64,000 nucleotides of DNA from Crystallibacter degradans. Its GTDB lineage: Bacteria; Actinomycetota; Actinomycetes; Actinomycetales; Micrococcaceae. Positions 1 through 64,000 of the stretch are shown piece after piece; positions within the stretch are counted from its first letter, which is position 1; the number at the start of each line of letters is the position of its first letter. The position numbers were made by a program, and so were the translations under genes. The notes beneath the pieces were generated by a model. The model saw nothing but the letters and a program-made list of their open reading frames with translations, was not told where the DNA came from and searched no databases. The DNA is taken from positions 496,001 through 560,000 of the forward strand of contig NZ_JABBCH010000001.1 in assembly GCF_012952295.1 (NCBI RefSeq), written 5' to 3'.

Positions 1-261
1 CCGCGGCAGATGATGCTGGCGATAGCCGGACTGGCGGTCATCGGCGTCCTCGGCATGGCTCTGGGGCAGGTCACGGCAGGCCCGCTGAAGCTAGGGCCGC
101 TCTTTGCTTTTGCCGTGACCTTGTCCGACATCTCATTGCTCGGCCTTGGCCCGGCCTTCTGGGCGTTGGCGATTGGCGTGCTCGCGTCCCGCTTGCTGGA
201 ACGCGATGAGTTGAAGGCGTTACGGGAGGCCAGCACAACTAATGGCCCGGCCACCCCCTGA
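1..261 (+). CDS. BenE-family benzoate/H+ symporter, 3' end only
   Basis: The frame is open from the first base and stops at 261, so only the last 86 codons are present. The visible part is hydrophobic with two or three membrane segments, followed by a short charged cytoplasmic tail (LLERDELKALR). A segment of the type LGPLFAFAVTLSDISLLG followed by GPAFWALAIGVLASRLLE is how I remember the end of BenE-type benzoate transporters. The family would move benzoate into the cell with a proton. The assignment rests on the C-terminus alone; another multi-spanning permease is possible. Confidence 0.5.
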   Translation, partial: PRQMMLAIAGLAVIGVLGMALGQVTAGPLKLGPLFAFAVTLSDISLLGLGPAFWALAIGVLASRLLERDELKALREASTTNGPATP

Positions 262-328
262 ACTGAGGATGTCCCTCGGGCGGCGGCGTCGCTAGCATTG
301 GCGCTACTTCGCTGGAAAGGGATGTGCC

Positions 329-685
329 ATGGAATGTATTACTTGGTTTGTGCCGATCGTGCCTGGAAAACTGGAGGCCTGGAAGGAATTCGTCCAAGAG
401 TGCCAAGGGCCGCGGCGCGAAGAGCTCGTACGTTCCCGCCAGCGCATCGGCTTGGTCCGGGAAGTCGCCGGGCACATGCAGACGCCGCAGGGCGATGACG
501 TCTGCTGCCTCTTCCACGAGGCCGAAAACTTGTCCGAGGCCTTTAGCGCCATTGCCCGCTCGGACGACCCCTTTGACGTCTGGTTCCGCGGCAAGCTCAA
601 GGAAGTCCATGGGATATCGCAGGAGATCCTCGAATCCCCGTTGCCCACCAAGATCTACCTCGACTACCAACAGGGAACTGCCTAA
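329..685 (+). CDS. small orphan protein, 118 aa
   Basis: ATG start with a purine-rich ribosome site (GGAAAGGG) about 8 bases upstream. The protein is soluble, charged and without signal peptide or membrane segment. It begins MECITWFVPIVPGKLEAWKE, a layout (beta strand, PGK turn, helix) that resembles dimeric alpha-beta-barrel (ABM-like) proteins, but no catalytic residues can be named. It stands alone between a transporter end and the PPOX pair. I do not recognise the family; function unknown. Confidence 0.6.
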   Translation: MECITWFVPIVPGKLEAWKEFVQECQGPRREELVRSRQRIGLVREVAGHMQTPQGDDVCCLFHEAENLSEAFSAIARSDDPFDVWFRGKLKEVHGISQEILESPLPTKIYLDYQQGTA

Positions 686-744
686 CATCTAACCCTGCCG
701 TTCCGCCCCTATCCAGCGCGGCCGGTTCATGGCAAAGTGGCGCC

Positions 745-1182
745 ATGAGCGAAGATCTGCGGATGCCCGACGCCGGCCATCCGACCCTCCGGTTGGGCCC
801 GGAAGAATGTTGGGAACTTCTCGCGGGCACGACGCTGGGCAGGCTGGCCGTCAGCTACCGCAACGAGCCGGACGTCATTCCGGTCAACTTCTGGGCCGCG
901 GAGAAGAGCATTCTGCTCCACGGGTCCGAGCACGTCAGGGATATCGTGCGCCGGGCCAGGCACCAGGTGGTGCTGGAGGCAGACGGGCGCAGCGGTTCAT
1001 CGGTCTGGAGCGTGATGGCCAAGGGCATGCTCCGCGAGCTGACCGGCCCGGATGAAATCGCGGCGGCCGAGCGCCGGCAACTCAAGCCCTGGACCCTCAC
1101 GCGCAGGGTGCTGTATTTGGAACTGGAACCCTCGGAACTTACCGGGCGGCGCATCGCCGTCGGACCTGAAATCAATGACTGA
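745..1182 (+). CDS. PPOX-fold (pyridoxamine 5'-phosphate oxidase-like) flavin protein 1
   Basis: 145-aa protein of the split-barrel PPOX superfamily, whose members bind FMN or F420 and reduce or sequester diverse small molecules. The family hallmark is the N-terminal block ECWELLAGTTLGRLAV, followed by a strand with PVNFWA and then ILLHGSEH, a typical PNPOx-like flavin site. The next gene is a paralogue starting 31 bases after this stop, and the two share this whole block order, so they arose by tandem duplication. Cytoplasmic. The exact substrate cannot be told from sequence. Confidence 0.8.
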   Translation: MSEDLRMPDAGHPTLRLGPEECWELLAGTTLGRLAVSYRNEPDVIPVNFWAAEKSILLHGSEHVRDIVRRARHQVVLEADGRSGSSVWSVMAKGMLRELTGPDEIAAAERRQLKPWTLTRRVLYLELEPSELTGRRIAVGPEIND

Positions 1183-1213
1183 GCCAACTCGGCCTGCCGA
1201 AAGGAAATCCTCC

Positions 1214-1726
1214 ATGCCCCGGCATCCCAACGGTCCGCCGTCGACCATCCCTACCGAGAATGCTGCCGCCGGCAACGAGCCAGACGCCACTCTGCCCGCC
1301 ATTCCGGACCTGGACAATCCCGTAATCGAGCTCAGCGAGGACGAATGCTGGGACTTACTGATCGGCACGATGCTGGGTCGGCTGGCGGTCAGCGTAGCGG
1401 ACAAGCCGGAACTGTACCCGGTCAACTTCCTGGCCCACGACCGCCGCATCCTGATCCGCACCATGCAGGGCACCAAGCTGGTCTCCATGGCCATCAATAA
1501 CAAGGTGGCGCTGGAGGCGGACGGTCGTTCCCTCCACTCTGTCTGGAGCGTGGTGGTCAAAGGCACCGTCCGTGAGCTCACCGCCGAAGCCGAAATAACG
1601 ACGGCGGAGCAACTGTCCCTGCGTTCGTGGACAGCATCGGTCAAAACCACCTATGTGGAAATCACGCCCTCCCAGATCAGGGGCCGACGGATTGCCTTGG
1701 CAGACGAGTTCAAGCTGGAGCGCTGA
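1214..1726 (+). CDS. PPOX-fold flavin protein 2
   Basis: 170 aa from the ATG at 1214, chosen because AAAGGAAA lies just upstream and because a longer reading frame back to 1052 would overlap the previous gene. After about 38 variable residues comes ECWDLLIGTMLGRLAVSV and PVNFLAHDRRILIRT, matching the upstream paralogue block by block. The C-terminus SQIRGRRIALADEFKLER is duplicated, in decayed form, at 2260-2385. Codons EITTAE at 1593-1607 carry the AAYAACGACGGC word; the paralogue has EIAAAE there without it. Probably FMN- or F420-binding; substrate unknown. Confidence 0.8.
   Translation: MPRHPNGPPSTIPTENAAAGNEPDATLPAIPDLDNPVIELSEDECWDLLIGTMLGRLAVSVADKPELYPVNFLAHDRRILIRTMQGTKLVSMAINNKVALEADGRSLHSVWSVVVKGTVRELTAEAEITTAEQLSLRSWTASVKTTYVEITPSQIRGRRIALADEFKLER
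1594..1605 (+). repeat. AAYAACGACGGC word, copy 1
   Basis: Exact AATAACGACGGC inside the second PPOX gene, same strand as the gene. Preceded by A and followed by GG, giving the longest form AAATAACGACGGCGG. Confidence 0.6.
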
Positions 1727-1729
1727 ACC

Positions 1730-1984
1730 TTGACTGTGGGCGATTCTGTTTCGGCCGCTTCTGCCCGCCAGCATTGGAGCGAAACGATAGACAAGGCGTC
1801 ACGAGAGCCGGTGTCCATCACCCGGCATGGGCGAGAAGCTGTGGTCCTCATGAATGCCGAGCTCGCAGAGCGTGCATTGGAAGCGCTGGAAGATGCCGAG
1901 GATCTCAAAGCCGCCCGAGAGGCCCGAGCTGAGGGCGGTTCCATCCCTTGGGAGGAGGTCAAAGCAGACCTCGGACTTGAGTGA
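1730..1984 (+). CDS. Phd/YefM-family antitoxin
   Basis: 84 aa from a TTG start 3 bases after the PPOX stop. The N-terminus DSVSAASARQHWSETIDKA followed by EPVSITRHGREAVVLMNAE is the classic Phd/YefM DNA-binding fold, and the C-terminal third (SIPWEEVKADLGL) is the toxin-neutralising tail. It would bind and block the RelE-type toxin and repress the shared promoter. Its stop overlaps the toxin GTG by 4 bases (GTGA). The toxin is frameshifted, so this antitoxin may now be an orphan. Confidence 0.85.
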   Translation: MTVGDSVSAASARQHWSETIDKASREPVSITRHGREAVVLMNAELAERALEALEDAEDLKAAREARAEGGSIPWEEVKADLGLE

Positions 1985-2245
1985 CCAGGGCGTACGAGAT
2001 CAAGCCGACCCATGCGGCGGAGAGGTCGCTTCGAAAGTTTGATGCCAAGGCCAAGGTCCGGGTTGCCGCAGCCAATAGAACTGCTCCAGGACAACCCCCG
2101 CCCGCCTGCAGCGAAGAAGCTTATCATCGGCGGCGGCGAATACCGGATACGAACCGGCGACTGTCGCATCATCTACGAGATCAACGACGACGCATTGGTC
2201 ATCCTCGTCTTTAGGGCCGGCCACCGGCGGGAAATCTACCGGTAG
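1981..2245 (+). pseudogene. RelE/ParE-type toxin broken by a frameshift
   Basis: The frame from GTG 1981 encodes a RelE-like start (TRAYEIKPTHAAERSLRKFD, then AKAKVRVAAA). The matching second half is in the next frame from about 2072: IELLQDNPRPPAAKKL, then YRIRTGDCRIIYEIN and HRREIYR, the typical catalytic C-terminus of this mRNA-interferase family. Joining the halves requires skipping one base near 2070-2073, where one extra A in GCCAATAGAA would explain the break. Either the toxin is dead or the assembly has a one-base error. A small full-length toxin of about 87 aa is expected from the repaired frame. Confidence 0.8.
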
Positions 2246-2259
2246 GAGCTGGCGGCGTC

Positions 2260-2385
2260 ACGGCGGAGCGCTGTCGCTGCGTCCATGGACAGCGTCGGTC
2301 AAAACCACCTTTGTGGAATCGCACCCTCGCAGATCTGCGGTCGCCGGACCGCTCTGGCGGACGAGTTCAAGCTGGAACGCCGAGC
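2260..2385 (+). pseudogene. decayed duplicate of the 3' end of PPOX gene 2
   Basis: This stretch aligns over its full length with 1600-1726. Shared runs include ACGGCGGAGC, GGTCAAAACCACCT and GACGAGTTCAAGCTGGA. Translation in two frames gives SQICGRRTALADEFKLER against SQIRGRRIALADEFKLER in the intact gene. A one-base deletion after GTGGAA and loss of the stop codon show it is not functional. With the intact end at 1600-1726 it forms an imperfect direct repeat of about 125 bp bracketing the toxin-antitoxin pair. Confidence 0.8.
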
Positions 2386-2562
2386 CCTGGTCACACGCGA
2401 TGTGGCGGCTGCCAGTGCCACATTGCAGGTAGATCACAATCGTGTACAAGCTTGCCGTCCAATGGTAGACAGTGAAGCAGGCCCCATCAGTGTCAGCTGT
2501 CACTCGCACCGATGTCCTCACAAGGCGTGCCCAGGGCCTGCCCGACGAGAAGGACGGATTCA
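2386..2562. other. non-coding stretch upstream of tctC
   Basis: Together with the remnant before it, this makes a gene-free gap of over 300 bases. It has slightly lower GC than the flanks and presumably holds the tctCBA promoter, but I see no convincing -35/-10 pair or operator. Confidence 0.4.
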
Positions 2563-3594
2563 ATGATGATTTCGACAAGAGGCTCGAAGAAACAACGTAC
2601 CTATACCGCGCTGGCTGCCGTGGCCGCAGGGCTCCTGGCCCTGACCGGTTGCGGAGGTAACGGCGGAGGAGGGGGCGGAGGCGGCGGGACCGCCGAGGAA
2701 TATCCGAGCGCGTCCATCGAGATCATGGCGCCGGCAGACCCCGGCGGCGGCTACGACCAGACGGCACGTTCCATCGCGCGGGCGCTGACCGAGGGCGGCG
2801 TCATCGAAACCGGGGCCGATGTCTACAACGTCCCCGGCGGATCCGGGACCATCGGCCTCACCCAGTTCGTACAGAACAGCGGAGACCCGCATCAGCTGAT
2901 GGTGATCGGCAAGATCCTGGTCGGCGCCATCCAGCAGACCGATTCCCAGGTGACGCTGGAGAACACCACACCCATCGCGCGGTTGACCGCCGAGTACGAT
3001 GCCATCGTCGTGCCGGCGGATTCCGAGTACCAGACCCTTGAACAGTTGATGGAGGCATTCAAGGCGGATCCAGGCAGCATCGCCTGGGGCGGCGGTTCGG
3101 TGGGCGGTGTAGACCAGATCCTGGTGGCCCAACTCGCGGACGCCGTGGGCGTGGAAGTGGCCGACCTCAACTACATCCCTTACTCCGGCGGTGGCGAACT
3201 CACGCCGGCTATCCTCTCCGGGGATGTGGAGGCAGCCGCCTCCGGCCTGGCCGAATTCCAGGACCAGATCGACGCCGGAGAAATGCGCCTGCTGGCCGTT
3301 TCCAGTGAGAAGCCGATCGAGGGCGTCGACGCTCCGACCATCATTGATGCCGGCTACGACGTGTCCATCGCCAACTGGCGCGGTTTGGTTGCCCCGCCCG
3401 AAATCTCCGACGAACAGCGTGAAGCCGTGATCGGCATGATCGAGGAGATGGCCGGAACCCAGCAGTGGCAGGAGACGCTGGAGTCCAACAACTGGGATGA
3501 CTACCTGCTCACCGGTGACGAGTTCTCGGAGTACATCCAGAGTGAGGACAAGACGATCACCCAGACGCTGACAAACCTGGGAATCATCGAGTGA
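2563..3594 (+). CDS. tctC: tripartite tricarboxylate transporter substrate-binding lipoprotein
   Basis: 343 aa from ATG 2563 (GAAGGAC upstream; a second ATG follows at 2566). Lipoprotein signal: basic KKQR, hydrophobic stretch, lipobox LTGC, then a Gly-rich linker (about 10 glycines). The mature part starts IEIMAPADPGGGYDQTARS, the ligand-pocket signature of TctC/BugT proteins, followed by NVPGGSGTIGL and GGGSVGGVDQ. It captures a carboxylic acid outside the cell for the TctAB membrane unit. The gene overlaps tctB by 4 bases and opens a three-gene operon. Substrate may be citrate or another carboxylate; not determinable here. Confidence 0.9.
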   Translation: MMISTRGSKKQRTYTALAAVAAGLLALTGCGGNGGGGGGGGGTAEEYPSASIEIMAPADPGGGYDQTARSIARALTEGGVIETGADVYNVPGGSGTIGLTQFVQNSGDPHQLMVIGKILVGAIQQTDSQVTLENTTPIARLTAEYDAIVVPADSEYQTLEQLMEAFKADPGSIAWGGGSVGGVDQILVAQLADAVGVEVADLNYIPYSGGGELTPAILSGDVEAAASGLAEFQDQIDAGEMRLLAVSSEKPIEGVDAPTIIDAGYDVSIANWRGLVAPPEISDEQREAVIGMIEEMAGTQQWQETLESNNWDDYLLTGDEFSEYIQSEDKTITQTLTNLGIIE

Positions 3595-4106
3595 CCTCCG
3601 GTCGTCCGGAAGCCGCCCCGCACCAGCGGGGCGGCAAGTCCGGGATCCGTATTGCCGCCGTCGTGCTTCTGCTCGGTGCCGCCATCATTTTGTACGACGC
3701 CATCAGCATCTCCGAGCGCGGCGGCCTGGCGCCGGGCGAACCGGGGTTCTTCCCCATGGCGGTGGGTGTAGGGCTCGTGGTGGTGAGCCTGCTGTTCTTG
3801 CTGCGCACCACCCTGATGCAGGACAAGGCGCTCTTTGTGTATGCAGCCGAAGAGCAGTCCGAAACCCATTGGAATACTGTCTGGCTGGTCATCGCCGCGC
3901 TGGTGGCCTACGCCTTTGTCCTGCAACCTGTCGGCTATATCGTCTCCACATCGCTCTTTTTTGTTGGGATTGCGTGGGTGGCCGGGAGCCGCCGGTGGAT
4001 CCGGGACATCATTGTTGCCGTCCTTTTCTCGGCGGCCATCTACTTCGGCTTTACGGAACTGCTGGGAGTCCGGCTGCCCGCGGGAATCCTGCAGGGGGTG
4101 CTCTAG
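3591..4106 (+). CDS. tctB: tripartite tricarboxylate transporter small membrane subunit
   Basis: 171 aa from a GTG that overlaps the tctC stop. Four hydrophobic segments (about residues 20-38, 53-70, 95-115 and 140-160) and the TctB hallmark GLAPGEPGFFPMAVGVGLVV. The family is the poorly conserved small subunit that pairs with TctA in the membrane and couples ion gradient to uptake. Position between tctC and tctA and the tight spacing (3 bases to tctA) support the call. Confidence 0.9.
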   Translation: MTSGRPEAAPHQRGGKSGIRIAAVVLLLGAAIILYDAISISERGGLAPGEPGFFPMAVGVGLVVVSLLFLLRTTLMQDKALFVYAAEEQSETHWNTVWLVIAALVAYAFVLQPVGYIVSTSLFFVGIAWVAGSRRWIRDIIVAVLFSAAIYFGFTELLGVRLPAGILQGVL

Positions 4107-4109
4107 GAC

Positions 4110-5624
4110 ATGGAGGTTTTCGCTGACCTTGCCAGCGGCTTCGCCAACGCGCTGTCGCTGCAGTACCTGCTCTTCGCCGCCATCGGGGTCACGATCGGAA
4201 CGCTGGTGGGTGTGCTGCCAGGGATCGGGCCGGCGATGGCGCTCGCGCTGCTGCTGCCGCTCACCTACGGGTTCGATCCCACGGGCGCGCTGATCATCTT
4301 CGCCGGCATCTATTACGGTTCCTTATACGGCGGTGCCATTACCTCCATCCTGCTCAACACCCCTGGTGAAGCAGGGTCCGTGGCGACGGCGATCGATGGC
4401 TATCCCATGGCCAAGGCCGGCCGGGCGGGACCGGCCCTTGCAACGGCGGTAATGGGCTCCTTCGCCGCCGGGATCATCTCTACGCTCGGACTAACCCTCC
4501 TCGCGCCAGCCGTCGCCAATCTCGCCAAGTCCTTCCAGGCGACAGACTACTTCGCCCTGATGGTGCTGGCCTTCGTCAGCGTGACCGCACTGGTCGGCAC
4601 ATCGATCATCCGCGGGCTGGTCAGCCTGTTCCTGGGGCTGTTCATCGGACTCATCGGCTTGGATTTCCTGACCGGGCAGCAGCGCTTCACCTTCGGCGCC
4701 CCGGAGCTGCTCGGCGGGATCGACATCGTGATTGTGGTGATCGGCCTGTTCGCCATCGGGGAAGCCCTCTACGGGCTGGCCCGGCTGCAGTTCGCCAAGG
4801 TGGAAGAGGTCAAATTCGAAGGCCGGATCTGGCTGAACAAGGCGGAGCGGCGCCGGGTGTGGAAGCCTTGGATCCGCGGCGGTTTCCTCGGCTTCATCTT
4901 CGGCTCCATGCCCACCGGCGGCTCTGAGGTCCCAACCTTCCTCAGCTACAACCTTGAAAAACGGCTCTCCAAGCACCCGCACGAATTCGGCAAGGGCGCC
5001 ATTGAAGGCATCGCAGGTCCGGAAGCAGCCAACAACGCGTCCTTCTCCGGCGTGATGGTGCCGCTGCTGACCCTGGGCATTCCGACGTCGGCGACTGCGG
5101 CGATCATTCTGTCCGCCTTCCAGATCTACAACATCCAGCCCGGCCCACAGCTGTTCGAGAACTCCCCCGACCTGGTCTGGACGCTGATCGCCAGCCTGTT
5201 CATCGGCAACATCATGCTGCTGATCATCAATCTGCCCCTGGTCAAGGTGTGGGTCAGGATCCTGGACATCCCCAAGCCGCTGCTGTTCACCGGCATCCTG
5301 GTCTTCGGCACGCTCGGGGTCTACAGCCTGTCCGGGAGCGTGCTCGAAGTCATCATTGTCTACGTCATCGGCATCGTCGGCTTCTTCATGCGCCTCTACG
5401 ATTTCCCGGTGGCGCCGGCGGTGCTCGGTTCCATCCTGGGCCCCATGATGGAGACCCAGTTCCGCCGTGCACTGGCCATCAGCCAGGGCGACTTCTCAGT
5501 GTTTTTCACGCGCCCGTTGACGCTCGTCCTGCTGCTGCTGGCCCTCGCGGTGCTGGTGCTGCCGACACTGCTGCCGCGGGTCCTGCCCAGGCGCACCGCG
5601 ACGGATGCCGGGACCACCACATGA
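4110..5624 (+). CDS. tctA: tripartite tricarboxylate transporter large permease
   Basis: 504 aa, about a dozen membrane segments. The TctA signature is clear: [20 protein letters not shown] near residue 35, then [20 protein letters not shown] and [19 protein letters not shown] second conserved block with [20 protein letters not shown] and [12 protein letters not shown] lies near residue 275-310. This is the translocation subunit working with TctB and TctC. Last gene of the transporter operon; the next gene starts 25 bases later with its own ribosome site. Confidence 0.93.
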
Positions 5625-5649
5625 AATCAGCTGCTCACGGAGGCAGAGA

Positions 5650-6093
5650 ATGCTCCGCCTGAAGGACATTGACATGGACATGCTGACCACGGCGATGGAG
5701 AACGCCAGTTATGACATGCGGTGGCGGCTGGATCGGGACACCGGCGAGCTGGAGTTGAGTGGCGACATGGTGGACGAGGGCCTCTCGCCGGAAGAACTTG
5801 AAGAACGTGACTTGGTGGTTGTGGAAGCGGATTCGCACCGGAGCTACCGGGACATGGAAGACTTCATCGCCACGCTCGAAGACGAGCGGGTGCGCGCCGC
5901 CCTGTTCCGAGCCATCGAGAGGAAGCGTCCGTTCCGCCATTTCAAGGACGTGCTGTACGACTATCCCAAGGTCCAGGAAGACTGGTATGCCTTCCACGAA
6001 AAGCGCATGCGCCACCACGCCATCACCTGGCTCCTGTCCGAAGGACTCATTGACGAACAGGAAGCCCAGGGCACCCTGGGCACGCAGGCATGA
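5650..6093 (+). CDS. UPF0158 family protein
   Basis: 147 aa from ATG 5650, chosen for the GGAGG 7 bases upstream; an in-frame start at 5605 would overlap tctA. The sequence fits UPF0158: LEDERVRAALFRAIERKRPF followed by FKDVLYDYPKVQEDWYAFHE. Acidic, soluble, function unknown in the family. It may be co-transcribed with tctCBA but has no evident link to transport. Confidence 0.8.
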   Translation: MLRLKDIDMDMLTTAMENASYDMRWRLDRDTGELELSGDMVDEGLSPEELEERDLVVVEADSHRSYRDMEDFIATLEDERVRAALFRAIERKRPFRHFKDVLYDYPKVQEDWYAFHEKRMRHHAITWLLSEGLIDEQEAQGTLGTQA

Positions 6094-6179
6094 GTGCGTT
6101 GGCGGCAGGAGCAGGGGCGGCCGAATTTGGGTTGGCCGATTCTGTAGCCGCGGACCGCTTGGAAAGGTAGAACTGATTC

Positions 6180-8737
<2,558 letters not shown>

Positions 8738-8778
8738 CACTCGGCAGGAGCGTGCACCGGAGCGCGGGAGGGCCTGTC

Positions 8779-8790
8779 GCCGTCGTTATT
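8779..8790 (-). repeat. AAYAACGACGGC word, copy 2 (minus strand)
   Basis: The + strand reads GCCGTCGTTATT, so AATAACGACGGC lies on the minus strand. It is the only exact copy on that strand and lies in the intergenic region, directly upstream of the -10 box of the gene at 8811. Confidence 0.6.
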
Positions 8791-8798
8791 TGTGTGCT

Positions 8799-8804
8799 TA
8801 CACT
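8799..8804 (+). promoter_or_regulatory. candidate -10 box of a leaderless transcript
   Basis: TACACT ends 6 bases before the ATG at 8811. A start site seven bases downstream would be the A of the ATG, which fits leaderless transcription, common in actinobacteria. No good -35 is visible. Confidence 0.4.
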
Positions 8805-8810
8805 GCTCGC

Positions 8811-9194
8811 ATGAGCATTCAGGGTGAGTATTTCGCGGCAGCAGAAACCCCCAACAACGACGGCGGCGCCCCGCCTCCCGTTTTCGTCTACCGTGGCGCC
8901 GAGGGTTTGCTGGCGGCACAGCTGGCCGAGGCGCTGGATAACCACGAGCTGCTCGAGGGCAACTGGGAGCTGGTGCACACATACATGCCGCCGGCGGAGC
9001 GCAAAGGTGCCGCGGCGGAGGAGACGGACAGTGCGGCGGCCGCACCCGCCGAGCGGAAGGATGCCGGCCACGCCGGGGTGCTGGACGAGCTTGCGGCGGA
9101 TGCGTCCGTGCACTTTGCCCCGGGCGAGCGGCAGCAGGTAGGGCGCTGGAGCATTGTGCAGTTGGCGGACTTCGGTTTCTTGCACAAAACTTGA
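8811..9194 (+). CDS. orphan protein, 127 aa
   Basis: Start set at ATG 8811 because no ribosome site precedes it and a -10 box sits exactly where a leaderless mRNA would need it. No signal peptide or membrane segment. The middle (about residues 60-90) is Ala/Glu-rich and probably disordered; the ends look structured (FVYRGAEGLLAAQLAEAL and QQVGRWSIVQLADFGF). The N-terminus contains NNDGG, encoded by an AAYAACGACGGC copy at 8853. Family not recognised; the reading frame is supported by high third-position GC only. Confidence 0.55.
   Translation: MSIQGEYFAAAETPNNDGGAPPPVFVYRGAEGLLAAQLAEALDNHELLEGNWELVHTYMPPAERKGAAAEETDSAAAAPAERKDAGHAGVLDELAADASVHFAPGERQQVGRWSIVQLADFGFLHKT
8853..8864 (+). repeat. 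AAYAACGACGGC word, copy 3
   Basis: Exact AACAACGACGGC near the 5' end of the orphan gene, 62 bases from the minus-strand copy at 8779-8790. The two face away from each other. Confidence 0.6.
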
Positions 9195-9317
9195 GCTTTT
9201 CTTGAGCGTTAGCACCGGGTGCTGCCCCGATCATGTAAGGAGCCGGGAAGGACCCCACTCCTGCCCGGCAACCATTGATCGGGACCGTTCGCTCGATCTG
9301 TGGCTGTTGGGGGGATC

Positions 9318-9353
9318 TGTCCCGGGCGGTCAGCCACCTGGTGGCCCGGGACA
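9318..9353. repeat. inverted repeat upstream of the 9427 gene
   Basis: Perfect 10-base arms TGTCCCGGGC (9318-9327) and GCCCGGGACA (9344-9353) around 16 bases that contain a smaller palindrome (CCACC-T-GGTGG). No T-run follows, so an operator or RNA hairpin is as likely as a terminator. It ends 7 bases before the proposed -35 box. Confidence 0.55.
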
Positions 9354-9360
9354 TCAACTA

Positions 9361-9389
9361 TTGCGCCGCTCCCCCGCTGGGTCTAGCGT
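9361..9389 (+). promoter_or_regulatory. candidate housekeeping promoter
   Basis: TTGCGC at 9361-9366 and TAGCGT at 9384-9389 are 17 bases apart, as expected for a principal sigma factor promoter. It would drive the 9427-14864 gene group. Confidence 0.4.
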
Positions 9390-9426
9390 GATGCGCATCA
9401 GCATCCACCGCTAACAAGGAACCGCC

Positions 9427-9744
9427 ATGGCCGGGTTTGTGCAGATCATCGAGTTCAAGACCTCGCGCATCGAGGAGATTGAAAAACTGGGGACGCCGTC
9501 GAGGGCCGAAGGAAGCACGCCTGCCAGCTTCCGCGGGGTAAAGGTCACCGCGGACAGGGACCGGCCCGGCAACTACTACACCATTGTGGAGTTCGACTCG
9601 TATGAGTCGGCGATGGAAAATTCGGCCCGTCCGGAGACTTCCGAATTCGCCGAGAAGTTCGCCTCTCTGTGCGACGGGCCGCCCGTCTTCCGCAACCTGG
9701 ACGTACTGTGGGCCGACACCGGGCAGGACGCGCAGGCCACGTAG
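9427..9744 (+). CDS. small ABM-like protein, 105 aa
   Basis: ATG preceded by AAGGAACC. The sequence MAGFVQIIEFKTSRIEEIEK followed by DRPGNYYTIVEFDSYESAME is typical of small dimeric alpha-beta-barrel proteins related to antibiotic-biosynthesis monooxygenases, but no catalytic residues can be assigned. It heads the run DUF1538, PII-like, CBS, PEP-dikinase-like, with 16 bases to the next gene. Function unknown. Confidence 0.6.
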   Translation: MAGFVQIIEFKTSRIEEIEKLGTPSRAEGSTPASFRGVKVTADRDRPGNYYTIVEFDSYESAMENSARPETSEFAEKFASLCDGPPVFRNLDVLWADTGQDAQAT

Positions 9745-9760
9745 ACAAAGCCCTGACGAG

Positions 9761-11239
9761 ATGGAACACCTCACCGGCTTCGCCCGCGAATTCCTGAAGG
9801 CGATGAGGAACCTCCTGCCTATTGTGGCGGTGGTCGCGGTGTTCCAACTGGTGGTCTTCCGCAGGCTGCCCGACGATCCGCTGCAGCTGGTGGTTGGGCT
9901 GCTCATCGTGGGGGTGGGCATCGCGTTATTCCTGCAGGGCCTGGACCTCAGTGTCTTCCCGGTGGGCAAGAACATCGCCAACCAGTTCACCCGCCGCGGT
10001 GCGCTGGGACCGCTGCTGGCCTTCGGCTTCGCCATCGGGTTTGCCGCCGCTGTCGCCGAGCCCGCGCTGATCGCCGTCGCGGAACAGGCCGAAATTGTCA
10101 GCGACGGCAGGATCAACGGGCTGACCCTGCGCGTGGTCGTCGCGGTGTCCGTGGGTTGCGTTCTGGTCCTGGGGCTGCTGCGCATCCTGCGCGGCTGGCC
10201 GGTGCACCGCCTGCTGATCGGCGGCTACGTGCTGGCGCTGGCGATCACCTTCATCGCGCCGGATGAGATTGTCGGCCTTGCCTACGATTCCGGCGGCGTG
10301 ACCACCAACATCGTGACCGTGCCCATGATCGCCGCCATCGGCCTGGGCCTGGCCAACTCGATCAGGGGGCGCAGCGTGCTCGCGGACGGCTTCGGCCTGG
10401 TGGCGCTCTGTGTGATGGTGCCGATGATCGGCGTGCAGCTGTACGGGGTCTGGGTCTACACCTTCGGCAACACCGGAACCGTTGCCGCCGCCCCCGGCGC
10501 CGAGTCAGTCCACTGGGCGGCGGACTTCGCCCTCGGGCTCGCCGAGACCGTGCGCGATGTGCTGCCCATAGTCCTGGTGGTCCTGTTCTTCCACTATCTG
10601 GTGCTCAAGCACAAGATCGCCCACCCGGTGCGGGTCATGGTCGGCTTTGTGATGGTCCTGGTGGGCCTGTATGCCTTCGTCGTCGGACTCAAAATCGGGC
10701 TCTTCCCCATCGGCACGCAGATGGCCGAGCAGCTGATCGAGCGCGACGTGCCGGTGCTCATCCTGCTCTTCGCCCTGCTGATCGGCTTCGCCACCACCAT
10801 GGCCGAGCCCGCGCTGGTGGCGATCGGCAACCAGGCGCAGGACGCCTCACGCGGCAGAGTCAACGGCTCCGTCATCCGGATTGTCGTCGCCGTCGGGGTG
10901 GCGGCGGGCATTACGCTGGGCGTCTACCGCATCCTCGTCGGCGGGCCATTCCACTACTACGTCATGGCGTCCTACGGCGTCGTCGTTGTCCTGGTTTTCC
11001 TGGCACCCAAATACATTGTCGCCCTCGCCTTCGACCTCGGCGGAGTCACGACGTCGGAAGTCACCGTCCCGCTCGTGACCGCCCTGGGCATCGGGCTGGC
11101 AACCGCGCTCGAGGGCCGCGATGCGCTGATGGACGGCTTCGGGCTGATCGCCTTCGCGTCCATTTTCCCGATCATCTCCGTACTGCTCTATGCCATGCTC
11201 CTGGAAAGAATTCCCACCCTGCGGAAGGAAACGTCATGA
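9761..11239 (+). CDS. DUF1538 family membrane protein
   Basis: 492 aa from ATG 9761; the frame upstream overlaps the previous gene and is not coding. The protein is a tandem duplication: each half has about six membrane helices and repeats the blocks LAFGFAIGFAAAVAEPALIA / LLFALLIGFATTMAEPALVA and YDSGGVTTNIVTVPM / FDLGGVTTSEVTVPL. This is the DUF1538 pattern, a presumed transporter or channel of unknown substrate. DUF1538 genes commonly sit beside a PII-like gene, as here, and the stop overlaps the PII-like start by 4 bases, so the two are probably partners. Confidence 0.85.
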   Translation: MEHLTGFAREFLKAMRNLLPIVAVVAVFQLVVFRRLPDDPLQLVVGLLIVGVGIALFLQGLDLSVFPVGKNIANQFTRRGALGPLLAFGFAIGFAAAVAEPALIAVAEQAEIVSDGRINGLTLRVVVAVSVGCVLVLGLLRILRGWPVHRLLIGGYVLALAITFIAPDEIVGLAYDSGGVTTNIVTVPMIAAIGLGLANSIRGRSVLADGFGLVALCVMVPMIGVQLYGVWVYTFGNTGTVAAAPGAESVHWAADFALGLAETVRDVLPIVLVVLFFHYLVLKHKIAHPVRVMVGFVMVLVGLYAFVVGLKIGLFPIGTQMAEQLIERDVPVLILLFALLIGFATTMAEPALVAIGNQAQDASRGRVNGSVIRIVVAVGVAAGITLGVYRILVGGPFHYYVMASYGVVVVLVFLAPKYIVALAFDLGGVTTSEVTVPLVTALGIGLATALEGRDALMDGFGLIAFASIFPIISVLLYAMLLERIPTLRKETS

Positions 11240-11586
11240 AATTCACCGCCGTCGTCGTGATCGCCCCGGACCATCTGGAGGACCGGGTCATCGAGCACGC
11301 CCAGCGAGCCGGCGCCACGGGTGTGACCATCCTGCCGGGCAAAGGCATCGGCGGCGAGTCCAAGCGGACGTTTTTCGGGCTGACGTTCGAGGGCTCGCAG
11401 TCCGTGCTGCTGATGGTGGTGGGCTCGCACCTGTCCACCTCGATCCTGAAGGAACTGCACACCATCCTGGTCAACGACGGCAACTCCCGGGGCCTCGCCT
11501 TCAGCATTCCCATCGAGCACCTGACCGGCATCGACCTGCGCCAAGTAGCCAAATTCGAGGAGCACATGCGCCATGAAGACAGCTGA
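11236..11586 (+). CDS. PII-like signalling protein
   Basis: 116 aa with a ferredoxin-like fold: VVVIAPDHLEDRVIEHAQ, then a flexible loop GKGIGGESKRTFFGL at the T-loop position, then SVLLMVVGSHLSTSILKELH. GlnB itself is 112 aa, but the classic uridylylated T-loop tyrosine motif is absent, so this belongs with PII-like proteins that sense a nucleotide and gate a neighbouring transporter. Overlap with the DUF1538 gene suggests it regulates that membrane protein. Confidence 0.8.
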   Translation: MKFTAVVVIAPDHLEDRVIEHAQRAGATGVTILPGKGIGGESKRTFFGLTFEGSQSVLLMVVGSHLSTSILKELHTILVNDGNSRGLAFSIPIEHLTGIDLRQVAKFEEHMRHEDS

Positions 11587-11619
11587 TACTAGAGGACACA
11601 AGATCACAGGAGGAGTCCC

Positions 11620-12009
11620 ATGCTGACCGTCAAGGATGTCATGGTGCGCAACATCGTGACCATCTCCCCGTTCAGCACCCTGCGCGATGCGCTGTCGGTG
11701 ATGAAAACCCGCCAGGTGAAAAGCCTGGTGGTGGATCGCCAGCACCCGCACGATGCCTGGGGGCTGCTGACCTACAGCGAGCTGCTGCGCACCGTGGTCG
11801 CCGAGGAGGGGGATGTGGACCTGCTCAACGTGTACGACGCCGCGTCGAAACCGGTGATCACCGTGGGCGAGGACCTCTCCGTGCACCAGGCCGCGGCGCT
11901 GATGAGCCGCTATCACCTCAACCGGATGGTGGTGGTGGAGGGCAACAAGCTGATCGGCCTGCTGGCCATGAACGACATCCTCGCCCGGCTGATGGACGAC
12001 TTGATTTAG
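11620..12009 (+). CDS. CBS-domain pair protein
   Basis: 129 aa, consisting of two CBS motifs: VKDVMVRNIVTISPFSTLRD with VKSLVVD, and PVITVGEDLSVHQAAALMSR with RMVVVEGNKLIGLLAMNDIL. Such stand-alone Bateman modules bind adenosine nucleotides and modulate a partner. AGGAGG lies 8 bases before the ATG. Between the PII-like gene and the dikinase-like gene, it may sense adenylate charge for either. Confidence 0.88.
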   Translation: MLTVKDVMVRNIVTISPFSTLRDALSVMKTRQVKSLVVDRQHPHDAWGLLTYSELLRTVVAEEGDVDLLNVYDAASKPVITVGEDLSVHQAAALMSRYHLNRMVVVEGNKLIGLLAMNDILARLMDDLI

Positions 12010-12032
12010 ACGACCTGATTTAAAGGAGCCCG

Positions 12033-14864
12033 ATGATGAACAGCGCTGCACGACACCTGCTGGACCGGCCCGGAACCGTCCTCCCGCTGGCGAAGGTCGA
12101 CGGCGGGATGCTCGCCTGGGTGGGCGGCAAGGCGGCGAACCTCGGCGTGCTCATCAACGCCGGCCTGCCGGTGCCGGACGGATTCTGTATTACGACGACG
12201 GCGTACCAGCGGGTCGCGGCGGAGGCCGGCCTGGATGCGATCGTGGCCGAGCTCGAGGCGGGGGCGGGTGCCGAGGCAAGCACCGGTGGAAGCCGGGACA
12301 CCTCCGCCGAAGGAGCCGCCGCGCTGGCGGGGCTGGCGGAACGTGCCCGCGCCGCGCTGGAAGCCGCGCCCATGCCGGACGATATCGCCACCGCCGTCCG
12401 CGCTGCCTACGCGGAGCTTGGGAACAACGACGGCGTCCGGCGCCTGGCCGTGGCGGTGCGTTCCTCCGCCACCGCGGAAGACCTGCCGGAGGCCAGTTTC
12501 GCCGGCCAGCAGGACACCTACCTCAACGTGGTCGGCGAGGACGCGCTGCTGGATGCGCTCCGCCGGTGCTGGGCCTCGCTCTGGACGGAACGGGCGGTGG
12601 CCTACCGCAGCGACAACGGAATCGACCAGCGCGCGGTGAGCATCGCCGTCGTTGTCCAAAAGATGGTGGACGCCGGGGTTTCCGGGGTGCTGTTCACGGC
12701 CAACCCGCTCACCGGCCGGCGCCATGAGGCGGTGATCGATGCGGCACCCGGGCTGGGCGAGGCGGTGGTCAGCGGCGCGGTGAACCCGGACCAGTTCGTG
12801 GTGGACACCGCCAGCGGGCGGATCCTCGAGCGGACGCTCGGCGACACACTTGGGCGGACAGCGGGCGACAACGCCGCCGGCAGCGGCGAGGTGTGTCTGG
12901 ACGATGAGCAGGTCCGGGCCCTGGCCGAACTCGGCGCCCGCGCGGAGGAACACTTCGGCGAACCGCAGGATCTGGAGTGGGCCATCGGACCTGACGGTGC
13001 AATCCAGCTGGTGCAGTCCCGCCCCATCACCACCTTGTACCCGCTGCCCGAGCCCGCGGAGACAGGCAGTGCGAACGGCCGAGGGAACAACGGCGGCAGC
13101 GCTGAGGGCAACGCGAGCGATAGCGGCGACGGCGGAACCCGGGCTTACCTCTGCGCCAGCCTGCTGCAAGGGCTTACCCGGCCGCTGACGCCGATGGGGC
13201 TGTCCGCGTTCGAGGTGCTGGCCGACGCCTACCGGCCGGCCGGCGGGAACTACGGGGCGCCGGTCCCCTTCAGTTACAGCCAGGCCGGGCTGCGGCTCTT
13301 CGTGGATGTGACGCCGGTGCTGCGGAGCAAGACCGGACGGCGCATCATCCCCGCCGCCATGAGGGCGGCCGATGCCCGCTCGGTCGGGGCGCTGCAGTAT
13401 CTGATGGAGGATCCGCGGTTCTCCATCCTCAGCGCGCCGAAACTGGGCGCGCTCAAAGGGTCGTTCAGGGGATCGCTGAAAGGCTCGCTCAAGTCCATGC
13501 CGCAGCTGGCCATGATTCCCCACGTGCTCCACGGCCTGGTCCGGCCGGCCGCCGCGCTGGAACGCAGCAGGCGGGCCGAGCAGGAATTCCACCGGATGCT
13601 GGTGCTTCCCGAGCCGGCCACGCCCGCCCGGCGGCTGGACTTCGTCGAAAGCATGCTCGGCAGGATGATTACGCCGGGCCTGCTCAAGCAGCTCCCGCCC
13701 CCGGCCGCCGGCTACATCTGGCTGGGCATCGTGCGCTGGCTGCTGGGCCCGCTGGTCCAGTCCGGTGACCTGCAGGCCGTCCTGCGCGGGCTGCCGGACA
13801 ACGTGACCACGCAGATGGACCTGGAGCTGTGGCACGCCGCCACCATCATCCGCGACGACGCCGAGGCAGCGCAGGCGCTGACCCAGGAGGACCCGCCGGA
13901 GCTTGCCCGCCGGTATGCCGAAGGCTCACTCCCCGCCGTCGCCCAGCACGAGCTGGCCGCGTTCCTCGACAAGTACGGCCACCGCGCGGTGGCGGAAATC
14001 GACCTCGGCATCCCGCGCTGGTCAGAGGAGCCGGCCCACATCATCAACGTGCTCGCCAACTACCTGCGCCTGAACGATCCGGACCGGGCCCCGGACCGGC
14101 AGTTCGCACGCGCCGCCGCCACCGCCGAGGCCAAGGCCGCCGAGCTGACCCAGCGCGCCAGAACCAGAGGCCGGGTCCGCGGCAGGCTCGTGGCCTACGG
14201 CTTGCGCCGGGTCAGGGCCACCGCGGGCCGGCGCGAGTACCCGAAGTTCGGCCTCATCGTGGCCCTCGCCGCGCTGCGCGCCCAGCTCCGGCGGGTCGGA
14301 ACGGTCTTGGCCGATGCGGGCAGGATCGCCAGTCCCGAGGACATCTTCTTCCTGGACCTCGCCGAAGCCCGCGTCGGCCTGCGCGGCGCGGACCTGCACG
14401 AGCTCGCCGCCGAACGCCGCCGCACCTACAACCGCGAACTGCGCCGCCGCCGCATCCCCCGCCTGCTGCTTTCCGACGGCACGGACGTCGAGGCCGCCAT
14501 GGGCGCAAGCGCTTCCGCAACAACGACGGCGGGGGCCCACCTTCCGCCCGGGACCCTCACCGGAGCGCCAGCGTCGGCAGGCACCGTGACCGGCCAGGCA
14601 CGGGTCATCCTGGACCCGGCCGGCGCCCACCTGGAGCCCGGCGAAATCCTGGTCGCCCCGTCCACCGATCCCGGCTGGACTCCGCTGTTCCTGACCGCCG
14701 GCGCCCTCGTCATGGAGATGGGCGGACCTATCTCCCACGGCGCCGTCGTCGCACGCGAGTACGGCATCCCCGCCGTCGTCGGCGTCCCCGATGCCACCAC
14801 CCGCATCGCCACCGGCGACACCATCACGGTCGACGGCGCGGCGGGCACCATCAGTGTCAAGTAG
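12033..14864 (+). CDS. PEP synthase / pyruvate-phosphate-dikinase-like phosphotransferase
   Basis: 943 aa from ATG 12033 (AAAGGAG upstream; ATG 12036 is equally possible). The N-terminal ATP-grasp half shows GGKAANLGVLINAGLPVPDG, RSSATAEDLPEASFAGQQD, GVLFTANPLTG and QLVQSRPITT. A central region (about 350-830) has no match to the PEP/pyruvate barrel that I can see. The C-terminal swivelling domain has GGPISHGAVVAREYG with the phosphocarrier His at about 902. This three-part layout is that of rifampin phosphotransferase (ATP + water + acceptor to AMP + Pi + phospho-acceptor). Role in rifamycin resistance is possible but unproven. Three linkers are Gly/Ala/Ser-rich, and two carry the AAYAACGACGGC word. 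Confidence 0.8.
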   Translation: MMNSAARHLLDRPGTVLPLAKVDGGMLAWVGGKAANLGVLINAGLPVPDGFCITTTAYQRVAAEAGLDAIVAELEAGAGAEASTGGSRDTSAEGAAALAGLAERARAALEAAPMPDDIATAVRAAYAELGNNDGVRRLAVAVRSSATAEDLPEASFAGQQDTYLNVVGEDALLDALRRCWASLWTERAVAYRSDNGIDQRAVSIAVVVQKMVDAGVSGVLFTANPLTGRRHEAVIDAAPGLGEAVVSGAVNPDQFVVDTASGRILERTLGDTLGRTAGDNAAGSGEVCLDDEQVRALAELGARAEEHFGEPQDLEWAIGPDGAIQLVQSRPITTLYPLPEPAETGSANGRGNNGGSAEGNASDSGDGGTRAYLCASLLQGLTRPLTPMGLSAFEVLADAYRPAGGNYGAPVPFSYSQAGLRLFVDVTPVLRSKTGRRIIPAAMRAADARSVGALQYLMEDPRFSILSAPKLGALKGSFRGSLKGSLKSMPQLAMIPHVLHGLVRPAAALERSRRAEQEFHRMLVLPEPATPARRLDFVESMLGRMITPGLLKQLPPPAAGYIWLGIVRWLLGPLVQSGDLQAVLRGLPDNVTTQMDLELWHAATIIRDDAEAAQALTQEDPPELARRYAEGSLPAVAQHELAAFLDKYGHRAVAEIDLGIPRWSEEPAHIINVLANYLRLNDPDRAPDRQFARAAATAEAKAAELTQRARTRGRVRGRLVAYGLRRVRATAGRREYPKFGLIVALAALRAQLRRVGTVLADAGRIASPEDIFFLDLAEARVGLRGADLHELAAERRRTYNRELRRRRIPRLLLSDGTDVEAAMGASASATTTAGAHLPPGTLTGAPASAGTVTGQARVILDPAGAHLEPGEILVAPSTDPGWTPLFLTAGALVMEMGGPISHGAVVAREYGIPAVVGVPDATTRIATGDTITVDGAAGTISVK
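12423..12434 (+). repeat. AAYAACGACGGC word, copy 4
   Basis: Exact AACAACGACGGC encoding NNDG in the dikinase-like gene, just before the conserved ATP-grasp segment RSSATAEDL. Confidence 0.6.
14519..14530 (+). repeat. AAYAACGACGGC word, copy 5
   Basis: Exact AACAACGACGGC encoding TTT in the low-complexity linker before the C-terminal His domain of the dikinase-like gene. Confidence 0.6.
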
Positions 14865-14976
14865 CCTCAGCTATTGCGCAGCCGCCGTCCTTGTAGTTTC
14901 CTTGGGGCCCCCCTTTCACAGCGGGTTCATAGGAAGGACATAAGAACTGCTTAACCGGGCCCCGAAGGCTGGGAAC

Positions 14977-16230
14977 ATGTCGATCCCATCGCGCCTCTCC
15001 GCCGACCAGTCCGACCGCCCCGGCGAGGGGCCGCCGCCGAAGAGACCCCGGCTCGTCGGGGTGGATGCCGCGCGAGGCATCGCACTGATCGGCATGATGG
15101 CAGTCCACATCTTCAGCCTGTACGACGAGCAGACGGACTCCGTGTCCTGGCTGGCGGCCGTCTTCCACGGCCGGGCCTCCGCCCTGTTCGCCGTGATGGC
15201 CGGCGTCGGACTGGCCCTGGTCAGCGGCGGCGTGCACCGCCACACCGGAGCGCAGGCGTCGGCCGGCCGGCGCGGCATCGCAGCACGGGCCGCGGTCATC
15301 GCCGTCGTCGGTCTGACGCTGGGGTTGTTCTGGGTCGACGTCGCGATCATCCTCGTTTGCTACTCGCTGCTGTTCGTCCTCGCCCTGCCGTTCATCACCA
15401 TGGGCATCAGGCAGTTGGCCGTCTTCACCGCCGCGTGGACGCTGCTCTCCCCCGCCATCGCGTATCTGGTGCGGCCGGTGCTCTATGAAGCTCCGTTCAT
15501 GGCCGTCATTGACACCGATCCGAACTGGACCAACCTGGCCGACCCGGTCGCGTTGCTGTCCAGCCTGTTCTTTACCGGGCCCTACCCGGTGTTCCAGTGG
15601 CTGAGCTACCTGCTGCTCGGCCTGCTGCTGGGCCGGCTGGCGCTGGATTCCGTCCGGGTCCAGCTGTGGCTGACGGCCGGCGGTGCCGCCGCGGTGGCCG
15701 CGGCCCAGCTGACCAGCACGTTCCTGCTCAATGGCCTCGGCGGCGGCAGCGCCCTGCTGGCCACCGGCGAGGTCGATAGCTGGGACCTGGCGGAGTGGGA
15801 CAACCGGCTGCTGCTGGACGTTTCGGAGGTGGACCAGACAACATCGGGCTGGTGGCTGGCCGTCGGCGCCCCGCACTCCGGGACCACGCTGGACCTGCTC
15901 AACACCATGGGCAGCGCGGCGATGGTGCTGGGACTGTGCCTGCTGCTTGCCCGCGTTGCCGGACGGGGAATGCTTGCCCTCGCAGGCCCCGGCGGTATGA
16001 CACTGACCCTCTACAGCGCGCATGTGCTGGTCATGAGCTTCGTCTACACCACGGAAATCGAGGTCGGGGAAAACCTGCTCTTCTGGGGCCAGGTCCTCAT
16101 CTTCACGGCCATCGGCATTGCCTACCGGGTTTCCGCGCGCCGGGGTCCTCTTGAGCTGCTGGCCTTCACCGCCAGCAAGGCGGGGCGCGGGCCGGTTTCC
16201 CTACACAGCCCGTCCACAGGTTCACCATAG
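14977..16230 (+). CDS. multi-spanning acyltransferase-like membrane protein (DUF418/HGSNAT type)
   Basis: 417 aa with about ten membrane segments. The first block GVDAARGIALIGMMAVHIF followed by HGRASALFAVMAGVGLALVS is the signature of the heparan-alpha-glucosaminide N-acetyltransferase-like / DUF418 group, transmembrane acyl-transfer proteins; a second marker is GGMTLTLYSAHVLVMSFVY near the C-terminus. Likely acylates a cell-envelope sugar or lipid, substrate unknown. Stand-alone; 112 bases separate it from the dikinase-like gene. Confidence 0.75.
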   Translation: MSIPSRLSADQSDRPGEGPPPKRPRLVGVDAARGIALIGMMAVHIFSLYDEQTDSVSWLAAVFHGRASALFAVMAGVGLALVSGGVHRHTGAQASAGRRGIAARAAVIAVVGLTLGLFWVDVAIILVCYSLLFVLALPFITMGIRQLAVFTAAWTLLSPAIAYLVRPVLYEAPFMAVIDTDPNWTNLADPVALLSSLFFTGPYPVFQWLSYLLLGLLLGRLALDSVRVQLWLTAGGAAAVAAAQLTSTFLLNGLGGGSALLATGEVDSWDLAEWDNRLLLDVSEVDQTTSGWWLAVGAPHSGTTLDLLNTMGSAAMVLGLCLLLARVAGRGMLALAGPGGMTLTLYSAHVLVMSFVYTTEIEVGENLLFWGQVLIFTAIGIAYRVSARRGPLELLAFTASKAGRGPVSLHSPSTGSP

Positions 16231-16263
16231 GGGCCGCTTATGCCACGGTTCCATCCTTAGACC

Positions 16264-16515
16264 ATGGCAAGCAAATTCCATCGGCGGCCCGGCGCACGAG
16301 CCCTGCACAGGACAAGCGGGACCAACCGGACCACGGAATCCCCCGGTACCACGGGCTCCCCGGGAGCGGGGAACCGCGGGCATTTCTGGTCATCATCGTG
16401 GTTCACGTGGACCATCCTGGCCGTAGGCCTGATCGCCTGCGGCATCTATTTCTGGGTGACGAAAATCCAGCCGGTCATTCCGGAGCTCCTCAAATTCATC
16501 ACCCAGCCGCTGTAA
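16264..16515 (+). CDS. small single-span membrane protein, 83 aa
   Basis: Basic, Gly/Thr/Ser-rich N-terminus (residues 1-45) followed by one hydrophobic helix (WFTWTILAVGLIACGIYFWV) and a short tail. No ribosome site is obvious, so the start may belong to a leaderless mRNA or lie further in. Followed directly by a hairpin terminator. Family not recognised. Confidence 0.5.
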   Translation: MASKFHRRPGARALHRTSGTNRTTESPGTTGSPGAGNRGHFWSSSWFTWTILAVGLIACGIYFWVTKIQPVIPELLKFITQPL

Positions 16516-16526
16516 CCATGAGTCTT

Positions 16527-16556
16527 GCCGGTCCGAGCCGCCCCCTTCGGACCGGC
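16527..16556. terminator. hairpin between convergent genes
   Basis: Perfect 9-base arms GCCGGTCCG and CGGACCGGC with a 12-base loop, lying between the small membrane gene (+) and the response regulator (-). No T-run, so termination is inferred from position. Confidence 0.55.
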
Positions 16557-16616
16557 CGCCCTGCCGGTCCGGTGCGCGCCGCCGGGCCGGCCGAACGTCT
16601 TCCCTCGATCGGCCCC

Positions 16617-17363
16617 TCAAACGGCTGGTTTGAGGACATAACCCACGCCGCGGACGGTATGGATCATCGGCGAGCGGCCGGCGTCGATCTTCTTGCGCAA
16701 GTAGGAGATGTAGAGCTCCACGATGTTGTTCTGGCCGCCGAAATCGTAGTTCCACACGTGGTCCAGGATCTGGCTCTTGCTGACCACCGTACGGGCGTTG
16801 TCCATCAGGTAATGCAGCAGATCGAATTCCGTGGCCGTGAGCTGGAAGTCCGTCCCGGCGCGGGTGACCTCGCGCGTATCCAGGTTCAGGACCAGGTCCC
16901 CCACCACCAGTTCGGCCGCCGCCGCTGCCGCCACGCCGGAGCGCTGGACCAGACGGTGCAGGCGCAGCATCACTTCCTCCATGCTGAACGGCTTGGTCAC
17001 GTAGTCGTCCCCGCCCGCGGCAAGGCCGGTGATCCGGTCCGCCACGGCATCTTTTGCGGTCAGGAACAAGGCGGGCACATTGGGCGAGAAAGACCGGATC
17101 CGACCCAGCGCCTCCACGCCGTCGAACCCTGGCATCATTACGTCCAGCACCAGCACGTCCGGGCGGATATCGCGGGCAATTTTTACCGCCGACGGCCCGT
17201 CATGCGCCACGTGCACGTCCCAGCCAGCCATCCGGAGTCCCATCCGTACCAGGTCCGAAAGCTGCGGCTCGTCATCGACCACCAGCGCCCGGACGGGGCT
17301 GCCGTCCGGATGGCGGAGTCTGGGCAGACCGCTGACCAGTTCGGTGGGATCCTGTGCGGCCAT
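16617..17363 (-). CDS. OmpR-family response regulator, MprA/TrcR-like
   Basis: 248 aa from ATG 17363, chosen because AGGGGAG precedes it; the frame can be extended to 17414 without support. The receiver domain has the acidic pair in VVDDEP, the phospho-acceptor Asp74 in VLVLDVMMPG, LTAKD and the Lys of DDYVTKPFS. The winged-helix DNA-binding domain follows (about 150-245), with LTATEFDLLHYLM and the recognition region NNIVELYISYLRKKI ending in TVRGVGYVL. It is divergent from the histidine kinase gene, with 101 bases between them, so the pair probably autoregulates from that gap. Confidence 0.93.
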   Translation of the reverse strand: MAAQDPTELVSGLPRLRHPDGSPVRALVVDDEPQLSDLVRMGLRMAGWDVHVAHDGPSAVKIARDIRPDVLVLDVMMPGFDGVEALGRIRSFSPNVPALFLTAKDAVADRITGLAAGGDDYVTKPFSMEEVMLRLHRLVQRSGVAAAAAAELVVGDLVLNLDTREVTRAGTDFQLTATEFDLLHYLMDNARTVVSKSQILDHVWNYDFGGQNNIVELYISYLRKKIDAGRSPMIHTVRGVGYVLKPAV

Positions 17364-17464
17364 GATTACTCCCCTGGTAACAAGTTGCGCGGATACTGTT
17401 TCAACAATAACCACTACAGTTACTACATCCCATCAGTGGATCGGTCAGATTGAAAGAGAAGCCC

Positions 17465-19030
17465 ATGCAGAGCGACAAGCGGCCTTCCCTCCCGCCGTCA
17501 GCGCCTGCGTCCGGCCACGGGCGCAGCGGCGGCTGGCGTCCGTTCCGGAAATGGCAGCTGCGCACCAAGCTGGTCCTGATCACGTTGGCGCTGCTGGCCG
17601 CGATCTGCCTCGCCGTCGGCCTCTCCGCGCACGCGGCGATGACCTCGTTCCTGACCGGGCAGCTGGACGAGCAGCTGGCGCAGGCCTCCTTCCGGGCCAA
17701 CCGGTCGCAGGAAGAGTTCCGCCGGGACCGTGATGATGAAGACCACGAAGAGGACGACGGCGGCGCCCAGGGGTCGGAGAATGTTGCGGATCCGCTGAAC
17801 GGACCAGGCACCCAGGGGGGAACGCTGAACGCGCGCATCGGCGACCACGGCGTCCGGGGCGCCGGCATCTTCACCCCCGACGGCGGCAGGCAGGACCTGA
17901 CCGAGGCGGATGAAGAGATCCTCGACGAGTTGTCCCTCGACGTTCCGCCTGTTGACCGCACGCTTTCGGTGGGCGATTACCGGCTGGTGGCGACTTACAA
18001 CCCGGACCGCGAATACACCATCGTCACCGGCCTGCCGCTGCTCGCCAAGGAGGAAACCTTAGCCTCCCTGACCCGGACCATGACCGTGGTCTCCGCAGCA
18101 GGACTGGCCGCGGCGGCACTGCTGGGCACACTCATTATCCGCCGTACCCTGCGCCCGTTGGAGGAGCTCTCCGGCGTTGCCACCCGCGTCTCCCGGCTGC
18201 CGCTGGGCGAAGGCGAAGTCGCCATGGCCGAACGCGTGCCCGCCGGGATCGCGGTCCCGGCCACCGAAGTGGGAAGGCTGGGCCACGCCTTCAATCTGAT
18301 GCTGGACAACGTTGCCGGCGCGTTCAGTGCCCGACATCGCAGCGAAACCAAGCTCCGCCAGTTCGTCGCCGACGCCAGCCACGAACTGCGCACTCCCCTG
18401 ACCGCCATCCGCGGCTACTCTGAAATGATCCGGCTGACCGAGAACCTCAGCGAAGAAGGCCGCTCCTCCATTTCGCGGGTGGAGTCCGAGTCCAAACGCA
18501 TGACGGCGCTCGTCGAAGACCTGCTGCTGCTGGCGCGGATGGAGGAAGGGCACCGGGCGGAACAGCACGACGTCGATTTGACCCAGCTGGTGGTCGAGTC
18601 CGTCAGCGACATCCGCGCCGCCGCCCCCGAACACCGCTGGGTCCTGCAGTTGCCCGATGACCCCGTGACCGTGCGGGCCAACCCAGGCCAGGTGCGCCAG
18701 GTCCTCATCAACCTGCTGACCAACGCGCACAAACACACCGGCCCCGGAACCACCGTGGTCACCTCGCTGGCCGCCGAGCCCGGCGCCGCCGTCCTGACGG
18801 TGGCCGACGACGGTCCCGGCATCCCCGCAGACTTCATCGACAAGATCTTCTCCCGCTTCACCCGGGCCGACACCGCCCGCTCCGACCGCAGCGGCACCCA
18901 CGGCCTGGGCCTGTCCATCGTGGATGCCATCGTGAAGTCGCACGGCGGCCGCATCGACGTCAGCAGCAGCGAGGGGAAAACGGAGTTTATCGTCCGTCTC
19001 CCGGGCGCCGGCGTCCAGCACGCGGGGTAA
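17465..19030 (+). CDS. sensor histidine kinase
   Basis: 521 aa from ATG 17465 (AGAGAAG upstream; an in-frame TTG at 17450 is the alternative). Two membrane helices (about 40-58 and 200-222) enclose an extracytoplasmic domain with an acidic stretch rich in Asp/Glu/Arg. A HAMP linker follows, then the H-box ASHELRTPLTAIRGYSE with the phospho-accepting His near 304, N-box NLLTNAHKHT, DDGPGIP, FSRFTR and GLGLSIV. Partner of the divergent regulator. The acidic sensor loop suggests a cation or envelope-stress signal, but this is inference. Confidence 0.93.
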   Translation: MQSDKRPSLPPSAPASGHGRSGGWRPFRKWQLRTKLVLITLALLAAICLAVGLSAHAAMTSFLTGQLDEQLAQASFRANRSQEEFRRDRDDEDHEEDDGGAQGSENVADPLNGPGTQGGTLNARIGDHGVRGAGIFTPDGGRQDLTEADEEILDELSLDVPPVDRTLSVGDYRLVATYNPDREYTIVTGLPLLAKEETLASLTRTMTVVSAAGLAAAALLGTLIIRRTLRPLEELSGVATRVSRLPLGEGEVAMAERVPAGIAVPATEVGRLGHAFNLMLDNVAGAFSARHRSETKLRQFVADASHELRTPLTAIRGYSEMIRLTENLSEEGRSSISRVESESKRMTALVEDLLLLARMEEGHRAEQHDVDLTQLVVESVSDIRAAAPEHRWVLQLPDDPVTVRANPGQVRQVLINLLTNAHKHTGPGTTVVTSLAAEPGAAVLTVADDGPGIPADFIDKIFSRFTRADTARSDRSGTHGLGLSIVDAIVKSHGGRIDVSSSEGKTEFIVRLPGAGVQHAG

Positions 19031-19125
19031 AAGAACCTGCGCGAACGGGTGTCGTGCGATCCCGGCTGCCCCTAGGCTTTGCTGTATGAAGGCCATTCCA
19101 ACTTCTCTCGGGAGCAAGTACAGCC

Positions 19126-19743
19126 ATGAAACTGACCCTGACCGAGTTCCTTTCCCTGGACGGCGTTTCCCAAGGTCCGGGCTCACCCGAAGAGGACACC
19201 AGCGGCGGCTTCACACAGGGCGGATGGTTCGTCCCGCACATGGACGAGACGTTCATGCAGCAGGCCGCCGATTGGCTGGCGGAAGCAGATGGCCTGTTGC
19301 TGGGCCGCCGCACGTACGAGGAGTTCGCGCAGTCCTGGCCTAACATGACCGATCCAAACGATCTGTTCGCGGAAAAGATGAACACCGTGCCCAAATACGT
19401 CGCGTCCAACAGCCTCACCAACGCAGAGTGGAATCCCAGTACCATCCTGTCTGGGGACATTCCGGCAAAGGTAGCGGACATTAAGCAACAGCCTGGCCGG
19501 GAACTTCAGATCCACGGCAGCGCCAGGTTGGGCCAGTCACTGCTCGCAGCAGGGTTGATCGACGAACTGCGGCTGGTCATCGCCCCGGTAGTGGTGGGCA
19601 GCGGACGGCGCCTGTTCCCCGATGGAGGCGCTCCTGCCGGGTTGAAGCTGGTAAACCACAAGGTGACTCCTGCCGGAATGGCGATCCACACCTACGAAAC
19701 GGCCGGTCTTCCCGTATACGGGACCTACGAAGGCAGCGCTTAG
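19126..19743 (+). CDS. dihydrofolate-reductase-fold (RibD C-terminal type) protein
   Basis: 205 aa. Start MKLTLTEFLSLDGVSQGPGS is the typical first strand and loop of RibD-C family reductases; LLLGRRTYEEFAQSWP and LQIHGSARLGQSLLAAGLID, then VVVGSGRRLFPDG, complete the pattern. NADPH-dependent reductase fold, real substrate unknown. Preceded by AAGTACAGCC and a possible -10 (TAGGCT, 19073). Stand-alone gene. Confidence 0.85.
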   Translation: MKLTLTEFLSLDGVSQGPGSPEEDTSGGFTQGGWFVPHMDETFMQQAADWLAEADGLLLGRRTYEEFAQSWPNMTDPNDLFAEKMNTVPKYVASNSLTNAEWNPSTILSGDIPAKVADIKQQPGRELQIHGSARLGQSLLAAGLIDELRLVIAPVVVGSGRRLFPDGGAPAGLKLVNHKVTPAGMAIHTYETAGLPVYGTYEGSA

Positions 19744-19869
19744 CCCTGACTGCTGCCTGCCCACGTAACAGCAGCTGGCTCGGCTGCGCGAATGTCCCTT
19801 CGTGATTGAAGATGGTTTCGACTGCACTTCCGGATACCGCTTCATCATGCCGAATAGAGGAACCCGCCC

Positions 19870-20934
19870 ATGAGTCTCGTCTTTGACCATGTAACCCTGG
19901 GACAGCGGGTGCTGTTCGGCTCCGGCAAGGCCGCCGAAAACCTCGCGGCCGAGGTCGCCCGCCTCGACGCCCGGAAGGTCATGGTGATCGCCTCGGAGTC
20001 CAAGGCGGCCGTCGCCGCGCATGTCGCCCGAAAAATCAGCGTGGCCCTGGATTACGACGACGTCGCCCCGCACGTCCCGATCGAGAAGGCCGAAAAGGCC
20101 CGCGCCGCCGCATCTGCGCACGGGATCGATCTGTTGGTATGTGTCGGCGGCGGGTCCACCACCGGGCTGGCCAAAGCCATCGCCCTGACCACCGGACTGC
20201 CGATCATCGCCGTACCGACCACGTACGCCGGGTCCGAAGCCACCAACGTCTGGGGTCTAACCGAGGCCGCGCGCAAGACCACCGGCATCGACGACCGCGT
20301 CCTCCCCGTAACCGTGGTTTACGACGCCGAACTAACCCTCTCAATGCCGGCGGACCTGTCCGTCGCCTCCGGCCTGAACGCCCTGGCACACTGCGTGGAC
20401 TCCATGTGGGGACCGCGCATGGACCCGATCAACCAGGCCCTTGCCGCCGAAGGCATCCGCGCCCTCAACCGGGGCCTTCCCCAGGTCAAGCAGGACCCTT
20501 CCGGGCTGGCGGGACGCGAACAGGCGCTCTACGGCGCCTACCTAGCCGCGGTCGCGTTCGCCTCCGCCGGCTCCGGGATGCACCACAAGATCTGCCACGT
20601 CCTCGGCGGGACCTGGAACATGCCCCACGCCCAGACCCACGCCACCGTGCTGCCCTATGTGCTCGCGTTCAACGCCCCCGAAGCACCCGACGCCGCCGCA
20701 CGGATCGCCGCGGCGTTTGGTACCGAGGACGCAGTGGAGGGCCTCAACCGGCTCCGTGCAACGTTGGATGCCCCCAAGGCGCTGAAGGACTACGGCTTCA
20801 CCGAGGACAACATTGCCGAAGCCGTCGACATCATCCTGCCCGTGATCCCCGCATCCAACCCGCGCCAGCCCACTCGCGAGAACCTCGCCGAACTGCTCCG
20901 CGCCGCCACCGCAGGCACCACACGCGACCGCTGA
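19870..20934 (+). CDS. maleylacetate reductase (iron-containing ADH family)
   Basis: 354 aa, cytoplasmic. Group III iron-type dehydrogenase: nucleotide-binding CVGGGSTTGLAKAIAL, then PTTYAGSEATNVWGLTE, the maleylacetate-reductase form of the ADH motif, and metal-region residues in ALAHCVDSMWG and MHHKICHVLGGTWNMPHAQTH. It would reduce maleylacetate to 3-oxoadipate with NADH, the exit step of hydroxyquinol, resorcinol or chlorophenol degradation. No ring-cleavage dioxygenase gene lies in this window, so it stands apart from its usual partners or serves a distant cluster. Confidence 0.88.
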   Translation: MSLVFDHVTLGQRVLFGSGKAAENLAAEVARLDARKVMVIASESKAAVAAHVARKISVALDYDDVAPHVPIEKAEKARAAASAHGIDLLVCVGGGSTTGLAKAIALTTGLPIIAVPTTYAGSEATNVWGLTEAARKTTGIDDRVLPVTVVYDAELTLSMPADLSVASGLNALAHCVDSMWGPRMDPINQALAAEGIRALNRGLPQVKQDPSGLAGREQALYGAYLAAVAFASAGSGMHHKICHVLGGTWNMPHAQTHATVLPYVLAFNAPEAPDAAARIAAAFGTEDAVEGLNRLRATLDAPKALKDYGFTEDNIAEAVDIILPVIPASNPRQPTRENLAELLRAATAGTTRDR

Positions 20935-20976
20935 CTCGGCAGGGCCGGGCCGCGCCACTGGTCTTTTCAAATCCAG

Positions 20977-21324
20977 TCAGATGCCTGCAGCCAGAACACC
21001 GGACAGACCTTCATCCACCGCTCGCATAATATCCAGCGGGATGCTCCCAGCAAGCTCATAGAGATCTGTCTTGTTCACGGTAGCCAGTTGCGTCACGTTA
21101 ACAACAGAATCCTTAGGCAGACCAGTAACTTTAGCCGGCAGGAAGACATTGCCAGGCATGACCGCTAATGCCAGATTGGACGTGATCACTGCAACGATAG
21201 TCGTCGTTGTCTGCGAGCAGTTATAGCCATCCGATTGGACCACCAGAACTGGCCTGCGTTTGGCAGGCTTGCTACCCTCTGCCGGCCCCAGATCAACCCA
21301 GAATATTTCACCCCGGTCTACCAT
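20977..21324 (-). CDS. MazF/PemK-family mRNA interferase toxin
   Basis: 115 aa. The motif RGEIFWVDLGPAEGSKPAKR followed by RPVLVVQSDGYN, then TTTTIVAVITSN and the closing VTQLATVNKTDLYELAGSI is the MazF fold with its usual Arg/Lys-Arg-Pro-Val centre. It cuts mRNA at short sequences. Its ATG lies inside the antitoxin's last codons (7-base overlap), showing translational coupling with antitoxin first. Intact as far as can be seen. Confidence 0.92.
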   Translation of the reverse strand: MVDRGEIFWVDLGPAEGSKPAKRRPVLVVQSDGYNCSQTTTTIVAVITSNLALAVMPGNVFLPAKVTGLPKDSVVNVTQLATVNKTDLYELAGSIPLDIMRAVDEGLSGVLAAGI

Positions 21325-21566
21325 TCATCACCATCAGCGGAGAGCGTCGCCCGGCCCGCTCCAACAACGGCAGTCGTCGCATCGTTGTCGAATCCGCAAC
21401 TTTCGATGGCTGCGTCGATTCGGTTAGTTAGCGAGGATCTTTCCAGCTCGTCCGCGTAGTGATCGACCGCGCGCGATATAAATTCCGACCGACTCAAACC
21501 GAGCGATTTGGCCAGAGCATCGGCCCGCTCAAAAGTCTTATCTGGCATGGAAATAGCGGTCTTCAT
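21318..21566 (-). CDS. ribbon-helix-helix antitoxin of the MazF pair
   Basis: 82 aa from ATG 21566, preferred over an upstream in-frame start at 21599 because a -10-like CATACT sits five bases before it, consistent with a leaderless mRNA. N-terminus KTAISMPDKTFERADALAK plus LGLSRSEFISRAVDHYADEL is a typical MetJ/Arc/CopG DNA-binding fold; the C-terminal 30 residues (AGRATLSADGDEW) would wrap the toxin. It neutralises the downstream toxin and represses the operon. Confidence 0.88.
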   Translation of the reverse strand: MKTAISMPDKTFERADALAKSLGLSRSEFISRAVDHYADELERSSLTNRIDAAIESCGFDNDATTAVVGAGRATLSADGDEW

Positions 21567-21571
21567 GCCCA

Positions 21572-21577
21572 AGTATG
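21572..21577 (-). promoter_or_regulatory. candidate -10 box of the antitoxin-toxin operon
   Basis: CATACT on the minus strand, five bases before the antitoxin ATG at 21566. It suggests a leaderless transcript; no clear -35. Confidence 0.3.
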
Positions 21578-21679
21578 ACCCGGTATTACCGCCAAACACA
21601 GGTTGCGTTCACGAAACAGGTCTTTCGGATGACCCAGCGCTAAAGTGGTCCTAGAAGGGCCGTGGAGCAGGTGGTTCGA

Positions 21680-22789
21680 ATGGCGTCGGGCACAATAAAA
21701 CTGTTCCTCGCCGGGGATGTGATGACCGGCCGGGGTGTGGACCAGATCCTGCCCAGCCCTGGCTCGCCGAAGCTGCGGGAGGGGCACGTCCGCGACGCCC
21801 GGGATTACGTTGCGTTGGCGGAAGCAGCCAATGGCCCGATTCCCCGACCTGTTGAACCGGACTGGCCGTGGGGAGACGCGCTGAAGGTCATCGGCGAAGC
21901 CGCGCCGGATGCGCGGGTTATCAACCTCGAAACCAGCATTACCAACGACGGCGATTTCGCCCCTGACAAGGGCATCCATTACCGCATGCGCCCGGACAAC
22001 ATCGCTTGTCTCACCATCGCCGGCATCGATGTCTGCGCCCTGGCGAACAACCACGTGCTGGACTTCGGCGCCGTCGGACTGACTGACACAGTGGACACGC
22101 TGCATGCAGCGGGAATTCGCACCGCAGGAGCCGGCTACGACGCCGAACAAGCGTGGCGGCCAGGGGTGCTGAGCGCTGGCAACGGGAGGGTGCTTGTCTG
22201 GTCAGTCGGACTCGAATCCAGCGGCATCTCCCCAGCCAATGCCGCCGGCAAGAACCGGCCAGGCCTGGCGCTGCTGCCGGATCTGTCCAAAGAAAGCGCC
22301 GCGCTGATCATCGAACGCGCGCACGCGGCCAGGCGGGAAGGCGACCTTGCCGTGGCCTCCTTGCATTGGGGCTCGAACTGGGGCTACAACGTTCCCCGCG
22401 GCCACATCCAGTTTGCCCGCTGGCTGATCGATGGCGGCGTCGACGTAGTGCACGGACATTCGTCGCACCATCCGCGTCCGATCGAGGTATACCGCGGCCG
22501 GCCGATCCTGTACGGCTGCGGCGACCTGATCAACGACTACGAAGGCATCAGCGGTTATGAGCAGTTCCGTGACGACCTCCGCCTGCTGTACTTCGTCACC
22601 ATGGATGCGGCCTCGCAGGAACTGCGCGAACTGCGCCTGGTGCCAGTGCGCGCCAGACGCATGCGCCTGGAACGGGCGGCAAGGGATGACGCTGCCTGGC
22701 TGCACCGCGTGCTCGGCGACGCCAGCAGCAGTTTCGGCACCACGATCGGCATGGCAAGCCACGGTACCCTGACCGTTGTGACGCCTTAG
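21680..22789 (+). CDS. CapA-family (poly-gamma-glutamate-type) metallophosphatase protein
   Basis: 369 aa from ATG 21680 (AGGTGG five bases upstream; a GTG at 21662 would add six residues). Starts TIKLFLAGDVMTGRGVDQIL, the CapA domain's first metal motif; further markers are VINLETSIT, CALANNHVLDFG, SLHWGSNWGYN and VHGHSSHHPRPIEVY. No signal peptide, so it appears cytoplasmic, unlike Bacillus CapA. Proteins of this type occur well beyond capsule loci; the natural substrate is unclear. Followed by a strong bidirectional terminator. Confidence 0.88.
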   Translation: MASGTIKLFLAGDVMTGRGVDQILPSPGSPKLREGHVRDARDYVALAEAANGPIPRPVEPDWPWGDALKVIGEAAPDARVINLETSITNDGDFAPDKGIHYRMRPDNIACLTIAGIDVCALANNHVLDFGAVGLTDTVDTLHAAGIRTAGAGYDAEQAWRPGVLSAGNGRVLVWSVGLESSGISPANAAGKNRPGLALLPDLSKESAALIIERAHAARREGDLAVASLHWGSNWGYNVPRGHIQFARWLIDGGVDVVHGHSSHHPRPIEVYRGRPILYGCGDLINDYEGISGYEQFRDDLRLLYFVTMDAASQELRELRLVPVRARRMRLERAARDDAAWLHRVLGDASSSFGTTIGMASHGTLTVVTP

Positions 22790-22818
22790 GTCTGAATATC
22801 GACGGCGCCCTCATACAA

Positions 22819-22858
22819 GAACTGCCCGCGCATTCCGGAAGAAATGCGCGGGCAGTTC
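22819..22858. terminator. bidirectional hairpin terminator
   Basis: Perfect 16-base arms (22819-22834 and 22843-22858, core CTGCCCGCGCAT) with an 8-base loop, between the convergent CapA (+) and Ig-like (-) genes. Flanked by A-rich sequence on the left and TCTCATT on the right. Confidence 0.85.
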
Positions 22859-22869
22859 TCATTGCCTGG

Positions 22870-25263
22870 TTAGAGGGTTCCGGTCGTGAAACTCCAGACC
22901 GTCGTGGCGGCCGGGTTGCCCGCCAGGTCCCGGGCGGCGGAGGTGCCACCCGTCAGCGTCACGGTGTACCTCGTGTTCGACGCCAGTGTCGCCCCCGGGT
23001 TCAGGACCCACTGGTTGGTAGTCCCGTTACGGGTGACAGTGGCCGTCACGGCGGCGCCGGTCGCGGCGTTCTTCAGCTTGAACGTCGAGGCCGTGACCCC
23101 CTGCATCGGTTCGCTGAACGTGGCCGTGATGTTGTTCGCCCGTCTGACTCCGGTGGCGTTGACCGCCGGCGTCCTTGCGGTCATGGTCGGAGCGGCGCCG
23201 GTGATGAAGGACCAACTGGTGCTCGCCAGCGGAGTTCCGAGCGTGTCCCGTATCGCCGTCGTTCCTCCGGTCAGGGTCGCCGTGTACCTCGTGTCGGCGG
23301 CCAGGTTGGCCGACGGATTGAGGGTGGCGACCCTCGTGGTGGCGTTGTAGCTGACCGCGGCAGGAATGACGGTGCCGGCGGCGTTCTTCAGGGTAAACGT
23401 CGTGCCGCTGACGCTCGTGACCGCCTTGCCGAAGGTCGCGGTGATGTTGGCGGTGGACGAGGTTGCGGTGCCACCGGATCCCGGCGTCCGGGCCGTAACC
23501 GTGGGAGCAGCCGCCGTGGTGAAGGTCCAACTGCTGCTGGCCAGCGCAAGGTTCGCGGTGTCCCTGATGGCGGTGGCACCACCGGTCAGACGTGCCGTGT
23601 AGACCGTGTTCGGAGCGAGATTCGACGTCGGATTCAGTGTCGCCTTACGTGTGGCCTGGTCATACGTCACGGTGGCCGGAATGACGGTTCCCGCAGCGTT
23701 CCTCAGGGTGAAGGTGGTTCCGGAGACGCCCTGCATGAACTCGCTGAACGTTGCCGTCACGTTGCTGCCGATGGCCACGTTGGTGGCCGATGCGCCCGGG
23801 CCGCGCGCCGTCACAGTGGGAGCCGCGGTGTCGGCCGGCCCGATGCGTACCGTCCGGGTAGCCACAGCCCCGACGTTGCCGGCCGTATCGGTGGCGCGGA
23901 CGTTGAAGAGGTAGGTGCCGTTCACCTGGGCGTCGTACGTCATCGGGGATGCGCAGGTTGGATCCCAGGCGGCGTTGCTCGGGAGCAGCTGGCATTCGAA
24001 ACGTGCGCCGGCGTCGTTGGCTGTGTAGTTGAACGTTGGTGTGTTGTCGAGGGTAGGAGTGGACGGGAAGGGCGCCACCACCGAAGCAGCCGGTGCAGTG
24101 GTGTCCACAGTGAACGTCAGAGTCGGGGAAACCAGGTATTGCGGCACCGCCGGATCGGCCGGAGCACCGGTAACGGGATCTACGGTGTAGGCGGGGTTCG
24201 CCGTCCGGGCCTGAACCTTGTGCACGCCTGAAGCCAGCGCCGCAGCCGGTTTCAGCGAGTAGGAGCCGTTGGTCATGGCAACGGAGGCGGCAGGCGTGCT
24301 GGCGCCGTCCAGCATCAGTTCCACATTGGCAGTGGAAGCCGGCGTGCCAGGGATGTTGCCGGTGAAGGTCGGTGTGGTGACCTTGGTGATGTTGTCCGTG
24401 GCGGAACGGCCGCTGTCGCTCGCCGCCGTCAGGTCAGGCGTGGTGGGGGCACCGTCGTCGCCGTTGAATACCAATCCCTGGACGGTGAAGGTATCGACGG
24501 TCAGGGAGTCCACGCCCGGGCCGCCGGCGTTGGGTCCGGTAACAACGACGGCGTTGATGCCGGACGGGGCCCCGGTCACCGGCCTCGGTGTGTTGATATC
24601 TCCCAGCGTTCCGGCTGCGGCACCGGCCTGCCGCAGGAACGAGGCGGTGGTGCCCACGGCGTAGTCGCCCAGGAAGGCAGCGCCTACTCCCTTCCAGTCG
24701 CAGGGCACCAGGGCAGTGGGCGCGCAAACGCCTGAGTCGAGAGTGGTCTTGATGCGCCCGAGTGAAGCGTTCTTGGGGTCGGGCTCGGCGGTGAGCGTGG
24801 TGGTGCCGTAGGGGTGCGTCACCGTGTAGGAGGCATTGGGGACCAGGTTCTCGATGATGAATCGCAGCCGGCCGAAGCCCATCTGCTCGCCCTGCTTGAC
24901 CGGGCCGTTGACGTGAGCCGCTTCCAGCGCGGCCTCGTAGAGCCGCAGGTTCCCGCCGCTGGCTTCCGCGGCGAACCAGAACGCCTCCTCGGGGAAGTTG
25001 TCCGGGTACGATGCCGGCGCAGCCGGATTGGGCGGCTCGGCCAGGCATCCAGCGTTCGCCATATAACACAGCTGGAGTTTCACGCTGCCGTCCGAGTACC
25101 ACATGGGGAAACCGGTCTGCTGATCGACCGGGCCCACCGCGGCAACATCGGCGCTGGCGGGCAGAGCTGCGAGCGGGACCAGGGAAGCAGCCAGCGTCAC
25201 CGCTGCGGCAAGCGAGGCGAAGGCGCGGCGCCTGACCGGTTTTCTGTCGGGAAGATTAGACAT
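22870..25263 (-). CDS. secreted protein with three C-terminal Ig-like (Big_5) repeats
   Basis: 797 aa. Tripartite signal peptide (RRRAFASLAAAVTLAAS to ALPASA). Residues about 40-260 are a unique domain starting VGPVDQQTGFPMWYSDGSVK with Cys residues that could form disulfides. A linker with an Ig-like domain (about 290-390) and a segment NGTYLFNVRATDTAGNVG follow. The last 310 residues are three tandem copies of about 102 aa, each running from TARxPG through NITATF, TFTLKNAAGTVIP, LNPxxNLAxxTxYTATLTGG and RD to WSFTTG. No LPxTG anchor, so it is probably released or loosely wall-bound. Adhesin or enzyme accessory role is a guess. AAGGAG precedes the ATG. Confidence 0.85.
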   Translation of the reverse strand: MSNLPDRKPVRRRAFASLAAAVTLAASLVPLAALPASADVAAVGPVDQQTGFPMWYSDGSVKLQLCYMANAGCLAEPPNPAAPASYPDNFPEEAFWFAAEASGGNLRLYEAALEAAHVNGPVKQGEQMGFGRLRFIIENLVPNASYTVTHPYGTTTLTAEPDPKNASLGRIKTTLDSGVCAPTALVPCDWKGVGAAFLGDYAVGTTASFLRQAGAAAGTLGDINTPRPVTGAPSGINAVVVTGPNAGGPGVDSLTVDTFTVQGLVFNGDDGAPTTPDLTAASDSGRSATDNITKVTTPTFTGNIPGTPASTANVELMLDGASTPAASVAMTNGSYSLKPAAALASGVHKVQARTANPAYTVDPVTGAPADPAVPQYLVSPTLTFTVDTTAPAASVVAPFPSTPTLDNTPTFNYTANDAGARFECQLLPSNAAWDPTCASPMTYDAQVNGTYLFNVRATDTAGNVGAVATRTVRIGPADTAAPTVTARGPGASATNVAIGSNVTATFSEFMQGVSGTTFTLRNAAGTVIPATVTYDQATRKATLNPTSNLAPNTVYTARLTGGATAIRDTANLALASSSWTFTTAAAPTVTARTPGSGGTATSSTANITATFGKAVTSVSGTTFTLKNAAGTVIPAAVSYNATTRVATLNPSANLAADTRYTATLTGGTTAIRDTLGTPLASTSWSFITGAAPTMTARTPAVNATGVRRANNITATFSEPMQGVTASTFKLKNAATGAAVTATVTRNGTTNQWVLNPGATLASNTRYTVTLTGGTSAARDLAGNPAATTVWSFTTGTL
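24541..24552 (+). repeat. AAYAACGACGGC word, copy 6 (opposite to its gene)
   Basis: Exact AACAACGACGGC on the + strand inside the minus-strand Ig-like protein gene, where the coding strand reads the reverse complement (NAVVVTG region). Confidence 0.6.
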
Positions 25264-25549
25264 GATGACTCCTTCAGCTGCTGGAAGGAACGCCCCTTGG
25301 AGGCCAGGGTCCGTGGGACTCGGCAGCTCACAAGTCCTGCCTAAACGTTTACCCCCAGATTCTTGCTAAAAACTTGGGTCTGTCCGACGTCCTGACATCC
25401 GGAGGCAGCGACAAAGCCGCCATTCGAAAAGCATCGCCAGGTCATAGTGTCCAAACAGAAGCTGAGGGAAATCTTGGGCCCGTTAGAACCGCTGCGCCAA
25501 GGAGAGGTTCGCACTAGTCTCGCCCTAACACCCACCCCCGCCATCATGT

Positions 25550-25574
25550 GCGTTGCATCACAAAATCGCAACGC
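25550..25574. promoter_or_regulatory. inverted repeat, candidate operator
   Basis: Arms GCGTTGC (25550-25556) and GCAACGC (25568-25574) with an AT-rich 11-base spacer, 60 bases upstream of the XRE-TetR start. Confidence 0.4.
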
Positions 25575-25575
25575 T

Positions 25576-25590
25576 GACTGATTTTCAGTC
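25576..25590. promoter_or_regulatory. palindrome, candidate TetR operator
   Basis: GACTGA-TTT-TCAGTC, a 15-base dyad ending 7 bases before the proposed -35 box of the regulator gene. Size and place fit autoregulation by a TetR dimer. Confidence 0.45.
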
Positions 25591-25597
25591 GGTGGTC

Positions 25598-25627
25598 TTG
25601 CCAAGATCGCAAGTCAAGGGATAACGT
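25598..25627 (+). promoter_or_regulatory. candidate promoter of the carnitine gene cluster
   Basis: TTGCCA at 25598-25603 and TAACGT at 25622-25627 with an 18-base spacer. The start site would fall on the ATG at 25634, so the transcript may be leaderless. Confidence 0.4.
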
Positions 25628-25633
25628 CTGGGG

Positions 25634-26509
25634 ATGGCATCGGCAGCAGATCACGCGGGACTAGCAGAACGAGCCCGCGTCTCCATCCGGAATTCCGGCC
25701 TCGCCCAACGGGAGGTGGCACGGCACATTGGCTTGGATGAAACCAAACTCTCCAAGGCGCTCAAAGGCACGCGGCGCTTCCTGCCGGCGGAGCTGACTAA
25801 CCTTGCGGATGTCACCGGCGTGACGGTGAACTGGCTGATCTCCGGTTCCGATCAAAGCCAAGGTCCGTCAGTGCCGCCGCCGGCCAAGGTCCTGCCAACA
25901 CGGCACCGCGAAAACAACGAGCAGGCGCTGAAGCGGCGCGCGATCATCGAAGCGGCGTGGTGGCTGCTGGCCCGCCGCGGCTACTCCGCGGTACGCATTG
26001 CGGACATTGCCTACGTCTGCGAGATGAGCAGCGCTACAGTCCACTACTACTTCTCCACCAAGCGGGAGATCTTCGCCGAAACCCTGCGCTACTCTGTCAA
26101 GCTGGCCTTTGACCGCCAGATCGCCGAGCTGCACACGATCTCGGATCCGGTGGACCGGCTTAAGCGGCTGATCGAACTGCAGCTGCCTGCGGGAGACCGG
26201 GGCCGGGCAGAGTGGTCCATTTGGCTGCAGACCTGGGCGGACGTAGCCGTGGATGAGTCCGGCAAGGAGAACCACGCCCAGGGTTACCGCCGCTGGTACC
26301 AGACCATGGAGGACACCATCCTCCACGGGCAGCAGTTCGGCGTCTTCGTCGATGCGCCCTCCGGGGAGCTGGCCATGGACCTGACCAGCCTGATGGACGG
26401 ACTCGGCATCAAGGTCCTGACCGGCATGCTGACTTCCGATCAGATGTTCAGCCACATCCAGAGTTTTATAGACCGCAATATTGTCAAACCACAAGGGAGT
26501 CCCCAATGA
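25634..26509 (+). CDS. XRE-TetR fusion transcriptional regulator
   Basis: 291 aa with two DNA-binding domains. Residues 8-70 form a Cro/C1-type helix-turn-helix ([20 protein letters not shown], then [20 protein letters not shown]). Residues about 98-150 form a TetR N-terminus ([40 protein letters not shown]). The rest is an all-helical ligand domain ([15 protein letters not shown]) as in the TetR group that covers BetI. Its stop overlaps the BKACE gene start by 4 bases, so it is the first gene of the carnitine operon and probably its repressor. Ligand likely carnitine or a pathway intermediate (inference). Confidence 0.85.
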
Positions 26510-27393
26510 ACCGCAAGGTTATCGTCACCTGCGCACTCACCGGCGCCGGCGACACCACCGGCAAGAGCGAGCACGTACCCGTCACCCCTGAACAGATCGC
26601 CGCTGATGCCATCGCCGCGGCGCGTGCGGGGGCTTCCGTGGTCCACATTCACGTCCGCGACATCGAAACCGGGCAGGGTTCACGCGATGTAGCCCTGTAC
26701 CGCGAAGTTGTCCGCCTGGTGCGCGAAAGCGACGTCGATCCGGTCATCAATCTCACGGCCGGCATGGGCGGCGACCTGGTGCTGGACCCGGGCCACCCCA
26801 CCAAGCAATTGCCCGGCACGGACCTGGTCAGCGGGCTGGAGCGCCTGGCCCACGTGGAGGAGCTGCGGCCGGAAATCTGCACCATCGACTGCGGCTCGCT
26901 GAACTTCGGCGAAGGCAGCCAGGTCTACATCAGCACACCCGACATGCTGCGCGAGGGCGCCGAGCGCATCAAGCAGCTGGGAGTGAAGCCGGAGATGGAG
27001 ATCTTCGATACCGGCAACCTCTGGTTCGCAAACGTGATGGTGGAAGAAGGCCTCATTGCCCCGCCGCCGCTGTACCAGCTGTGCATGGGTATCCCCTACG
27101 GGGCCCCCGTTGACGCGGGCCTGCTGCACGCCATGGTCAACATGCTGCCCGAGGGCGCGCAGTGGACCTCCTTCGCCATCGGCCGCGACCAGCTGCCGTG
27201 GGTGGCCCAGTCCGTGCTGCTGGGCGGCCACGTCCGGGTGGGGCTGGAAGACAATCTCTACCTCAGCAAGGGCGTCAAGGCCACCAACGCGCAGTTGACC
27301 GAACGCGCCATCCAGATTGTCCACGACCTCGGCTCGTCGGTGGCTACGCCCGACGAAGCCCGCGAAATCCTCAAGCTCGAGAAGAAGGCCTGA
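26506..27393 (+). CDS. cdhC: BKACE beta-keto acid cleavage enzyme, 3-dehydrocarnitine type
   Basis: 295 aa, TIM-barrel beta-keto-acid cleavage enzyme (the Kce family). Zn ligands are the HIH pair in [10 protein letters not shown] and the Glu of [26 protein letters not shown] and [10 protein letters not shown] are further family blocks. BKACEs transfer acetyl-CoA onto a beta-keto acid. Followed by a carnitine dehydrogenase and a betainyl-CoA thioesterase, it should turn 3-dehydrocarnitine plus acetyl-CoA into betainyl-CoA plus acetoacetate, as CdhC does in Pseudomonas. Substrate assignment rests on neighbours. Confidence 0.85.
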
Positions 27394-27397
27394 ACCT

Positions 27398-28366
27398 ATG
27401 ACCACCGCAGATTTCACCCCCTTGGACATGAACGACGTCGGCGCTGTCGCCTGCGTGGGCGTCGGCACCATCGGCGGCGGCTGGGCCGCCTACTTCCTGG
27501 CCCGCGGTTACCGCGTCCAGGCCTGGGACCCCTCCCCCGATGCGGAGCCGAAGCTGCGCCGCCTCATCGACGCCGCCTGGCCGGCCCTGACGAAGCTGGG
27601 CCTTGCGCCGAACGCCTCGAAGGACAATTTCACCGTCCACTCTGATCTGGCAGAGGCCGTGGCCGGCGTCGGTTTCGTGCAGGAAAGCGCACCCGAGGTC
27701 CTGGAACTCAAGCAGTCGCTGCTGGCCCAGATCGACGCTGTGACGGCCCCCGACGTCGTCATTGCCTCCTCCACTTCCGGCTACGGTATGACGGAGATGG
27801 CTACCGAGGCCGCCAATCCGTCGCGGCTGGTGGTCGGGCATCCGTTCAACCCGCCGTACCTCATTCCGCTGGTGGAGGTTGTCGGCGGCGGGCAGACCTC
27901 CACGGCCGCCGTGAAGTGGGCTTCGGCCTGGTACGAGCACATCGGCAAGTCCGTGATCACCATGGACCGCGAAGTCCCCGGCTTCATTGCCAACCGGCTG
28001 CAGGAAGCGCTCTGGCGCGAAGCGCTGCACATGGTGGACAACGGCGAGGCCACGGTGGAGCAGATCGACCTGGCCATCACGGACGGACCCGGCCTGCGCT
28101 GGCCGCTGCAGGGGCCCATGCTCACCTTCCACCTGGCCGGCGGCGAGGGCGGCATGGCCCACATGCTGGACCATTTCGGCCCGTCGTTGAAGTCCCCGTG
28201 GACCCGGTTGGATGCGCCGGAACTGACACCGGAACTGCGCGACGCCGTGATCGCCGGCTGTGACGAGGAAGCCGCCGGGCGGACCGTCCCGGAACTGGTG
28301 GCCGCACGCGACGAGGCGATCATCGCCATCCGGAACGCCATCGCCGCGGTGAAGGCGGAAAGATGA
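27398..28366 (+). CDS. cdhA: L-carnitine dehydrogenase
   Basis: 322 aa from ATG 27398, 4 bases after the BKACE stop. It is a 3-hydroxyacyl-CoA-dehydrogenase-fold enzyme: NAD site ACVGVGTIGGGWAAYFLARG, catalytic-region GHPFNPPYLIPLVEVVGG and VPGFIANRLQEALWREALH. L-carnitine dehydrogenases oxidise the 3-hydroxyl with NAD+ to 3-dehydrocarnitine. In many bacteria the thioesterase is fused to its C-terminus; here it is a separate gene that overlaps the stop by 4 bases. Cytoplasmic. Confidence 0.85.
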   Translation: MTTADFTPLDMNDVGAVACVGVGTIGGGWAAYFLARGYRVQAWDPSPDAEPKLRRLIDAAWPALTKLGLAPNASKDNFTVHSDLAEAVAGVGFVQESAPEVLELKQSLLAQIDAVTAPDVVIASSTSGYGMTEMATEAANPSRLVVGHPFNPPYLIPLVEVVGGGQTSTAAVKWASAWYEHIGKSVITMDREVPGFIANRLQEALWREALHMVDNGEATVEQIDLAITDGPGLRWPLQGPMLTFHLAGGEGGMAHMLDHFGPSLKSPWTRLDAPELTPELRDAVIAGCDEEAAGRTVPELVAARDEAIIAIRNAIAAVKAER

Positions 28367-28830
28367 ACGGCATGGCGGCCGGCGAACTCGCCGTTTACCG
28401 CTGCACGGTCCTGCCGGAGTGGATCGACTACAACGGCCACATGTCCGAAGCCTTCTACGTCCTGGCGTTCGGCTTTGCCACGGACCACGTCATGGACCAG
28501 CTGGGCCTGGATGAGCCGTACCGCATGCAGACGGGCAACTCCCTCTACACCGTCGAAGCCCACGTCAGGTACCTGGCCGAAACCGGACTCGGCGCCGAGT
28601 TGGAAATTACGACGGCGATTGCAGGCTCCGGCCCGAAGAAGCTCCATCTGGCCCATGAGATGCACGCCGGTGGCCGCCTTATTGCCACCGAGGAGCTGCT
28701 GGCACTTCACGTCAACCAGCAGTCCGGCCGCAGCGAAGCCTTCCCTGCGGCCATCACGGGGAACATCGATGCCTTTGGGCGCGCGGCTGGTCCGGCGCCG
28801 GATTGGATCGGACGGAAAGTCTCTGCTTAG
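28363..28830 (+). CDS. cdhB: betainyl-CoA thioesterase (hot-dog fold)
   Basis: 155 aa from ATG 28363 (a second ATG at 28372). The first strand has EWIDYNGHMSEAFYVLAFG, the DxNxHM active-site motif of 4-hydroxybenzoyl-CoA-type hot-dog thioesterases. It would release glycine betaine and CoA from betainyl-CoA, completing carnitine breakdown. Codons EITTAIA at 28602 include a near-copy (AATTACGACGGC) of the repeated word. Overlaps cdhA by 4 bases. Confidence 0.85.
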   Translation: MNGMAAGELAVYRCTVLPEWIDYNGHMSEAFYVLAFGFATDHVMDQLGLDEPYRMQTGNSLYTVEAHVRYLAETGLGAELEITTAIAGSGPKKLHLAHEMHAGGRLIATEELLALHVNQQSGRSEAFPAAITGNIDAFGRAAGPAPDWIGRKVSA

Positions 28831-28858
28831 CCGTATTTCCCTCCAGAAAGAAGGAACA

Positions 28859-30466
28859 GTGGAACCAGCAACTTCCTCTAGACAGCGGCTGCCGGATACC
28901 TCTGCCCTGCAGCTGACCCGCCGACGGCTGCTCGGCACCGGCCTCGCCCTGGGACTGGGCGGCTTCCTCGCCGCCTGCAGTGGCGGACAGCCCAATGTCC
29001 TGGCCAGCCCCGAGGGTCCGCCGCAATCCGGCGGCACGCTCCGTGTGGGTCTCTCCGGCGGCGGTGCCGCGGACAGTCTCGACGCCCACTCCCCTGTGAG
29101 CACCACGGACATTGCCCGGGTGGTGAACCTCTACGAATCGCTGCTCTACCGCGACGAGAACTACGAACTGCAGCCGCTGCTCGCCGTCAGCGCCACGCCG
29201 TCGGACGACGCGCTGGTCTGGACGGTAGACCTGCGCAAGGGCGTAACCTTCCACGACGGCCGGCCCCTTACCGGTCGGGATGTGGCGGCAACGTTCAAAC
29301 GGATCACCGATCCGGACGATCCCAAGACAGGCGCGTCCTCGCTCTCCGTCCTGGACGAGGTGGCCGTTATCAACGACCACCGGGTGGAGTTCCGGCTCAA
29401 CACCGCTGCCGCCACCTTCGACGATTCCCTCGGCCAGTACGCCCTGGGCATTGTGCCCGAAGACTACGACCCGGCCACGCCCGTAGGCACCGGACCCTTC
29501 AAGTACCAGTCCTTCACCCCCGGACGCAGCAGCCTGTTTGTCCGCAACGAGAACTACTGGCGCGACAACGAACCGTATCTGGACGAGCTGGCAATCCTGA
29601 ATTTCGACGACGACGACGCGCTCATTAATGCGCTGCTCTCCACCCAGGTGGACGCCGTCGGACAGATTCCGCTGGCCCTGCTCGAGGTGATCGATGCGGA
29701 TCCGCGGATCAGTATCCTCAACTCCGAAACCGGCATGTGGATGCCGTTCACAATGCGGGTGGACAAGCCGCCCTTCGACGACAACCGGGTCCGCCAGGCC
29801 TTCCGCCTGGCGGTGGACCGGGAACAGATGATCGAACAGGTGCTCAGCGGCAACGGCAGCATCGGGAATGACCTCTATTCCCCGTTCGACCCCGGCTATG
29901 CCTCCAAGCTGCCCCAGCGCGTGCAGGACATTGCCCGTGCCAAGGAACTGCTGGCCGAAGCGGGCTACCCGGACGGACTGAGCGTCGAACTGGTGACCGC
30001 TCCGATCCAGGCAGGCGCCGTGGAAGCGGCCCAAGTATTCGCGCAACAGGCGGCTGCCGCCGGTATCAACGTGAAAATCCGCCGTGTGGATACCACCACG
30101 TTCTTCGGCGACGGCTACCTGCAGTGGGACTTCGCGCAGGACTTCTGGTACACCCGGAATTTCCTGCCGCAGGTCAACAACAGCTCGCTGCCCACCGCAC
30201 CCTACAACGAGACTCATTGGGACCACCCGGAGTTCAACGAACTGGTCGCCCAGGCCAAGGGCACCTTGGATCCGGACAAACGCAACGAGCTCATCGCCGC
30301 AGCGCAGGAGATCGAGTATAACGAGGGCGGCTACATCATCTGGGGCCACCCGAACCAGGCGGACGCCTACCAGCAATACGTGGCGGGCCTGGTGCCCAAC
30401 CGCACCGGCCTGGCGCTGTCCGGCTTCGAGTTCCGCCGCGTCTGGCTGGGAGGAGACCTATCATGA
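28859..30466 (+). CDS. ABC transporter substrate-binding lipoprotein, peptide/nickel family 5
   Basis: 535 aa from GTG 28859 with AAGGA five bases upstream; the frame extending back into the thioesterase gene is not used. Signal: twin-arginine-like TRRRLLGTG, hydrophobic stretch, lipobox LAAC, so probably a Tat-exported lipoprotein. Family 5 features: ADSLDAHSPVSTTDIARVVN, VTFHDGRPLTGRDVAATFKR and VGTGPFKYQSF. First of four genes for a Dpp/Opp-type importer inside the carnitine operon. Known members bind peptides, nickel-chelates or opines; here carnitine or an acyl-carnitine is a reasonable guess. Confidence 0.88.
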   Translation: MEPATSSRQRLPDTSALQLTRRRLLGTGLALGLGGFLAACSGGQPNVLASPEGPPQSGGTLRVGLSGGGAADSLDAHSPVSTTDIARVVNLYESLLYRDENYELQPLLAVSATPSDDALVWTVDLRKGVTFHDGRPLTGRDVAATFKRITDPDDPKTGASSLSVLDEVAVINDHRVEFRLNTAAATFDDSLGQYALGIVPEDYDPATPVGTGPFKYQSFTPGRSSLFVRNENYWRDNEPYLDELAILNFDDDDALINALLSTQVDAVGQIPLALLEVIDADPRISILNSETGMWMPFTMRVDKPPFDDNRVRQAFRLAVDREQMIEQVLSGNGSIGNDLYSPFDPGYASKLPQRVQDIARAKELLAEAGYPDGLSVELVTAPIQAGAVEAAQVFAQQAAAAGINVKIRRVDTTTFFGDGYLQWDFAQDFWYTRNFLPQVNNSSLPTAPYNETHWDHPEFNELVAQAKGTLDPDKRNELIAAAQEIEYNEGGYIIWGHPNQADAYQQYVAGLVPNRTGLALSGFEFRRVWLGGDLS

Positions 30467-31419
30467 TGCCGATTATTTTGCGCCGGCTGGCTACCAGTGT
30501 GCTGATCCTGCTGGCGGTGTCCGTCCTGGTTTTCGTGGCGACCCTGCTGCTGCCGGGCGATCCGGCCCAGGCGATCCTGGGCCAGCAGGCCACGCCGGAA
30601 CGGCTGGCGGCCCTCCGCGAACAGATGAACCTCAACGACCCGGTCTTGCAGCGCTACTTCAGTTGGCTCGGCGGCCTTTTCGTCGGCGACCTCGGAATTT
30701 CGGCGGCCTCCGGCGGCCCGGTCAGCGCGCTGCTGGGTGAACGCATCGGCGCCTCTCTGGTGCTGCTGGTCGCGGCCAGCCTCATCAGCCTGCCCGTGGG
30801 CTTCCTCGTGGGAACGTACAGCGCCCTGCGCCGCGGCCGCACCGGCGACCATGTCACCACCGGCGTCAGCCTGGTACTGGCGGCGCTGCCCGAATTCGTC
30901 ATCGGCATCGCGCTGATCACCTTGTTCTCCACCACCGTTTTCCCCATCCTGCCCTCGGTCACCATGGCCCCGCCCGGCGAAGCGGTCTGGAACTACCCGC
31001 TGCAGCTGGTCCTGCCCACCCTGACCCTGGTGCTGGTAGTCACCCCCTACATCACACGCATGATGCGGGCCACCATGCTGGAGGTACTGGACTCGGGCTA
31101 TGTGGAGATGGCCCGGCTGAAGGGTGTGCCTGAACGCCAGGTCATCCTGCGGCATGCTCTCCCCCACGCGCTGTCGCCGGTGGCCCAAGTGGTCGCCATC
31201 CAGCTCGCGTGGATGGCCGGCGGCGTCGTCGTTGTTGAATTCCTCTTCCGCTATCCCGGCATCGGCCAGGCCCTGGTGGATGCGGTAGCCAACCGGGACG
31301 TGCAGGTGGTCCAGGCGTTGTCCATCCTGATCGCCGCGGTCTACATCATGGTCAACCTGCTGGCCGATATGGTCGGCATCCTGACCAATCCGAAACTACG
31401 CACGGGGGGCACCCGATGA
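30463..31419 (+). CDS. ABC transporter permease, DppB type
   Basis: 318 aa, six membrane helices. N-terminus MPIILRRLATSVLILLAVSV with FVATLLLPGDPAQAILGQQA is typical of DppB; the EAA loop reads VEMARLKGVPERQVILRHAL. Overlaps the binding-protein gene and the next permease gene by 4 bases each. Forms the channel with the DppC-type subunit. Confidence 0.92.
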   Translation: MMPIILRRLATSVLILLAVSVLVFVATLLLPGDPAQAILGQQATPERLAALREQMNLNDPVLQRYFSWLGGLFVGDLGISAASGGPVSALLGERIGASLVLLVAASLISLPVGFLVGTYSALRRGRTGDHVTTGVSLVLAALPEFVIGIALITLFSTTVFPILPSVTMAPPGEAVWNYPLQLVLPTLTLVLVVTPYITRMMRATMLEVLDSGYVEMARLKGVPERQVILRHALPHALSPVAQVVAIQLAWMAGGVVVVEFLFRYPGIGQALVDAVANRDVQVVQALSILIAAVYIMVNLLADMVGILTNPKLRTGGTR

Positions 31420-32303
31420 GCGTCATTGATTCACCCCAGGACATCGCCCGCGAAGTCGAGACCCCGCCAGGACTGCTGCGGCGGCTGGTCCGCCAGCGGC
31501 AGGCAAAGATCGGCATCGCGCTGACCGGCGTCGTCGTCCTCCTGGCCGTGCTCGGACCTTTGCTGCTGCCCTGGGCCACCGGCTATACCAGTACCCAGTT
31601 CGCCGGCCGCCCGTTCCAAGCGGACGGTTTGTTCGGCACGGACAATCTGGGCCGCGACGTCCTCAGCCGGTTCCTCGACGGCGGCCTGCGCCTGCTGATC
31701 TACGCCGCGCTGGCCACGCTGCTAGGCATGGTCCTGGGCGGACTGACCGGCATGGTCGCGGCTTACCAGGGCGGCTGGGTGGACAGCATCATCATGCGCG
31801 CCAACGATGTCATGCTGGCCCTGCCGCAGCTGGTCTTCGCGCTGCTGGCCATCACCGTGCTGGGTCCGCAGGGCTGGGTGCTCGTGGTGGTCATCGGCAT
31901 TACCCACGCGCCCCGCATCGCCCGGGTCACCCGCTCCGCCACCGTGGAAGTCATCACCGAGGACTTCATCCGCGCCGCGGAGATGTATGCGGTGCCCAAA
32001 TGGAAGATCCTGGTCAAGGACGTGCTGCCCAACATCACCGGCCCCCTGATGGTGGAGCTGGGACTGCGGATGACGTACTCCATCGGCGCGGTGGCCTCGC
32101 TGTCCTTCCTGGGCCTGGGTATGCAGCCGCCCACCGCGGACTGGGGATTGATGATCAACGAGAACCGCATTGCCCTGGTGGTCCAGCCCTGGGGCGTCAT
32201 CCTGCCCGTCCTGGCGATCGCCGTGCTGACGGTCGGCACCAACCTGATCACCGATTCCTTGGCGCGGGCATCGGCCAACGTGAACGTGGGAGCAACCAAA
32301 TGA
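31416..32303 (+). CDS. ABC transporter permease, DppC type
   Basis: 295 aa with six membrane helices after a cytoplasmic lead. DppC marks: GTDNLGRDVLSRFLDGGLRL near residue 70 and the EAA loop IRAAEMYAVPKWKILVKDVL. ASLSFLGLGMQPPTADWG is also typical. Partner of the preceding permease; overlaps the ATPase gene by 4 bases. Confidence 0.92.
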   Translation: MSVIDSPQDIAREVETPPGLLRRLVRQRQAKIGIALTGVVVLLAVLGPLLLPWATGYTSTQFAGRPFQADGLFGTDNLGRDVLSRFLDGGLRLLIYAALATLLGMVLGGLTGMVAAYQGGWVDSIIMRANDVMLALPQLVFALLAITVLGPQGWVLVVVIGITHAPRIARVTRSATVEVITEDFIRAAEMYAVPKWKILVKDVLPNITGPLMVELGLRMTYSIGAVASLSFLGLGMQPPTADWGLMINENRIALVVQPWGVILPVLAIAVLTVGTNLITDSLARASANVNVGATK

Positions 32304-34015
32304 GCACGTCCATCTCGGAAAACACCACCACAGCCACGCCGGTGCTCAGCGCCGACGGGCTGCGGGTCGCCACCACGGCGGGCGAGGAAATCCTGCACGG
32401 GGTCTCCTTCGAGCTCCAGCCGGGCAAGATCCTTGCCCTGGTGGGCGAATCCGGCTCCGGCAAAACCACCGCCGGGCTGGCCTGCCTGGGGCACTTCCGC
32501 CAGGGCCTGGAGCACACCGGCGGCGAAATCCACCTGGCCGGTTCCGGCCAGGACGGCAGCATCCTGGACCTGCCGGAGTCCGAACGCCGCAAACTCCGCG
32601 GCGGCGCCATCTCCTATGTCCCACAGGATCCGGCCCTTTCGCTGAACCCCGCCATGCGGATCGGCGAGCAGATCATGGAAGTCCTGCGGGTGCACCGCTA
32701 CGGGGACTCGGACGCAGAGCGCCGCGGCCGTGCCGCAGAGGTGTTGGCCGAGGTCGGTCTGGAGAATGACCGGGCCTACTTGGGCCGCTATCCGCACCAG
32801 CTCTCCGGCGGCCAGCAGCAGCGGGTGGGCATCGCCATGGCCTTCGCCTGCCGGCCCGCGGTGATGGTGCTCGACGAGCCCACCACCGGCCTCGATGTCA
32901 CCACGCAGGCGCTGGTGCTGCAGACCATCGACCAGCTGGCGGAGCGGCACAGCGTTGCCGGACTCTACATCACGCATGACCTGGCGGTCGTGGCCAAGGT
33001 GGCGGACGACGTCGTTGTCATGCTCTCCGGCGACGTGGTGGAACACGGTCCCACAGCCCAGGTGCTCTACCGGCCGCAGCACCACTACACGCGCAAACTG
33101 CTCAACGCAGTTCCGGACCTGGCCGGCAAGCGCCGGGTGGGCAGCGTCGCGGCCATCACCGGTGAACAGGCGGCCGTGCCGCAGGACGGCAGCGCGGGCC
33201 ACGCCGCTCAAATAACGACGGCGGACCGTCACTCAGCTGCGCATACCCCGGCGCCGGCGGCCCACCGCAGCCTGCTCGAAGTCTCCGGACTGCGTCTGGC
33301 TTACGGCGAGAACCAGGTGCTGGACGGCATCGACTTCAAGCTGGGGCAGGGCGAGTCGATGATGCTGCTGGGCGAATCCGGCTCCGGCAAGACCACCCTC
33401 TCGCGCTGCATCGCGGGCCTCAACGAGGACTACAACGGCACCGTCTGCCTGGACGGCGCCGAGCTGGCTCCGGGCACCCGTGCCCGCAGCGCCGAACAGC
33501 GCCAGCAGGTCCAGTACGTGTTCCAAAGCCCGTTCTCCTCGCTGAACCCGCGCCGGACCATCTGCGAATCCGTCGAGGTTCCCCTGCAAATGTCCGGCAA
33601 GATGAGCCGCAAGGAACGCCGGCTGCGGGTCCGCGAAGCACTGGACCAGGTGCGGCTGGGCGACAGCTACCTGGACCGCCGTCCGGGCGACCTCAGCGGC
33701 GGCGAGCGCCAGCGGGCCGCCATCGCCCGCGCACTGGTCAACGCGCCGTCGCTGCTGGTCTGCGACGAAGTCACGTCTGCGCTGGACGTCTCCGTGCAGG
33801 CCTCCATCATCGACCTGCTGCGGTCGCTGCAGACCGACACCGGCATGTCCATGCTGTTCGTTACCCACAACATCGCCCTGGCCCGGCATATCTCGCAGCG
33901 CATGGCCGTCCTGCAGCAGGGCCGGATTGTGGATCTGGGCAGCACCGAGGACGTGCTGGAAAATCCGCAGCACGACTACACGCGCGAGCTGCTGGCCAAC
34001 GTCCCCACCTTCTAA
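32300..34015 (+). CDS. fused double ATP-binding protein (DppD-DppF type)
   Basis: 571 aa from ATG 32300. Two complete ABC domains in one chain: domain 1 (about 15-265) with GESGSGKTTAGLA, LSGGQQQRVGIAMAF and VMVLDEPTTGLDV; domain 2 (about 325-570) with [27 protein letters not shown] and LLVCDEVTSALDV. The linker between them (about 290-325) is Ala/Gly-rich and holds an AAYAACGACGGC copy. It powers the importer; the fusion replaces two separate Dpp ATPases. Confidence 0.93.
   Translation: MSTSISENTTTATPVLSADGLRVATTAGEEILHGVSFELQPGKILALVGESGSGKTTAGLACLGHFRQGLEHTGGEIHLAGSGQDGSILDLPESERRKLRGGAISYVPQDPALSLNPAMRIGEQIMEVLRVHRYGDSDAERRGRAAEVLAEVGLENDRAYLGRYPHQLSGGQQQRVGIAMAFACRPAVMVLDEPTTGLDVTTQALVLQTIDQLAERHSVAGLYITHDLAVVAKVADDVVVMLSGDVVEHGPTAQVLYRPQHHYTRKLLNAVPDLAGKRRVGSVAAITGEQAAVPQDGSAGHAAQITTADRHSAAHTPAPAAHRSLLEVSGLRLAYGENQVLDGIDFKLGQGESMMLLGESGSGKTTLSRCIAGLNEDYNGTVCLDGAELAPGTRARSAEQRQQVQYVFQSPFSSLNPRRTICESVEVPLQMSGKMSRKERRLRVREALDQVRLGDSYLDRRPGDLSGGERQRAAIARALVNAPSLLVCDEVTSALDVSVQASIIDLLRSLQTDTGMSMLFVTHNIALARHISQRMAVLQQGRIVDLGSTEDVLENPQHDYTRELLANVPTF
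33211..33222 (+). repeat. AAYAACGACGGC word, copy 7
   Basis: Exact AATAACGACGGC (extended AAATAACGACGGCGG lies at 33210-33224) encoding ITT in the inter-domain linker of the fused ATPase. Confidence 0.6.
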
Positions 34016-34023
34016 GGAGTACC

Positions 34024-35205
34024 TTGACTGTCCCCTTCGAAAGTCATAACGACGGCGGCCTGCCGGACGAGGGTTTCAAGAACCTCCAGCGTGTCTTCGG
34101 GCACCACCTGCAGCAGGCGCAGGGCGGCATGGCGTTCTGCGTCTACCGCAGCGGCGAGCCGCTGGCCCGCTTCTACGGCGGCAGCACCACCCGGCGCTCC
34201 GCTGCCGGAACCGATGGGGCTGGGTGGGCCGACGGGGCCGAAAGCTGGGGCCCGAAGACGCTGGCGGTCATGTTCTCCGGCACCAAGGGAGTAGTGGCCA
34301 CGCTGGCCGCCATGCTGGTGGAGCGCGGGCTGCTCGATGTCCGAAGGCCCGTGGCGGATTACTGGCCGGAGTTCGCGGCCGGCGGCAAGGAAGGGGTGCC
34401 GGTCTCCCAGTTGCTCAACCACACGGTGGGCCTGCCGTACGTGGATCCGGAGCCCGCGGGCGGGGACAGCTTCCACAATAACGCGCGGAACGCTGAGGTG
34501 CTCGCTGCCCAGGTCCCGTTATGGGAGCCGGGCAGCAAGGTGGCCTACCATGCCATCACCTACGGCTACCTGCTGACAGAGCTGTTCCGCCGCGTCACAG
34601 GTAAGTCCGTTGGCCAACTGCTTTCCGAACTGATCAGCACGCCGCTCGGGCTGGAAATCTACCTTGGGCTGCCCGAGGAATTGGCCCCTCGGCTCGCCAC
34701 CATTTTCCGTTCCGATTCCTACGCGATCAGCACCTACCTGCAGGATCCGGAGCGGCGCAAGATCGTGGAACGGATGTACGGGCAATTACTGACCGGGGAG
34801 AAAGACCACTTCAACTCCCCCGAAATGCACCGCGGCCAGATGGCAGCCGGCGGCGGCATTGCCACGGCGGATGCCATGGCCAACCTCTACTCCCGTCTGG
34901 CGGATCCGGACGGCGGCCTGGTCTCCGCGGCGTCATTGGCAGAAGCGACCAGGACTTGGTCCGAAGGGCTCGATGCGATCAACGACCGCCCCTTGAGGTT
35001 CGGGCTAGGCTACGAGCTGGCCGATTCCATCGGGACCTATGGCCCGGTGGAGCCAGCGTTCGGCCACTCCGGCGCGGGCGGCGGCCTGCACGGAGCCTGG
35101 CCGGAGAAGAACGTGGGATTCTCGTTCCTGACCAACGAGATGCTCGCCGAAAACCAGGACACCCGCGTCAAAGACCTGTTGACACAGCTTGCCCGGCTCG
35201 TTTAG
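34024..35205 (+). CDS. beta-lactamase-family serine hydrolase (EstB-like)
   Basis: 393 aa from TTG 34024, with AAGGAG 7 bases upstream. Class-C beta-lactamase/esterase fold: SxxK motif SGTK with nucleophile Ser85 and Lys88, and a YHAITYGYL element supplying the Tyr of the YxN position. Typical members are esterases or D-peptidases. No signal peptide, so cytoplasmic. Last gene of the carnitine cluster; hydrolysis of imported acyl-carnitines to free carnitine would make sense but is only inference. Near-copy of the repeated word (CATAACGACGGC) at 34045-34056. Confidence 0.8.
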   Translation: MTVPFESHNDGGLPDEGFKNLQRVFGHHLQQAQGGMAFCVYRSGEPLARFYGGSTTRRSAAGTDGAGWADGAESWGPKTLAVMFSGTKGVVATLAAMLVERGLLDVRRPVADYWPEFAAGGKEGVPVSQLLNHTVGLPYVDPEPAGGDSFHNNARNAEVLAAQVPLWEPGSKVAYHAITYGYLLTELFRRVTGKSVGQLLSELISTPLGLEIYLGLPEELAPRLATIFRSDSYAISTYLQDPERRKIVERMYGQLLTGEKDHFNSPEMHRGQMAAGGGIATADAMANLYSRLADPDGGLVSAASLAEATRTWSEGLDAINDRPLRFGLGYELADSIGTYGPVEPAFGHSGAGGGLHGAWPEKNVGFSFLTNEMLAENQDTRVKDLLTQLARLV

Positions 35206-35234
35206 CCCCGAGGCAGGCGTCACCCGCAGCCGAA

Positions 35235-35636
35235 TCAGAGCACCGCGGCGACGAGGGCGACCAGCGGCGGACCGCCTTGGGCCACGGCGCCGCTGATTCC
35301 CGTTCCACGCGGCCTGCTCAGGGCCAGCCGGTCGGCGATCAGCAGCACGATGCCGGACAGGAACATGAACAGGCAGATGTAGATGACCAATGCCCGCCCC
35401 ACAACAACCTCGCCGGCAGCCCACAAAATGACGCCGAGGATCAGACCGGCGGCCAGGAAGAGGTTGTAGAAGCCAACCCCGAACGCCCACAGCCGGATGG
35501 CCGGAACGTCAGCCTCCGGTGTCGAAAAAACGCCTCCGTGCACACCGGGGCGCTGGAACAGCAGGGCTTCCCAGACGAAAACGAGGATGTGCAGCACCGC
35601 CGCCAGCAACGCGAAGCCCCAAACCACCCCGGTCAT
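35235..35636 (-). CDS. DUF1304 family membrane protein
   Basis: 133 aa from ATG 35636, four membrane helices. Starts MTGVVWGFALLAAVLHILVF and continues GFYNLFLAAGLILG, the DUF1304 pattern. Its start overlaps the cupin gene stop by 4 bases, so the two are co-translated. Function unknown. Confidence 0.85.
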   Translation of the reverse strand: MTGVVWGFALLAAVLHILVFVWEALLFQRPGVHGGVFSTPEADVPAIRLWAFGVGFYNLFLAAGLILGVILWAAGEVVVGRALVIYICLFMFLSGIVLLIADRLALSRPRGTGISGAVAQGGPPLVALVAAVL

Positions 35637-36097
35637 GGCACGCGCTCCATTCCTTCCACAGTGACGTCGTGGCGCGCCAGCACCTCGCGGACCTTGGCCA
35701 GGTTTTCCTCCATCGCCCGGTCGTGCGGCACGGTGGCGTCCAGGTCCGTGTGGAACCTCCCCATGCCATCGGTCAGGCTCACAACCAGGAACTTGGCCGA
35801 CGGACTGAGCACCGTGAAGGTATGCAGGGCCGCCGGCGGGATCGCGATGGACTCCCCCGGCCCCAGATCGTACCCGTCGTCGTCGATCTGGACGATCATG
35901 CGGCCGTTGAGCACGTAGTACGCCTTCGCCCAACCGGTGCGGTGCGGCGGGGTGGCCGGACCGCGAGGTGCGTCGACCTCGAAGATTTCGTAGTTCCCGT
36001 CGGTATGTCCGGCGTCGATCTTTACCGTCAGGACGGCGTCCGGCGCGACGAATTCCTTGCCCTCGCCGGCGGCTGTGTGTTGAATAAGATGTGCCAT
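35633..36097 (-). CDS. cupin-domain protein
   Basis: 154 aa. A single cupin barrel is indicated by the order RTGWAKAYYVLNGRMIVQID, then DLGPGESIAIPPAALHTFTV. Metal-binding histidines are incomplete compared with dioxygenase cupins, so a sensor or isomerase role is possible. First gene of a two-gene unit with DUF1304 and divergent from the LuxR gene at 36184. Confidence 0.75.
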   Translation of the reverse strand: MAHLIQHTAAGEGKEFVAPDAVLTVKIDAGHTDGNYEIFEVDAPRGPATPPHRTGWAKAYYVLNGRMIVQIDDDGYDLGPGESIAIPPAALHTFTVLSPSAKFLVVSLTDGMGRFHTDLDATVPHDRAMEENLAKVREVLARHDVTVEGMERVP

Positions 36098-36171
36098 GAC
36101 TCCACGCTAGAAACCCGCCGTAACGGCGTCGATCCCAGAATTAAGGGGATCCTTGCGGTGCCGCCCGATGG

Positions 36172-36177
36172 GATACT
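36172..36177 (+). promoter_or_regulatory. candidate -10 box of the LuxR-type gene
   Basis: GATACT ends 6 bases before the ATG at 36184, so the transcript could be leaderless. The -35 is poor. Confidence 0.3.
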
Positions 36178-36183
36178 TTTCTT

Positions 36184-37248
36184 ATGTGGGAGGAGCGGGC
36201 CTACCGCGTCCGCAGGAACATCGCGGTACTTGCCGTCACCGGGCTGGGCGTCAGCGAACTGCACGCCGAGGCTATCCGTCTGGTCTGCCGGGAGATCAGC
36301 ACCGAGCTGACCTGCTGGGCCACCATCGATCCGGAAACCCTGGTCATCAGCACCATGGCCAGCGGCAAGACGAGGATTCCGGTGGAGTATGAGCCGCTGC
36401 TGGCGGAGGCCGAATATGCGACGGCGGAACCCCATCGGTTTGCCGCGCTGGCCGCCCGCAAGCAGTCGGTCGCCGCGCTGTCCGAACTGCCGGAGCGCGA
36501 GCGTAGGCACAGCATCCGGCTCAACCAAGTGTGGCGGCCGCTTGGTCTGGACCGCGAACTGCGCGTCCTTTTCCTGGCCGACGGCGCATGCTGGGGCGCG
36601 GCGGGAATGGTCCGTTCCGGCCGCGACTTCACTGCTCGGGAGATGGAGTTCCTCGCTGCCGTGGCTCCGGCCATCGCCTCAGCGACCCGGCTGGCGGTGC
36701 GCTCCGAACTGCACGGCGCTCCGTCCGGAACCGGCCGGGCCATCGTCGTCACCGGGCCGCAGGGAGAACTGCGGTCGGCAACACCGGGTGCATTGGAATG
36801 GCGGAACCGGCTGGACGAGATCTCGCCGGGCCGCTTCCTGACCATGATGAGCGTGATGGCGGCCGGAGCGCGCACCTCGCCAACAGGTGAGTTCCGTGCG
36901 AAGCTGCGCGATGCCCGCGGGCACTGGGCCATCCTCCACGCGTCCCCGTTGCTCGGCGCGGAGGACGCCTCGACCGCCGTCGTGATTGAACCGGCCGCCG
37001 GTCAGGAGCTGGTCGCCCTGCTGCTGGCCGCCTACGGGCTGACTCCGCGCGAGCGTCACATCTGCGCCGAGGTCATTGCCGGACGTTCGACGGGGGACAT
37101 CGCGGACCGGCTCTTCATCTCGGCGCATACCGTGCAGGACCACTTGAAGTCCGTCTTCGCCAAGGTCGGCGTCCACAGCCGCGGCGAACTGGCGGCACGC
37201 CTGCGGCCCGAACCGGTGGAGCCCGACAAGGAAACCATCGCGCCCTGA
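36184..37248 (+). CDS. LuxR-type transcriptional regulator with GAF-like N-terminus
   Basis: 354 aa. C-terminal helix-turn-helix (about 280-345): LTPRERHICAEVIAGRSTGD, ADRLFISAHTVQDHLKSVFA, VGVHSRGELAARL. The N-terminal 240 residues look like a GAF/PAS-type sensor (FLADGACWGAAGMVRSGRDF, FTAREMEFLAAVAPAIASAT), as in a common actinobacterial group of cytosolic sensors. Divergent from cupin-DUF1304, which it may control. Ligand unknown. Confidence 0.85.
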   Translation: MWEERAYRVRRNIAVLAVTGLGVSELHAEAIRLVCREISTELTCWATIDPETLVISTMASGKTRIPVEYEPLLAEAEYATAEPHRFAALAARKQSVAALSELPERERRHSIRLNQVWRPLGLDRELRVLFLADGACWGAAGMVRSGRDFTAREMEFLAAVAPAIASATRLAVRSELHGAPSGTGRAIVVTGPQGELRSATPGALEWRNRLDEISPGRFLTMMSVMAAGARTSPTGEFRAKLRDARGHWAILHASPLLGAEDASTAVVIEPAAGQELVALLLAAYGLTPRERHICAEVIAGRSTGDIADRLFISAHTVQDHLKSVFAKVGVHSRGELAARLRPEPVEPDKETIAP

Positions 37249-37287
37249 GGCGCGCACCGCCGTCGTACTTGGTTTGCCGCTCCCCCT

Positions 37288-38346
37288 TTATCGAGTGGTC
37301 GGTTCCGGCGTCCGGTCGGTGCGGTCCGCTTCTGCCTTTGCCACCACGTGCTCCCGGAGCGCGGGCATGATGGTTTCGCCGTAGACCCGCAGGGTCTCTT
37401 CTTTGTTGTCGTGCTGCAGGTAGCCGGCGAACTGGGTGACGCCGAGGGCCTTGAGCTTTTCCAGTTTCTCGATGTGCTGCTCCGCCGTGCCGAGCACGCA
37501 GAACCGGTCAACTATCTCGTCCGGGACGAAGGACGTGTGGGTGTTGCCGGCCCGGCCGTGCTCGTTGTAGTCATAGCTGTCCCGCCCGGCAATGTAATCG
37601 GTCAGGGCCTGCGGCACCGCGGAGTCCGAGCCGTACTTGGCCACAATATCCGCCACGTGGTTGCCCACCATGCCGCCGAACCAGCGGCACTGGTCGCGCA
37701 TGTGTTCCCAGTCCTGGCCCACGTACATCGGCGCGGCCACGCAGAACTTGACGGCCAGCGGATCCCGTCCGGCATTGGCGGCTGCCTGGCGCACGGTCTG
37801 GATCATCCATTCGGCAATGTCCACATCGGCCAGTTGCAGGATGAAGCCGTCGCCCACTTCTCCGGCCAGCTTCAGCGCCAGCGGACCGTAGGCGGCAACC
37901 CACACCTCCAGTTCGGACCCTGCGCTCCACGGGAACTGCAGGGTGGCCCCGTTGTATTCGACCGGGCGCGAGTTGGCCAGTTCGCGGATCACGTGGATGG
38001 CCTGGCGCAGTGTCTTCAGCGTTGTCGGCGCGCCGTTGATCACGCGTACCGCAGAGTCGCCGCGGCCAATTCCGCACACCGTCCGGTTGCCGTACATCTG
38101 GTTCAGGGTGGCGAAGGTGGACGCCGTGACAGTCCAGTCCCGCGTGGCCGGATTGGTGACCATGGGGCCCACCTTGATGGTGCGTGTCTCGGCCAGGATC
38201 TGGCTGTAGATCACGTACGGTTCCTGCCACAGCAGGTGCGAATCGAAGGTCCAGACGTAGTCGAACCCGTGCTCTTCGGCCTTTTTCGCCAACGCCACGG
38301 TGCGCGCGGCCGGCGGGTTGCATTGGAGTACTGTTCCGAATTCCAT
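37288..38346 (-). CDS. LLM-class flavin/F420-dependent oxidoreductase, hydantoin cluster type
   Basis: 352 aa luciferase-like TIM barrel. Begins MEFGTVLQCNPPAARTVALA and carries GFDYVWTFDSHLLWQEPYV, GPMVTNPATRDWTVTASTFA and NRTVCGIGRGDSAVRV. It resembles the subfamily (CPS_4043 type, from memory) found beside dihydropyrimidinase genes. The next gene upstream is such a hydantoinase, 7 bases away. It may perform a reduction or oxygenation in pyrimidine/hydantoin breakdown. Cofactor could be FMN or F420; F420 is favoured by the F420-0 importer 3 kb away. Confidence 0.8.
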   Translation of the reverse strand: MEFGTVLQCNPPAARTVALAKKAEEHGFDYVWTFDSHLLWQEPYVIYSQILAETRTIKVGPMVTNPATRDWTVTASTFATLNQMYGNRTVCGIGRGDSAVRVINGAPTTLKTLRQAIHVIRELANSRPVEYNGATLQFPWSAGSELEVWVAAYGPLALKLAGEVGDGFILQLADVDIAEWMIQTVRQAAANAGRDPLAVKFCVAAPMYVGQDWEHMRDQCRWFGGMVGNHVADIVAKYGSDSAVPQALTDYIAGRDSYDYNEHGRAGNTHTSFVPDEIVDRFCVLGTAEQHIEKLEKLKALGVTQFAGYLQHDNKEETLRVYGETIMPALREHVVAKAEADRTDRTPEPTTR

Positions 38347-38353
38347 GGCGCTC

Positions 38354-39775
38354 CTAGATCAGGTACTGGCTGGGAGCACGCCTGAGGTACTGCCCGTGCG
38401 TCTTGCTGCCCAGGTACTGGTTGTCGTCGACAATGACGCGGCCGCGGGAGAGGACGGTATCCACGTGGCCGTCGATCTCGAAGCCTTCCCACGCGGAATA
38501 GTCCATGTTCATGTGGTGGGTCTTCTCCAGCCCGATCGACGTATGCCCTTCAGGGTTGTAAATAACGACGTCGGCATCGGCCCCGGGGGCGATGACGCCT
38601 TTGCGTCCGTACATGCCGAACATCCGTGCAGGGGTGGTGCTGGTGATTTCCACCCAGCGCTCCAGCGGGATCTTGCCGTCCACCACTCCCTGGTAGATCA
38701 GGTTCATCCGGTGCTCCACACCGCCGATACCGTTGGGGATCTTGGAGAAATCGCCCACGCCCATGTCCTTCTGCCCCTTCATGCAGAACGGGCAGTGGTC
38801 GGTGGAGACCATCTGGAGATCGTTGGTCCGCAGCGCCTGCCACATGTGGTCCTGGTGATGCTCAAGCTTGGAGCGCAAGGGCGTGGAGCATACCCATTTG
38901 GCCCCTTCGAAGCCCGGCGCCCCCAGCTGGTCTTCCAGCGAGAGGTAGAGGTACTGCGGGCAGGTTTCGCCGAAGACGTTCTGGCCGTTGTTCCGGGCTG
39001 CCGCCAGCTGCGCGACGGCCTGCTTGGCCGAGACGTGGACCACGTACAGCGGGGCGCCGGTGAGATTGGCCAGCATGATGGCGCGGTGGGTGGCTTCCTC
39101 TTCCATCTGCCACGCCCGGGCCACCCCGTGGTAGTACGGATCGGTTTTGCCCTGGGCCAGCAGTTCGGCCACCATGGCGTCGATGGCCGGGCCGTTCTCG
39201 GCGTGCATCATGGTCATCAATCCGGTGTCGGCCCCCACGCGCATCGCCTTGAAGATCTGCGCGTCGTCGCTGTAGAAAACGCCCGGGTACGCCATGAACA
39301 GTTTGTAGCTGGAGATCCCCTCGTCGATCAGGCCCTCCATGGCCTTGAGCGAATCGTCGTTCACGTCGCCGATGATCTGGTGGAAGCCGTAGTCAATGGC
39401 GCATTCGCCGGACGCCTTGTCGTGCCAGGCAGTCAGCGCGTCCATCACCCGCTCGCCGTACTTTTGGATCGCGAAGTCCACGATCGTCGTCGTGCCTCCC
39501 CAGGCAGCGGCACGCGTACCGGTTTCGAAAGTGTCGCTCGCTTCGGTGCCGCCGAACGGCATCTGCATGTGGGTGTGCGCGTCGATCCCGCCGGGAACAA
39601 CGTATTTGCCGGCGGCATCCAGCACGGTGTCCACCGAAGACTTCAGGTCATGGCCCAGCAGGGTGGAGCCGGGCGCCAGCACGGCCAAGATCTTTTCGCC
39701 GTCGATCAGCACGTCGGCTTCGCTGCGGCCTGTCGAGCTGACCACGGTCCCGCCGGTAATCAGGGTTGTAGACAT
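38354..39775 (-). CDS. hydA: dihydropyrimidinase / D-hydantoinase
   Basis: 473 aa amidohydrolase. Metal motif GGIDAHTHMQMPFGG near residue 60, the TTTIVDFAIQ strand, the SSYKLFMAYPG strand with the carboxylated lysine (SYK), MMHAENG, YVVHVSAK and VSTDHCPF complete the binuclear centre. Opens cyclic diamides (dihydrouracil, 5-substituted hydantoins) to N-carbamoyl acids. The downstream amidase gene on the same strand would remove the carbamoyl group. Family length is about 460, so it is complete. Confidence 0.92.
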   Translation of the reverse strand: MSTTLITGGTVVSSTGRSEADVLIDGEKILAVLAPGSTLLGHDLKSSVDTVLDAAGKYVVPGGIDAHTHMQMPFGGTEASDTFETGTRAAAWGGTTTIVDFAIQKYGERVMDALTAWHDKASGECAIDYGFHQIIGDVNDDSLKAMEGLIDEGISSYKLFMAYPGVFYSDDAQIFKAMRVGADTGLMTMMHAENGPAIDAMVAELLAQGKTDPYYHGVARAWQMEEEATHRAIMLANLTGAPLYVVHVSAKQAVAQLAAARNNGQNVFGETCPQYLYLSLEDQLGAPGFEGAKWVCSTPLRSKLEHHQDHMWQALRTNDLQMVSTDHCPFCMKGQKDMGVGDFSKIPNGIGGVEHRMNLIYQGVVDGKIPLERWVEITSTTPARMFGMYGRKGVIAPGADADVVIYNPEGHTSIGLEKTHHMNMDYSAWEGFEIDGHVDTVLSRGRVIVDDNQYLGSKTHGQYLRRAPSQYLI

Positions 39776-39811
39776 CGGGTTTCTCCTGCCAAGTTCTCGG
39801 GGCCGGGCGGC

Positions 39812-40660
39812 TTACGGCGCGACGATCGGTCCGTAGGCATCCGGGCGGCGGTCCCGGTAGAACTGCCAGCTGTTCCGGGCGGTGCGCACCAGGTCCATGT
39901 CCAGGTCGCGGATCAGCAGTTCCTCCTCGCTGCCGCTGCCCAGTTCACCCACGTAGTTCCCCTGCGGGTCCACAACATAGGAGGTGCCGTAGAAGTTCAC
40001 CGCCTCGTCGCCGAACTCGTTGGCTTCCGATCCCACACGGTTGGGCACCACCACGTAGTAGCCGTTGGCGGCCGCGGCGGTCGGCTGTTCCAGTTCCCAC
40101 AAGCGGTTGGAAAGGCCGGGCTTGGAGGCGTTCGGGTTGAAGACCAGATGGGCACCGTTGAGGCCGAGCACCCGCCAGCTTTCGGGGAAGTGCCGGTCGT
40201 AGCAGATGTTCAACCCGACCTTGCCCACCGCGGTGTCGAAGATCGGCCAGCCGAGGTTTCCGGGCCGGAAATAGAACTTCTCCCAGAACTTCTCCACATG
40301 CGGCAGGTGGTTCTTGCGGTACTTCCCCAGGTACGTCCCGTCCGCGTCGATCACCGCGGCGGTGTTGTAGTAGATGCCGGGCTGTTCCTCTTCATAGACC
40401 GGAAGGATGATGACCATATGGTGCTCGGCCGCGAGCTTGGCGAAGCGTTCCGTCAACGGCCCCGGCACCTGCTGCGCGAAGTCGTAGTACTTGCTGTCCT
40501 GGACGATGCCGAAGTAGGGCCCGTGGAACAGTTCCTGGAAGCAGATCACCTGGGCGCCCTCGGCCGCGGCCTTGCGCACAAAGTCTTCGTGTTTCCTGAC
40601 CATGGACTCCTCGTCCCCGGTCCAGGTGGTCTGGGTGAGTGCTGCCCTAACCGTTGTCAT
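39812..40660 (-). CDS. nitrilase-superfamily N-carbamoyl amidase (beta-ureidopropionase type)
   Basis: 282 aa from ATG 40660, preceded by GGAGG; a longer frame upstream is an artefact. The catalytic triad is visible: Glu43 in CFQELFHGPYF, Lys116 in KYRKNHLPHVEKF and Cys153 in LNICYDRHFPE. It converts N-carbamoyl amino acids or 3-ureidopropionate to the amino acid, CO2 and ammonia. Upstream of hydA in the same direction (36 bases), it makes a two-step reductive pyrimidine or hydantoin route. Confidence 0.9.
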   Translation of the reverse strand: MTTVRAALTQTTWTGDEESMVRKHEDFVRKAAAEGAQVICFQELFHGPYFGIVQDSKYYDFAQQVPGPLTERFAKLAAEHHMVIILPVYEEEQPGIYYNTAAVIDADGTYLGKYRKNHLPHVEKFWEKFYFRPGNLGWPIFDTAVGKVGLNICYDRHFPESWRVLGLNGAHLVFNPNASKPGLSNRLWELEQPTAAAANGYYVVVPNRVGSEANEFGDEAVNFYGTSYVVDPQGNYVGELGSGSEEELLIRDLDMDLVRTARNSWQFYRDRRPDAYGPIVAP

Positions 40661-40937
40661 CGACTGCCTCCGATATGCCTTAAGACTGGGCCTAACGTCC
40701 GTCACGTGCCTGAAACGATAGCCGCACCGTGCTTGGAAAACCATGGTCCGAAGTCCGAAACCTCCAACGGAGTTTAAATGGGGCCTATACTCGGTCTCGG
40801 ACCCACCGGTTGCGTATGACCGGCCCGCACGGCCTGGAATTGGGCCGCCGGTCACCGGCTGTCGCCGGTTCCATCGAACAGCGCCCCGGCGCGCTGGCTG
40901 CACATACCACTGCGCCTGGCTGACGAACCGAGGTCCC

Positions 40938-41960
40938 ATGCGCAATTCCGCCTCGTTACGCTCCGTTTTGCCCCTGGTGGCCGCGGCTTCGCTGCTGCTC
41001 GCCGGGTGCGGCGGGCCCGCGCCGGCCGGCTCCGCTCCGAACACCGCGGCAACGAGTCCTGCAGCTGGCCCGGAGGCCGGCTCCGCTCCGGCCTCGGGCT
41101 TTCCGTTCACGGTGGATAACTGCGGCACCAAGGTCACCTTCACGGCGCCGCCGGAGCGTGCCGTCACGATCAAATCCACCAGCACGGAACTGCTGCTCGC
41201 CCTCGGTCTGGGCGAGCGGATGGTGGGAACGGCCTTCGCCGACGGCCCCGTGCCGCAGCAATGGCAGCAGGACATCCCCGTGATCTCCGAACAACTGCCG
41301 GCCCAGGAACCGGTGCTGGCGCTCGAACCGGACTTCGTCTACGCCGGGTGGGAATCCAATTTCTCCGCGGACGGTGCCGGCGAGCGCGCAGCCCTGGGCA
41401 AACTCGGCGTCAACACGTACGTCTCCCCCGCGGCCTGCCAGCAGCCGGGCTACCGGCCGGATCCGCTGACTTTCGAGAACATCTTCGCGGACGTCCGGGA
41501 AATGGGCCGGATTTTCGACGCCGGCGCCGCAGCCGAGCAACTCGTCGCCGAACAGCGGCAGCAACTCGACGCAATCGAGCCGCACAGTAAGGAGCTCTCG
41601 GCGCTCTGGTACAGCTCCGGCTCCGACACCCCCTTTGTCGGCGGCGGCAGCGGAGCTCCCCAGCTGGTGATGGAGGCGGCGGGCCTGCGGAACGTGGCCG
41701 CCGATGTGGACCAGGCCTGGTCCCCGTTGTCCTGGGAAGTTGTCGCCGAGCGGAATCCGGACGTCATTGTGCTGGTGGATTCCAGCTGGGGCAGCACCGA
41801 GAAGAAGATCGGCGTGCTGGAGGCGCATCCGGTGATCTCGCAGCTGGACGCGGTCAAGGAGGGCCGGTACCTGGTGGTCCCCTTCGCCGCTTCCGAGGCG
41901 GGCGTCCGCAGCGTCGAAACGGTCCAGTCCCTGGTGGACCAGCTGGCGGAACTGGATTAG
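40938..41960 (+). CDS. F420-0 ABC transporter substrate-binding lipoprotein
   Basis: 340 aa from ATG 40938. Lipobox LLAGC after a short signal, a Pro/Ala/Ser linker, then the class III (BtuF/FhuD-like) fold: GTKVTFTAPPERAVTIKSTS, MVGTAFADGP and ALEPDFVYAGWE. It is the first of three genes (binding protein, permease, ATPase) followed by cofE. This is the cassette that TIGRFAMs describe as a proposed coenzyme F420-0 importer (TIGR03868, TIGR03869, TIGR03873) in actinobacteria that keep only the last F420 step. Substrate is context-based; cobalamin or siderophore are the usual alternatives for the fold. Confidence 0.82.
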   Translation: MRNSASLRSVLPLVAAASLLLAGCGGPAPAGSAPNTAATSPAAGPEAGSAPASGFPFTVDNCGTKVTFTAPPERAVTIKSTSTELLLALGLGERMVGTAFADGPVPQQWQQDIPVISEQLPAQEPVLALEPDFVYAGWESNFSADGAGERAALGKLGVNTYVSPAACQQPGYRPDPLTFENIFADVREMGRIFDAGAAAEQLVAEQRQQLDAIEPHSKELSALWYSSGSDTPFVGGGSGAPQLVMEAAGLRNVAADVDQAWSPLSWEVVAERNPDVIVLVDSSWGSTEKKIGVLEAHPVISQLDAVKEGRYLVVPFAASEAGVRSVETVQSLVDQLAELD

Positions 41961-41962
41961 GC

Positions 41963-43066
41963 ATGAGCCTGCGCGAGCACTCCGGGCACAAACTAACGAC
42001 GACGGCGCCCGCCACCGTTGCCCGTTCCCGGTCCGGCCGGCAGCCGATATCCGGGGTGTTGTGGGGCGCGGTCCTGCTGGCTGCGCTCGTCGCCTCGGTG
42101 CTGGTCGCCGTCTCGATCGGCCCGGCCAACCTGTCGCCGCTCCAGGTACTCGGATCCGTCCTCCGGCATCTGGGCCTCCGGCCGGAGCACTTCGGCGTCG
42201 CCGTCGAGCTGACCGCCATCCAGGACGGCATTGTCTGGGAGTTGCGGCTGCCCCGGCTGCTCACGGCTGGACTGGTCGGAGCCGGCCTGGCCGTCAGTGG
42301 CGCAGTCATGCAGGCACTCACGCGCAATCCGCTGGCCGATCCCTATCTGCTGGGGCTGAGCTCCGGAGCTTCGCTGGGCGCCGTCGCGGTCCTCCTGCTG
42401 GGCGCCGCCGTACTGCTGCCGGTGGCCGCGTTCGCCGGGGCGATGGCTGCGATGGCGCTCACCCTCGGACTGGCTTCGGCCCTGGGCGTCATCACCCCCA
42501 CCCGAACAGTGCTCGCCGGACTGGCGGTCTCCGCGCTGGCTTCCGCACTGGCCTCGTTCATCATCTTCTTCTCCGCGCAGGGCGATTCCTACCGCGAAGT
42601 GCTCAGCTGGATGATGGGCTCGCTGTCCGCCGCAACCTGGGGCTCCGTCGCCATCACCGGCGTCGCGTTCGCCGTCGCGGGAACGCCGGTGCTGCTGTCC
42701 GGCCGGATCCTTGACGGCTTCGCGTTCGGCGACACCGCCGCAGCGGCGCTCGGGCTGAACGTGACCGCCATCCGCTGGCTCCTGCTGGGCGGAACGGCCG
42801 TGCTCACCGGGGCGATGGTCTCGGTCAGTGGTTCCATCGGCTTTGTCGGCCTGATCCTGCCGCACGCCGTCCGGCTGCTGACCGGCGCACGGCACCGCGC
42901 GCTGCTTCCGCTCTCTGCCCTGGCCGGAGCCCTGTTCATGGTCTGGGCCGACACCTTGGCCAGGACGATATTCGACCCGCGCGAGATCCCCGTCGGCATC
43001 ATTACCGCCTTGTTGGGAGCGCCGGTCTTCATCATCATGCTCTGGCGCTGGAGGAACGCCTCATGA
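41963..43066 (+). CDS. F420-0 ABC transporter permease (BtuC/FecCD type)
   Basis: 367 aa, about ten membrane helices. FecCD signatures: WELRLPRLLTAGLVGAGLAV, GAVMQALTRNPLADPYLLGL and SSGASLGAVAV, then GFVGLILPHAVRLLTGARHR. Two bases after the binding-protein stop, and it overlaps the ATPase gene by 4 bases. The N-terminus has an AACTAACGACGACGGC variant of the repeated word at 41991. Confidence 0.85.
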   Translation: MSLREHSGHKLTTTAPATVARSRSGRQPISGVLWGAVLLAALVASVLVAVSIGPANLSPLQVLGSVLRHLGLRPEHFGVAVELTAIQDGIVWELRLPRLLTAGLVGAGLAVSGAVMQALTRNPLADPYLLGLSSGASLGAVAVLLLGAAVLLPVAAFAGAMAAMALTLGLASALGVITPTRTVLAGLAVSALASALASFIIFFSAQGDSYREVLSWMMGSLSAATWGSVAITGVAFAVAGTPVLLSGRILDGFAFGDTAAAALGLNVTAIRWLLLGGTAVLTGAMVSVSGSIGFVGLILPHAVRLLTGARHRALLPLSALAGALFMVWADTLARTIFDPREIPVGIITALLGAPVFIIMLWRWRNAS

Positions 43067-43932
43067 ATCCGACAACCAGCCCTACACATCCCTTAACCGC
43101 ACGCCGGTCCTCCGGCCAGCCCGCCACGCCGGCTACGTCCGTCCCGCCGCCCGGCGTTTCCCTGCAAGGGCTCGGCCTCGGCTTCAGGGCAGGCGGCAAG
43201 CTCATTCTCGACGGCGTGGACTGCCACGTCCCGGCAGGCACCGTGACCGGGCTGCTGGGTCCCAACGGCGCGGGAAAATCGAGCCTGCTGCAGTTGCTGG
43301 GCGCCGTCGCCGTGCCGCATGCCGGTTCCGTCCAGCTGGCGGGTTCCAACCTCCACGCCCTGCGCCGCAAGGAACGCGCCCGCCAACTGTCCCTCGTGGA
43401 GCAAAGTGCCGACACGGACCTGCCGCTGACCGTGCTGGATGTAGTGCTGCTGGGCCGGCTGCCCTACCGTTCCCTGCTGGCAGGCACGAGTGACGAGGAT
43501 CTGGGCGTTGCCCGCCGCAGCCTCACGGCGGTAGGCCTCGACTGCTTCACGGAGCGTAGGTACAGCACCTTGTCCGGCGGCGAGCGCCAGCGGGTCCAGC
43601 TGGCCAAAGCCCTCGCCCAGGAGCCGGACGTCCTGCTGCTCGACGAGCCGACCAACCATCTGGACATCAACGCACAGCTGGCCACCATGGAACTGGTCCG
43701 GAACCTGGCGGCCGGCGGAGCGGCGGTGCTCGCCGCGCTGCACGACATCAACATCGCCGCCGCTTACTGCGATCAGGTGATCGTCCTGCAGGAGGGCAAA
43801 GTCGCGGCGGCCGGCCCCACGAGCGAAGTCCTGACGCCGGACCTGATCCGCCGGGTCTACGGGGTGGACGCCGTGGTGCTCGAACATCCGCTCACGGGCA
43901 GGCCGCTGGTGGCCTTCAGTCCTGCTTCATAG
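43063..43932 (+). CDS. F420-0 ABC transporter ATP-binding protein
   Basis: 289 aa: about 30 lead residues, then Walker [15 protein letters not shown], signature [15 protein letters not shown], Walker [12 protein letters not shown] and H-loop [11 protein letters not shown]. Typical FhuC/BtuD ATPase. The last 76 bases overlap the 3' end of cofE on the other strand, an unusual convergent overlap. Confidence 0.88.
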
Positions 43933-44792
43933 CCTTGCCGGTAGCCTTGCCGCCGGCCGGCTTCTAGACCCTCGCGGCGGCCGGCTTCTAGACCCTCGCG
44001 GCGGCCGGTTTCGAGGCCTTCCTCCCGGCCCGCCGCCATGGCTTCCGCCGTGCCCAGCCGGAACATGTCCTGCTCGGCGGACCGGATCAGGGCAGCCGCA
44101 CCCGCGTGGCCAAGGCGCGCGCCGCCGTCGTCGTTATTTGGAACCGAAACCAGGTTGGCCAACCCCCGCACCACGGCGACCGGGCAGCCGCTGGTCTTGC
44201 CTTTGACCAGGTCCGCCGCCCCGGCGATCTCGTCCGCCACAGCGGTGACCGTGGCGCTCAGCCGGCGACCGGCGCTGTCCACCGAACCCCGCAGATCGGC
44301 CAGTGGTGCCAGCCCGGAAACGCCGATCGCCACGTCCGTCTGCCCGTTCCGCCAGGGCCTGCCGAGGGTATCCGTGATCACGACGGCGACGTTCACGCTG
44401 CAGCGCCGGTGCAGTTCGGCGCGGAGCCGGTGCGCCGAGCCATCCGGATCAACGGGCAGCAGGAGGACGGTCCCCTCGGGCGTATTGCTGGCGTCCACCC
44501 CGGCCGCCGCGGAGACTATGCCCAGCCGGTTCTCGACGATGCGGGTCACGCCGTTCGCATGGGCGCGCGTGGCGACAACCCGTACCGTTTCCGCCGTAAT
44601 CGCTTCCTCGCGGTCCGCTGCCCGCCGCACGCGCCCCTCGGCCTTGGATACGATTTTGGACGTGACCGCAAGGATGTCCCCGTCCCGAAGTTCCCCGCGC
44701 ACGGCCTCATGGATGACGGTGGCCAGGTCGTCGCCGGCGGTGATTTCGCCGATGCCCTCGACGGCGAAGACGGACAGCACGCGCCGGCTCAT
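43857..44792 (-). CDS. cofE: coenzyme F420-0:L-glutamate ligase with repetitive tail
   Basis: 311 aa from ATG 44792. The CofE core (about 1-250) has [76 protein letters not shown] and [16 protein letters not shown]. It adds glutamates to F420-0 with GTP, giving the polyglutamyl coenzyme. The core normally ends soon after [10 protein letters not shown]; here about 50 more residues follow, with GRREGLEA repeats and a stretch antisense to the ABC ATPase, suggesting the original stop was lost. Overlaps the next F420 enzyme gene by 4 bases. Confidence 0.9.
43955..44026 (-). repeat. three 24-base tandem units in the cofE tail
   Basis: Units at 43955-43978 and 43979-44002 are identical (24 bases), and 44003-44026 is a diverged third. 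On the coding strand they give repeats of GRREGLEA. Likely slippage-prone. Confidence 0.85.
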
Positions 44793-45793
44793 CGGGTCAA
44801 CGCCGGGAGGACTTTTGCGCCGAACACATCGATCCACTCGCGCTGGTTGCGGCCCACGTTGTGCAGGTAGATCCGGTCGAAGCCCAGGTCCGCGAACTTC
44901 TGGATGTAGGCGCGGTGCACGTCCGGATCTTCGGAGATGACCAGCCGGCCTTCGAAGTCTTCCGGCCGGACCAGCTTGGCCATTTGCTCAAGCTCGAACG
45001 GAGACCGGATGTCCCCCTTGGGGAACTTCATCCCGCCGTTGGGCCACTCGGTCATGGCATTGGACAGCGCTTCCTCGTAGGTCGGGGCCCAGCTCAGATG
45101 CAGCTGGAGCACCTTCGGCATACGGGACGGATCCTTGCCCGCTTCCTTGGCGCCGGCGTCGAACCGGTCGAAGAGCATCGCCACCTTATCCAGCGGCGCC
45201 CCCACCGTAATCAGCCCGCCGGCATGTTTGCCCGCTCGCTTGGCCGTGACCGGGCCCGCCGTGGCCACCAGGATTTCCGGCGGCACCTCGGGCATGGTCC
45301 ACAACCGGGTGGACTCCATCCTGTAGTAGGCGCCGTTGTGCCGGACGTCCTTGCCCGCCAGCGAGTTGGTGAAGAGCTTGTTGATGATCTCGATCGCCTC
45401 GAACATCCGGTTGATCCGCTCCGGCGGTTCCGGCCAGTACTGCCCGGTGATGTGCTCGTTCAGCGCCTCCCCCGATCCCAGCCCCAGCCAGTGCCGGCCC
45501 GGATACATGGCGGCCAGCGTCGCCGAGGCCTGCGCCACCATCGCCGGATGCCACCGGAAAGTAGGGCAGGTGACGCCGGGCCCGATGTCGCCCTTGGTCC
45601 GTTCCCCCAGGGCGGAGAGCACATTCCAGACGAAGGCCGATTCACCCTGGGCGGGAACCCACGGCTGGAAGTGGTCTGCCGCCATCACGCCGGAAAAGCC
45701 CTTCTGCTCGGCATATTCGGAGAGCTCAACCGCCTCGCGAGGGTGGAACTGCTCGAGCATCGCGGCATATCCGATAGTCAGTGACGTAGTCAT
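44789..45793 (-). CDS. LLM-class F420-dependent oxidoreductase, G6PDH-like family
   Basis: 334 aa from ATG 45793 (GTGGAAG upstream). Close to the F420-dependent glucose-6-phosphate dehydrogenase family: [20 protein letters not shown], then [39 protein letters not shown] and [17 protein letters not shown]. Enzymes of this TIGR03557-like group oxidise sugar phosphates or alcohols and reduce F420. Coupled to cofE by a 4-base overlap, it supplies or uses the salvaged coenzyme. Confidence 0.85.
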
Positions 45794-45937
45794 GATCGAA
45801 TACTTCCACTGGCACGTTGGGGAAAACAATAGTGCTGCTGCCGTGGAACAGATCTAGGGCCCAGCCCCCGCACCCTGTTCCTGCGGCGGCCGCTGTGGCA
45901 CGGTGGATGTATCCATCCCGGCGCAAGGAGCATTAGC

Positions 45938-46714
45938 ATGGCACGGATCCTTATGGTCGTTTCGGCCGCAGACTCGCTCATGATGAAGGACGGCACCCAG
46001 CATCCCACCGGCTACTGGGCCGAGGAGCTGGTAGTCTCGCACCGGCTGCTGAGCGAGGCCGGCCACACCGTCAATATCGCCACGCCCGGCGGCAGGAAGC
46101 CCACGGTGGACGCCGTCAGTCTCACGGCGGAATCGGCCGGCAGCCAGCAGAAGGCCGACGATTTCACCGCCTATCTCGAGGAGATCGACGCCGAGCTGTC
46201 GCACCCGTTTGTGCTCTCCGAGGTCGACCCGACATACTACAACGCCATTGTGCTGCCCGGCGGCCACGGCCCCATGGCCGACCTCGCCACGGATTCGGAT
46301 CTGGGCCGGCTGTTGGCCGAGGCGGACCGCGCGGAAATTATCATCGCCCCGTTCTGCCACGGCCCGGCCGGACTGCTCAGCGCAAGGAACGACGACGGCG
46401 AGTTCGCCTTTGCGGGCAGACGTCTGACCGTTTTCACGGACGAGGAGGAACTCGGCGGCGGCACCGGCGACAACACGCCCTGGCTGGTGGAATCGACGCT
46501 GCGGGCCAACGGCGCCATTGTCCAGGCGGGGCCGGCGTGGGCCAGCAACGTGGTCCTCGACGGCAACCTCATCAGCGGGCAGAACCCGCAGTCCAGCGAG
46601 GCCGTGGCCAAGGAAGTCCTCGCCGCGCTCGGTCCCGCTCCCGGAGGGGCCCAGGATGATGAAGCCGAAAATGATGCGGACCGGGACGAAGACGTTCGCG
46701 ACGATGACTACTGA
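45938..46714 (+). CDS. DJ-1/PfpI-family protein (HchA/Hsp31-like)
   Basis: 258 aa. Class I glutamine-amidotransferase-like fold with nucleophile-elbow Cys at about residue 140 in APFCHGPAGLLSA, and Glu in VLPGGHGPMADL region; early DGTQHPTGYWAEELVV carries the catalytic Glu. Such Hsp31-like proteins act as glyoxalase III or chaperone. An acidic C-terminal tail (about 20 residues, DDEAENDADRDEDVRDDDY) is added beyond the fold. Confidence 0.85.
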   Translation: MARILMVVSAADSLMMKDGTQHPTGYWAEELVVSHRLLSEAGHTVNIATPGGRKPTVDAVSLTAESAGSQQKADDFTAYLEEIDAELSHPFVLSEVDPTYYNAIVLPGGHGPMADLATDSDLGRLLAEADRAEIIIAPFCHGPAGLLSARNDDGEFAFAGRRLTVFTDEEELGGGTGDNTPWLVESTLRANGAIVQAGPAWASNVVLDGNLISGQNPQSSEAVAKEVLAALGPAPGGAQDDEAENDADRDEDVRDDDY

Positions 46715-46750
46715 GCCTGCGGCAGCTGCCGAGCGGGAAGCAGGTAAACC

Positions 46751-47368
46751 GTGGGACTGAAAAGCGCGTTCTTTGCCGCACGCTACGACTCCGCCACGCG
46801 CTTCGCCGAGACCCAGGTCCTCAGCCAGCGCCGGGCGGCACTGCTGTCCGGCCTGCAGGGCAGGGTGATCGACGTCGGTGCCGGGACCGGCGCGAACCTG
46901 CCGCATTTCCCGCCGTCGTGCACTGTCACCGCGGTGGAACCGGACGCGAATATGCGCAAGCGGCTGGAAGCGAAGATCGGCACCGCGCGGACCGAGGTGA
47001 CGATCGACGACGGCGAAGCGGCTCGGCTGCCCGCAGCGGATTCCAGCGTAGACGCGGTGGTCTACACCCTGGTGCTCTGCACGGTGCCGGACCAGGCATC
47101 CGCCCTGGCCGAGGCACGGCGGGTGCTCAAGCCCGGCGGGAAACTGCTGTTCCTCGAGCATGTCCGCGGCTTCGGCACCCATGCCAAGGTCCAGGATCTG
47201 GTCCGCCCGGTATGGCACTTTGCCGCGCAGGGCTGCAATCCCAACCGCGACACCGTTGCAGCCATCGCGGCTGCCGGTTTTACCGTGAAACTGGACGAAG
47301 AGTTCTTTATCGGGCCGAAATGGCAGCCGCTCAACCCGCTCGTCATGGGAACCGCCACCGCAAAATAA
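46751..47368 (+). CDS. class I SAM-dependent methyltransferase
   Basis: 205 aa from GTG 46751. Motif I VIDVGAGTGANLPHFPP, post-I VTAVEPDANM, then ADSSVDAVVYTLVLCTVPD and LKPGGKLLFLEHVRGFG. Methyltransferase domain type 11, small-molecule acceptor unknown. Starts 36 bases after the DJ-1 gene and may share its transcript. Ends in a hairpin terminator. Confidence 0.88.
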   Translation: MGLKSAFFAARYDSATRFAETQVLSQRRAALLSGLQGRVIDVGAGTGANLPHFPPSCTVTAVEPDANMRKRLEAKIGTARTEVTIDDGEAARLPAADSSVDAVVYTLVLCTVPDQASALAEARRVLKPGGKLLFLEHVRGFGTHAKVQDLVRPVWHFAAQGCNPNRDTVAAIAAAGFTVKLDEEFFIGPKWQPLNPLVMGTATAK

Positions 47369-47376
47369 TGCTGTTA

Positions 47377-47403
47377 CTCCTGCAGCTGTCACCCCTGCAG
47401 GAG
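47377..47403. terminator. hairpin at convergent gene ends
   Basis: Arms CTCCTGCAG (47377-47385) and CTGCAGGAG (47395-47403), 9-base loop. It lies after the methyltransferase stop and covers the last codons of the opposite zinc-ribbon gene. Confidence 0.55.
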
Positions 47404-47622
47404 CGCGTCCTTTTGCTGCCGGGAGATCTCGTTTTGGCGCCCGCAGTTCAGGCATTCGGTGTAGTAGCGACGGCTGGTGGTGAAGATGGGGATGAAGAAG
47501 ATGGAGAATTTGCCAGCTTCCTCAATGAGACGCTGCGGCCCGCTCACGCCGCAGAAAGGGCACGTGCCCGGCCGGGTGGCCAGCACACGCGGCCTCCGGG
47601 TGAAGCCAAACAGGATCAGCAC
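47389..47622 (-). CDS. small zinc-ribbon protein
   Basis: 77 aa from GTG 47622, chosen because GAGGAG lies 6 bases upstream; the frame can be extended to 47676. Two CxxC knuckles (CPFCG and CLNCG) frame a hydrophobic segment KFSIFFIPIFTTSRRYYTEC, typical of zinc-ribbon proteins associated with membranes or RNA polymerase. Function unknown. Confidence 0.75.
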   Translation of the reverse strand: MLILFGFTRRPRVLATRPGTCPFCGVSGPQRLIEEAGKFSIFFIPIFTTSRRYYTECLNCGRQNEISRQQKDALLQG

Positions 47623-47726
47623 CGCAAACTCCTCAGCCTTGGGCAATTTGGGAAGGAGCCGGCCCGACACCCCCAACTATCGTGCGGTGTGCCGGGCCGG
47701 AGCTTATTTAGATGGTGGCTGTTTGG

Positions 47727-47954
47727 TCAGCGGCCAAAACCGCCGAGCTTGTCTCCCAGGCCGCCCAGTTTGTCGCCTAGTCCGCCGGGGAGTTTGCTAA
47801 GCAGTGCGTTGACATCGATACCGAGTTTGGAAAGCAGTCCGGAATCGCGTTCGGTATCTACCTGGTCCGGCAGGTCCTTCTGCGCCTGCTCGGCCTTGCC
47901 GGTTTCGCCCGTAGACCGGAGGAGGTCGAGGATCTGCTGCTTGTCGATCTGCAT
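47727..47954 (-). CDS. small protein with GDKLGG repeats, 75 aa
   Basis: ATG 47954 with GGAAAGCGGG upstream. N-terminal half MQIDKQQILDLLRSTGETGK is helical and charged; the C-terminal end repeats GGLGDKLGG. Isolated by more than 100 bases on each side, likely monocistronic. Family not recognised with certainty; it recalls the small actinobacterial proteins with Gly-Leu-rich tails seen in stress responses. Confidence 0.6.
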   Translation of the reverse strand: MQIDKQQILDLLRSTGETGKAEQAQKDLPDQVDTERDSGLLSKLGIDVNALLSKLPGGLGDKLGGLGDKLGGFGR

Positions 47955-48098
47955 GATGTACCCGCTTTCCTGATTGTCCTGCTGTGAGGCTGTCTGCGCT
48001 AATCCATCAGCACACTTACCACTCTGCCAAGCTCAGCACCGCCCCACAACCCCGGAAGCCGTTTTCAATCCGTTATGTGGGCGATGGGCCCCGTGCGG

Positions 48099-48794
48099 CT
48101 ATCCGACGCCGGCCGCTGTCGCCGCATGCCGGACCAGACCGTCGTAGACGCCGGGATCGTCGTCATCGACCACGGGAACTTCGGTGCCGTCCTGGTCTTC
48201 CTGGTGCAGCTCCATCCCCGGATTGGCTACATCCGTACCGTCGGCGAGGAAGAAGTGCGGACTGCCCTGGACATCGTCGCGGTGGGCAAAATATGACTCC
48301 ATCATGGGTCCTCGTGCCCTGCCCGTGTCGAAAGCGTCACGCAGCCTGTCGACGTCGACGTCCCTGCACGCCGTTGCGACGTCGAGAATTTCGTGGCGCA
48401 TGCTGATGCAGCGGCTGTCCCGCCAAAACGCCAGCCGCAACGCCATGTCGAGTTCCTCGGCCGCCGCGAGGGATTGTTCCTTGGCAGCGTGGACCGCTTC
48501 GTTGGCCGGCAAGCTGGTCACGGGCCACCCGGAGGGATCGCGCTGCCACGCTGTGAACCCCAGTTCCGGCTCCAGCGCATTGATGACGGGCTTCTCCGGT
48601 TCGATCATCGAGGTCTTGAGGGCAGTACGGTTGAGGTCCTCGAGCAGGAACAGCTGCAGGTCAACATGCAAACGGCCGGTCAGTCCGGCTGCGTCGCGAG
48701 CCTGGTAGAAGCGGTGCAGCGCCAGTGTGGACCAGCCGCACATGACATCGGTGAAGACAGTAACGGTATTGGGCGGAACGTTTGGGCGTGCCAT
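48099..48794 (-). CDS. DsbA-family (FrnE-like) thioredoxin-fold protein
   Basis: 231 aa. The first strand is TVTVFTDVMCGWSTLALHRF: the active-site position reads CGWS, so the second cysteine of CxxC is missing and the protein cannot be a standard disulfide oxidase. It ends YFAHRDDVQGSPHFFLADGT, the cis-Pro loop of DsbA-like proteins such as FrnE. Possible glutathione/mycothiol-dependent reductase or isomerase. Cytoplasmic, stand-alone. Confidence 0.85.
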   Translation of the reverse strand: MARPNVPPNTVTVFTDVMCGWSTLALHRFYQARDAAGLTGRLHVDLQLFLLEDLNRTALKTSMIEPEKPVINALEPELGFTAWQRDPSGWPVTSLPANEAVHAAKEQSLAAAEELDMALRLAFWRDSRCISMRHEILDVATACRDVDVDRLRDAFDTGRARGPMMESYFAHRDDVQGSPHFFLADGTDVANPGMELHQEDQDGTEVPVVDDDDPGVYDGLVRHAATAAGVG

Positions 48795-48840
48795 GCCCCA
48801 AGGCTAGCCCAGATCCTAAGGCTACTCATCTTGAACCAAA

Positions 48841-49251
48841 TCAGCACTTATCGTCGGCAAATGGCCAATGTTCCATAGCATGCCCATAGTTGGCATACCT
48901 ATCGCTCATCCCTAGAAGCTGCTCTTTGCTTAACCATTCATATAGTTCTTCTTGCGGATAACGCGACACAACTTCGGTGCCATCCGTAAGACTGCTGGTA
49001 CATACCAGCACCAGTCCGGTGCCACCGCGTATAAAGGCGTCCCTATAAGCCAGATTTCCTAATGTCAGCCCAGTAGATTTTTCAAAATCAGCGACAGCCG
49101 CTTCATGAGGGGCGCTCCCCTTACGGAGCCGCACTTCCGGCAGCATATCGGACGGATATTTGTCGTTAGGATAGCGACGCGAAACAAGCACGGCATTGCC
49201 GTTCCCTCGATACACGAGCAACAAGACCGAGACGATAAAGTAATTGCTCAA
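48841..49251 (-). CDS. uncharacterised protein, possibly degenerate Nudix fold
   Basis: 136 aa from TTG 49251, just after the upstream gene's stop at 49259; the longer frame overlaps that gene. The strand pattern FIVSVLLLVYRGNGNAVLVS then LPEVRLRKGSAPHEAAVADF resembles the start and helix of a Nudix domain, but the catalytic REUxEE signature is absent. GC is visibly lower than neighbours and codons are atypical, so it may have been acquired horizontally. Function unknown. Confidence 0.45.
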   Translation of the reverse strand: MSNYFIVSVLLLVYRGNGNAVLVSRRYPNDKYPSDMLPEVRLRKGSAPHEAAVADFEKSTGLTLGNLAYRDAFIRGGTGLVLVCTSSLTDGTEVVSRYPQEELYEWLSKEQLLGMSDRYANYGHAMEHWPFADDKC

Positions 49252-49258
49252 CCTATCG

Positions 49259-49825
49259 CTACTTCTTCTTCGCCTTCTGCTGCCGCTTGAATTCGCGCAC
49301 TGCGACAAGCGACTCCGGCCCGGTGACGTCGGCGATCGACATCGCGACATCGTTGCGCCCGTAGTCCCCTGCCGCCTCCTGCCAGCCGGAGGCCTCCAGC
49401 CCAAACTGCTTGCCCAGCAACGCTAGGAAGATCTTCGCCTTCTGCTCACCGAATCCGGGCAGCGCTTTCAGCCGCGCAAGCACCTCAGCGCCACTCGGAT
49501 TTCCGGCAGTCCAGATGTGCGACGCGTCGCCGTCGTAATCCTCAACGATTGTCCGCGCGAGATCCTGCACCCGGCCGGCCATGGACTTAGGGAACCGGTG
49601 GACGGCGGGTTTCTGCCGGAATACTTCGAGGAACTCTTCGGGATCCAGCTGTGCGACCTGCTGCGCATCCAGGCCGCCGATGCGTTCGGCCATTTTCGCC
49701 GGACCGCTGAAGGCTACTTCCATCGGGATCTGCTGATCGAGCAGCATGCCCGTGAGCAGGGCGAACGGATTGGCGTTCAGCAGATCATCAGCAACCGGAT
49801 CTCCGGACAGATAAAGATCGGTCAT
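49259..49825 (-). CDS. HhH-GPD-family DNA glycosylase-like protein
   Basis: 188 aa. The helix-hairpin-helix is ALPGFGEQKAKIFLALLGKQ, and FALLTGMLLDQQIPMEVAFS is the opening of the family that TIGRFAMs call the uncharacterised HhH-GPD family TIGR03252. The usual catalytic Lys/Asp is not evident, and no Fe-S cysteines are present. It probably contributes to base-excision repair. C-terminal tail basic (KRQQKAKKK). Confidence 0.8.
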   Translation of the reverse strand: MTDLYLSGDPVADDLLNANPFALLTGMLLDQQIPMEVAFSGPAKMAERIGGLDAQQVAQLDPEEFLEVFRQKPAVHRFPKSMAGRVQDLARTIVEDYDGDASHIWTAGNPSGAEVLARLKALPGFGEQKAKIFLALLGKQFGLEASGWQEAAGDYGRNDVAMSIADVTGPESLVAVREFKRQQKAKKK

Positions 49826-49906
49826 GGTCAGGGCTCCCCTCGGAAACTGTCATTGGCTATCCCCAAGCTACACCGCGGACGCTTTTCGAACGCCCCGGTG
49901 CCTCCC

Positions 49907-51487
49907 TCACACCGGGTCGGTCTCTTCGAGCGCGAGGATGTCCTCGTGATAGGCCAGGTAAAGATTCGCGATGATCCGCGAGCTGGAGAGCGGGCCGCCG
50001 ATGAGATCCTCGGCTTTCTTCAACCGGTAACGGACGGTGTTCGGGTGGACGAAGAGCATCTTGGCAACCTGCGCTATGTCCAGGTTCCGGGCCAGGTACC
50101 ACAGGACTGTCTGCCTGAGCTCCGTGTCCCGGTCAAGCCCCTGGACGAACTTGCCCAGCTTGTCCGAATCCTGCGGCGACTGCCGCCTGGCCAGCAGCCA
50201 GGTCACCGGATCCACCTCGTCCAACCGAACGATCCACCGGCCGCCGGATCCGTTCGCGCCGGCTGCTCTCGCCCTCCGGCGAGCGATTCCAGCGGCCGTA
50301 TCGGCCTCCCGGAAGGCGTCCGGTGTGGTGGCAAGATCCGAATAGGGTTCGGAAAGCCCAATGAACACATCCTCCGCCAATCCCAGCCAAGCCTCGAGCG
50401 CCGCGGTGTCAGAAACCAGTGCATGGAATCCCGGCGGGCTCTCCGGCGTCCGGCCGTTTTCCGCCAGCAGCAGACCCAAACCGCTGACCGAAGCCCTTTG
50501 CAGGAGTCTTTCCACCAGTGGAGCGGGAATCGGCTCCTGCTCCAGATTTGCTGCGACGACGGCACGAACCCGTTCATACGGCACAAACCGAAACGGGCGC
50601 ATCCGTTCCCAGTGCCGGTATTCCCTTGCCACCGGAATGCCGTCCTGGAGCATACTGAGCAACTGGGCGTTTTCATGGCGTTCTTTCGAAACGGAGAACT
50701 GGCTGATGCCGTTGATCGCCCCGAGCAGGCGTTGGGTTGTCTCCAGCAGCATCTCCCCCAGTTCATCGATCACCCCAGTGTTCCTACTCGCGATGGCGAG
50801 CCAGTAGCCGTTCCCGCGCAGCACCAGCGGGCGGGCCATGACCTCCCAGCGGCCAATGGAAATCCGGTCCGACACCTGCTTTTGATCCCGCAATTCGTTC
50901 CAGATCAGATGAGTCGGGCCTTCGCCCGTTGATTCAACGATCCGGCCGGAGTCCTCGTACAACACCGCGGTTCCGCGGCACACCGAACCAAGCCTGGCGA
51001 TCAGCGATTGGACCGGGTTCTCGGCGGAAACTCTTTGCAGCAGGTCGTTGGTCAACCGCATGGCACGCTTGAGGACGTAGGAGTCCGGCGAGAGTTTGGA
51101 CTGGTTGATGAAATTCTCGATGTGGTGGAAGGGCACTTCCGCCGCCACCGTATACAACGGGAAGTTCGCCCGTTTACACGCAGCCGTGAGCGTGCGGGGC
51201 ACTTCCTGGAAATACACTCCCACGCCGAAAAACAACGCCGCCACCTTGGCCGACTTCAATTCCGCGACCAGCCTGTCTGCCAGCGCCGAATCGCTCTCGG
51301 CTCCGACAAAACGCAGCCCTGTGGTCAGCATGACGCTTTCCGGCTCAAACCATTTCGCCGGATCATGGATCTCGCTGGTATGCGCTCCAATAACGACGGC
51401 GTTCGGGTCCCCCGGCACGACCGCCTGCAGCCCCAAACCGTCTTGCCCGACGACATCGGAGAGCGAAAGGGCGGGTTTTGCATCCAT
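49907..51487 (-). CDS. PucR-family transcriptional regulator
   Basis: 526 aa. The N-terminal PucR domain (about 10-125) has LSLSDVVGQDGLGLQAVVPG and VAALFFGVGVYFQEVPRTLT. The C-terminal helix-turn-helix reads LWYLARNLDIAQVAKMLFVH followed by NTVRYRLKKAEDLIG, which is the PucR/CdaR type. It is divergent from hyuA with about 170 bases between, and the PucR family controls purine/allantoin and related nitrogen catabolism, so it probably activates hyuAB and the permease. Confidence 0.88.
   Translation of the reverse strand: MDAKPALSLSDVVGQDGLGLQAVVPGDPNAVVIGAHTSEIHDPAKWFEPESVMLTTGLRFVGAESDSALADRLVAELKSAKVAALFFGVGVYFQEVPRTLTAACKRANFPLYTVAAEVPFHHIENFINQSKLSPDSYVLKRAMRLTNDLLQRVSAENPVQSLIARLGSVCRGTAVLYEDSGRIVESTGEGPTHLIWNELRDQKQVSDRISIGRWEVMARPLVLRGNGYWLAIASRNTGVIDELGEMLLETTQRLLGAINGISQFSVSKERHENAQLLSMLQDGIPVAREYRHWERMRPFRFVPYERVRAVVAANLEQEPIPAPLVERLLQRASVSGLGLLLAENGRTPESPPGFHALVSDTAALEAWLGLAEDVFIGLSEPYSDLATTPDAFREADTAAGIARRRARAAGANGSGGRWIVRLDEVDPVTWLLARRQSPQDSDKLGKFVQGLDRDTELRQTVLWYLARNLDIAQVAKMLFVHPNTVRYRLKKAEDLIGGPLSSSRIIANLYLAYHEDILALEETDPV
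51389..51400 (+). repeat. AAYAACGACGGC word, copy 8 (opposite to its gene)
   Basis: Exact AATAACGACGGC on the + strand within the 5' part of the minus-strand pucR-type gene, where the product reads NAVVIGA. Confidence 0.6.
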
Positions 51488-51543
51488 CGAATACGTCCTT
51501 GAGAATCTGCCGTCGGTGCCGATCGGAAAGCCACCGGGCGGTG

Positions 51544-51560
51544 ATTGTAAAAACTACAAT
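51544..51560. promoter_or_regulatory. palindrome in the pucR-hyuA gap, candidate operator
   Basis: ATTGTA-AAAAC-TACAAT, a 17-base AT-rich dyad in the divergent promoter region, placed to affect both genes. Confidence 0.45.
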
Positions 51561-51658
51561 TGCGCTTCCATGGTATTTCAGTTCCTCCAGTGACAGAGAG
51601 CTGGGTCACACTGGATCGTAGTGGCTACGCGAAACCACATCCTTGGAGGAATCACAAG

Positions 51659-53713
51659 ATGGCTAATGTCCGAGTCGCCGTCGACGTTGGTGGGACGTTC
51701 ACCGACGTCTGCATCTTCGACGAAGAAACACAACGCATGCGGGTCACGAAGGTCCCCTCCACGCCTGAGGATCCTATGCTGGCCGTGATGAACGGCGTCA
51801 AGCGTGCCGAGATCAATCTGGCCGATGTCTCGCTCTTCTCACACGGGACGACCGTTGCCACCAACGCGCTCATTACCCGCAACTTCCCGACGGCGGCTAT
51901 GGTCACCACCCGCGGTTTCCGCGACGTGATCGAAATCCGCGACGGCACCAAAGACGACCTGTGGGATGCCTACAACGACGTCACCGGCCCCTACATTCGC
52001 CGCCGCGACCGCTTCGAGGTCACCGAACGCGTGGATTACGCAGGCAACGTCATCACGCCGCTGGACGAGGACGATGCCCGTCGCCTTGCTGCCCTGCTGC
52101 GGAAGCGCGGCGTCACCACGATCGCGGTCTGCTTCATCAACTCGTATGCCAACGCCGAGAATGAAGTGCGCATGCGCAAGATCCTGGAAGAGGAACTCCC
52201 CGAGGCCACGGTCTCGACGTCAGCCGAGATCCTGCCCGAGATCTTCGAGCACGACCGCTTCAATACCGCCGTTTCCAATGCGGTGCTGGCCCCGCTGGTT
52301 TCCGGCTACGTCAACCGGCTAGCGGATGAGCTCAAGGGCGGCGGCTACAGCGGGGACCTGCTGCTGCTGCACTCCGGCGGCGGATCGATGACGCCGCGGA
52401 TGGTGAAGCGCTACCCGGTGAGACTGGCCGCTTCAGGTATCGCCGCCGGCGCTATTGCAGCCAAGCACGTGGCGCAGCAGTGCGGTTACGAGAATGCCGT
52501 CGGCCTCGACATGGGCGGTACGTCAACGGATATTGCGCTGGTATCCGGGGGCGAGCTGCGCATCACCAAGGAATGGCAGGTTGAATACGGCCACCCGATT
52601 GTCTTCCCCAGCATCGAAGTACTGACCATCGGAGCCGGCGGCGGCTCTCTGGCGCACATCGACATCGCAGGTTCCCTCCGCAACGGACCGCAGTCGGCCG
52701 GTGCGGATCCCGGACCGGCTTGTTACAGCACCGGCGGCGACCAGCCGACCAACTGCGATGCGAATGTGGTGCTCAACCGCCTGGGCACGACGCTGGCCGG
52801 CGGCGCCAAGAGCCTGGACCGCGGCCTCGCCCAGGACGCCGTCAACCGCGTCATCGCCGGTCCGCTGGGTATGAGCGATGAAGAGGCTGCCCAAGCAATC
52901 CTGCAGGTCGCCAACGCCAACATGGCCGACGCGGTCCGTCTGATCTCCATCCGCCGCGGCTACGATCCGAGGGATTTTGCGCTCATCGCCTTCGGCGGCG
53001 CCGGCGCCCTACACGGCGCCGAGGTGGCCCGCGAGCTGAACATTCCCACCGTCGTCGTACCTCCGAACCCCGGCGTCACCTCGGCCATGGGCTGCCTGCT
53101 CGTGGACATCCGCCACGACCTGTCCGCCATGTATACGGCGCTGGCTTCCGAAGCCGATCCCGAGGATCTCGAAGCCCAGTTCCTGAACCTGGAAACCGAG
53201 GCCACCGCGCGGCTGCGCCATGAAGGCGTCGACGAGGAGAACTCGGTGCTGCAGCGGGTCATCTCGATGCGTTACCAGGGTCAGTGGCGTTCGCTCGCTG
53301 TTCCCATGGGCTCCGGCAAGGGCGCCCTTGAGGAAGCTATCCAGACTTTCCACCAGGAGCACGAGCGCGAGTTCGCCTTCCGCCAGGACAACCAGCCGGT
53401 GGAGATTTACCAGCTGCAGCTGTCCGCGATCGGCAAGACCCCCAAGCCCTCGTTCGCCCCGGAGAAGGAGCTCCTGGCCGATCCGGGCAAACCGAAATCC
53501 GTGCGGCCCGTCTACTTCGGCGCGGACGGCTGGGTACAGACCCCGGTGTTCGACCGCGCGGCGCTGCCTGCCGGCGCCACATTTCTCGGACCCGCCATCA
53601 TCGACCAGCTGGACTCCACCACCGTGGTCCCGCCGCGGACAACCGCCGAGATCGATGAATGGCTGAACATCCGCATCCATCTGACCGAATTCAAGAACGA
53701 GGAGGCCAAGTAA
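51659..53713 (+). CDS. hyuA: hydantoinase/oxoprolinase subunit A (ATP-dependent)
   Basis: 684 aa from ATG 51659, with GGAGG 11 bases upstream. ASKHA-type ATPase fold: DVGGTFTDVCIFDEETQRMR at the N-terminus, HGTTVATNALITRN, then GLDMGGTSTDIALV and the Gly-rich IGAGGGSLAHID. It is homologous to N-methylhydantoinase A and 5-oxoprolinase A. With HyuB it opens a cyclic amide using ATP. Stop overlaps hyuB start. Confidence 0.93.
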   Translation: MANVRVAVDVGGTFTDVCIFDEETQRMRVTKVPSTPEDPMLAVMNGVKRAEINLADVSLFSHGTTVATNALITRNFPTAAMVTTRGFRDVIEIRDGTKDDLWDAYNDVTGPYIRRRDRFEVTERVDYAGNVITPLDEDDARRLAALLRKRGVTTIAVCFINSYANAENEVRMRKILEEELPEATVSTSAEILPEIFEHDRFNTAVSNAVLAPLVSGYVNRLADELKGGGYSGDLLLLHSGGGSMTPRMVKRYPVRLAASGIAAGAIAAKHVAQQCGYENAVGLDMGGTSTDIALVSGGELRITKEWQVEYGHPIVFPSIEVLTIGAGGGSLAHIDIAGSLRNGPQSAGADPGPACYSTGGDQPTNCDANVVLNRLGTTLAGGAKSLDRGLAQDAVNRVIAGPLGMSDEEAAQAILQVANANMADAVRLISIRRGYDPRDFALIAFGGAGALHGAEVARELNIPTVVVPPNPGVTSAMGCLLVDIRHDLSAMYTALASEADPEDLEAQFLNLETEATARLRHEGVDEENSVLQRVISMRYQGQWRSLAVPMGSGKGALEEAIQTFHQEHEREFAFRQDNQPVEIYQLQLSAIGKTPKPSFAPEKELLADPGKPKSVRPVYFGADGWVQTPVFDRAALPAGATFLGPAIIDQLDSTTVVPPRTTAEIDEWLNIRIHLTEFKNEEAK

Positions 53714-55719
53714 TGACCGACACGGTACTGGCACCCGACACGCATTCCGCGCATTCCGCTGCCCGTTTGGCTTCGGGCCTGGATCCTGTCACTTTCGAGG
53801 TCCTCAAGAACGCCTTCGCCACCAGCGTGGACCTCATGAGCGAGCAGATCCTGCGCACCTGCTATTCCTTTGTCATCTACTCCCGCGACTTTTCCTCCGC
53901 TCTCTGCGACGCCAAAGGAAATACCGTGATGCAGGGCAGCGGGGACATCGCCGTCCATGTGGGGACGTTGCACTTCCAGTGCAAGGCCATCCTCGAAGAG
54001 TTCGGTACGGACATCCACCCAGGCGACGTCTTCGCCATCAACGACCCTTACCGCGGCGGCACCCACTTCAATGACGTCAGCTTTATCAGGCCGGTGTTTT
54101 CCGAAGGCGAAGTGATTGCCTTCGCCCAGAACAAGGGCCACTGGGCTGACATCGGCGGCAATGTCCCCGGATCGTTCGACGTCAATGCGAAGGAACATTT
54201 CGGCGAGGGGCTGCGCATCACGCCGGTCCGCGTGTGGAGCAAAGGCATCTTCCTCCACGATGTTGCCCAGCTGCTGGTTTCCAATACGAGGGCGCCGCAG
54301 CAGGCCATGGGCGATCTCCAGGCCCAGTCCGAGGCGACAGCGGTCTGCGAGCGCGAGGTCCTGCGCCTGGTGGACAAGTACTCCAAGGACACCGTCGTGG
54401 CTGCCATGCAGGAGACGCAGGACTACGTGGAACGGATTGTCCGGCGGCGGCTCGAAACCCTGCCGCAGGGCCAGTGGGAAACTGTGGACTACATCGATTT
54501 CGACCCGGGCAAGGGCGAGGGCCTGGTCCCCATCCACATCAAGCTGACGCTCGATGGTAAGGGAATCCACTACGACCTCACCGGGTCGGCACCGGCCGTG
54601 GAGACGTTCCTCAATTCCGGCTACGGCACCACGCACTCCGCCATCTACGCGGGAACCAAGACCTTCTTCCCGGACGTTCCGCTCAACTCCGGCTTCTACG
54701 CGGCCGTAGACGCCGAGATCGGACCGGAAGGAACCGTAGTCAACGCGGGCTGGCCCTACGCCGTCACCGGTTTCTGTTCCGGCCCGTATGAAAAGCTCAT
54801 GAACGGCATTTTCGAACTGTGGTCCCAGATCATGCCAGAACGTGCCATGGCGTGTGCCTTCAACCTGGAGTATCTGCTGGTCGGCGGGCGGGACAACCGC
54901 ACCTCCGACAACCCCTACTTCATGTGGTACGACTGGATGGCCGGCGGCTGGGGCGGCAGGGCCAGCAAGGACGGCGCCAGCGCTACGGCGCCGGTCTTCG
55001 GCCCGGGCCTCGCTGTGCAGCCGGTGGAAGGGCAGGAGCGCCTCTCTCCCGTCCTCACCACCGTCCACCAGATTGCCGTTGATTCCGGCGGACCCGGACG
55101 CTTCCGGGGCGGGCTCGGTATTGAAAAGGGCGGCACCCTCACCGATGCCACCAGTACCGTGATGAGCTACTGCTGTGACCGCGCCCGCTCCATCACCTGG
55201 GGCATCGAAGGCGGCCTGCCTTCCATCCCGCACGGCGTCTGGCTCAACAAGGGCACGGCCGACGAACGTTTCCTCGGCTCCAATTTCTCTTCAGTACCGA
55301 TTCAGTCTGGCGACTCGTTCACCCGGCCGTCCGCAGGTGGCGGCGGCTACGGTGACCCGCTGGAGCGTTCATATGCGGAGGTTGTCGAAGATGTCATCGA
55401 CGGCTACGTTTCCATCGAGCGCGCGGCGGCGGACTACGGCGTCGTCATCCGTGAGATCGACGCCGAGCTGGACCAGTTCGAGATCGACGAAACAGCAAGC
55501 GATGAGCTCCGCGCCGACATCCGCAGCCAGCGCCTTGGATGGTTGACCGAAGACGCAACCGCTATCGCCGAAAAGTACCGCAGCGGCGAACTGCACATGC
55601 TCGACGTGATCCGGCGTTACGGCGTCATTCTCGATTGGGGAACCGGCGAACTCTATCCCACCACAACAGAGCAGTACCGCGAGCTGATGGGCAGGCGCTC
55701 CTCCGCCCACTGGCAGTAA
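53713..55719 (+). CDS. hyuB: hydantoinase/oxoprolinase subunit B
   Basis: 668 aa from ATG 53713 (AGGAGG upstream); an in-frame start at 53659 would overlap hyuA. Family blocks: LDPVTFEVLKNAFATSVDLM, INDPYRGGTHFNDVSFIRPV, FAQNKGHWADIGGNVPGSF and GGPGRFRGGLGIEKGGTLTD, then SAGGGGYGDPLERS at the end. It is the second subunit of the ATP-dependent hydantoinase. The following permease probably brings in the substrate. Confidence 0.93.
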   Translation: MTDTVLAPDTHSAHSAARLASGLDPVTFEVLKNAFATSVDLMSEQILRTCYSFVIYSRDFSSALCDAKGNTVMQGSGDIAVHVGTLHFQCKAILEEFGTDIHPGDVFAINDPYRGGTHFNDVSFIRPVFSEGEVIAFAQNKGHWADIGGNVPGSFDVNAKEHFGEGLRITPVRVWSKGIFLHDVAQLLVSNTRAPQQAMGDLQAQSEATAVCEREVLRLVDKYSKDTVVAAMQETQDYVERIVRRRLETLPQGQWETVDYIDFDPGKGEGLVPIHIKLTLDGKGIHYDLTGSAPAVETFLNSGYGTTHSAIYAGTKTFFPDVPLNSGFYAAVDAEIGPEGTVVNAGWPYAVTGFCSGPYEKLMNGIFELWSQIMPERAMACAFNLEYLLVGGRDNRTSDNPYFMWYDWMAGGWGGRASKDGASATAPVFGPGLAVQPVEGQERLSPVLTTVHQIAVDSGGPGRFRGGLGIEKGGTLTDATSTVMSYCCDRARSITWGIEGGLPSIPHGVWLNKGTADERFLGSNFSSVPIQSGDSFTRPSAGGGGYGDPLERSYAEVVEDVIDGYVSIERAAADYGVVIREIDAELDQFEIDETASDELRADIRSQRLGWLTEDATAIAEKYRSGELHMLDVIRRYGVILDWGTGELYPTTTEQYRELMGRRSSAHWQ

Positions 55720-55754
55720 ACCACCCGGCCAAAAGGCCCTAATCCATCCTCACA

Positions 55755-55790
55755 GCATGGCGTCAGGGACGTCTGTTCCTGGCGCCATGC
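55755..55790 (+). terminator. hairpin between hyuB and the permease gene
   Basis: 13-base arms GCATGGCGTCAGG (55755-55767) and CCTGGCGCCATGC (55778-55790), one G-T pair, 10-base loop. It starts 36 bases after the hyuB stop and ends 20 bases before the permease start. Could attenuate or end hyuAB transcription. Confidence 0.5.
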
Positions 55791-55809
55791 CCGCTTACGG
55801 GAGACAACC

Positions 55810-56072
55810 GTGTCATCAACCGAAGCACTACCTCAGGAAACCAGCAATTCAACCCGCATGAGCCGCGGCTCACTCACCATGGCCTGGTACGGGTTGGTCA
55901 GCGCAATGTTCTTCGTTTACATCGGCGCCGCACTCGCCCAGGCCTACGGCACCCGGGACGCCTTGATCGGTCTGGGCCTGACCATCCTCAGCTACGGCCT
56001 CATCAACCGCGTCCTGGCCGGCTACGCACTGCGAAACGGCCTGACCGTCGCCCAGTTCTCCCGCTGCGCACT
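55810..56072 (+). pseudogene. NCS1-type (purine-cytosine/hydantoin) permease, 5' part, split by insertion
   Basis: GTG 55810 opens a frame with MSRGSLTMAWYGLVSAMFFV, a membrane helix, and GLTVAQFSR at the end of helix 2, as in NCS1 permeases. The frame is cut at about 56072. The rest of the gene resumes in phase at 59311 with LLGRTGALLATIIFAATAVY. Joined across the insertion it gives FSR-CA-LLGRTGALLAT in one frame. Product would be a proton- or sodium-coupled importer of hydantoins or uracil/allantoin; now inactive unless the element excises. Confidence 0.85.
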
Positions 56073-56320
56073 GAGGAATGATGGATGCCATGTGGCAGGG
56101 GAGGGGTTCCTGACTTACCCGCTGCGTGACGGCCAGCATTGACTGCTGGAACTGTCCAGGAGGAGATATGTCGGTTCCGTTCCTCTGCCACTCACCATGG
56201 GCGACCGGGCCGGACGGGAGTTGTGACTTGATAGGAACGTGCAGCTTAGCTCTTCAGTGCTTTGTCCGCCCGGCCCGGTCAACCGTGCTCGCCTCCATAG
56301 CCATCGACAGGAACGAGAAA
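56073..56320 (+). ncRNA. predicted IS110 bridge RNA
   Basis: The non-coding left end folds into two large loops. Loop 1: stem 56092-56101 / 56182-56191 (GTGGCAGGGG with CCTCTGCCAC, one G-U). It encloses a left guide CCCGCTGCG (56118-56126), identical to the target left flank at 56060-56068, an inner hairpin CCAGC/GCTGG, and a right guide GAGGAG (56160-56165), complementary to CTCCTC at 59311-59316. Loop 2: stem 56204-56213 / 56270-56279 (ACCGGGCCGG with CCGGCCCGGT). It encloses ATAGGAAC (56231-56238), identical to the right end, and CTTCAG (56252-56257), pairing with CTGAGG at the left end with one G-U. Exact RNA ends not determined. Confidence 0.7.
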
Positions 56321-56321
56321 C

Positions 56322-57428
56322 ATGACTCTTGTGACAAAGCGCCCTACCCGAGCCGTCACCATCGGCGTGGATACTCACTCACTCGTCCACCACGCAGCCG
56401 CGTTGGATGCCAACGGGCAGATGCTTGGCGATCGACGTTTCTCCACTGACTTGGTCGGCTATCAACAACTGCTGGACTGGGCAGACGGTTTTGGCACCAT
56501 CAGCGCGGTCGGCGTGGAATGCACCGGCTCCTATGGGGCGGGACTTACCCGTCATCTTCTTGCCGCCGGCTTGGATGTCCTCGAGGTGAATCGGGGGCAT
56601 GCGCTCGTCCGCAGCCGATCCGGGAAGAACGACGTCATCGATGCAGAAGCTGCCGCACGTAAAGTCCTCTCCGGAGAGTGTTCCTCACCGGCAAAAGACA
56701 CCACCGGAGCCGTCGAAGCGATCAGAAACCTCCACCTCATCCGTGATTCGGCCGTGAAATCACGGACAGCTACCCTCGTGCAGCTGCGCGACATCTTGGT
56801 TACAGCCCCTGCCGCCCTGCGCGGACGCCTCAACGCCAAGACCTTACAGGCCAAAGCTATGCAGGCAAGATCGCTTCGCCCCGACCTGGTCAGGCTGGAC
56901 GAGCCGGAGCAGGCAGCAAAGTACGCCCTACGGGAACTTGGTCGCCGGGCCTTTGAACTCACTGCGCAGATCAACGATGTCGACAAGCACCTCAACCGCC
57001 TCGTCACCGCTGTCGCGCCGACGACCATGACCCTGCCCCAAGTGGGGCCGGTTAGCGCAGCCCAGCTGCTTATTACCGCAGGCGAGAACATTAGCCGTTT
57101 TCCGAGCGAAGCAGCCTTCGCGCGGCTCTGCGGGGTGGCGCCGATACCGGTCGCGTCCGGTAAATCGCACCGGATGCGGCTACACCGAGGCGGCAACCGC
57201 CAAGCCAACAGAGCCATCTACCTGATCACCGTCGGGCGGCTAAAGTCCGATCCGAGATCTCAGGCCTACCTTGAGCGCAAACAGAGTCAGGGACATTCAA
57301 AGTCCGACGTGATCAGGAGCCTCAAACGATTCGTCGCCAGAGAGCTCTACTATGCCTTGAAAAAGGACCTCCAACTGCATACACGGATAGTTCCAGATAC
57401 GAATGTTTCAATTGGGTCAGCTGCTTGA
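56322..57428 (+). CDS. IS110-family transposase (bridge-RNA-guided DEDD recombinase)
   Basis: 368 aa. The RuvC-like DEDD domain is intact: VTIGVDTHSLVHHAAALDAN (Asp), GVECTGSYGAGLTRHLLAAG (Glu), VRSRSGKNDVIDAEAAARKV (the two Asp). The C-terminal Tnp_20 domain has LPQVGPVSAAQLLITAGENI and the serine region PIPVASGKSHRMRLHRGGNR. The non-coding RNA lies on the 5' side, which is the IS110 (not IS1111) arrangement. No frameshift is seen, so the enzyme should be active. Confidence 0.92.
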   Translation: MTLVTKRPTRAVTIGVDTHSLVHHAAALDANGQMLGDRRFSTDLVGYQQLLDWADGFGTISAVGVECTGSYGAGLTRHLLAAGLDVLEVNRGHALVRSRSGKNDVIDAEAAARKVLSGECSSPAKDTTGAVEAIRNLHLIRDSAVKSRTATLVQLRDILVTAPAALRGRLNAKTLQAKAMQARSLRPDLVRLDEPEQAAKYALRELGRRAFELTAQINDVDKHLNRLVTAVAPTTMTLPQVGPVSAAQLLITAGENISRFPSEAAFARLCGVAPIPVASGKSHRMRLHRGGNRQANRAIYLITVGRLKSDPRSQAYLERKQSQGHSKSDVIRSLKRFVARELYYALKKDLQLHTRIVPDTNVSIGSAA

Positions 57429-57650
57429 AGGACGCAAGAGTTTCGCCTCTGTCAAAGTGCTTCGCTGACAGCGACGCGACGACGGATACCTAAGTTATCC
57501 GCAGTTGTAGCTATCAGCTCTGGATGGCTTAGTCCACTTCCCACAGCATTTTCCCGAATTGCGGAATCGCTGATCACGATCAGGCATCACCCGGCTTCTC
57601 CACCTAGAACAGCGTTGACTTCACTGAATTTCTTATGTGAAGTCGTATCG
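57429..57650. other. gap between transposase and cargo gene 1
   Basis: 222 bases. A dyad CTGTCA (57449-57454) / TGACAG (57466-57471) may end the transposase transcript. No copy of the donor-end sequence ATAGGAAC occurs here, so the element does not end at this point. No gene seen. Confidence 0.4.
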
Positions 57651-58679
57651 ATGGATAAACGATCCATCAGGTCTCAATTTCTATTAGGGGAAAAATTGCA
57701 TACGTTCAAACGACGCTTAGTGGCGTCAGCGGGAACCGCTGCGGTTCTTCTGCTTGCGGGTCTAGGTCCTGCTCAAGCGGAAGAGTCCCAGGAGCACGGA
57801 ACCTTGGCAATTGTGGCGCCGGAGGTCCTTGAGGGCTCGTTGATGGCTGATGACCTTCGGGGCGCTCCGAGTGGTCCGATGTCTACACAAAATGGAGACG
57901 TAACGCTGCCCAGCGACTCATCTCGACCTGCCGTCATCCGCTCAGATGAGACAACCATTCGGGTTAACCTGCCAGCATCCGAGAAAAAGGCGAAAGCTGT
58001 CGCTGGTTCCGATGGGCAGGTGCAGTTCGACAACGGTGACGGTAGCATTACCAGCGCTCTGCCGAAGGAAGACGGATCGCTGCAGGTCGCAACTACGATA
58101 ACCTCCTCCGCTGCGCCAACGAGCTATCGGTACGGACTCGGCGTCGCTTCCGGTGCATCACTAGAGTTACGTCCCGACGGTGGTGTCGATATTGTCTCTA
58201 ACAAAGGTGAGTACCTCGGTGGAGTAGCGGCTCCGTGGGCGAAGGATTCCTCGGGGAGAGATATCGCTACCCACTATGAGGTGGCCGGCACGTCGCTTGT
58301 TCAGGTAGTGGCTCATACGGCCTCTAATGATGTGGCATACCCCGTGGTGGCAGATCCATGGTTCGGAATCGATCTTTACTACTCTCCGTATGTCACCTTC
58401 ACGTCGCAGGGATACAAGATCAATGTGAGCCCCACTTACTGGGGGACTCAAAACCGGGACGCGACAATTTGGTGGGCACATCGTGACGAAGTCCGCACAA
58501 AGCTAGGATCGAATTCCTGGCGGTGGACGAACTCAATTCAGGAGCAGTTCTATTGTCATATTGCTGGCTACCCTGCATCGCTTCCGGAATACAACCTTGA
58601 GTCTTGGAGGCCGACGATCAACTGGGCGACTTCCCTCACCAAGTACCGCTGCAACCCCTATGACGGCTACTGGTCTTAG
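57651..58679 (+). CDS. secreted protein with DUF2599-like C-terminus (cargo gene 1)
   Basis: 342 aa from ATG 57651 (a TTG at 57615 would add 12 residues). Signal peptide RRLVASAGTAAVLLLAG, cut near AQAEE. Middle: VQFDNGDGSITSALPKEDGS, a beta-rich repeat-like part, then VAYPVVADPWFGIDLYYSPY. C-terminus NSIQEQFYCHIAGYPASLPE and NLESWRPTI, then YRCNP recall DUF2599 of secreted actinobacterial proteins. The two Cys may pair. GC and codon use are lower than in flanking chromosomal genes, which suggests foreign origin. Role unknown. Confidence 0.7.
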   Translation: MDKRSIRSQFLLGEKLHTFKRRLVASAGTAAVLLLAGLGPAQAEESQEHGTLAIVAPEVLEGSLMADDLRGAPSGPMSTQNGDVTLPSDSSRPAVIRSDETTIRVNLPASEKKAKAVAGSDGQVQFDNGDGSITSALPKEDGSLQVATTITSSAAPTSYRYGLGVASGASLELRPDGGVDIVSNKGEYLGGVAAPWAKDSSGRDIATHYEVAGTSLVQVVAHTASNDVAYPVVADPWFGIDLYYSPYVTFTSQGYKINVSPTYWGTQNRDATIWWAHRDEVRTKLGSNSWRWTNSIQEQFYCHIAGYPASLPEYNLESWRPTINWATSLTKYRCNPYDGYWS

Positions 58680-58701
58680 GGCGACCCGGCTATAACTGAA
58701 A

Positions 58702-58740
58702 GGGTTGTTGGGCTGCGGATCCATGGCGGCCCAACAACCC
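58702..58740 (+). terminator. intrinsic terminator after cargo gene 1
   Basis: 12-base perfect arms GGGTTGTTGGGC (58702-58713) and GCCCAACAACCC (58729-58740), 15-base loop, followed by CTCTATTT. Confidence 0.75.
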
Positions 58741-58781
58741 GCCTCTATTTCACTTCAAATCAATATCTAACGGGGGCACCA

Positions 58782-59057
58782 ATGATTAGCAAAGTTCAGG
58801 CCATGTTTATCATCGGCATTGCACTTATCCTCGTGGCACTCAGCTTGGAATTTGCCATGTGGACATCGGCCTTCTCGCGCTTCATGTACTTAGAGGATCT
58901 GCAGGAGAAGCTAGAACCCGAGGTTTTCCGCCGTGTAGTGGCGATAAACCCGACTGAAAAGGCGCTGATAATAAGCGGTGCTGGAGTGTTCGTCGCGGGA
59001 GTGGTCCTGCTCGTACTCGGGCTGGTGAAAAGGAATCGAACAACCACCGCCGCTTAG
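58782..59057 (+). CDS. small membrane protein with two helices (cargo gene 2)
   Basis: 91 aa, ATG 58782 with GGGGG about 7 bases upstream. Helix 1 is MFIIGIALILVALSLEFAMW, helix 2 GAGVFVAGVVLLVLGLVKR, joined by an acidic loop (LEDLQEKLEPEVFRRV). Ends in RNRTTTAA. Family not recognised. It might form a pair with the secreted protein, as in effector/immunity or export pairs, but this is only a guess from position. Confidence 0.6.
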   Translation: MISKVQAMFIIGIALILVALSLEFAMWTSAFSRFMYLEDLQEKLEPEVFRRVVAINPTEKALIISGAGVFVAGVVLLVLGLVKRNRTTTAA

Positions 59058-59310
59058 CTGCGGTTGAGCTATTAGTTGGGTCCGACGCCAGACACCAACC
59101 TATGACAAAGCTCGATGGATATCGCTTAGTAGGCCCCGCCAGTAGATAGCCGTGGGGAACCAAGCGACAAAAAGTGGGAGACACGCCTCAGGACCGCCCG
59201 CCCAAGTCCCGGCCCTGATCCCTCCCGTCTATCGAAAGAAGACACGTTTCCCTCGACCGGCGGAGTGCAACCAGAGGACTTAACACCGTAAGACTTGCCT
59301 ATAGGAACAT
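59058..59310. other. non-coding right end of the IS110 element
   Basis: 253 bases without a convincing gene. The last 10 bases, ATAGGAACAT, contain the match to the predicted donor guide and border the CT core at 59311-59312. Confidence 0.5.
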
Positions 59311-60387
59311 CTCCTCGGCCGCACGGGTGCGCTGCTGGCGACCATCATCTTTGCGGCCACGGCGGTCTATTACGCGGTCTTCGAAGGCGCCATCCTCGCC
59401 TTCGCGTTCCAGGCACAGTTCGGCGGACCGATGGCACTCTGGTACGCCGTCGTCGTCGTGTACACCCTGCCCCTGGTCGCCGGCGGAATCCAGCGCTGGC
59501 TGGACAAGATCAACGGCTGGTTGCTGCCCGTGTATTGGGGCGGTCTGGTTGCCGCCGTCATCTGGGCCGGAACCGCCCACGGTTTCTCCGATGACTGGCT
59601 CACGCACTCGGTGCCGGCACTCGGGCTCGCCGAGGGCGGTCCGGGTTGGCTCGGCACCTTTGCCGCCTTCATGGGCGTCTGGATCCTCATGATGTACACC
59701 ATGGACTTCGCTGCCCTTGGCCGGCCCCGGGACGAGAAATTCCACAAGAGGTACACCTTCGGCTGGCTGTTCTACGCGCTGGCCTTCGGCGCAAACGCCC
59801 TGATCGGGATCTTCCTGACCTTCACCATCCCGGGCCTTGAAGCCACCGAGACCGGAGTGGCCGGCGGACTGGTCTCCCTCATGGGCCTCTTCGGCCTCCT
59901 GGTGGTCTTTGTTTCGCAGACGCGGATCAACACCGCCAACTATGCACTGGGCATCTCAAACCTGCGGGAGTTCGGCGAGCGTGCCTTCAAAGTGAAGCTG
60001 CCGCGAATTGTCTGGAACCTCCTCGGCGCCGGCATCATCTTCCTGCTGATGCTGCTGCCCGTGGTGCAGTACCTCCTGGTGGCTCTGTCCTGGCAGGGCG
60101 CCCTGGTCACCGGTTGGGTGGCGATCGCCCTGACGCACATTGCGCTGGACCGGCGCTCCGGCAGGCCCGTTGAACCCGGCCACCTGCCCGACAGTTCGTT
60201 CCCGACAGTAAACACTGCAGGCGTCGCCGCGTGGTGTGTTTCGGCCGCCATCGGTATCGGGCTGATCCAGTCCGGATTGGCCTGGGGATCGACGGTGGGA
60301 ACGCTGGTCACACCACTGCTGGCCGCCGCCATTTATGCCGGCCTCCGGCTGGCAAGCCGCACCAGAACGTTGCAGCCGCAGGCCTAA
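59311..60387 (+). pseudogene. NCS1-type permease, 3' part
   Basis: Continues the gene interrupted at 56072. About 358 codons with nine or so membrane helices: LLATIIFAATAVYYAVFEGA, then MALWYAVVVVYTLPLVAGG, DFAALGRPRDEKFHKRYTFG and TRINTANYALGISNLREFGE, typical of NCS1 permeases (CodB/PucI). No start codon or ribosome site is placed at the right edge to express this part alone; an internal ATG at 59431 would miss three helices. Ends before a T-run terminator. Confidence 0.85.
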
Positions 60388-60413
60388 CCCTTCGATCAGG
60401 CAGGTCGCTGAGG

Positions 60414-60451
60414 ACGGTCGGCATAGTTGGTACACCAGCTACGCCGACCGT
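60414..60451 (+). terminator. intrinsic terminator of the hyu operon
   Basis: Arms ACGGTCGGC (60414-60422) and GCCGACCGT (60443-60451) with a 20-base loop, followed by TTTCC. It ends transcripts of the permease gene before the zinc genes. Confidence 0.7.
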
Positions 60452-60521
60452 TTTCCTATGTCCTGCTAGCGGTCTTCAGAGCTGGCCATCGGATGCAGTT
60501 GGAAATTCCCCATTCGTCGTA

Positions 60522-60538
60522 ATGAGAATGATTCTCAT
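60522..60538. promoter_or_regulatory. Zur-type operator
   Basis: ATGAGAAT-G-ATTCTCAT, a 17-base perfect palindrome of the Fur/Zur type with the TGAGAAT half sites. It abuts the -10 box of the cobW-like gene, so a metal-loaded repressor would block it. The downstream genes (CobW-like, C-minus L36, zinc-binding protein) make Zur the natural candidate. Confidence 0.85.
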
Positions 60539-60539
60539 G

Positions 60540-60545
60540 TATGCT
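60540..60545 (+). promoter_or_regulatory. candidate -10 box of the zinc operon
   Basis: TATGCT ends 7 bases before the ATG at 60553, consistent with a leaderless mRNA, and directly follows the Zur site. Confidence 0.5.
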
Positions 60546-60552
60546 GGCTGGC

Positions 60553-61698
60553 ATGCACATCACACTCGTCAGTTCTTTGGACGCGCTCTGCCGCGCCCCG
60601 GCACTCGATCACCTCTCCAGCGGCAGGGTGGATACCGCCGTCGTCATCCATGATCTGTTGGAAAACGGCACCGTGGTGCGGCAGGTTTTCCATGACGGCC
60701 GACTGCTGGAGCGGCATGAAAACCTACTGGAGCACGGCTGCCTCAGCTGCACGGTGAGGTTGGATGTGGCACCGACGGTTGAGCGCCTGCTTGCCGACGG
60801 CTATGAGCACATCATTATGGGGCTCCCACCTACGATGGCCGCGTCAATGGCGGTCCACGGAATCACCCAGGGTGTGAAGAGCCTCTTTAAGATCGCGGCG
60901 GTCGTCCTGGCATGCGATCCGTCCTCCTTGGAAGATCAGATGTGGGACCGGCACACACTGTTTGGATCCGGCTACACCGCCGCCCGCAAGGAAGAACGAA
61001 CCGCGGGTGAATTCCTCCTGGAAGAATTGAGCTTCAGCGATACGGTCTTTCTGGCCGGTCCTTTCCCCTCCAGCGCCGGGAATCACCGGGGCAGAAGCCT
61101 GTTGCTGCTCCGCGAACTCGCGCCGCACTCCACCCTGATCGAAGCAGGATCAACTCGCTCCCCGGCGCGCCACGATGCTGCCGAGGCCCGGGCACGGTCC
61201 GTGCCCGGTACGGTGCGGATTCCGGCTGCGGACACTTCCACCGTGTACACCACCGTTCTGCACCGAGTCCGCCGGCCGCTGCATCCCGGACGCTTCAGAC
61301 AAGCTCTACCCCAACTGGCCGAAGGGTGCGTCTGGTTGCGTGGACGCCTGTGGATGGCTTCGGCGCCAACCTGCAGAATCGCCATCCAAGGCATCGGTCC
61401 GCGTGTATTGCTCGAGAACACCGGTCCCTGGGCCGCTGATCTGCCCGATGCCGCCAGCAGCCACCCGGCCGGAAGCACGGACGCAATCCTGGACTGGGAT
61501 CCCGAATCCGGTGACAGGGCGACGGTCATAGCCGTCACCGGCGAAGAAATCCGGCCAGAAGAACTTCGAGAACTTCTCGATGGCTATGCGCTGACGCCAG
61601 CCGAAACCGCCCAGCAGTCCGGTAGGTTTCCGGACCCCTTTGGGCTGGATACCAGCGAATCCACAGAAGCCGCAGAAATGGAGCCAAGAAGAAAATGA
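60553..61698 (+). CDS. CobW-like (COG0523) protein without Walker A
   Basis: 381 aa from ATG 60553, placed by the -10 box; an in-frame ATG at 60541 lies inside that box. The metal motif of COG0523 proteins is present as [10 protein letters not shown] (Cys63, Cys66). The C-terminal CobW_C domain shows [19 protein letters not shown] and [12 protein letters not shown]. The N-terminus starts [20 protein letters not shown], so the GTP-binding GxxGxGKT is missing and GTPase activity is doubtful. It probably acts in zinc allocation under starvation. Stop overlaps the L36 gene by 4 bases. Confidence 0.8.
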
Positions 61699-61817
61699 AA
61701 GTACGCAACTCACTTCGGGCGTTGAAGAAGATCCCCGGCGCGCAGGTTGTCCGCCGACGCGGCCGCACGTTCGTCATCAACAAGAAGAACCCGCGGATGA
61801 AAGCCCGTCAGGGCTGA
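61695..61817 (+). CDS. rpmJ: ribosomal protein L36, cysteine-free (zinc-independent) paralogue
   Basis: 40 aa, [20 protein letters not shown] at the start and [10 protein letters not shown] at the end. The Cys/His zinc ligands of the ordinary L36 are absent, so this is the C-minus form made when zinc is scarce. It swaps for the zinc-binding protein and frees zinc. Translationally coupled to the CobW-like gene in a Zur-controlled operon, as in other actinobacteria. Confidence 0.93.
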
Positions 61818-61880
61818 AGCATCTGCCAGCTCAAGCACTCCCCCAGATCACAACAGTCCAACCACCGAGGTATTTTTCGT

Positions 61881-62879
61881 ATGCACTCCAAACTCCGCCG
61901 ATCGGCACTCGCCGGAACGGCAGTTCTCGCCGTTGCCTTGACGTCCTGCGCCGGACCCCAATCCGAAGCGGGCACCCAAGCATCCGCAGCATCCAGCGAC
62001 AAGATCAGCATCGTCGCATCCACGAACGTATACAGCGATATCGCGGAAGCCGTCGGCGGTGGGAAGGTGTCGGCCACGGCGATCATCGACAGCATTAGCC
62101 AGGACCCGCACTCTTACGAAGGCACGGCCAGGGACCGTCTTGCTTTATCCGAGGCTGACCTCGTCATCCGCAATGGGGGTGGCTTCGATCCGTTCATGGA
62201 ACAGCTCGCGGGAGACACGGACGTGGCAGCGGTGATCGATGCATTCGAAGTATCGGGACTCGATGCCGCCCATGAAGATGAGGCGCAGGCACACGAAGCC
62301 CACGAAGATGAGCCCGCTGCCGCACAGCCCGACGAGCACGATCACAGCCACGGCGCGGTCAACGAGCACGTCTGGTATTCACTCCCGGCCATTTCCAGGA
62401 TCGCCGATGAGATTGCCGCGCAGCTAACCAAGTTGGACCCCGAGAATACTTCCACATACGAGTCCAACGCGGCGGCGTTCACCGATGATCTCGGAGACCT
62501 TGAAGGTCGCATGGCCGATCTACGCAAGGAGCATGAGGGCAGTGCCATCGCCGCCACCGCGCCGCTGGCTGAGCATCTCCTCACCGACATCGGGCTTGTC
62601 GACAAGACGCCGAAGGGGTTCGTTGCCGCGATCGAAGCCGGGAACGACGCTCCCCCGGCCGAACTCAAGGAAGCGCGGGATCTTGTGACGTCAGGAAACA
62701 TGGTCCTGCTGGCCTACAACAGCCAGGTGGAAGGTCCACAGTCAGAGAGTCTGAAGGCAATGGCCAAAGAGACGGGTGTGCCGGTGGTCGACTTCACCGA
62801 AACCCTTCCCGAGGATGTCTCCTACGTGGAGTGGATGAGCGGCAACATCGACAAGCTTGAAGCAGCACTGGACTCCTGA
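61881..62879 (+). CDS. ZnuA-like zinc ABC transporter binding lipoprotein
   Basis: 332 aa. Lipobox LTSC after a short signal. Cluster A-I fold: SIVASTNVYSDIAEAVGGGK, DPHSYEGTARDRLALSEADL and RNGGGFDPFMEQLAGD. A His/Asp/Glu-rich loop (about 128-160, including HDHSHG) precedes VNEHVWYSLP, the typical zinc-capturing loop. No permease or ATPase gene follows, so it must use a transporter elsewhere. It lies 63 bases after L36, within the Zur operon. Confidence 0.9.
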   Translation: MHSKLRRSALAGTAVLAVALTSCAGPQSEAGTQASAASSDKISIVASTNVYSDIAEAVGGGKVSATAIIDSISQDPHSYEGTARDRLALSEADLVIRNGGGFDPFMEQLAGDTDVAAVIDAFEVSGLDAAHEDEAQAHEAHEDEPAAAQPDEHDHSHGAVNEHVWYSLPAISRIADEIAAQLTKLDPENTSTYESNAAAFTDDLGDLEGRMADLRKEHEGSAIAATAPLAEHLLTDIGLVDKTPKGFVAAIEAGNDAPPAELKEARDLVTSGNMVLLAYNSQVEGPQSESLKAMAKETGVPVVDFTETLPEDVSYVEWMSGNIDKLEAALDS

Positions 62880-62896
62880 AAACAGCACTATGCCTG

Positions 62897-62939
62897 CCGA
62901 GGGCAATGCTCCAGCTGGACGCTGGACCATTGCCCTCGG
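62897..62939. terminator. bidirectional hairpin terminator
   Basis: 12-base perfect arms CCGAGGGCAATG (62897-62908) and CATTGCCCTCGG (62928-62939) with a 19-base loop that has its own CCAGC/GCTGG stem. Between the convergent zinc (+) and aldehyde dehydrogenase (-) genes. Confidence 0.8.
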
Positions 62940-62974
62940 AACTGCCCGTTTGAAGGCTGCTGCCGCTGCCCTTC

Positions 62975-64000
62975 CTAACCTGCGGCAGGCACCCGGATCA
63001 GCTTCTTGTTCACGAATTCGGCCATGCCGTACTTGGCCAGCTCGCGGCCGACGCCGGAGCGCTTGACGCCGCCGAAAGGCAAATCGGCCTGTGAATCTGC
63101 CACGGAATTGATAAACACCATGCCGGTGTCCAATCGGTCGGCAACTTCTTTGGCTTTCTCTACATCGGCGCTGAAAACGGCTCCACCGAGCCCGTAGGGC
63201 GACCCGTTCGCCAGTTCGATGGCTTCCTCGGCATCCCGCACCTTGTAGATGACGGCGGCAGGGCCAAAAAGCTCTTCCGAGTAGGCACGCATGCCGGGCT
63301 TCACGCCGGTGAGGACAGTCGGTTCCACGTAAGCTCCCGGTCCTTCGACAAGCTTGCCGCCCGTGAGCAGTTCAGCGCCCTTGTCGACCGCATCCTGAAC
63401 CTGTTCGATCAGTTCTTCGGCGGCACCCTGCGATGACAGGGGGCCGAAGCGCGTTTCGGGCTTCAGCGGGTCGCCCGGCTCGACCCTCGCCATCCGCTTG
63501 GTGAATTTATCCACGAATTCTTCATAGAGGTCCTCGACGATGATGAACCTCTTGGAGGCAGTGCAGGCCTGGCCGGCGTTGCTCATGCGCCCGCCGACAG
63601 CAGCCTTGACCGTTGCGTCCAGGTCCTCGGAGTCCAGCACAATGAACGGATCGCTTCCGCCCAGCTCGAGCACATACTTCTTCAGGTGGCGGCCCGCCAC
63701 CTCCGCCACCGCGGAGCCGGCACGCTCGCTGCCTGTCAGGGAGACGCCCTGGACGCGCGGATCAGCGATGATTTCGGCGACCTGCTCGTTGGTCGCAAAT
63801 ATGTTGACGTAGGCGCCGTCGAGCAGGCCGGCGTCCCGGAAGATTTCTTCCATCACGATCGCCGACTGCGGGCAGTTCCGCGCGTGTTTGAGCAGGATCG
63901 TGTTTCCCAGCATCAGGTTCGAAGCGGCGAACCGGGCCACCTGATAGTAGGGATAGTTCCAGGGCATGATGCCGAGCAGCACTCCGATCGGGGCCGAACG
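62975..64000 (-). CDS. NAD(P)-dependent aldehyde dehydrogenase, succinate-semialdehyde type, 5' end outside window
   Basis: At least 341 aa; the frame is open past 64000, so the N-terminus is missing. Oxyanion and nucleotide part [20 protein letters not shown] and [16 protein letters not shown], catalytic Glu in [20 protein letters not shown], catalytic Cys in [20 protein letters not shown] and the final [19 protein letters not shown] are intact. Family length is about 455-460. Best fit is succinate-semialdehyde dehydrogenase (GabD/YneI type), but benzaldehyde or other aldehydes are possible. Confidence 0.88.

Follow-up and report, generated by a model that had tools for sequence, protein, structure and literature searches.

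A cargo-bearing IS110-family block in a permease gene of Crystallibacter degradans, a putative RNA-guided mobile unit with relatives in the Micrococcaceae

A permease gene interrupted by a 3.24-kb block

In the window, the whole stretch of 64,000 nucleotides of Crystallibacter degradans DNA analysed here, a permease gene is split by one 3.24-kb block that carries an IS110-type recombinase gene and two further genes. When the block is removed in silico, the permease frame is open over 445 codons. The features of the locus, with the basis of each call where it matters, are as follows:

55810..56068, + strand: 5' part of the permease gene, the left target flank, ending in CCCGCTGCG (frame joining, homologue comparison)
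56069..59310, + strand: whole putative mobile unit, CACTGAGG...AACAT, 3,242 bp (ends placed by analogy with the empty sites of relatives)
56069..56080, + strand: left end CACTGAGGAATG, the right-donor half of the predicted circle joint
56092..56191, + strand: target-binding-loop hairpin of the predicted bridge RNA
56118-56126, + strand: left target guide CCCGCUGCG
56159-56165, + strand: right target guide GGAGGAG
56199..56293, + strand: donor-binding-loop hairpin (predicted fold; its stem arms also appear in the repeat search)
56231-56238, + strand: left donor guide AUAGGAAC, recurring at the right end, 59301
56250-56260, + strand: right donor guide CUCUUCAGUGC
56322..57428, + strand: IS110 recombinase, 368 aa (ORF, Pfam, NCBIfam)
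57696..58679, + strand: cargo gene 1, DUF2599 protein, TTG start assumed (ORF, profile match)
58782..59057, + strand: cargo gene 2, 91-aa protein with two hydrophobic stretches seen by eye (ORF)
59294..59310, + strand: right end CTTGCCTATAGGAACAT (motif search)
59311..60387, + strand: 3' part of the permease gene, the right target flank, CTCCTCGG... (frame joining)

The recombinase matches the Pfam families DEDD_Tnp_IS110 (2.2e-22) and Transposase_20 (6.1e-17), the NCBIfam model transpos_IS110 with 179.5 bits (cut-off 140), and the ISCro4 and IS621 chains (9e-9 and 1.2e-6). Having a DEDD RuvC-like domain and a Tnp domain, it would belong to the IS110 group of the IS110 family. It is the sole recombinase of the block and lies at the left, not as one of two IS copies at either side as in a composite transposon. 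The terminal inverted repeats and DDE transposase of Tn3- or Tn7-type units are likewise absent: only 7 of 30 letters agree when the block ends are compared as inverted repeats, the repeat search gives no inverted pair of ends, and the IS110 is the block's only transposase. The first cargo gene matches DUF2599 above the cut-off (1.1e-7), has an N terminus that by eye resembles a signal peptide, and has a 61% identical homologue in the related genome G365, where a distant homologue (29%) of the second cargo gene follows it; the second gene has Pfam matches below the cut-off only.

A preliminary description of this DNA had reported an IS110 transposase followed by about 1.9 kb of lower-GC DNA with two genes, and the recombinase, the two open reading frames and the base composition bear this out, the GC content being 0.51-0.58 at about 57.2-59.2 kb against 0.59-0.68 in the rest of 52-64 kb (400-base windows). 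It had also placed a match to the predicted donor guide at the right edge of the block, and ATAGGAAC does occur both at 56231, in the donor loop, and at 59301. The right end sits 1.87 kb 3' of the recombinase stop, after the two cargo genes. Of the limits first given for the block, 56073 and 59310, the right one stands and the left one shifts to 56069, again by analogy with relatives' empty sites. Six permease homologues, 76-80% identical, all lack the insert (two were inspected in the alignment); no close relative was found to have the window's own site in uninterrupted form. Compared with these six homologues, the joined window permease has 3 extra nt; CA among these would derive from the element, with 1 nt left over. 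The window genome has a single left end, that is, one copy of the element, and also a right end without a left end, on C35.

A predicted bridge RNA and its guides

Upstream of the recombinase, the left end is predicted to carry a two-loop structure resembling a bridge RNA. The left region folds with a z score of -3.02, none of 200 shuffles being as good; covariation is sparse, with both sides changed in 5 of 54 consensus pairs and 12 pairs broken or gapped in some row, and Rfam gave no match for the region. The predicted donor guides match both element ends, the left one as described above and the right one being complementary to GCACTGAGGA with one wobble; when its reverse complement GCACTGAAGAG is aligned with the left-end sequence GCACTGAGGAA, the first mismatch corresponds to a wobble pair.

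At the insertion site in the window, 13 of the 14 target-guide letters match, and none of 13,579 background CT sites, taken from the window outside the element and from three other loci (L047-L049), reaches 12. Guide-target matching was also compared with shuffled pairings in 11 of the 16 elements with extracted guides, the Sphe3 element being entered by its plasmid site and its chromosomal site omitted. Both sides together score 110 against a shuffled mean of 104.1 (2,107 of 100,000 shuffles as good), and the left guide alone does about as well (2,334 of 100,000), which is moderate evidence with 11 elements; the right guide alone gives no signal in the same elements (28,938 of 100,000). For MN05-02 and G263, just 1 of 9 left-guide letters matches in the register used. 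The G365 variant with two target loops, folded as one 405-nt RNA, is no better than shuffles (z -0.18), so the two-target-loop reading draws on sequence and guide letters only.

Related elements, their cargo and their insertion sites

Across 395 Micrococcaceae genomes, the right-end motif is found in 13, the donor-loop motif in 12 and both in 11. Because CTATAGGAACATCTCC occurs 19 times in 13 of the 395 genomes, and the reversed-pattern controls for both motifs occur in none, the match is more than chance. The left-end scan demanded CACTGAGG followed by A or C, with one mismatch allowed; this end stands at all 17 distinct places printed (18 rows, L042 and L097 being one place), the end at L098 reads TACTGAGGAG, and ISL28 gave no row. 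A same-strand right end lies downstream of 12 of 15 left-end sites, exactly in 10, with one mismatch in G192 and across the record start of pASPHE302 in one. From the recombinase stop to the right end, the distance is 0.34-16.8 kb in 14 of 17 loci; in the other 3 a right end was not found. The right ends of USM2, OV608, M2012083 and G192 differ by at least 1 letter. The single gene and short right end that are typical of IS110, although not strictly defining, are thus not what these elements have. A sequence inside the G003 element, at 11.75 kb, weakly resembles a right end and was left out of the counts.

What lies between the ends varies. Members carry up to about 17 kb of unrelated passenger DNA, in units of 2-18 kb, and the same ends enclose genes for amino-acid catabolism, arsenic or metal handling and ion transport as well as unknown genes. 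Among 40 cargo ORFs scanned, picked by a simple GC rule, 9 have no family match. In pairwise comparisons covering matches of 400 bp or more, similarity in most element pairs stops near the recombinase stop, and G192 and G255 have left end, recombinase and cargo in common (88.7% over 8.5 kb) at different sites. Three recombinases, those of G263, G192 and OV608, appear to be disrupted. In the recombinase tree, which was restricted to proteins longer than 250 residues (leaving out G263, OV608, G192, Leuco_cole and Brevi) and in which the row Nest_LB17 is another IS110 at the same locus, the Micrococcaceae rows form one clade with support 100/100.

As to movement as a unit, in the soil strain Sphe3 the blocks on the chromosome and on plasmid pASPHE301, cargo included, are identical over 4,074 bp with 0 mismatches and diverge abruptly beyond, the flanks being unrelated; of 101 genomes searched, all 100 others have the chromosomal site without interruption (ten inspected, no indel). 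The G365 insertion site is empty in plasmid pChr15, with 41 identical letters on the left and 44 on the right. In G003, what looks like a single gene is divided by an 18.1-kb block, and its two parts share one frame only if CA belongs to the element, so that a gain of CA there would follow from the reading frame only. For G298, the best relative offers no clean empty site. A plasmid search with the joined MN05-02 site returned no record at 80% cover, and in the four of its ten records that were inspected the hairpin is uninterrupted. A clean two-base CT core copied at both ends was considered but does not fit G365 or the Sphe3 chromosome, each of which has CA at the left joint and CT in the target.

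The ends, their bracketing of different cargo, the empty sites of relatives and the single Sphe3 block at unrelated sites can all be read from the sequences, and together they support the earlier suggestion that the cargo is internal to the element and would move with it.

A probable IS110 unit with a distant right end

It could be argued that a simple IS110 landed in the permease, that the right edge comes from a second, partly deleted copy, and that the DNA between is trapped and immobile. Two right ends are found in each of G255 and B1805, so remnants of several elements do occur, and cargo may first have been acquired in this way. However, the common 4,074-bp unit at unrelated sites excludes this origin for Sphe3, downstream right ends accompany most left ends, and the block shows no second recombinase match and, with up to 2 mismatches allowed, no further donor-loop motif or right end; the permease frame picks up again at the right edge; we consider this origin quite improbable for the window. 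Even less credible is that an ordinary IS110 with its right end just after the recombinase was later invaded by another mobile element bringing the 1.9 kb: the lower GC of that DNA, the sister-clade right end directly after the stop (see below) and an IS256 inside the Sphe3 cargo, by which later insertions are seen to occur, would fit, but no right end lies 3' of 57428 except 59294-59310, the repeats found in 57429-59293, an 18-nt direct pair and a hairpin at 58702-58740, do not amount to element ends, transposase and integrase domains are missing from both cargo proteins, and the right edge agrees with the donor guide of the IS110 itself. ORF, domain, motif and repeat searches of the window found no other element to account for the right edge and, with the recombinase search, gave no support to a second element or a composite origin of it.

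We read the block as one natural IS110-family mobile unit with passengers, probably guided by a bridge-RNA-like transcript (probability about 0.92). In this model, the transcript would arise from the left end of the element; its donor loop would pair with the joint of the circularised ends, ...TATAGGAACAT/CACTGAGGA..., and its target loop with a site close to CCCGCTGCG-CT-CCTCC, into which the recombinase would insert the circle. Since the right-end donor site lies far downstream and not beside the recombinase stop, everything between would be carried as cargo. We infer that the RNA is expressed and pairs, that a circle is the intermediate, that the element may be active today and that the cargo may bring some benefit. 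The best reading of its origin is that IS110 elements turned into cargo transposons once their right end had shifted away.

Taken as one joint reading, to which we give somewhat better than even odds, the relatives would form a lineage of natural RNA-guided cargo transposons in soil actinobacteria, with the right end detached from the recombinase gene. Their guides would direct them to a conserved hairpin that follows a DUF4192 gene on plasmids, with spill into chromosomes; their modular cargo, ranging from metal handling, catabolism and ion transport to unknown pairs of genes, would be built by landing in one another; and a subgroup with two target loops in one guide region would give one element two addresses.

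IS110 elements normally carry their own recombinase only, and IS110 recombinases are under development as programmable DNA inserters. A natural lineage with units of 2-18 kb would show how evolution handles large payloads and be a source of recombinases and guide RNAs that may cope well with long cargo. It also suggests that environmental bacteria could exchange genes for metal handling and catabolism between plasmids and chromosomes along an RNA-guided route, and makes testable the step from insertion sequence to transposon by parting one end from the recombinase gene. The unit transposons Tn3, Tn7 and CAST likewise set a transposition module and variable cargo between fixed ends; they differ in recombinase chemistry, in having inverted repeats and more genes, and in that their guides, if any, come from CRISPR.

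The block is like the bridge-RNA elements of the IS621 type (PMC11208160, PMC11208158) in its DEDD recombinase with Tnp domain, its predicted two-loop guide structure upstream, its lack of terminal inverted repeats and, in the window, a target matching the guide. It is unlike them in that the right end lies 0.34-16.8 kb from the recombinase stop across this lineage, with cargo between, and in that the left junction is CA where the target has CT. In the seekRNA work on IS110 and IS1111 (PMC11187229), engineered cargo such as catA1 in or between IS ends is moved; there the cargo was put in by the authors, whereas here it is natural and varied. IS110 is noted among the transposases of prophage clusters in PMC6907783. 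A search of mainly open-access literature on IS110, cargo and DUF2599, with preprints outside its scope, found no description of a natural cargo-bearing IS110 among the matches listed, and the available portions of PMC11208160, PMC11187229, PMC11208158, PMC12500396, PMC7371123, PMC11092175 and PMC6907783 describe none.

The nearest comparison is a sister clade in Leucobacter, Nesterenkonia, Nocardiopsis and Brevibacterium (L047-L053, L055, L056), with a recombinase about 53% identical (L047-L053), a similar left region and a similar right end, TCTATAGGACCG. Unlike the Micrococcaceae elements, these carry no cargo, and their right end lies at most 5 nt from the recombinase stop. The preliminary description had held that cargo-free homologues with a right end within 100 bases of the transposase, together with another element explaining the present right edge, would speak against passengers; cargo-free elements of this kind exist in the sister clade, whereas the gap is 339 bp or more at all 14 Micrococcaceae loci whose right end was located. 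At L056, the distance from stop to right end is 3 nt, or 160 nt if counted from a frame shortened by a frameshift.

Anatomy of the element and its permease site

The element lies on contig 1 of the window's own 4.96-Mb genome (G000), which its relatives, Arthrobacter and Pseudarthrobacter, would place in the Micrococcaceae, and, as the preliminary description held, inside an interrupted permease: it starts within the permease gene and ends where the permease resumes, and its excision leaves 445 codons without a stop.

Features of the window element
56069-56321: non-coding left region, predicted to fold into two hairpins
267 bp after the recombinase, to the assumed TTG start of the DUF2599 gene: gap without an assigned gene
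Between this gap and the hairpin: DUF2599 cargo gene, TTG start assumed
58702-58740: hairpin between the DUF2599 and 91-aa genes
Between this hairpin and the right end: 91-aa cargo gene
59294-59310: right end

The 368-aa recombinase clearly belongs to the IS110 family. The fold of the left region has a z-score of -3.02, which none of 200 shuffles equals; the consensus from nine left regions has 54 pairs, of which five have both partners changed, 12 show a break or gap in one row or more, and most of the rest are invariant, so the structural evidence is supportive, not strong. The proposed match between donor guide and right edge holds, as the donor-loop AUAGGAAC recurs at the right end; the loop also contains CUCUUCAGUGC, whose reverse complement GCACTGAAGAG is similar to the left end GCACTGAGGAA.

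A look for empty permease sites in related strains had been proposed as a check. Six uninterrupted homologues at 76-80% identity were found in 120 genomes (two of the six were inspected in alignment), and the joined window permease is 3 nt longer than every one of them. Judged from related elements, two of these nucleotides (CA) would be the element's left terminus, which accounts for all but one of the three.

Related elements and movement of the block

A pattern search of 395 Micrococcaceae genomes (G numbers below) placed the right-end 16-mer at 19 places in 13 genomes and the donor-loop motif at 15 places in 12, with both in 11, and reversed-pattern controls of the two gave zero matches in the 395. 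The right end lies downstream on the same strand for 12 of the 15 left places; for G221 (B1805) and G335 it lies on separate contigs, and the remaining place is the second one in G365, a left region that lacks a recombinase match. The same ends around differing cargo, proposed as a check, occur among these genomes.

Elements, lengths and cargo families
Window: 3.24 kb
G003: 18.1 kb; PadR, FtsX-like; no match for 4 of 6 ORFs scanned
Sphe3: 4.07 kb
G365: 2.98 kb
G361: 1.96 kb
G263: 9.0 kb; ArsB, ArsR-family regulator, two LMWPc proteins (arsenate-reductase-like by eye), flavoprotein, MerR
MN05-02 (G331): 5.16 kb; proline-racemase, ornithine-cyclodeaminase and TetR families (record annotation: hydroxyproline and ornithine enzymes)
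G255: 9.6 kb to the first right end, 23.8 kb to the second; first module E1-E2 P-type ATPase, DUF326, DUF305, ZIP; second module rhodanese, TauE, thioredoxin, lactamase-fold and MFS proteins
G298: 8.1 kb; Usp, CBS, P-II, DUF1538, ion channel, Na/H exchanger
G192: 9.9 kb
M2012083: 2.3 kb
OV608: 2.4 kb
USM2: 2.0 kb

That the cargo moves with the element is supported by strain Sphe3: its copy on the chromosome and the one on pASPHE301 agree over 4,074 bp with 0 mismatches, and diverge abruptly on both sides; the pASPHE302 copy, with a right end that spans the record start, looks to sit at the corresponding plasmid site. The chromosomal insertion is in a methyltransferase-like gene; with the insert taken out, its two flanks align as one continuous site in each of the 100 other genomes that were searched in the genus, and the ten of these sites that were read agree with no indel. 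Plasmid pChr15 carries the empty G365 site, with 41 identical letters on the left and 44 on the right. The proteins encoded by the G003 flanks read as two pieces of a single one, in one frame only if CA is the element's. G192 and G255 have left end, recombinase and cargo in common (88.7% over 8.5 kb) at different insertion sites. These sequence comparisons indicate that the block moves as one unit.

By recombinase, guide region and ends this is an IS110 family member, and its novelty is the cargo-bearing architecture. Published work describes engineered cargo moved by ISEc11 (PMC11187229) and multi-kilobase cargo inserted in E. coli by IS621 (PMC11208160); we found no report of natural cargo on IS110 in the open-access papers searched.

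A second left-end region in G365 (locus L098, ~1759; TACTGAGGAG) is possibly a remnant: its 12-kb stretch holds no recombinase match. Separately, two congeneric species share a 19.5-kb stretch at 99.985% identity (L111, G000 contig C35; L110, G007 contig C10). It terminates, at a hairpin site of the plasmid type, in the right-end motif of these elements, and holds no donor-loop motif at up to 2 mismatches.

Origin and content of the cargo

In a 27-row recombinase tree, for which the program warned of long branches elsewhere, the 14 Micrococcaceae rows for recombinases of the present type group in a single clade (100/100) adjoining Nesterenkonia, Nocardiopsis and Leucobacter. Because the right end in that sister clade begins at most 5 nt from the recombinase stop, the ancestor was plausibly an ordinary IS110 whose right end later shifted away from the gene. 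A cargo module stands behind a right end in G255 (the first of its two) and G221 and directly behind the recombinase in G335 (L109), which suggests modular cargo. G255 hints at how cargo may be gained: one element may have landed inside another, after which both recombinase copies would have recombined. Two right ends within one element occur at loci L102 and L103 (G255) and at L107 and L039 (G221).

Pfam matches were obtained for 31 of 40 cargo ORFs, scanned in four batches (E <=1e-5 in three, 0.01 in the last), and functions are given as family names only. The first G255 module, whose families presumably serve copper handling, is also in G192 by DNA similarity. The window's DUF2599 protein has a 61% homologue on a G365 contig (L042), outside the G365 element and followed by a distant homologue of the 91-aa protein; relatives of the DUF2599 protein occur in 69 of the 395 genomes, and it is therefore a common accessory gene, not element-tied cargo. 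An effector-immunity role for the pair is only a guess. At L042:415-5416, the two homologues lie ~0.8-1 kb past a 1,082-aa YD-repeat gene (Rhs-like, by eye).

Targets and guides

A GC-rich hairpin site is the insertion place for the Sphe3 plasmids, MN05-02, G263, G365, G361, G255 and M2012083, and it is intact, just 3' of a DUF4192 gene, in the element-free plasmids pDCT5, pChr15, FW306-07-I and pA2H2. At loci L144-L147 and the hot-spot flanks, DUF4192 genes are followed on their 3' side by a strong GC-rich palindrome, a frequent target on Arthrobacter plasmids.

The window's guide letters match its own site at 13 of 14 positions, and none of 13,579 background CT sites has 12 or more matches. 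Across 11 elements, own-site pairings exceed shuffled ones only moderately (2,107 of 100,000 shuffles as good), and the right guide alone gives no excess in these 11 (28,938 of 100,000), partly because most of the elements share one target; the left guide fits poorly in two. The left joint is CA, and the target there CT. The IS621 structure paper (PMC11208158) regards it as possible that mismatched nucleotides are excised and repaired once the strands have been exchanged; such repair would fit the CA/CT joint.

Left regions of ~410 nt contain two target-loop-like units, each with separate guide letters, and one donor loop after them (L097:1331-1735 in G365; likewise Sphe3, G361, M2012083, OV608 and locus L041), and USM2 has a shortened form. 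Single-sequence folding lends no support to this two-target-loop reading. The right target is fitted by loop 2 in the Sphe3 plasmids, G361 and M2012083, and by loop 1 in G365.
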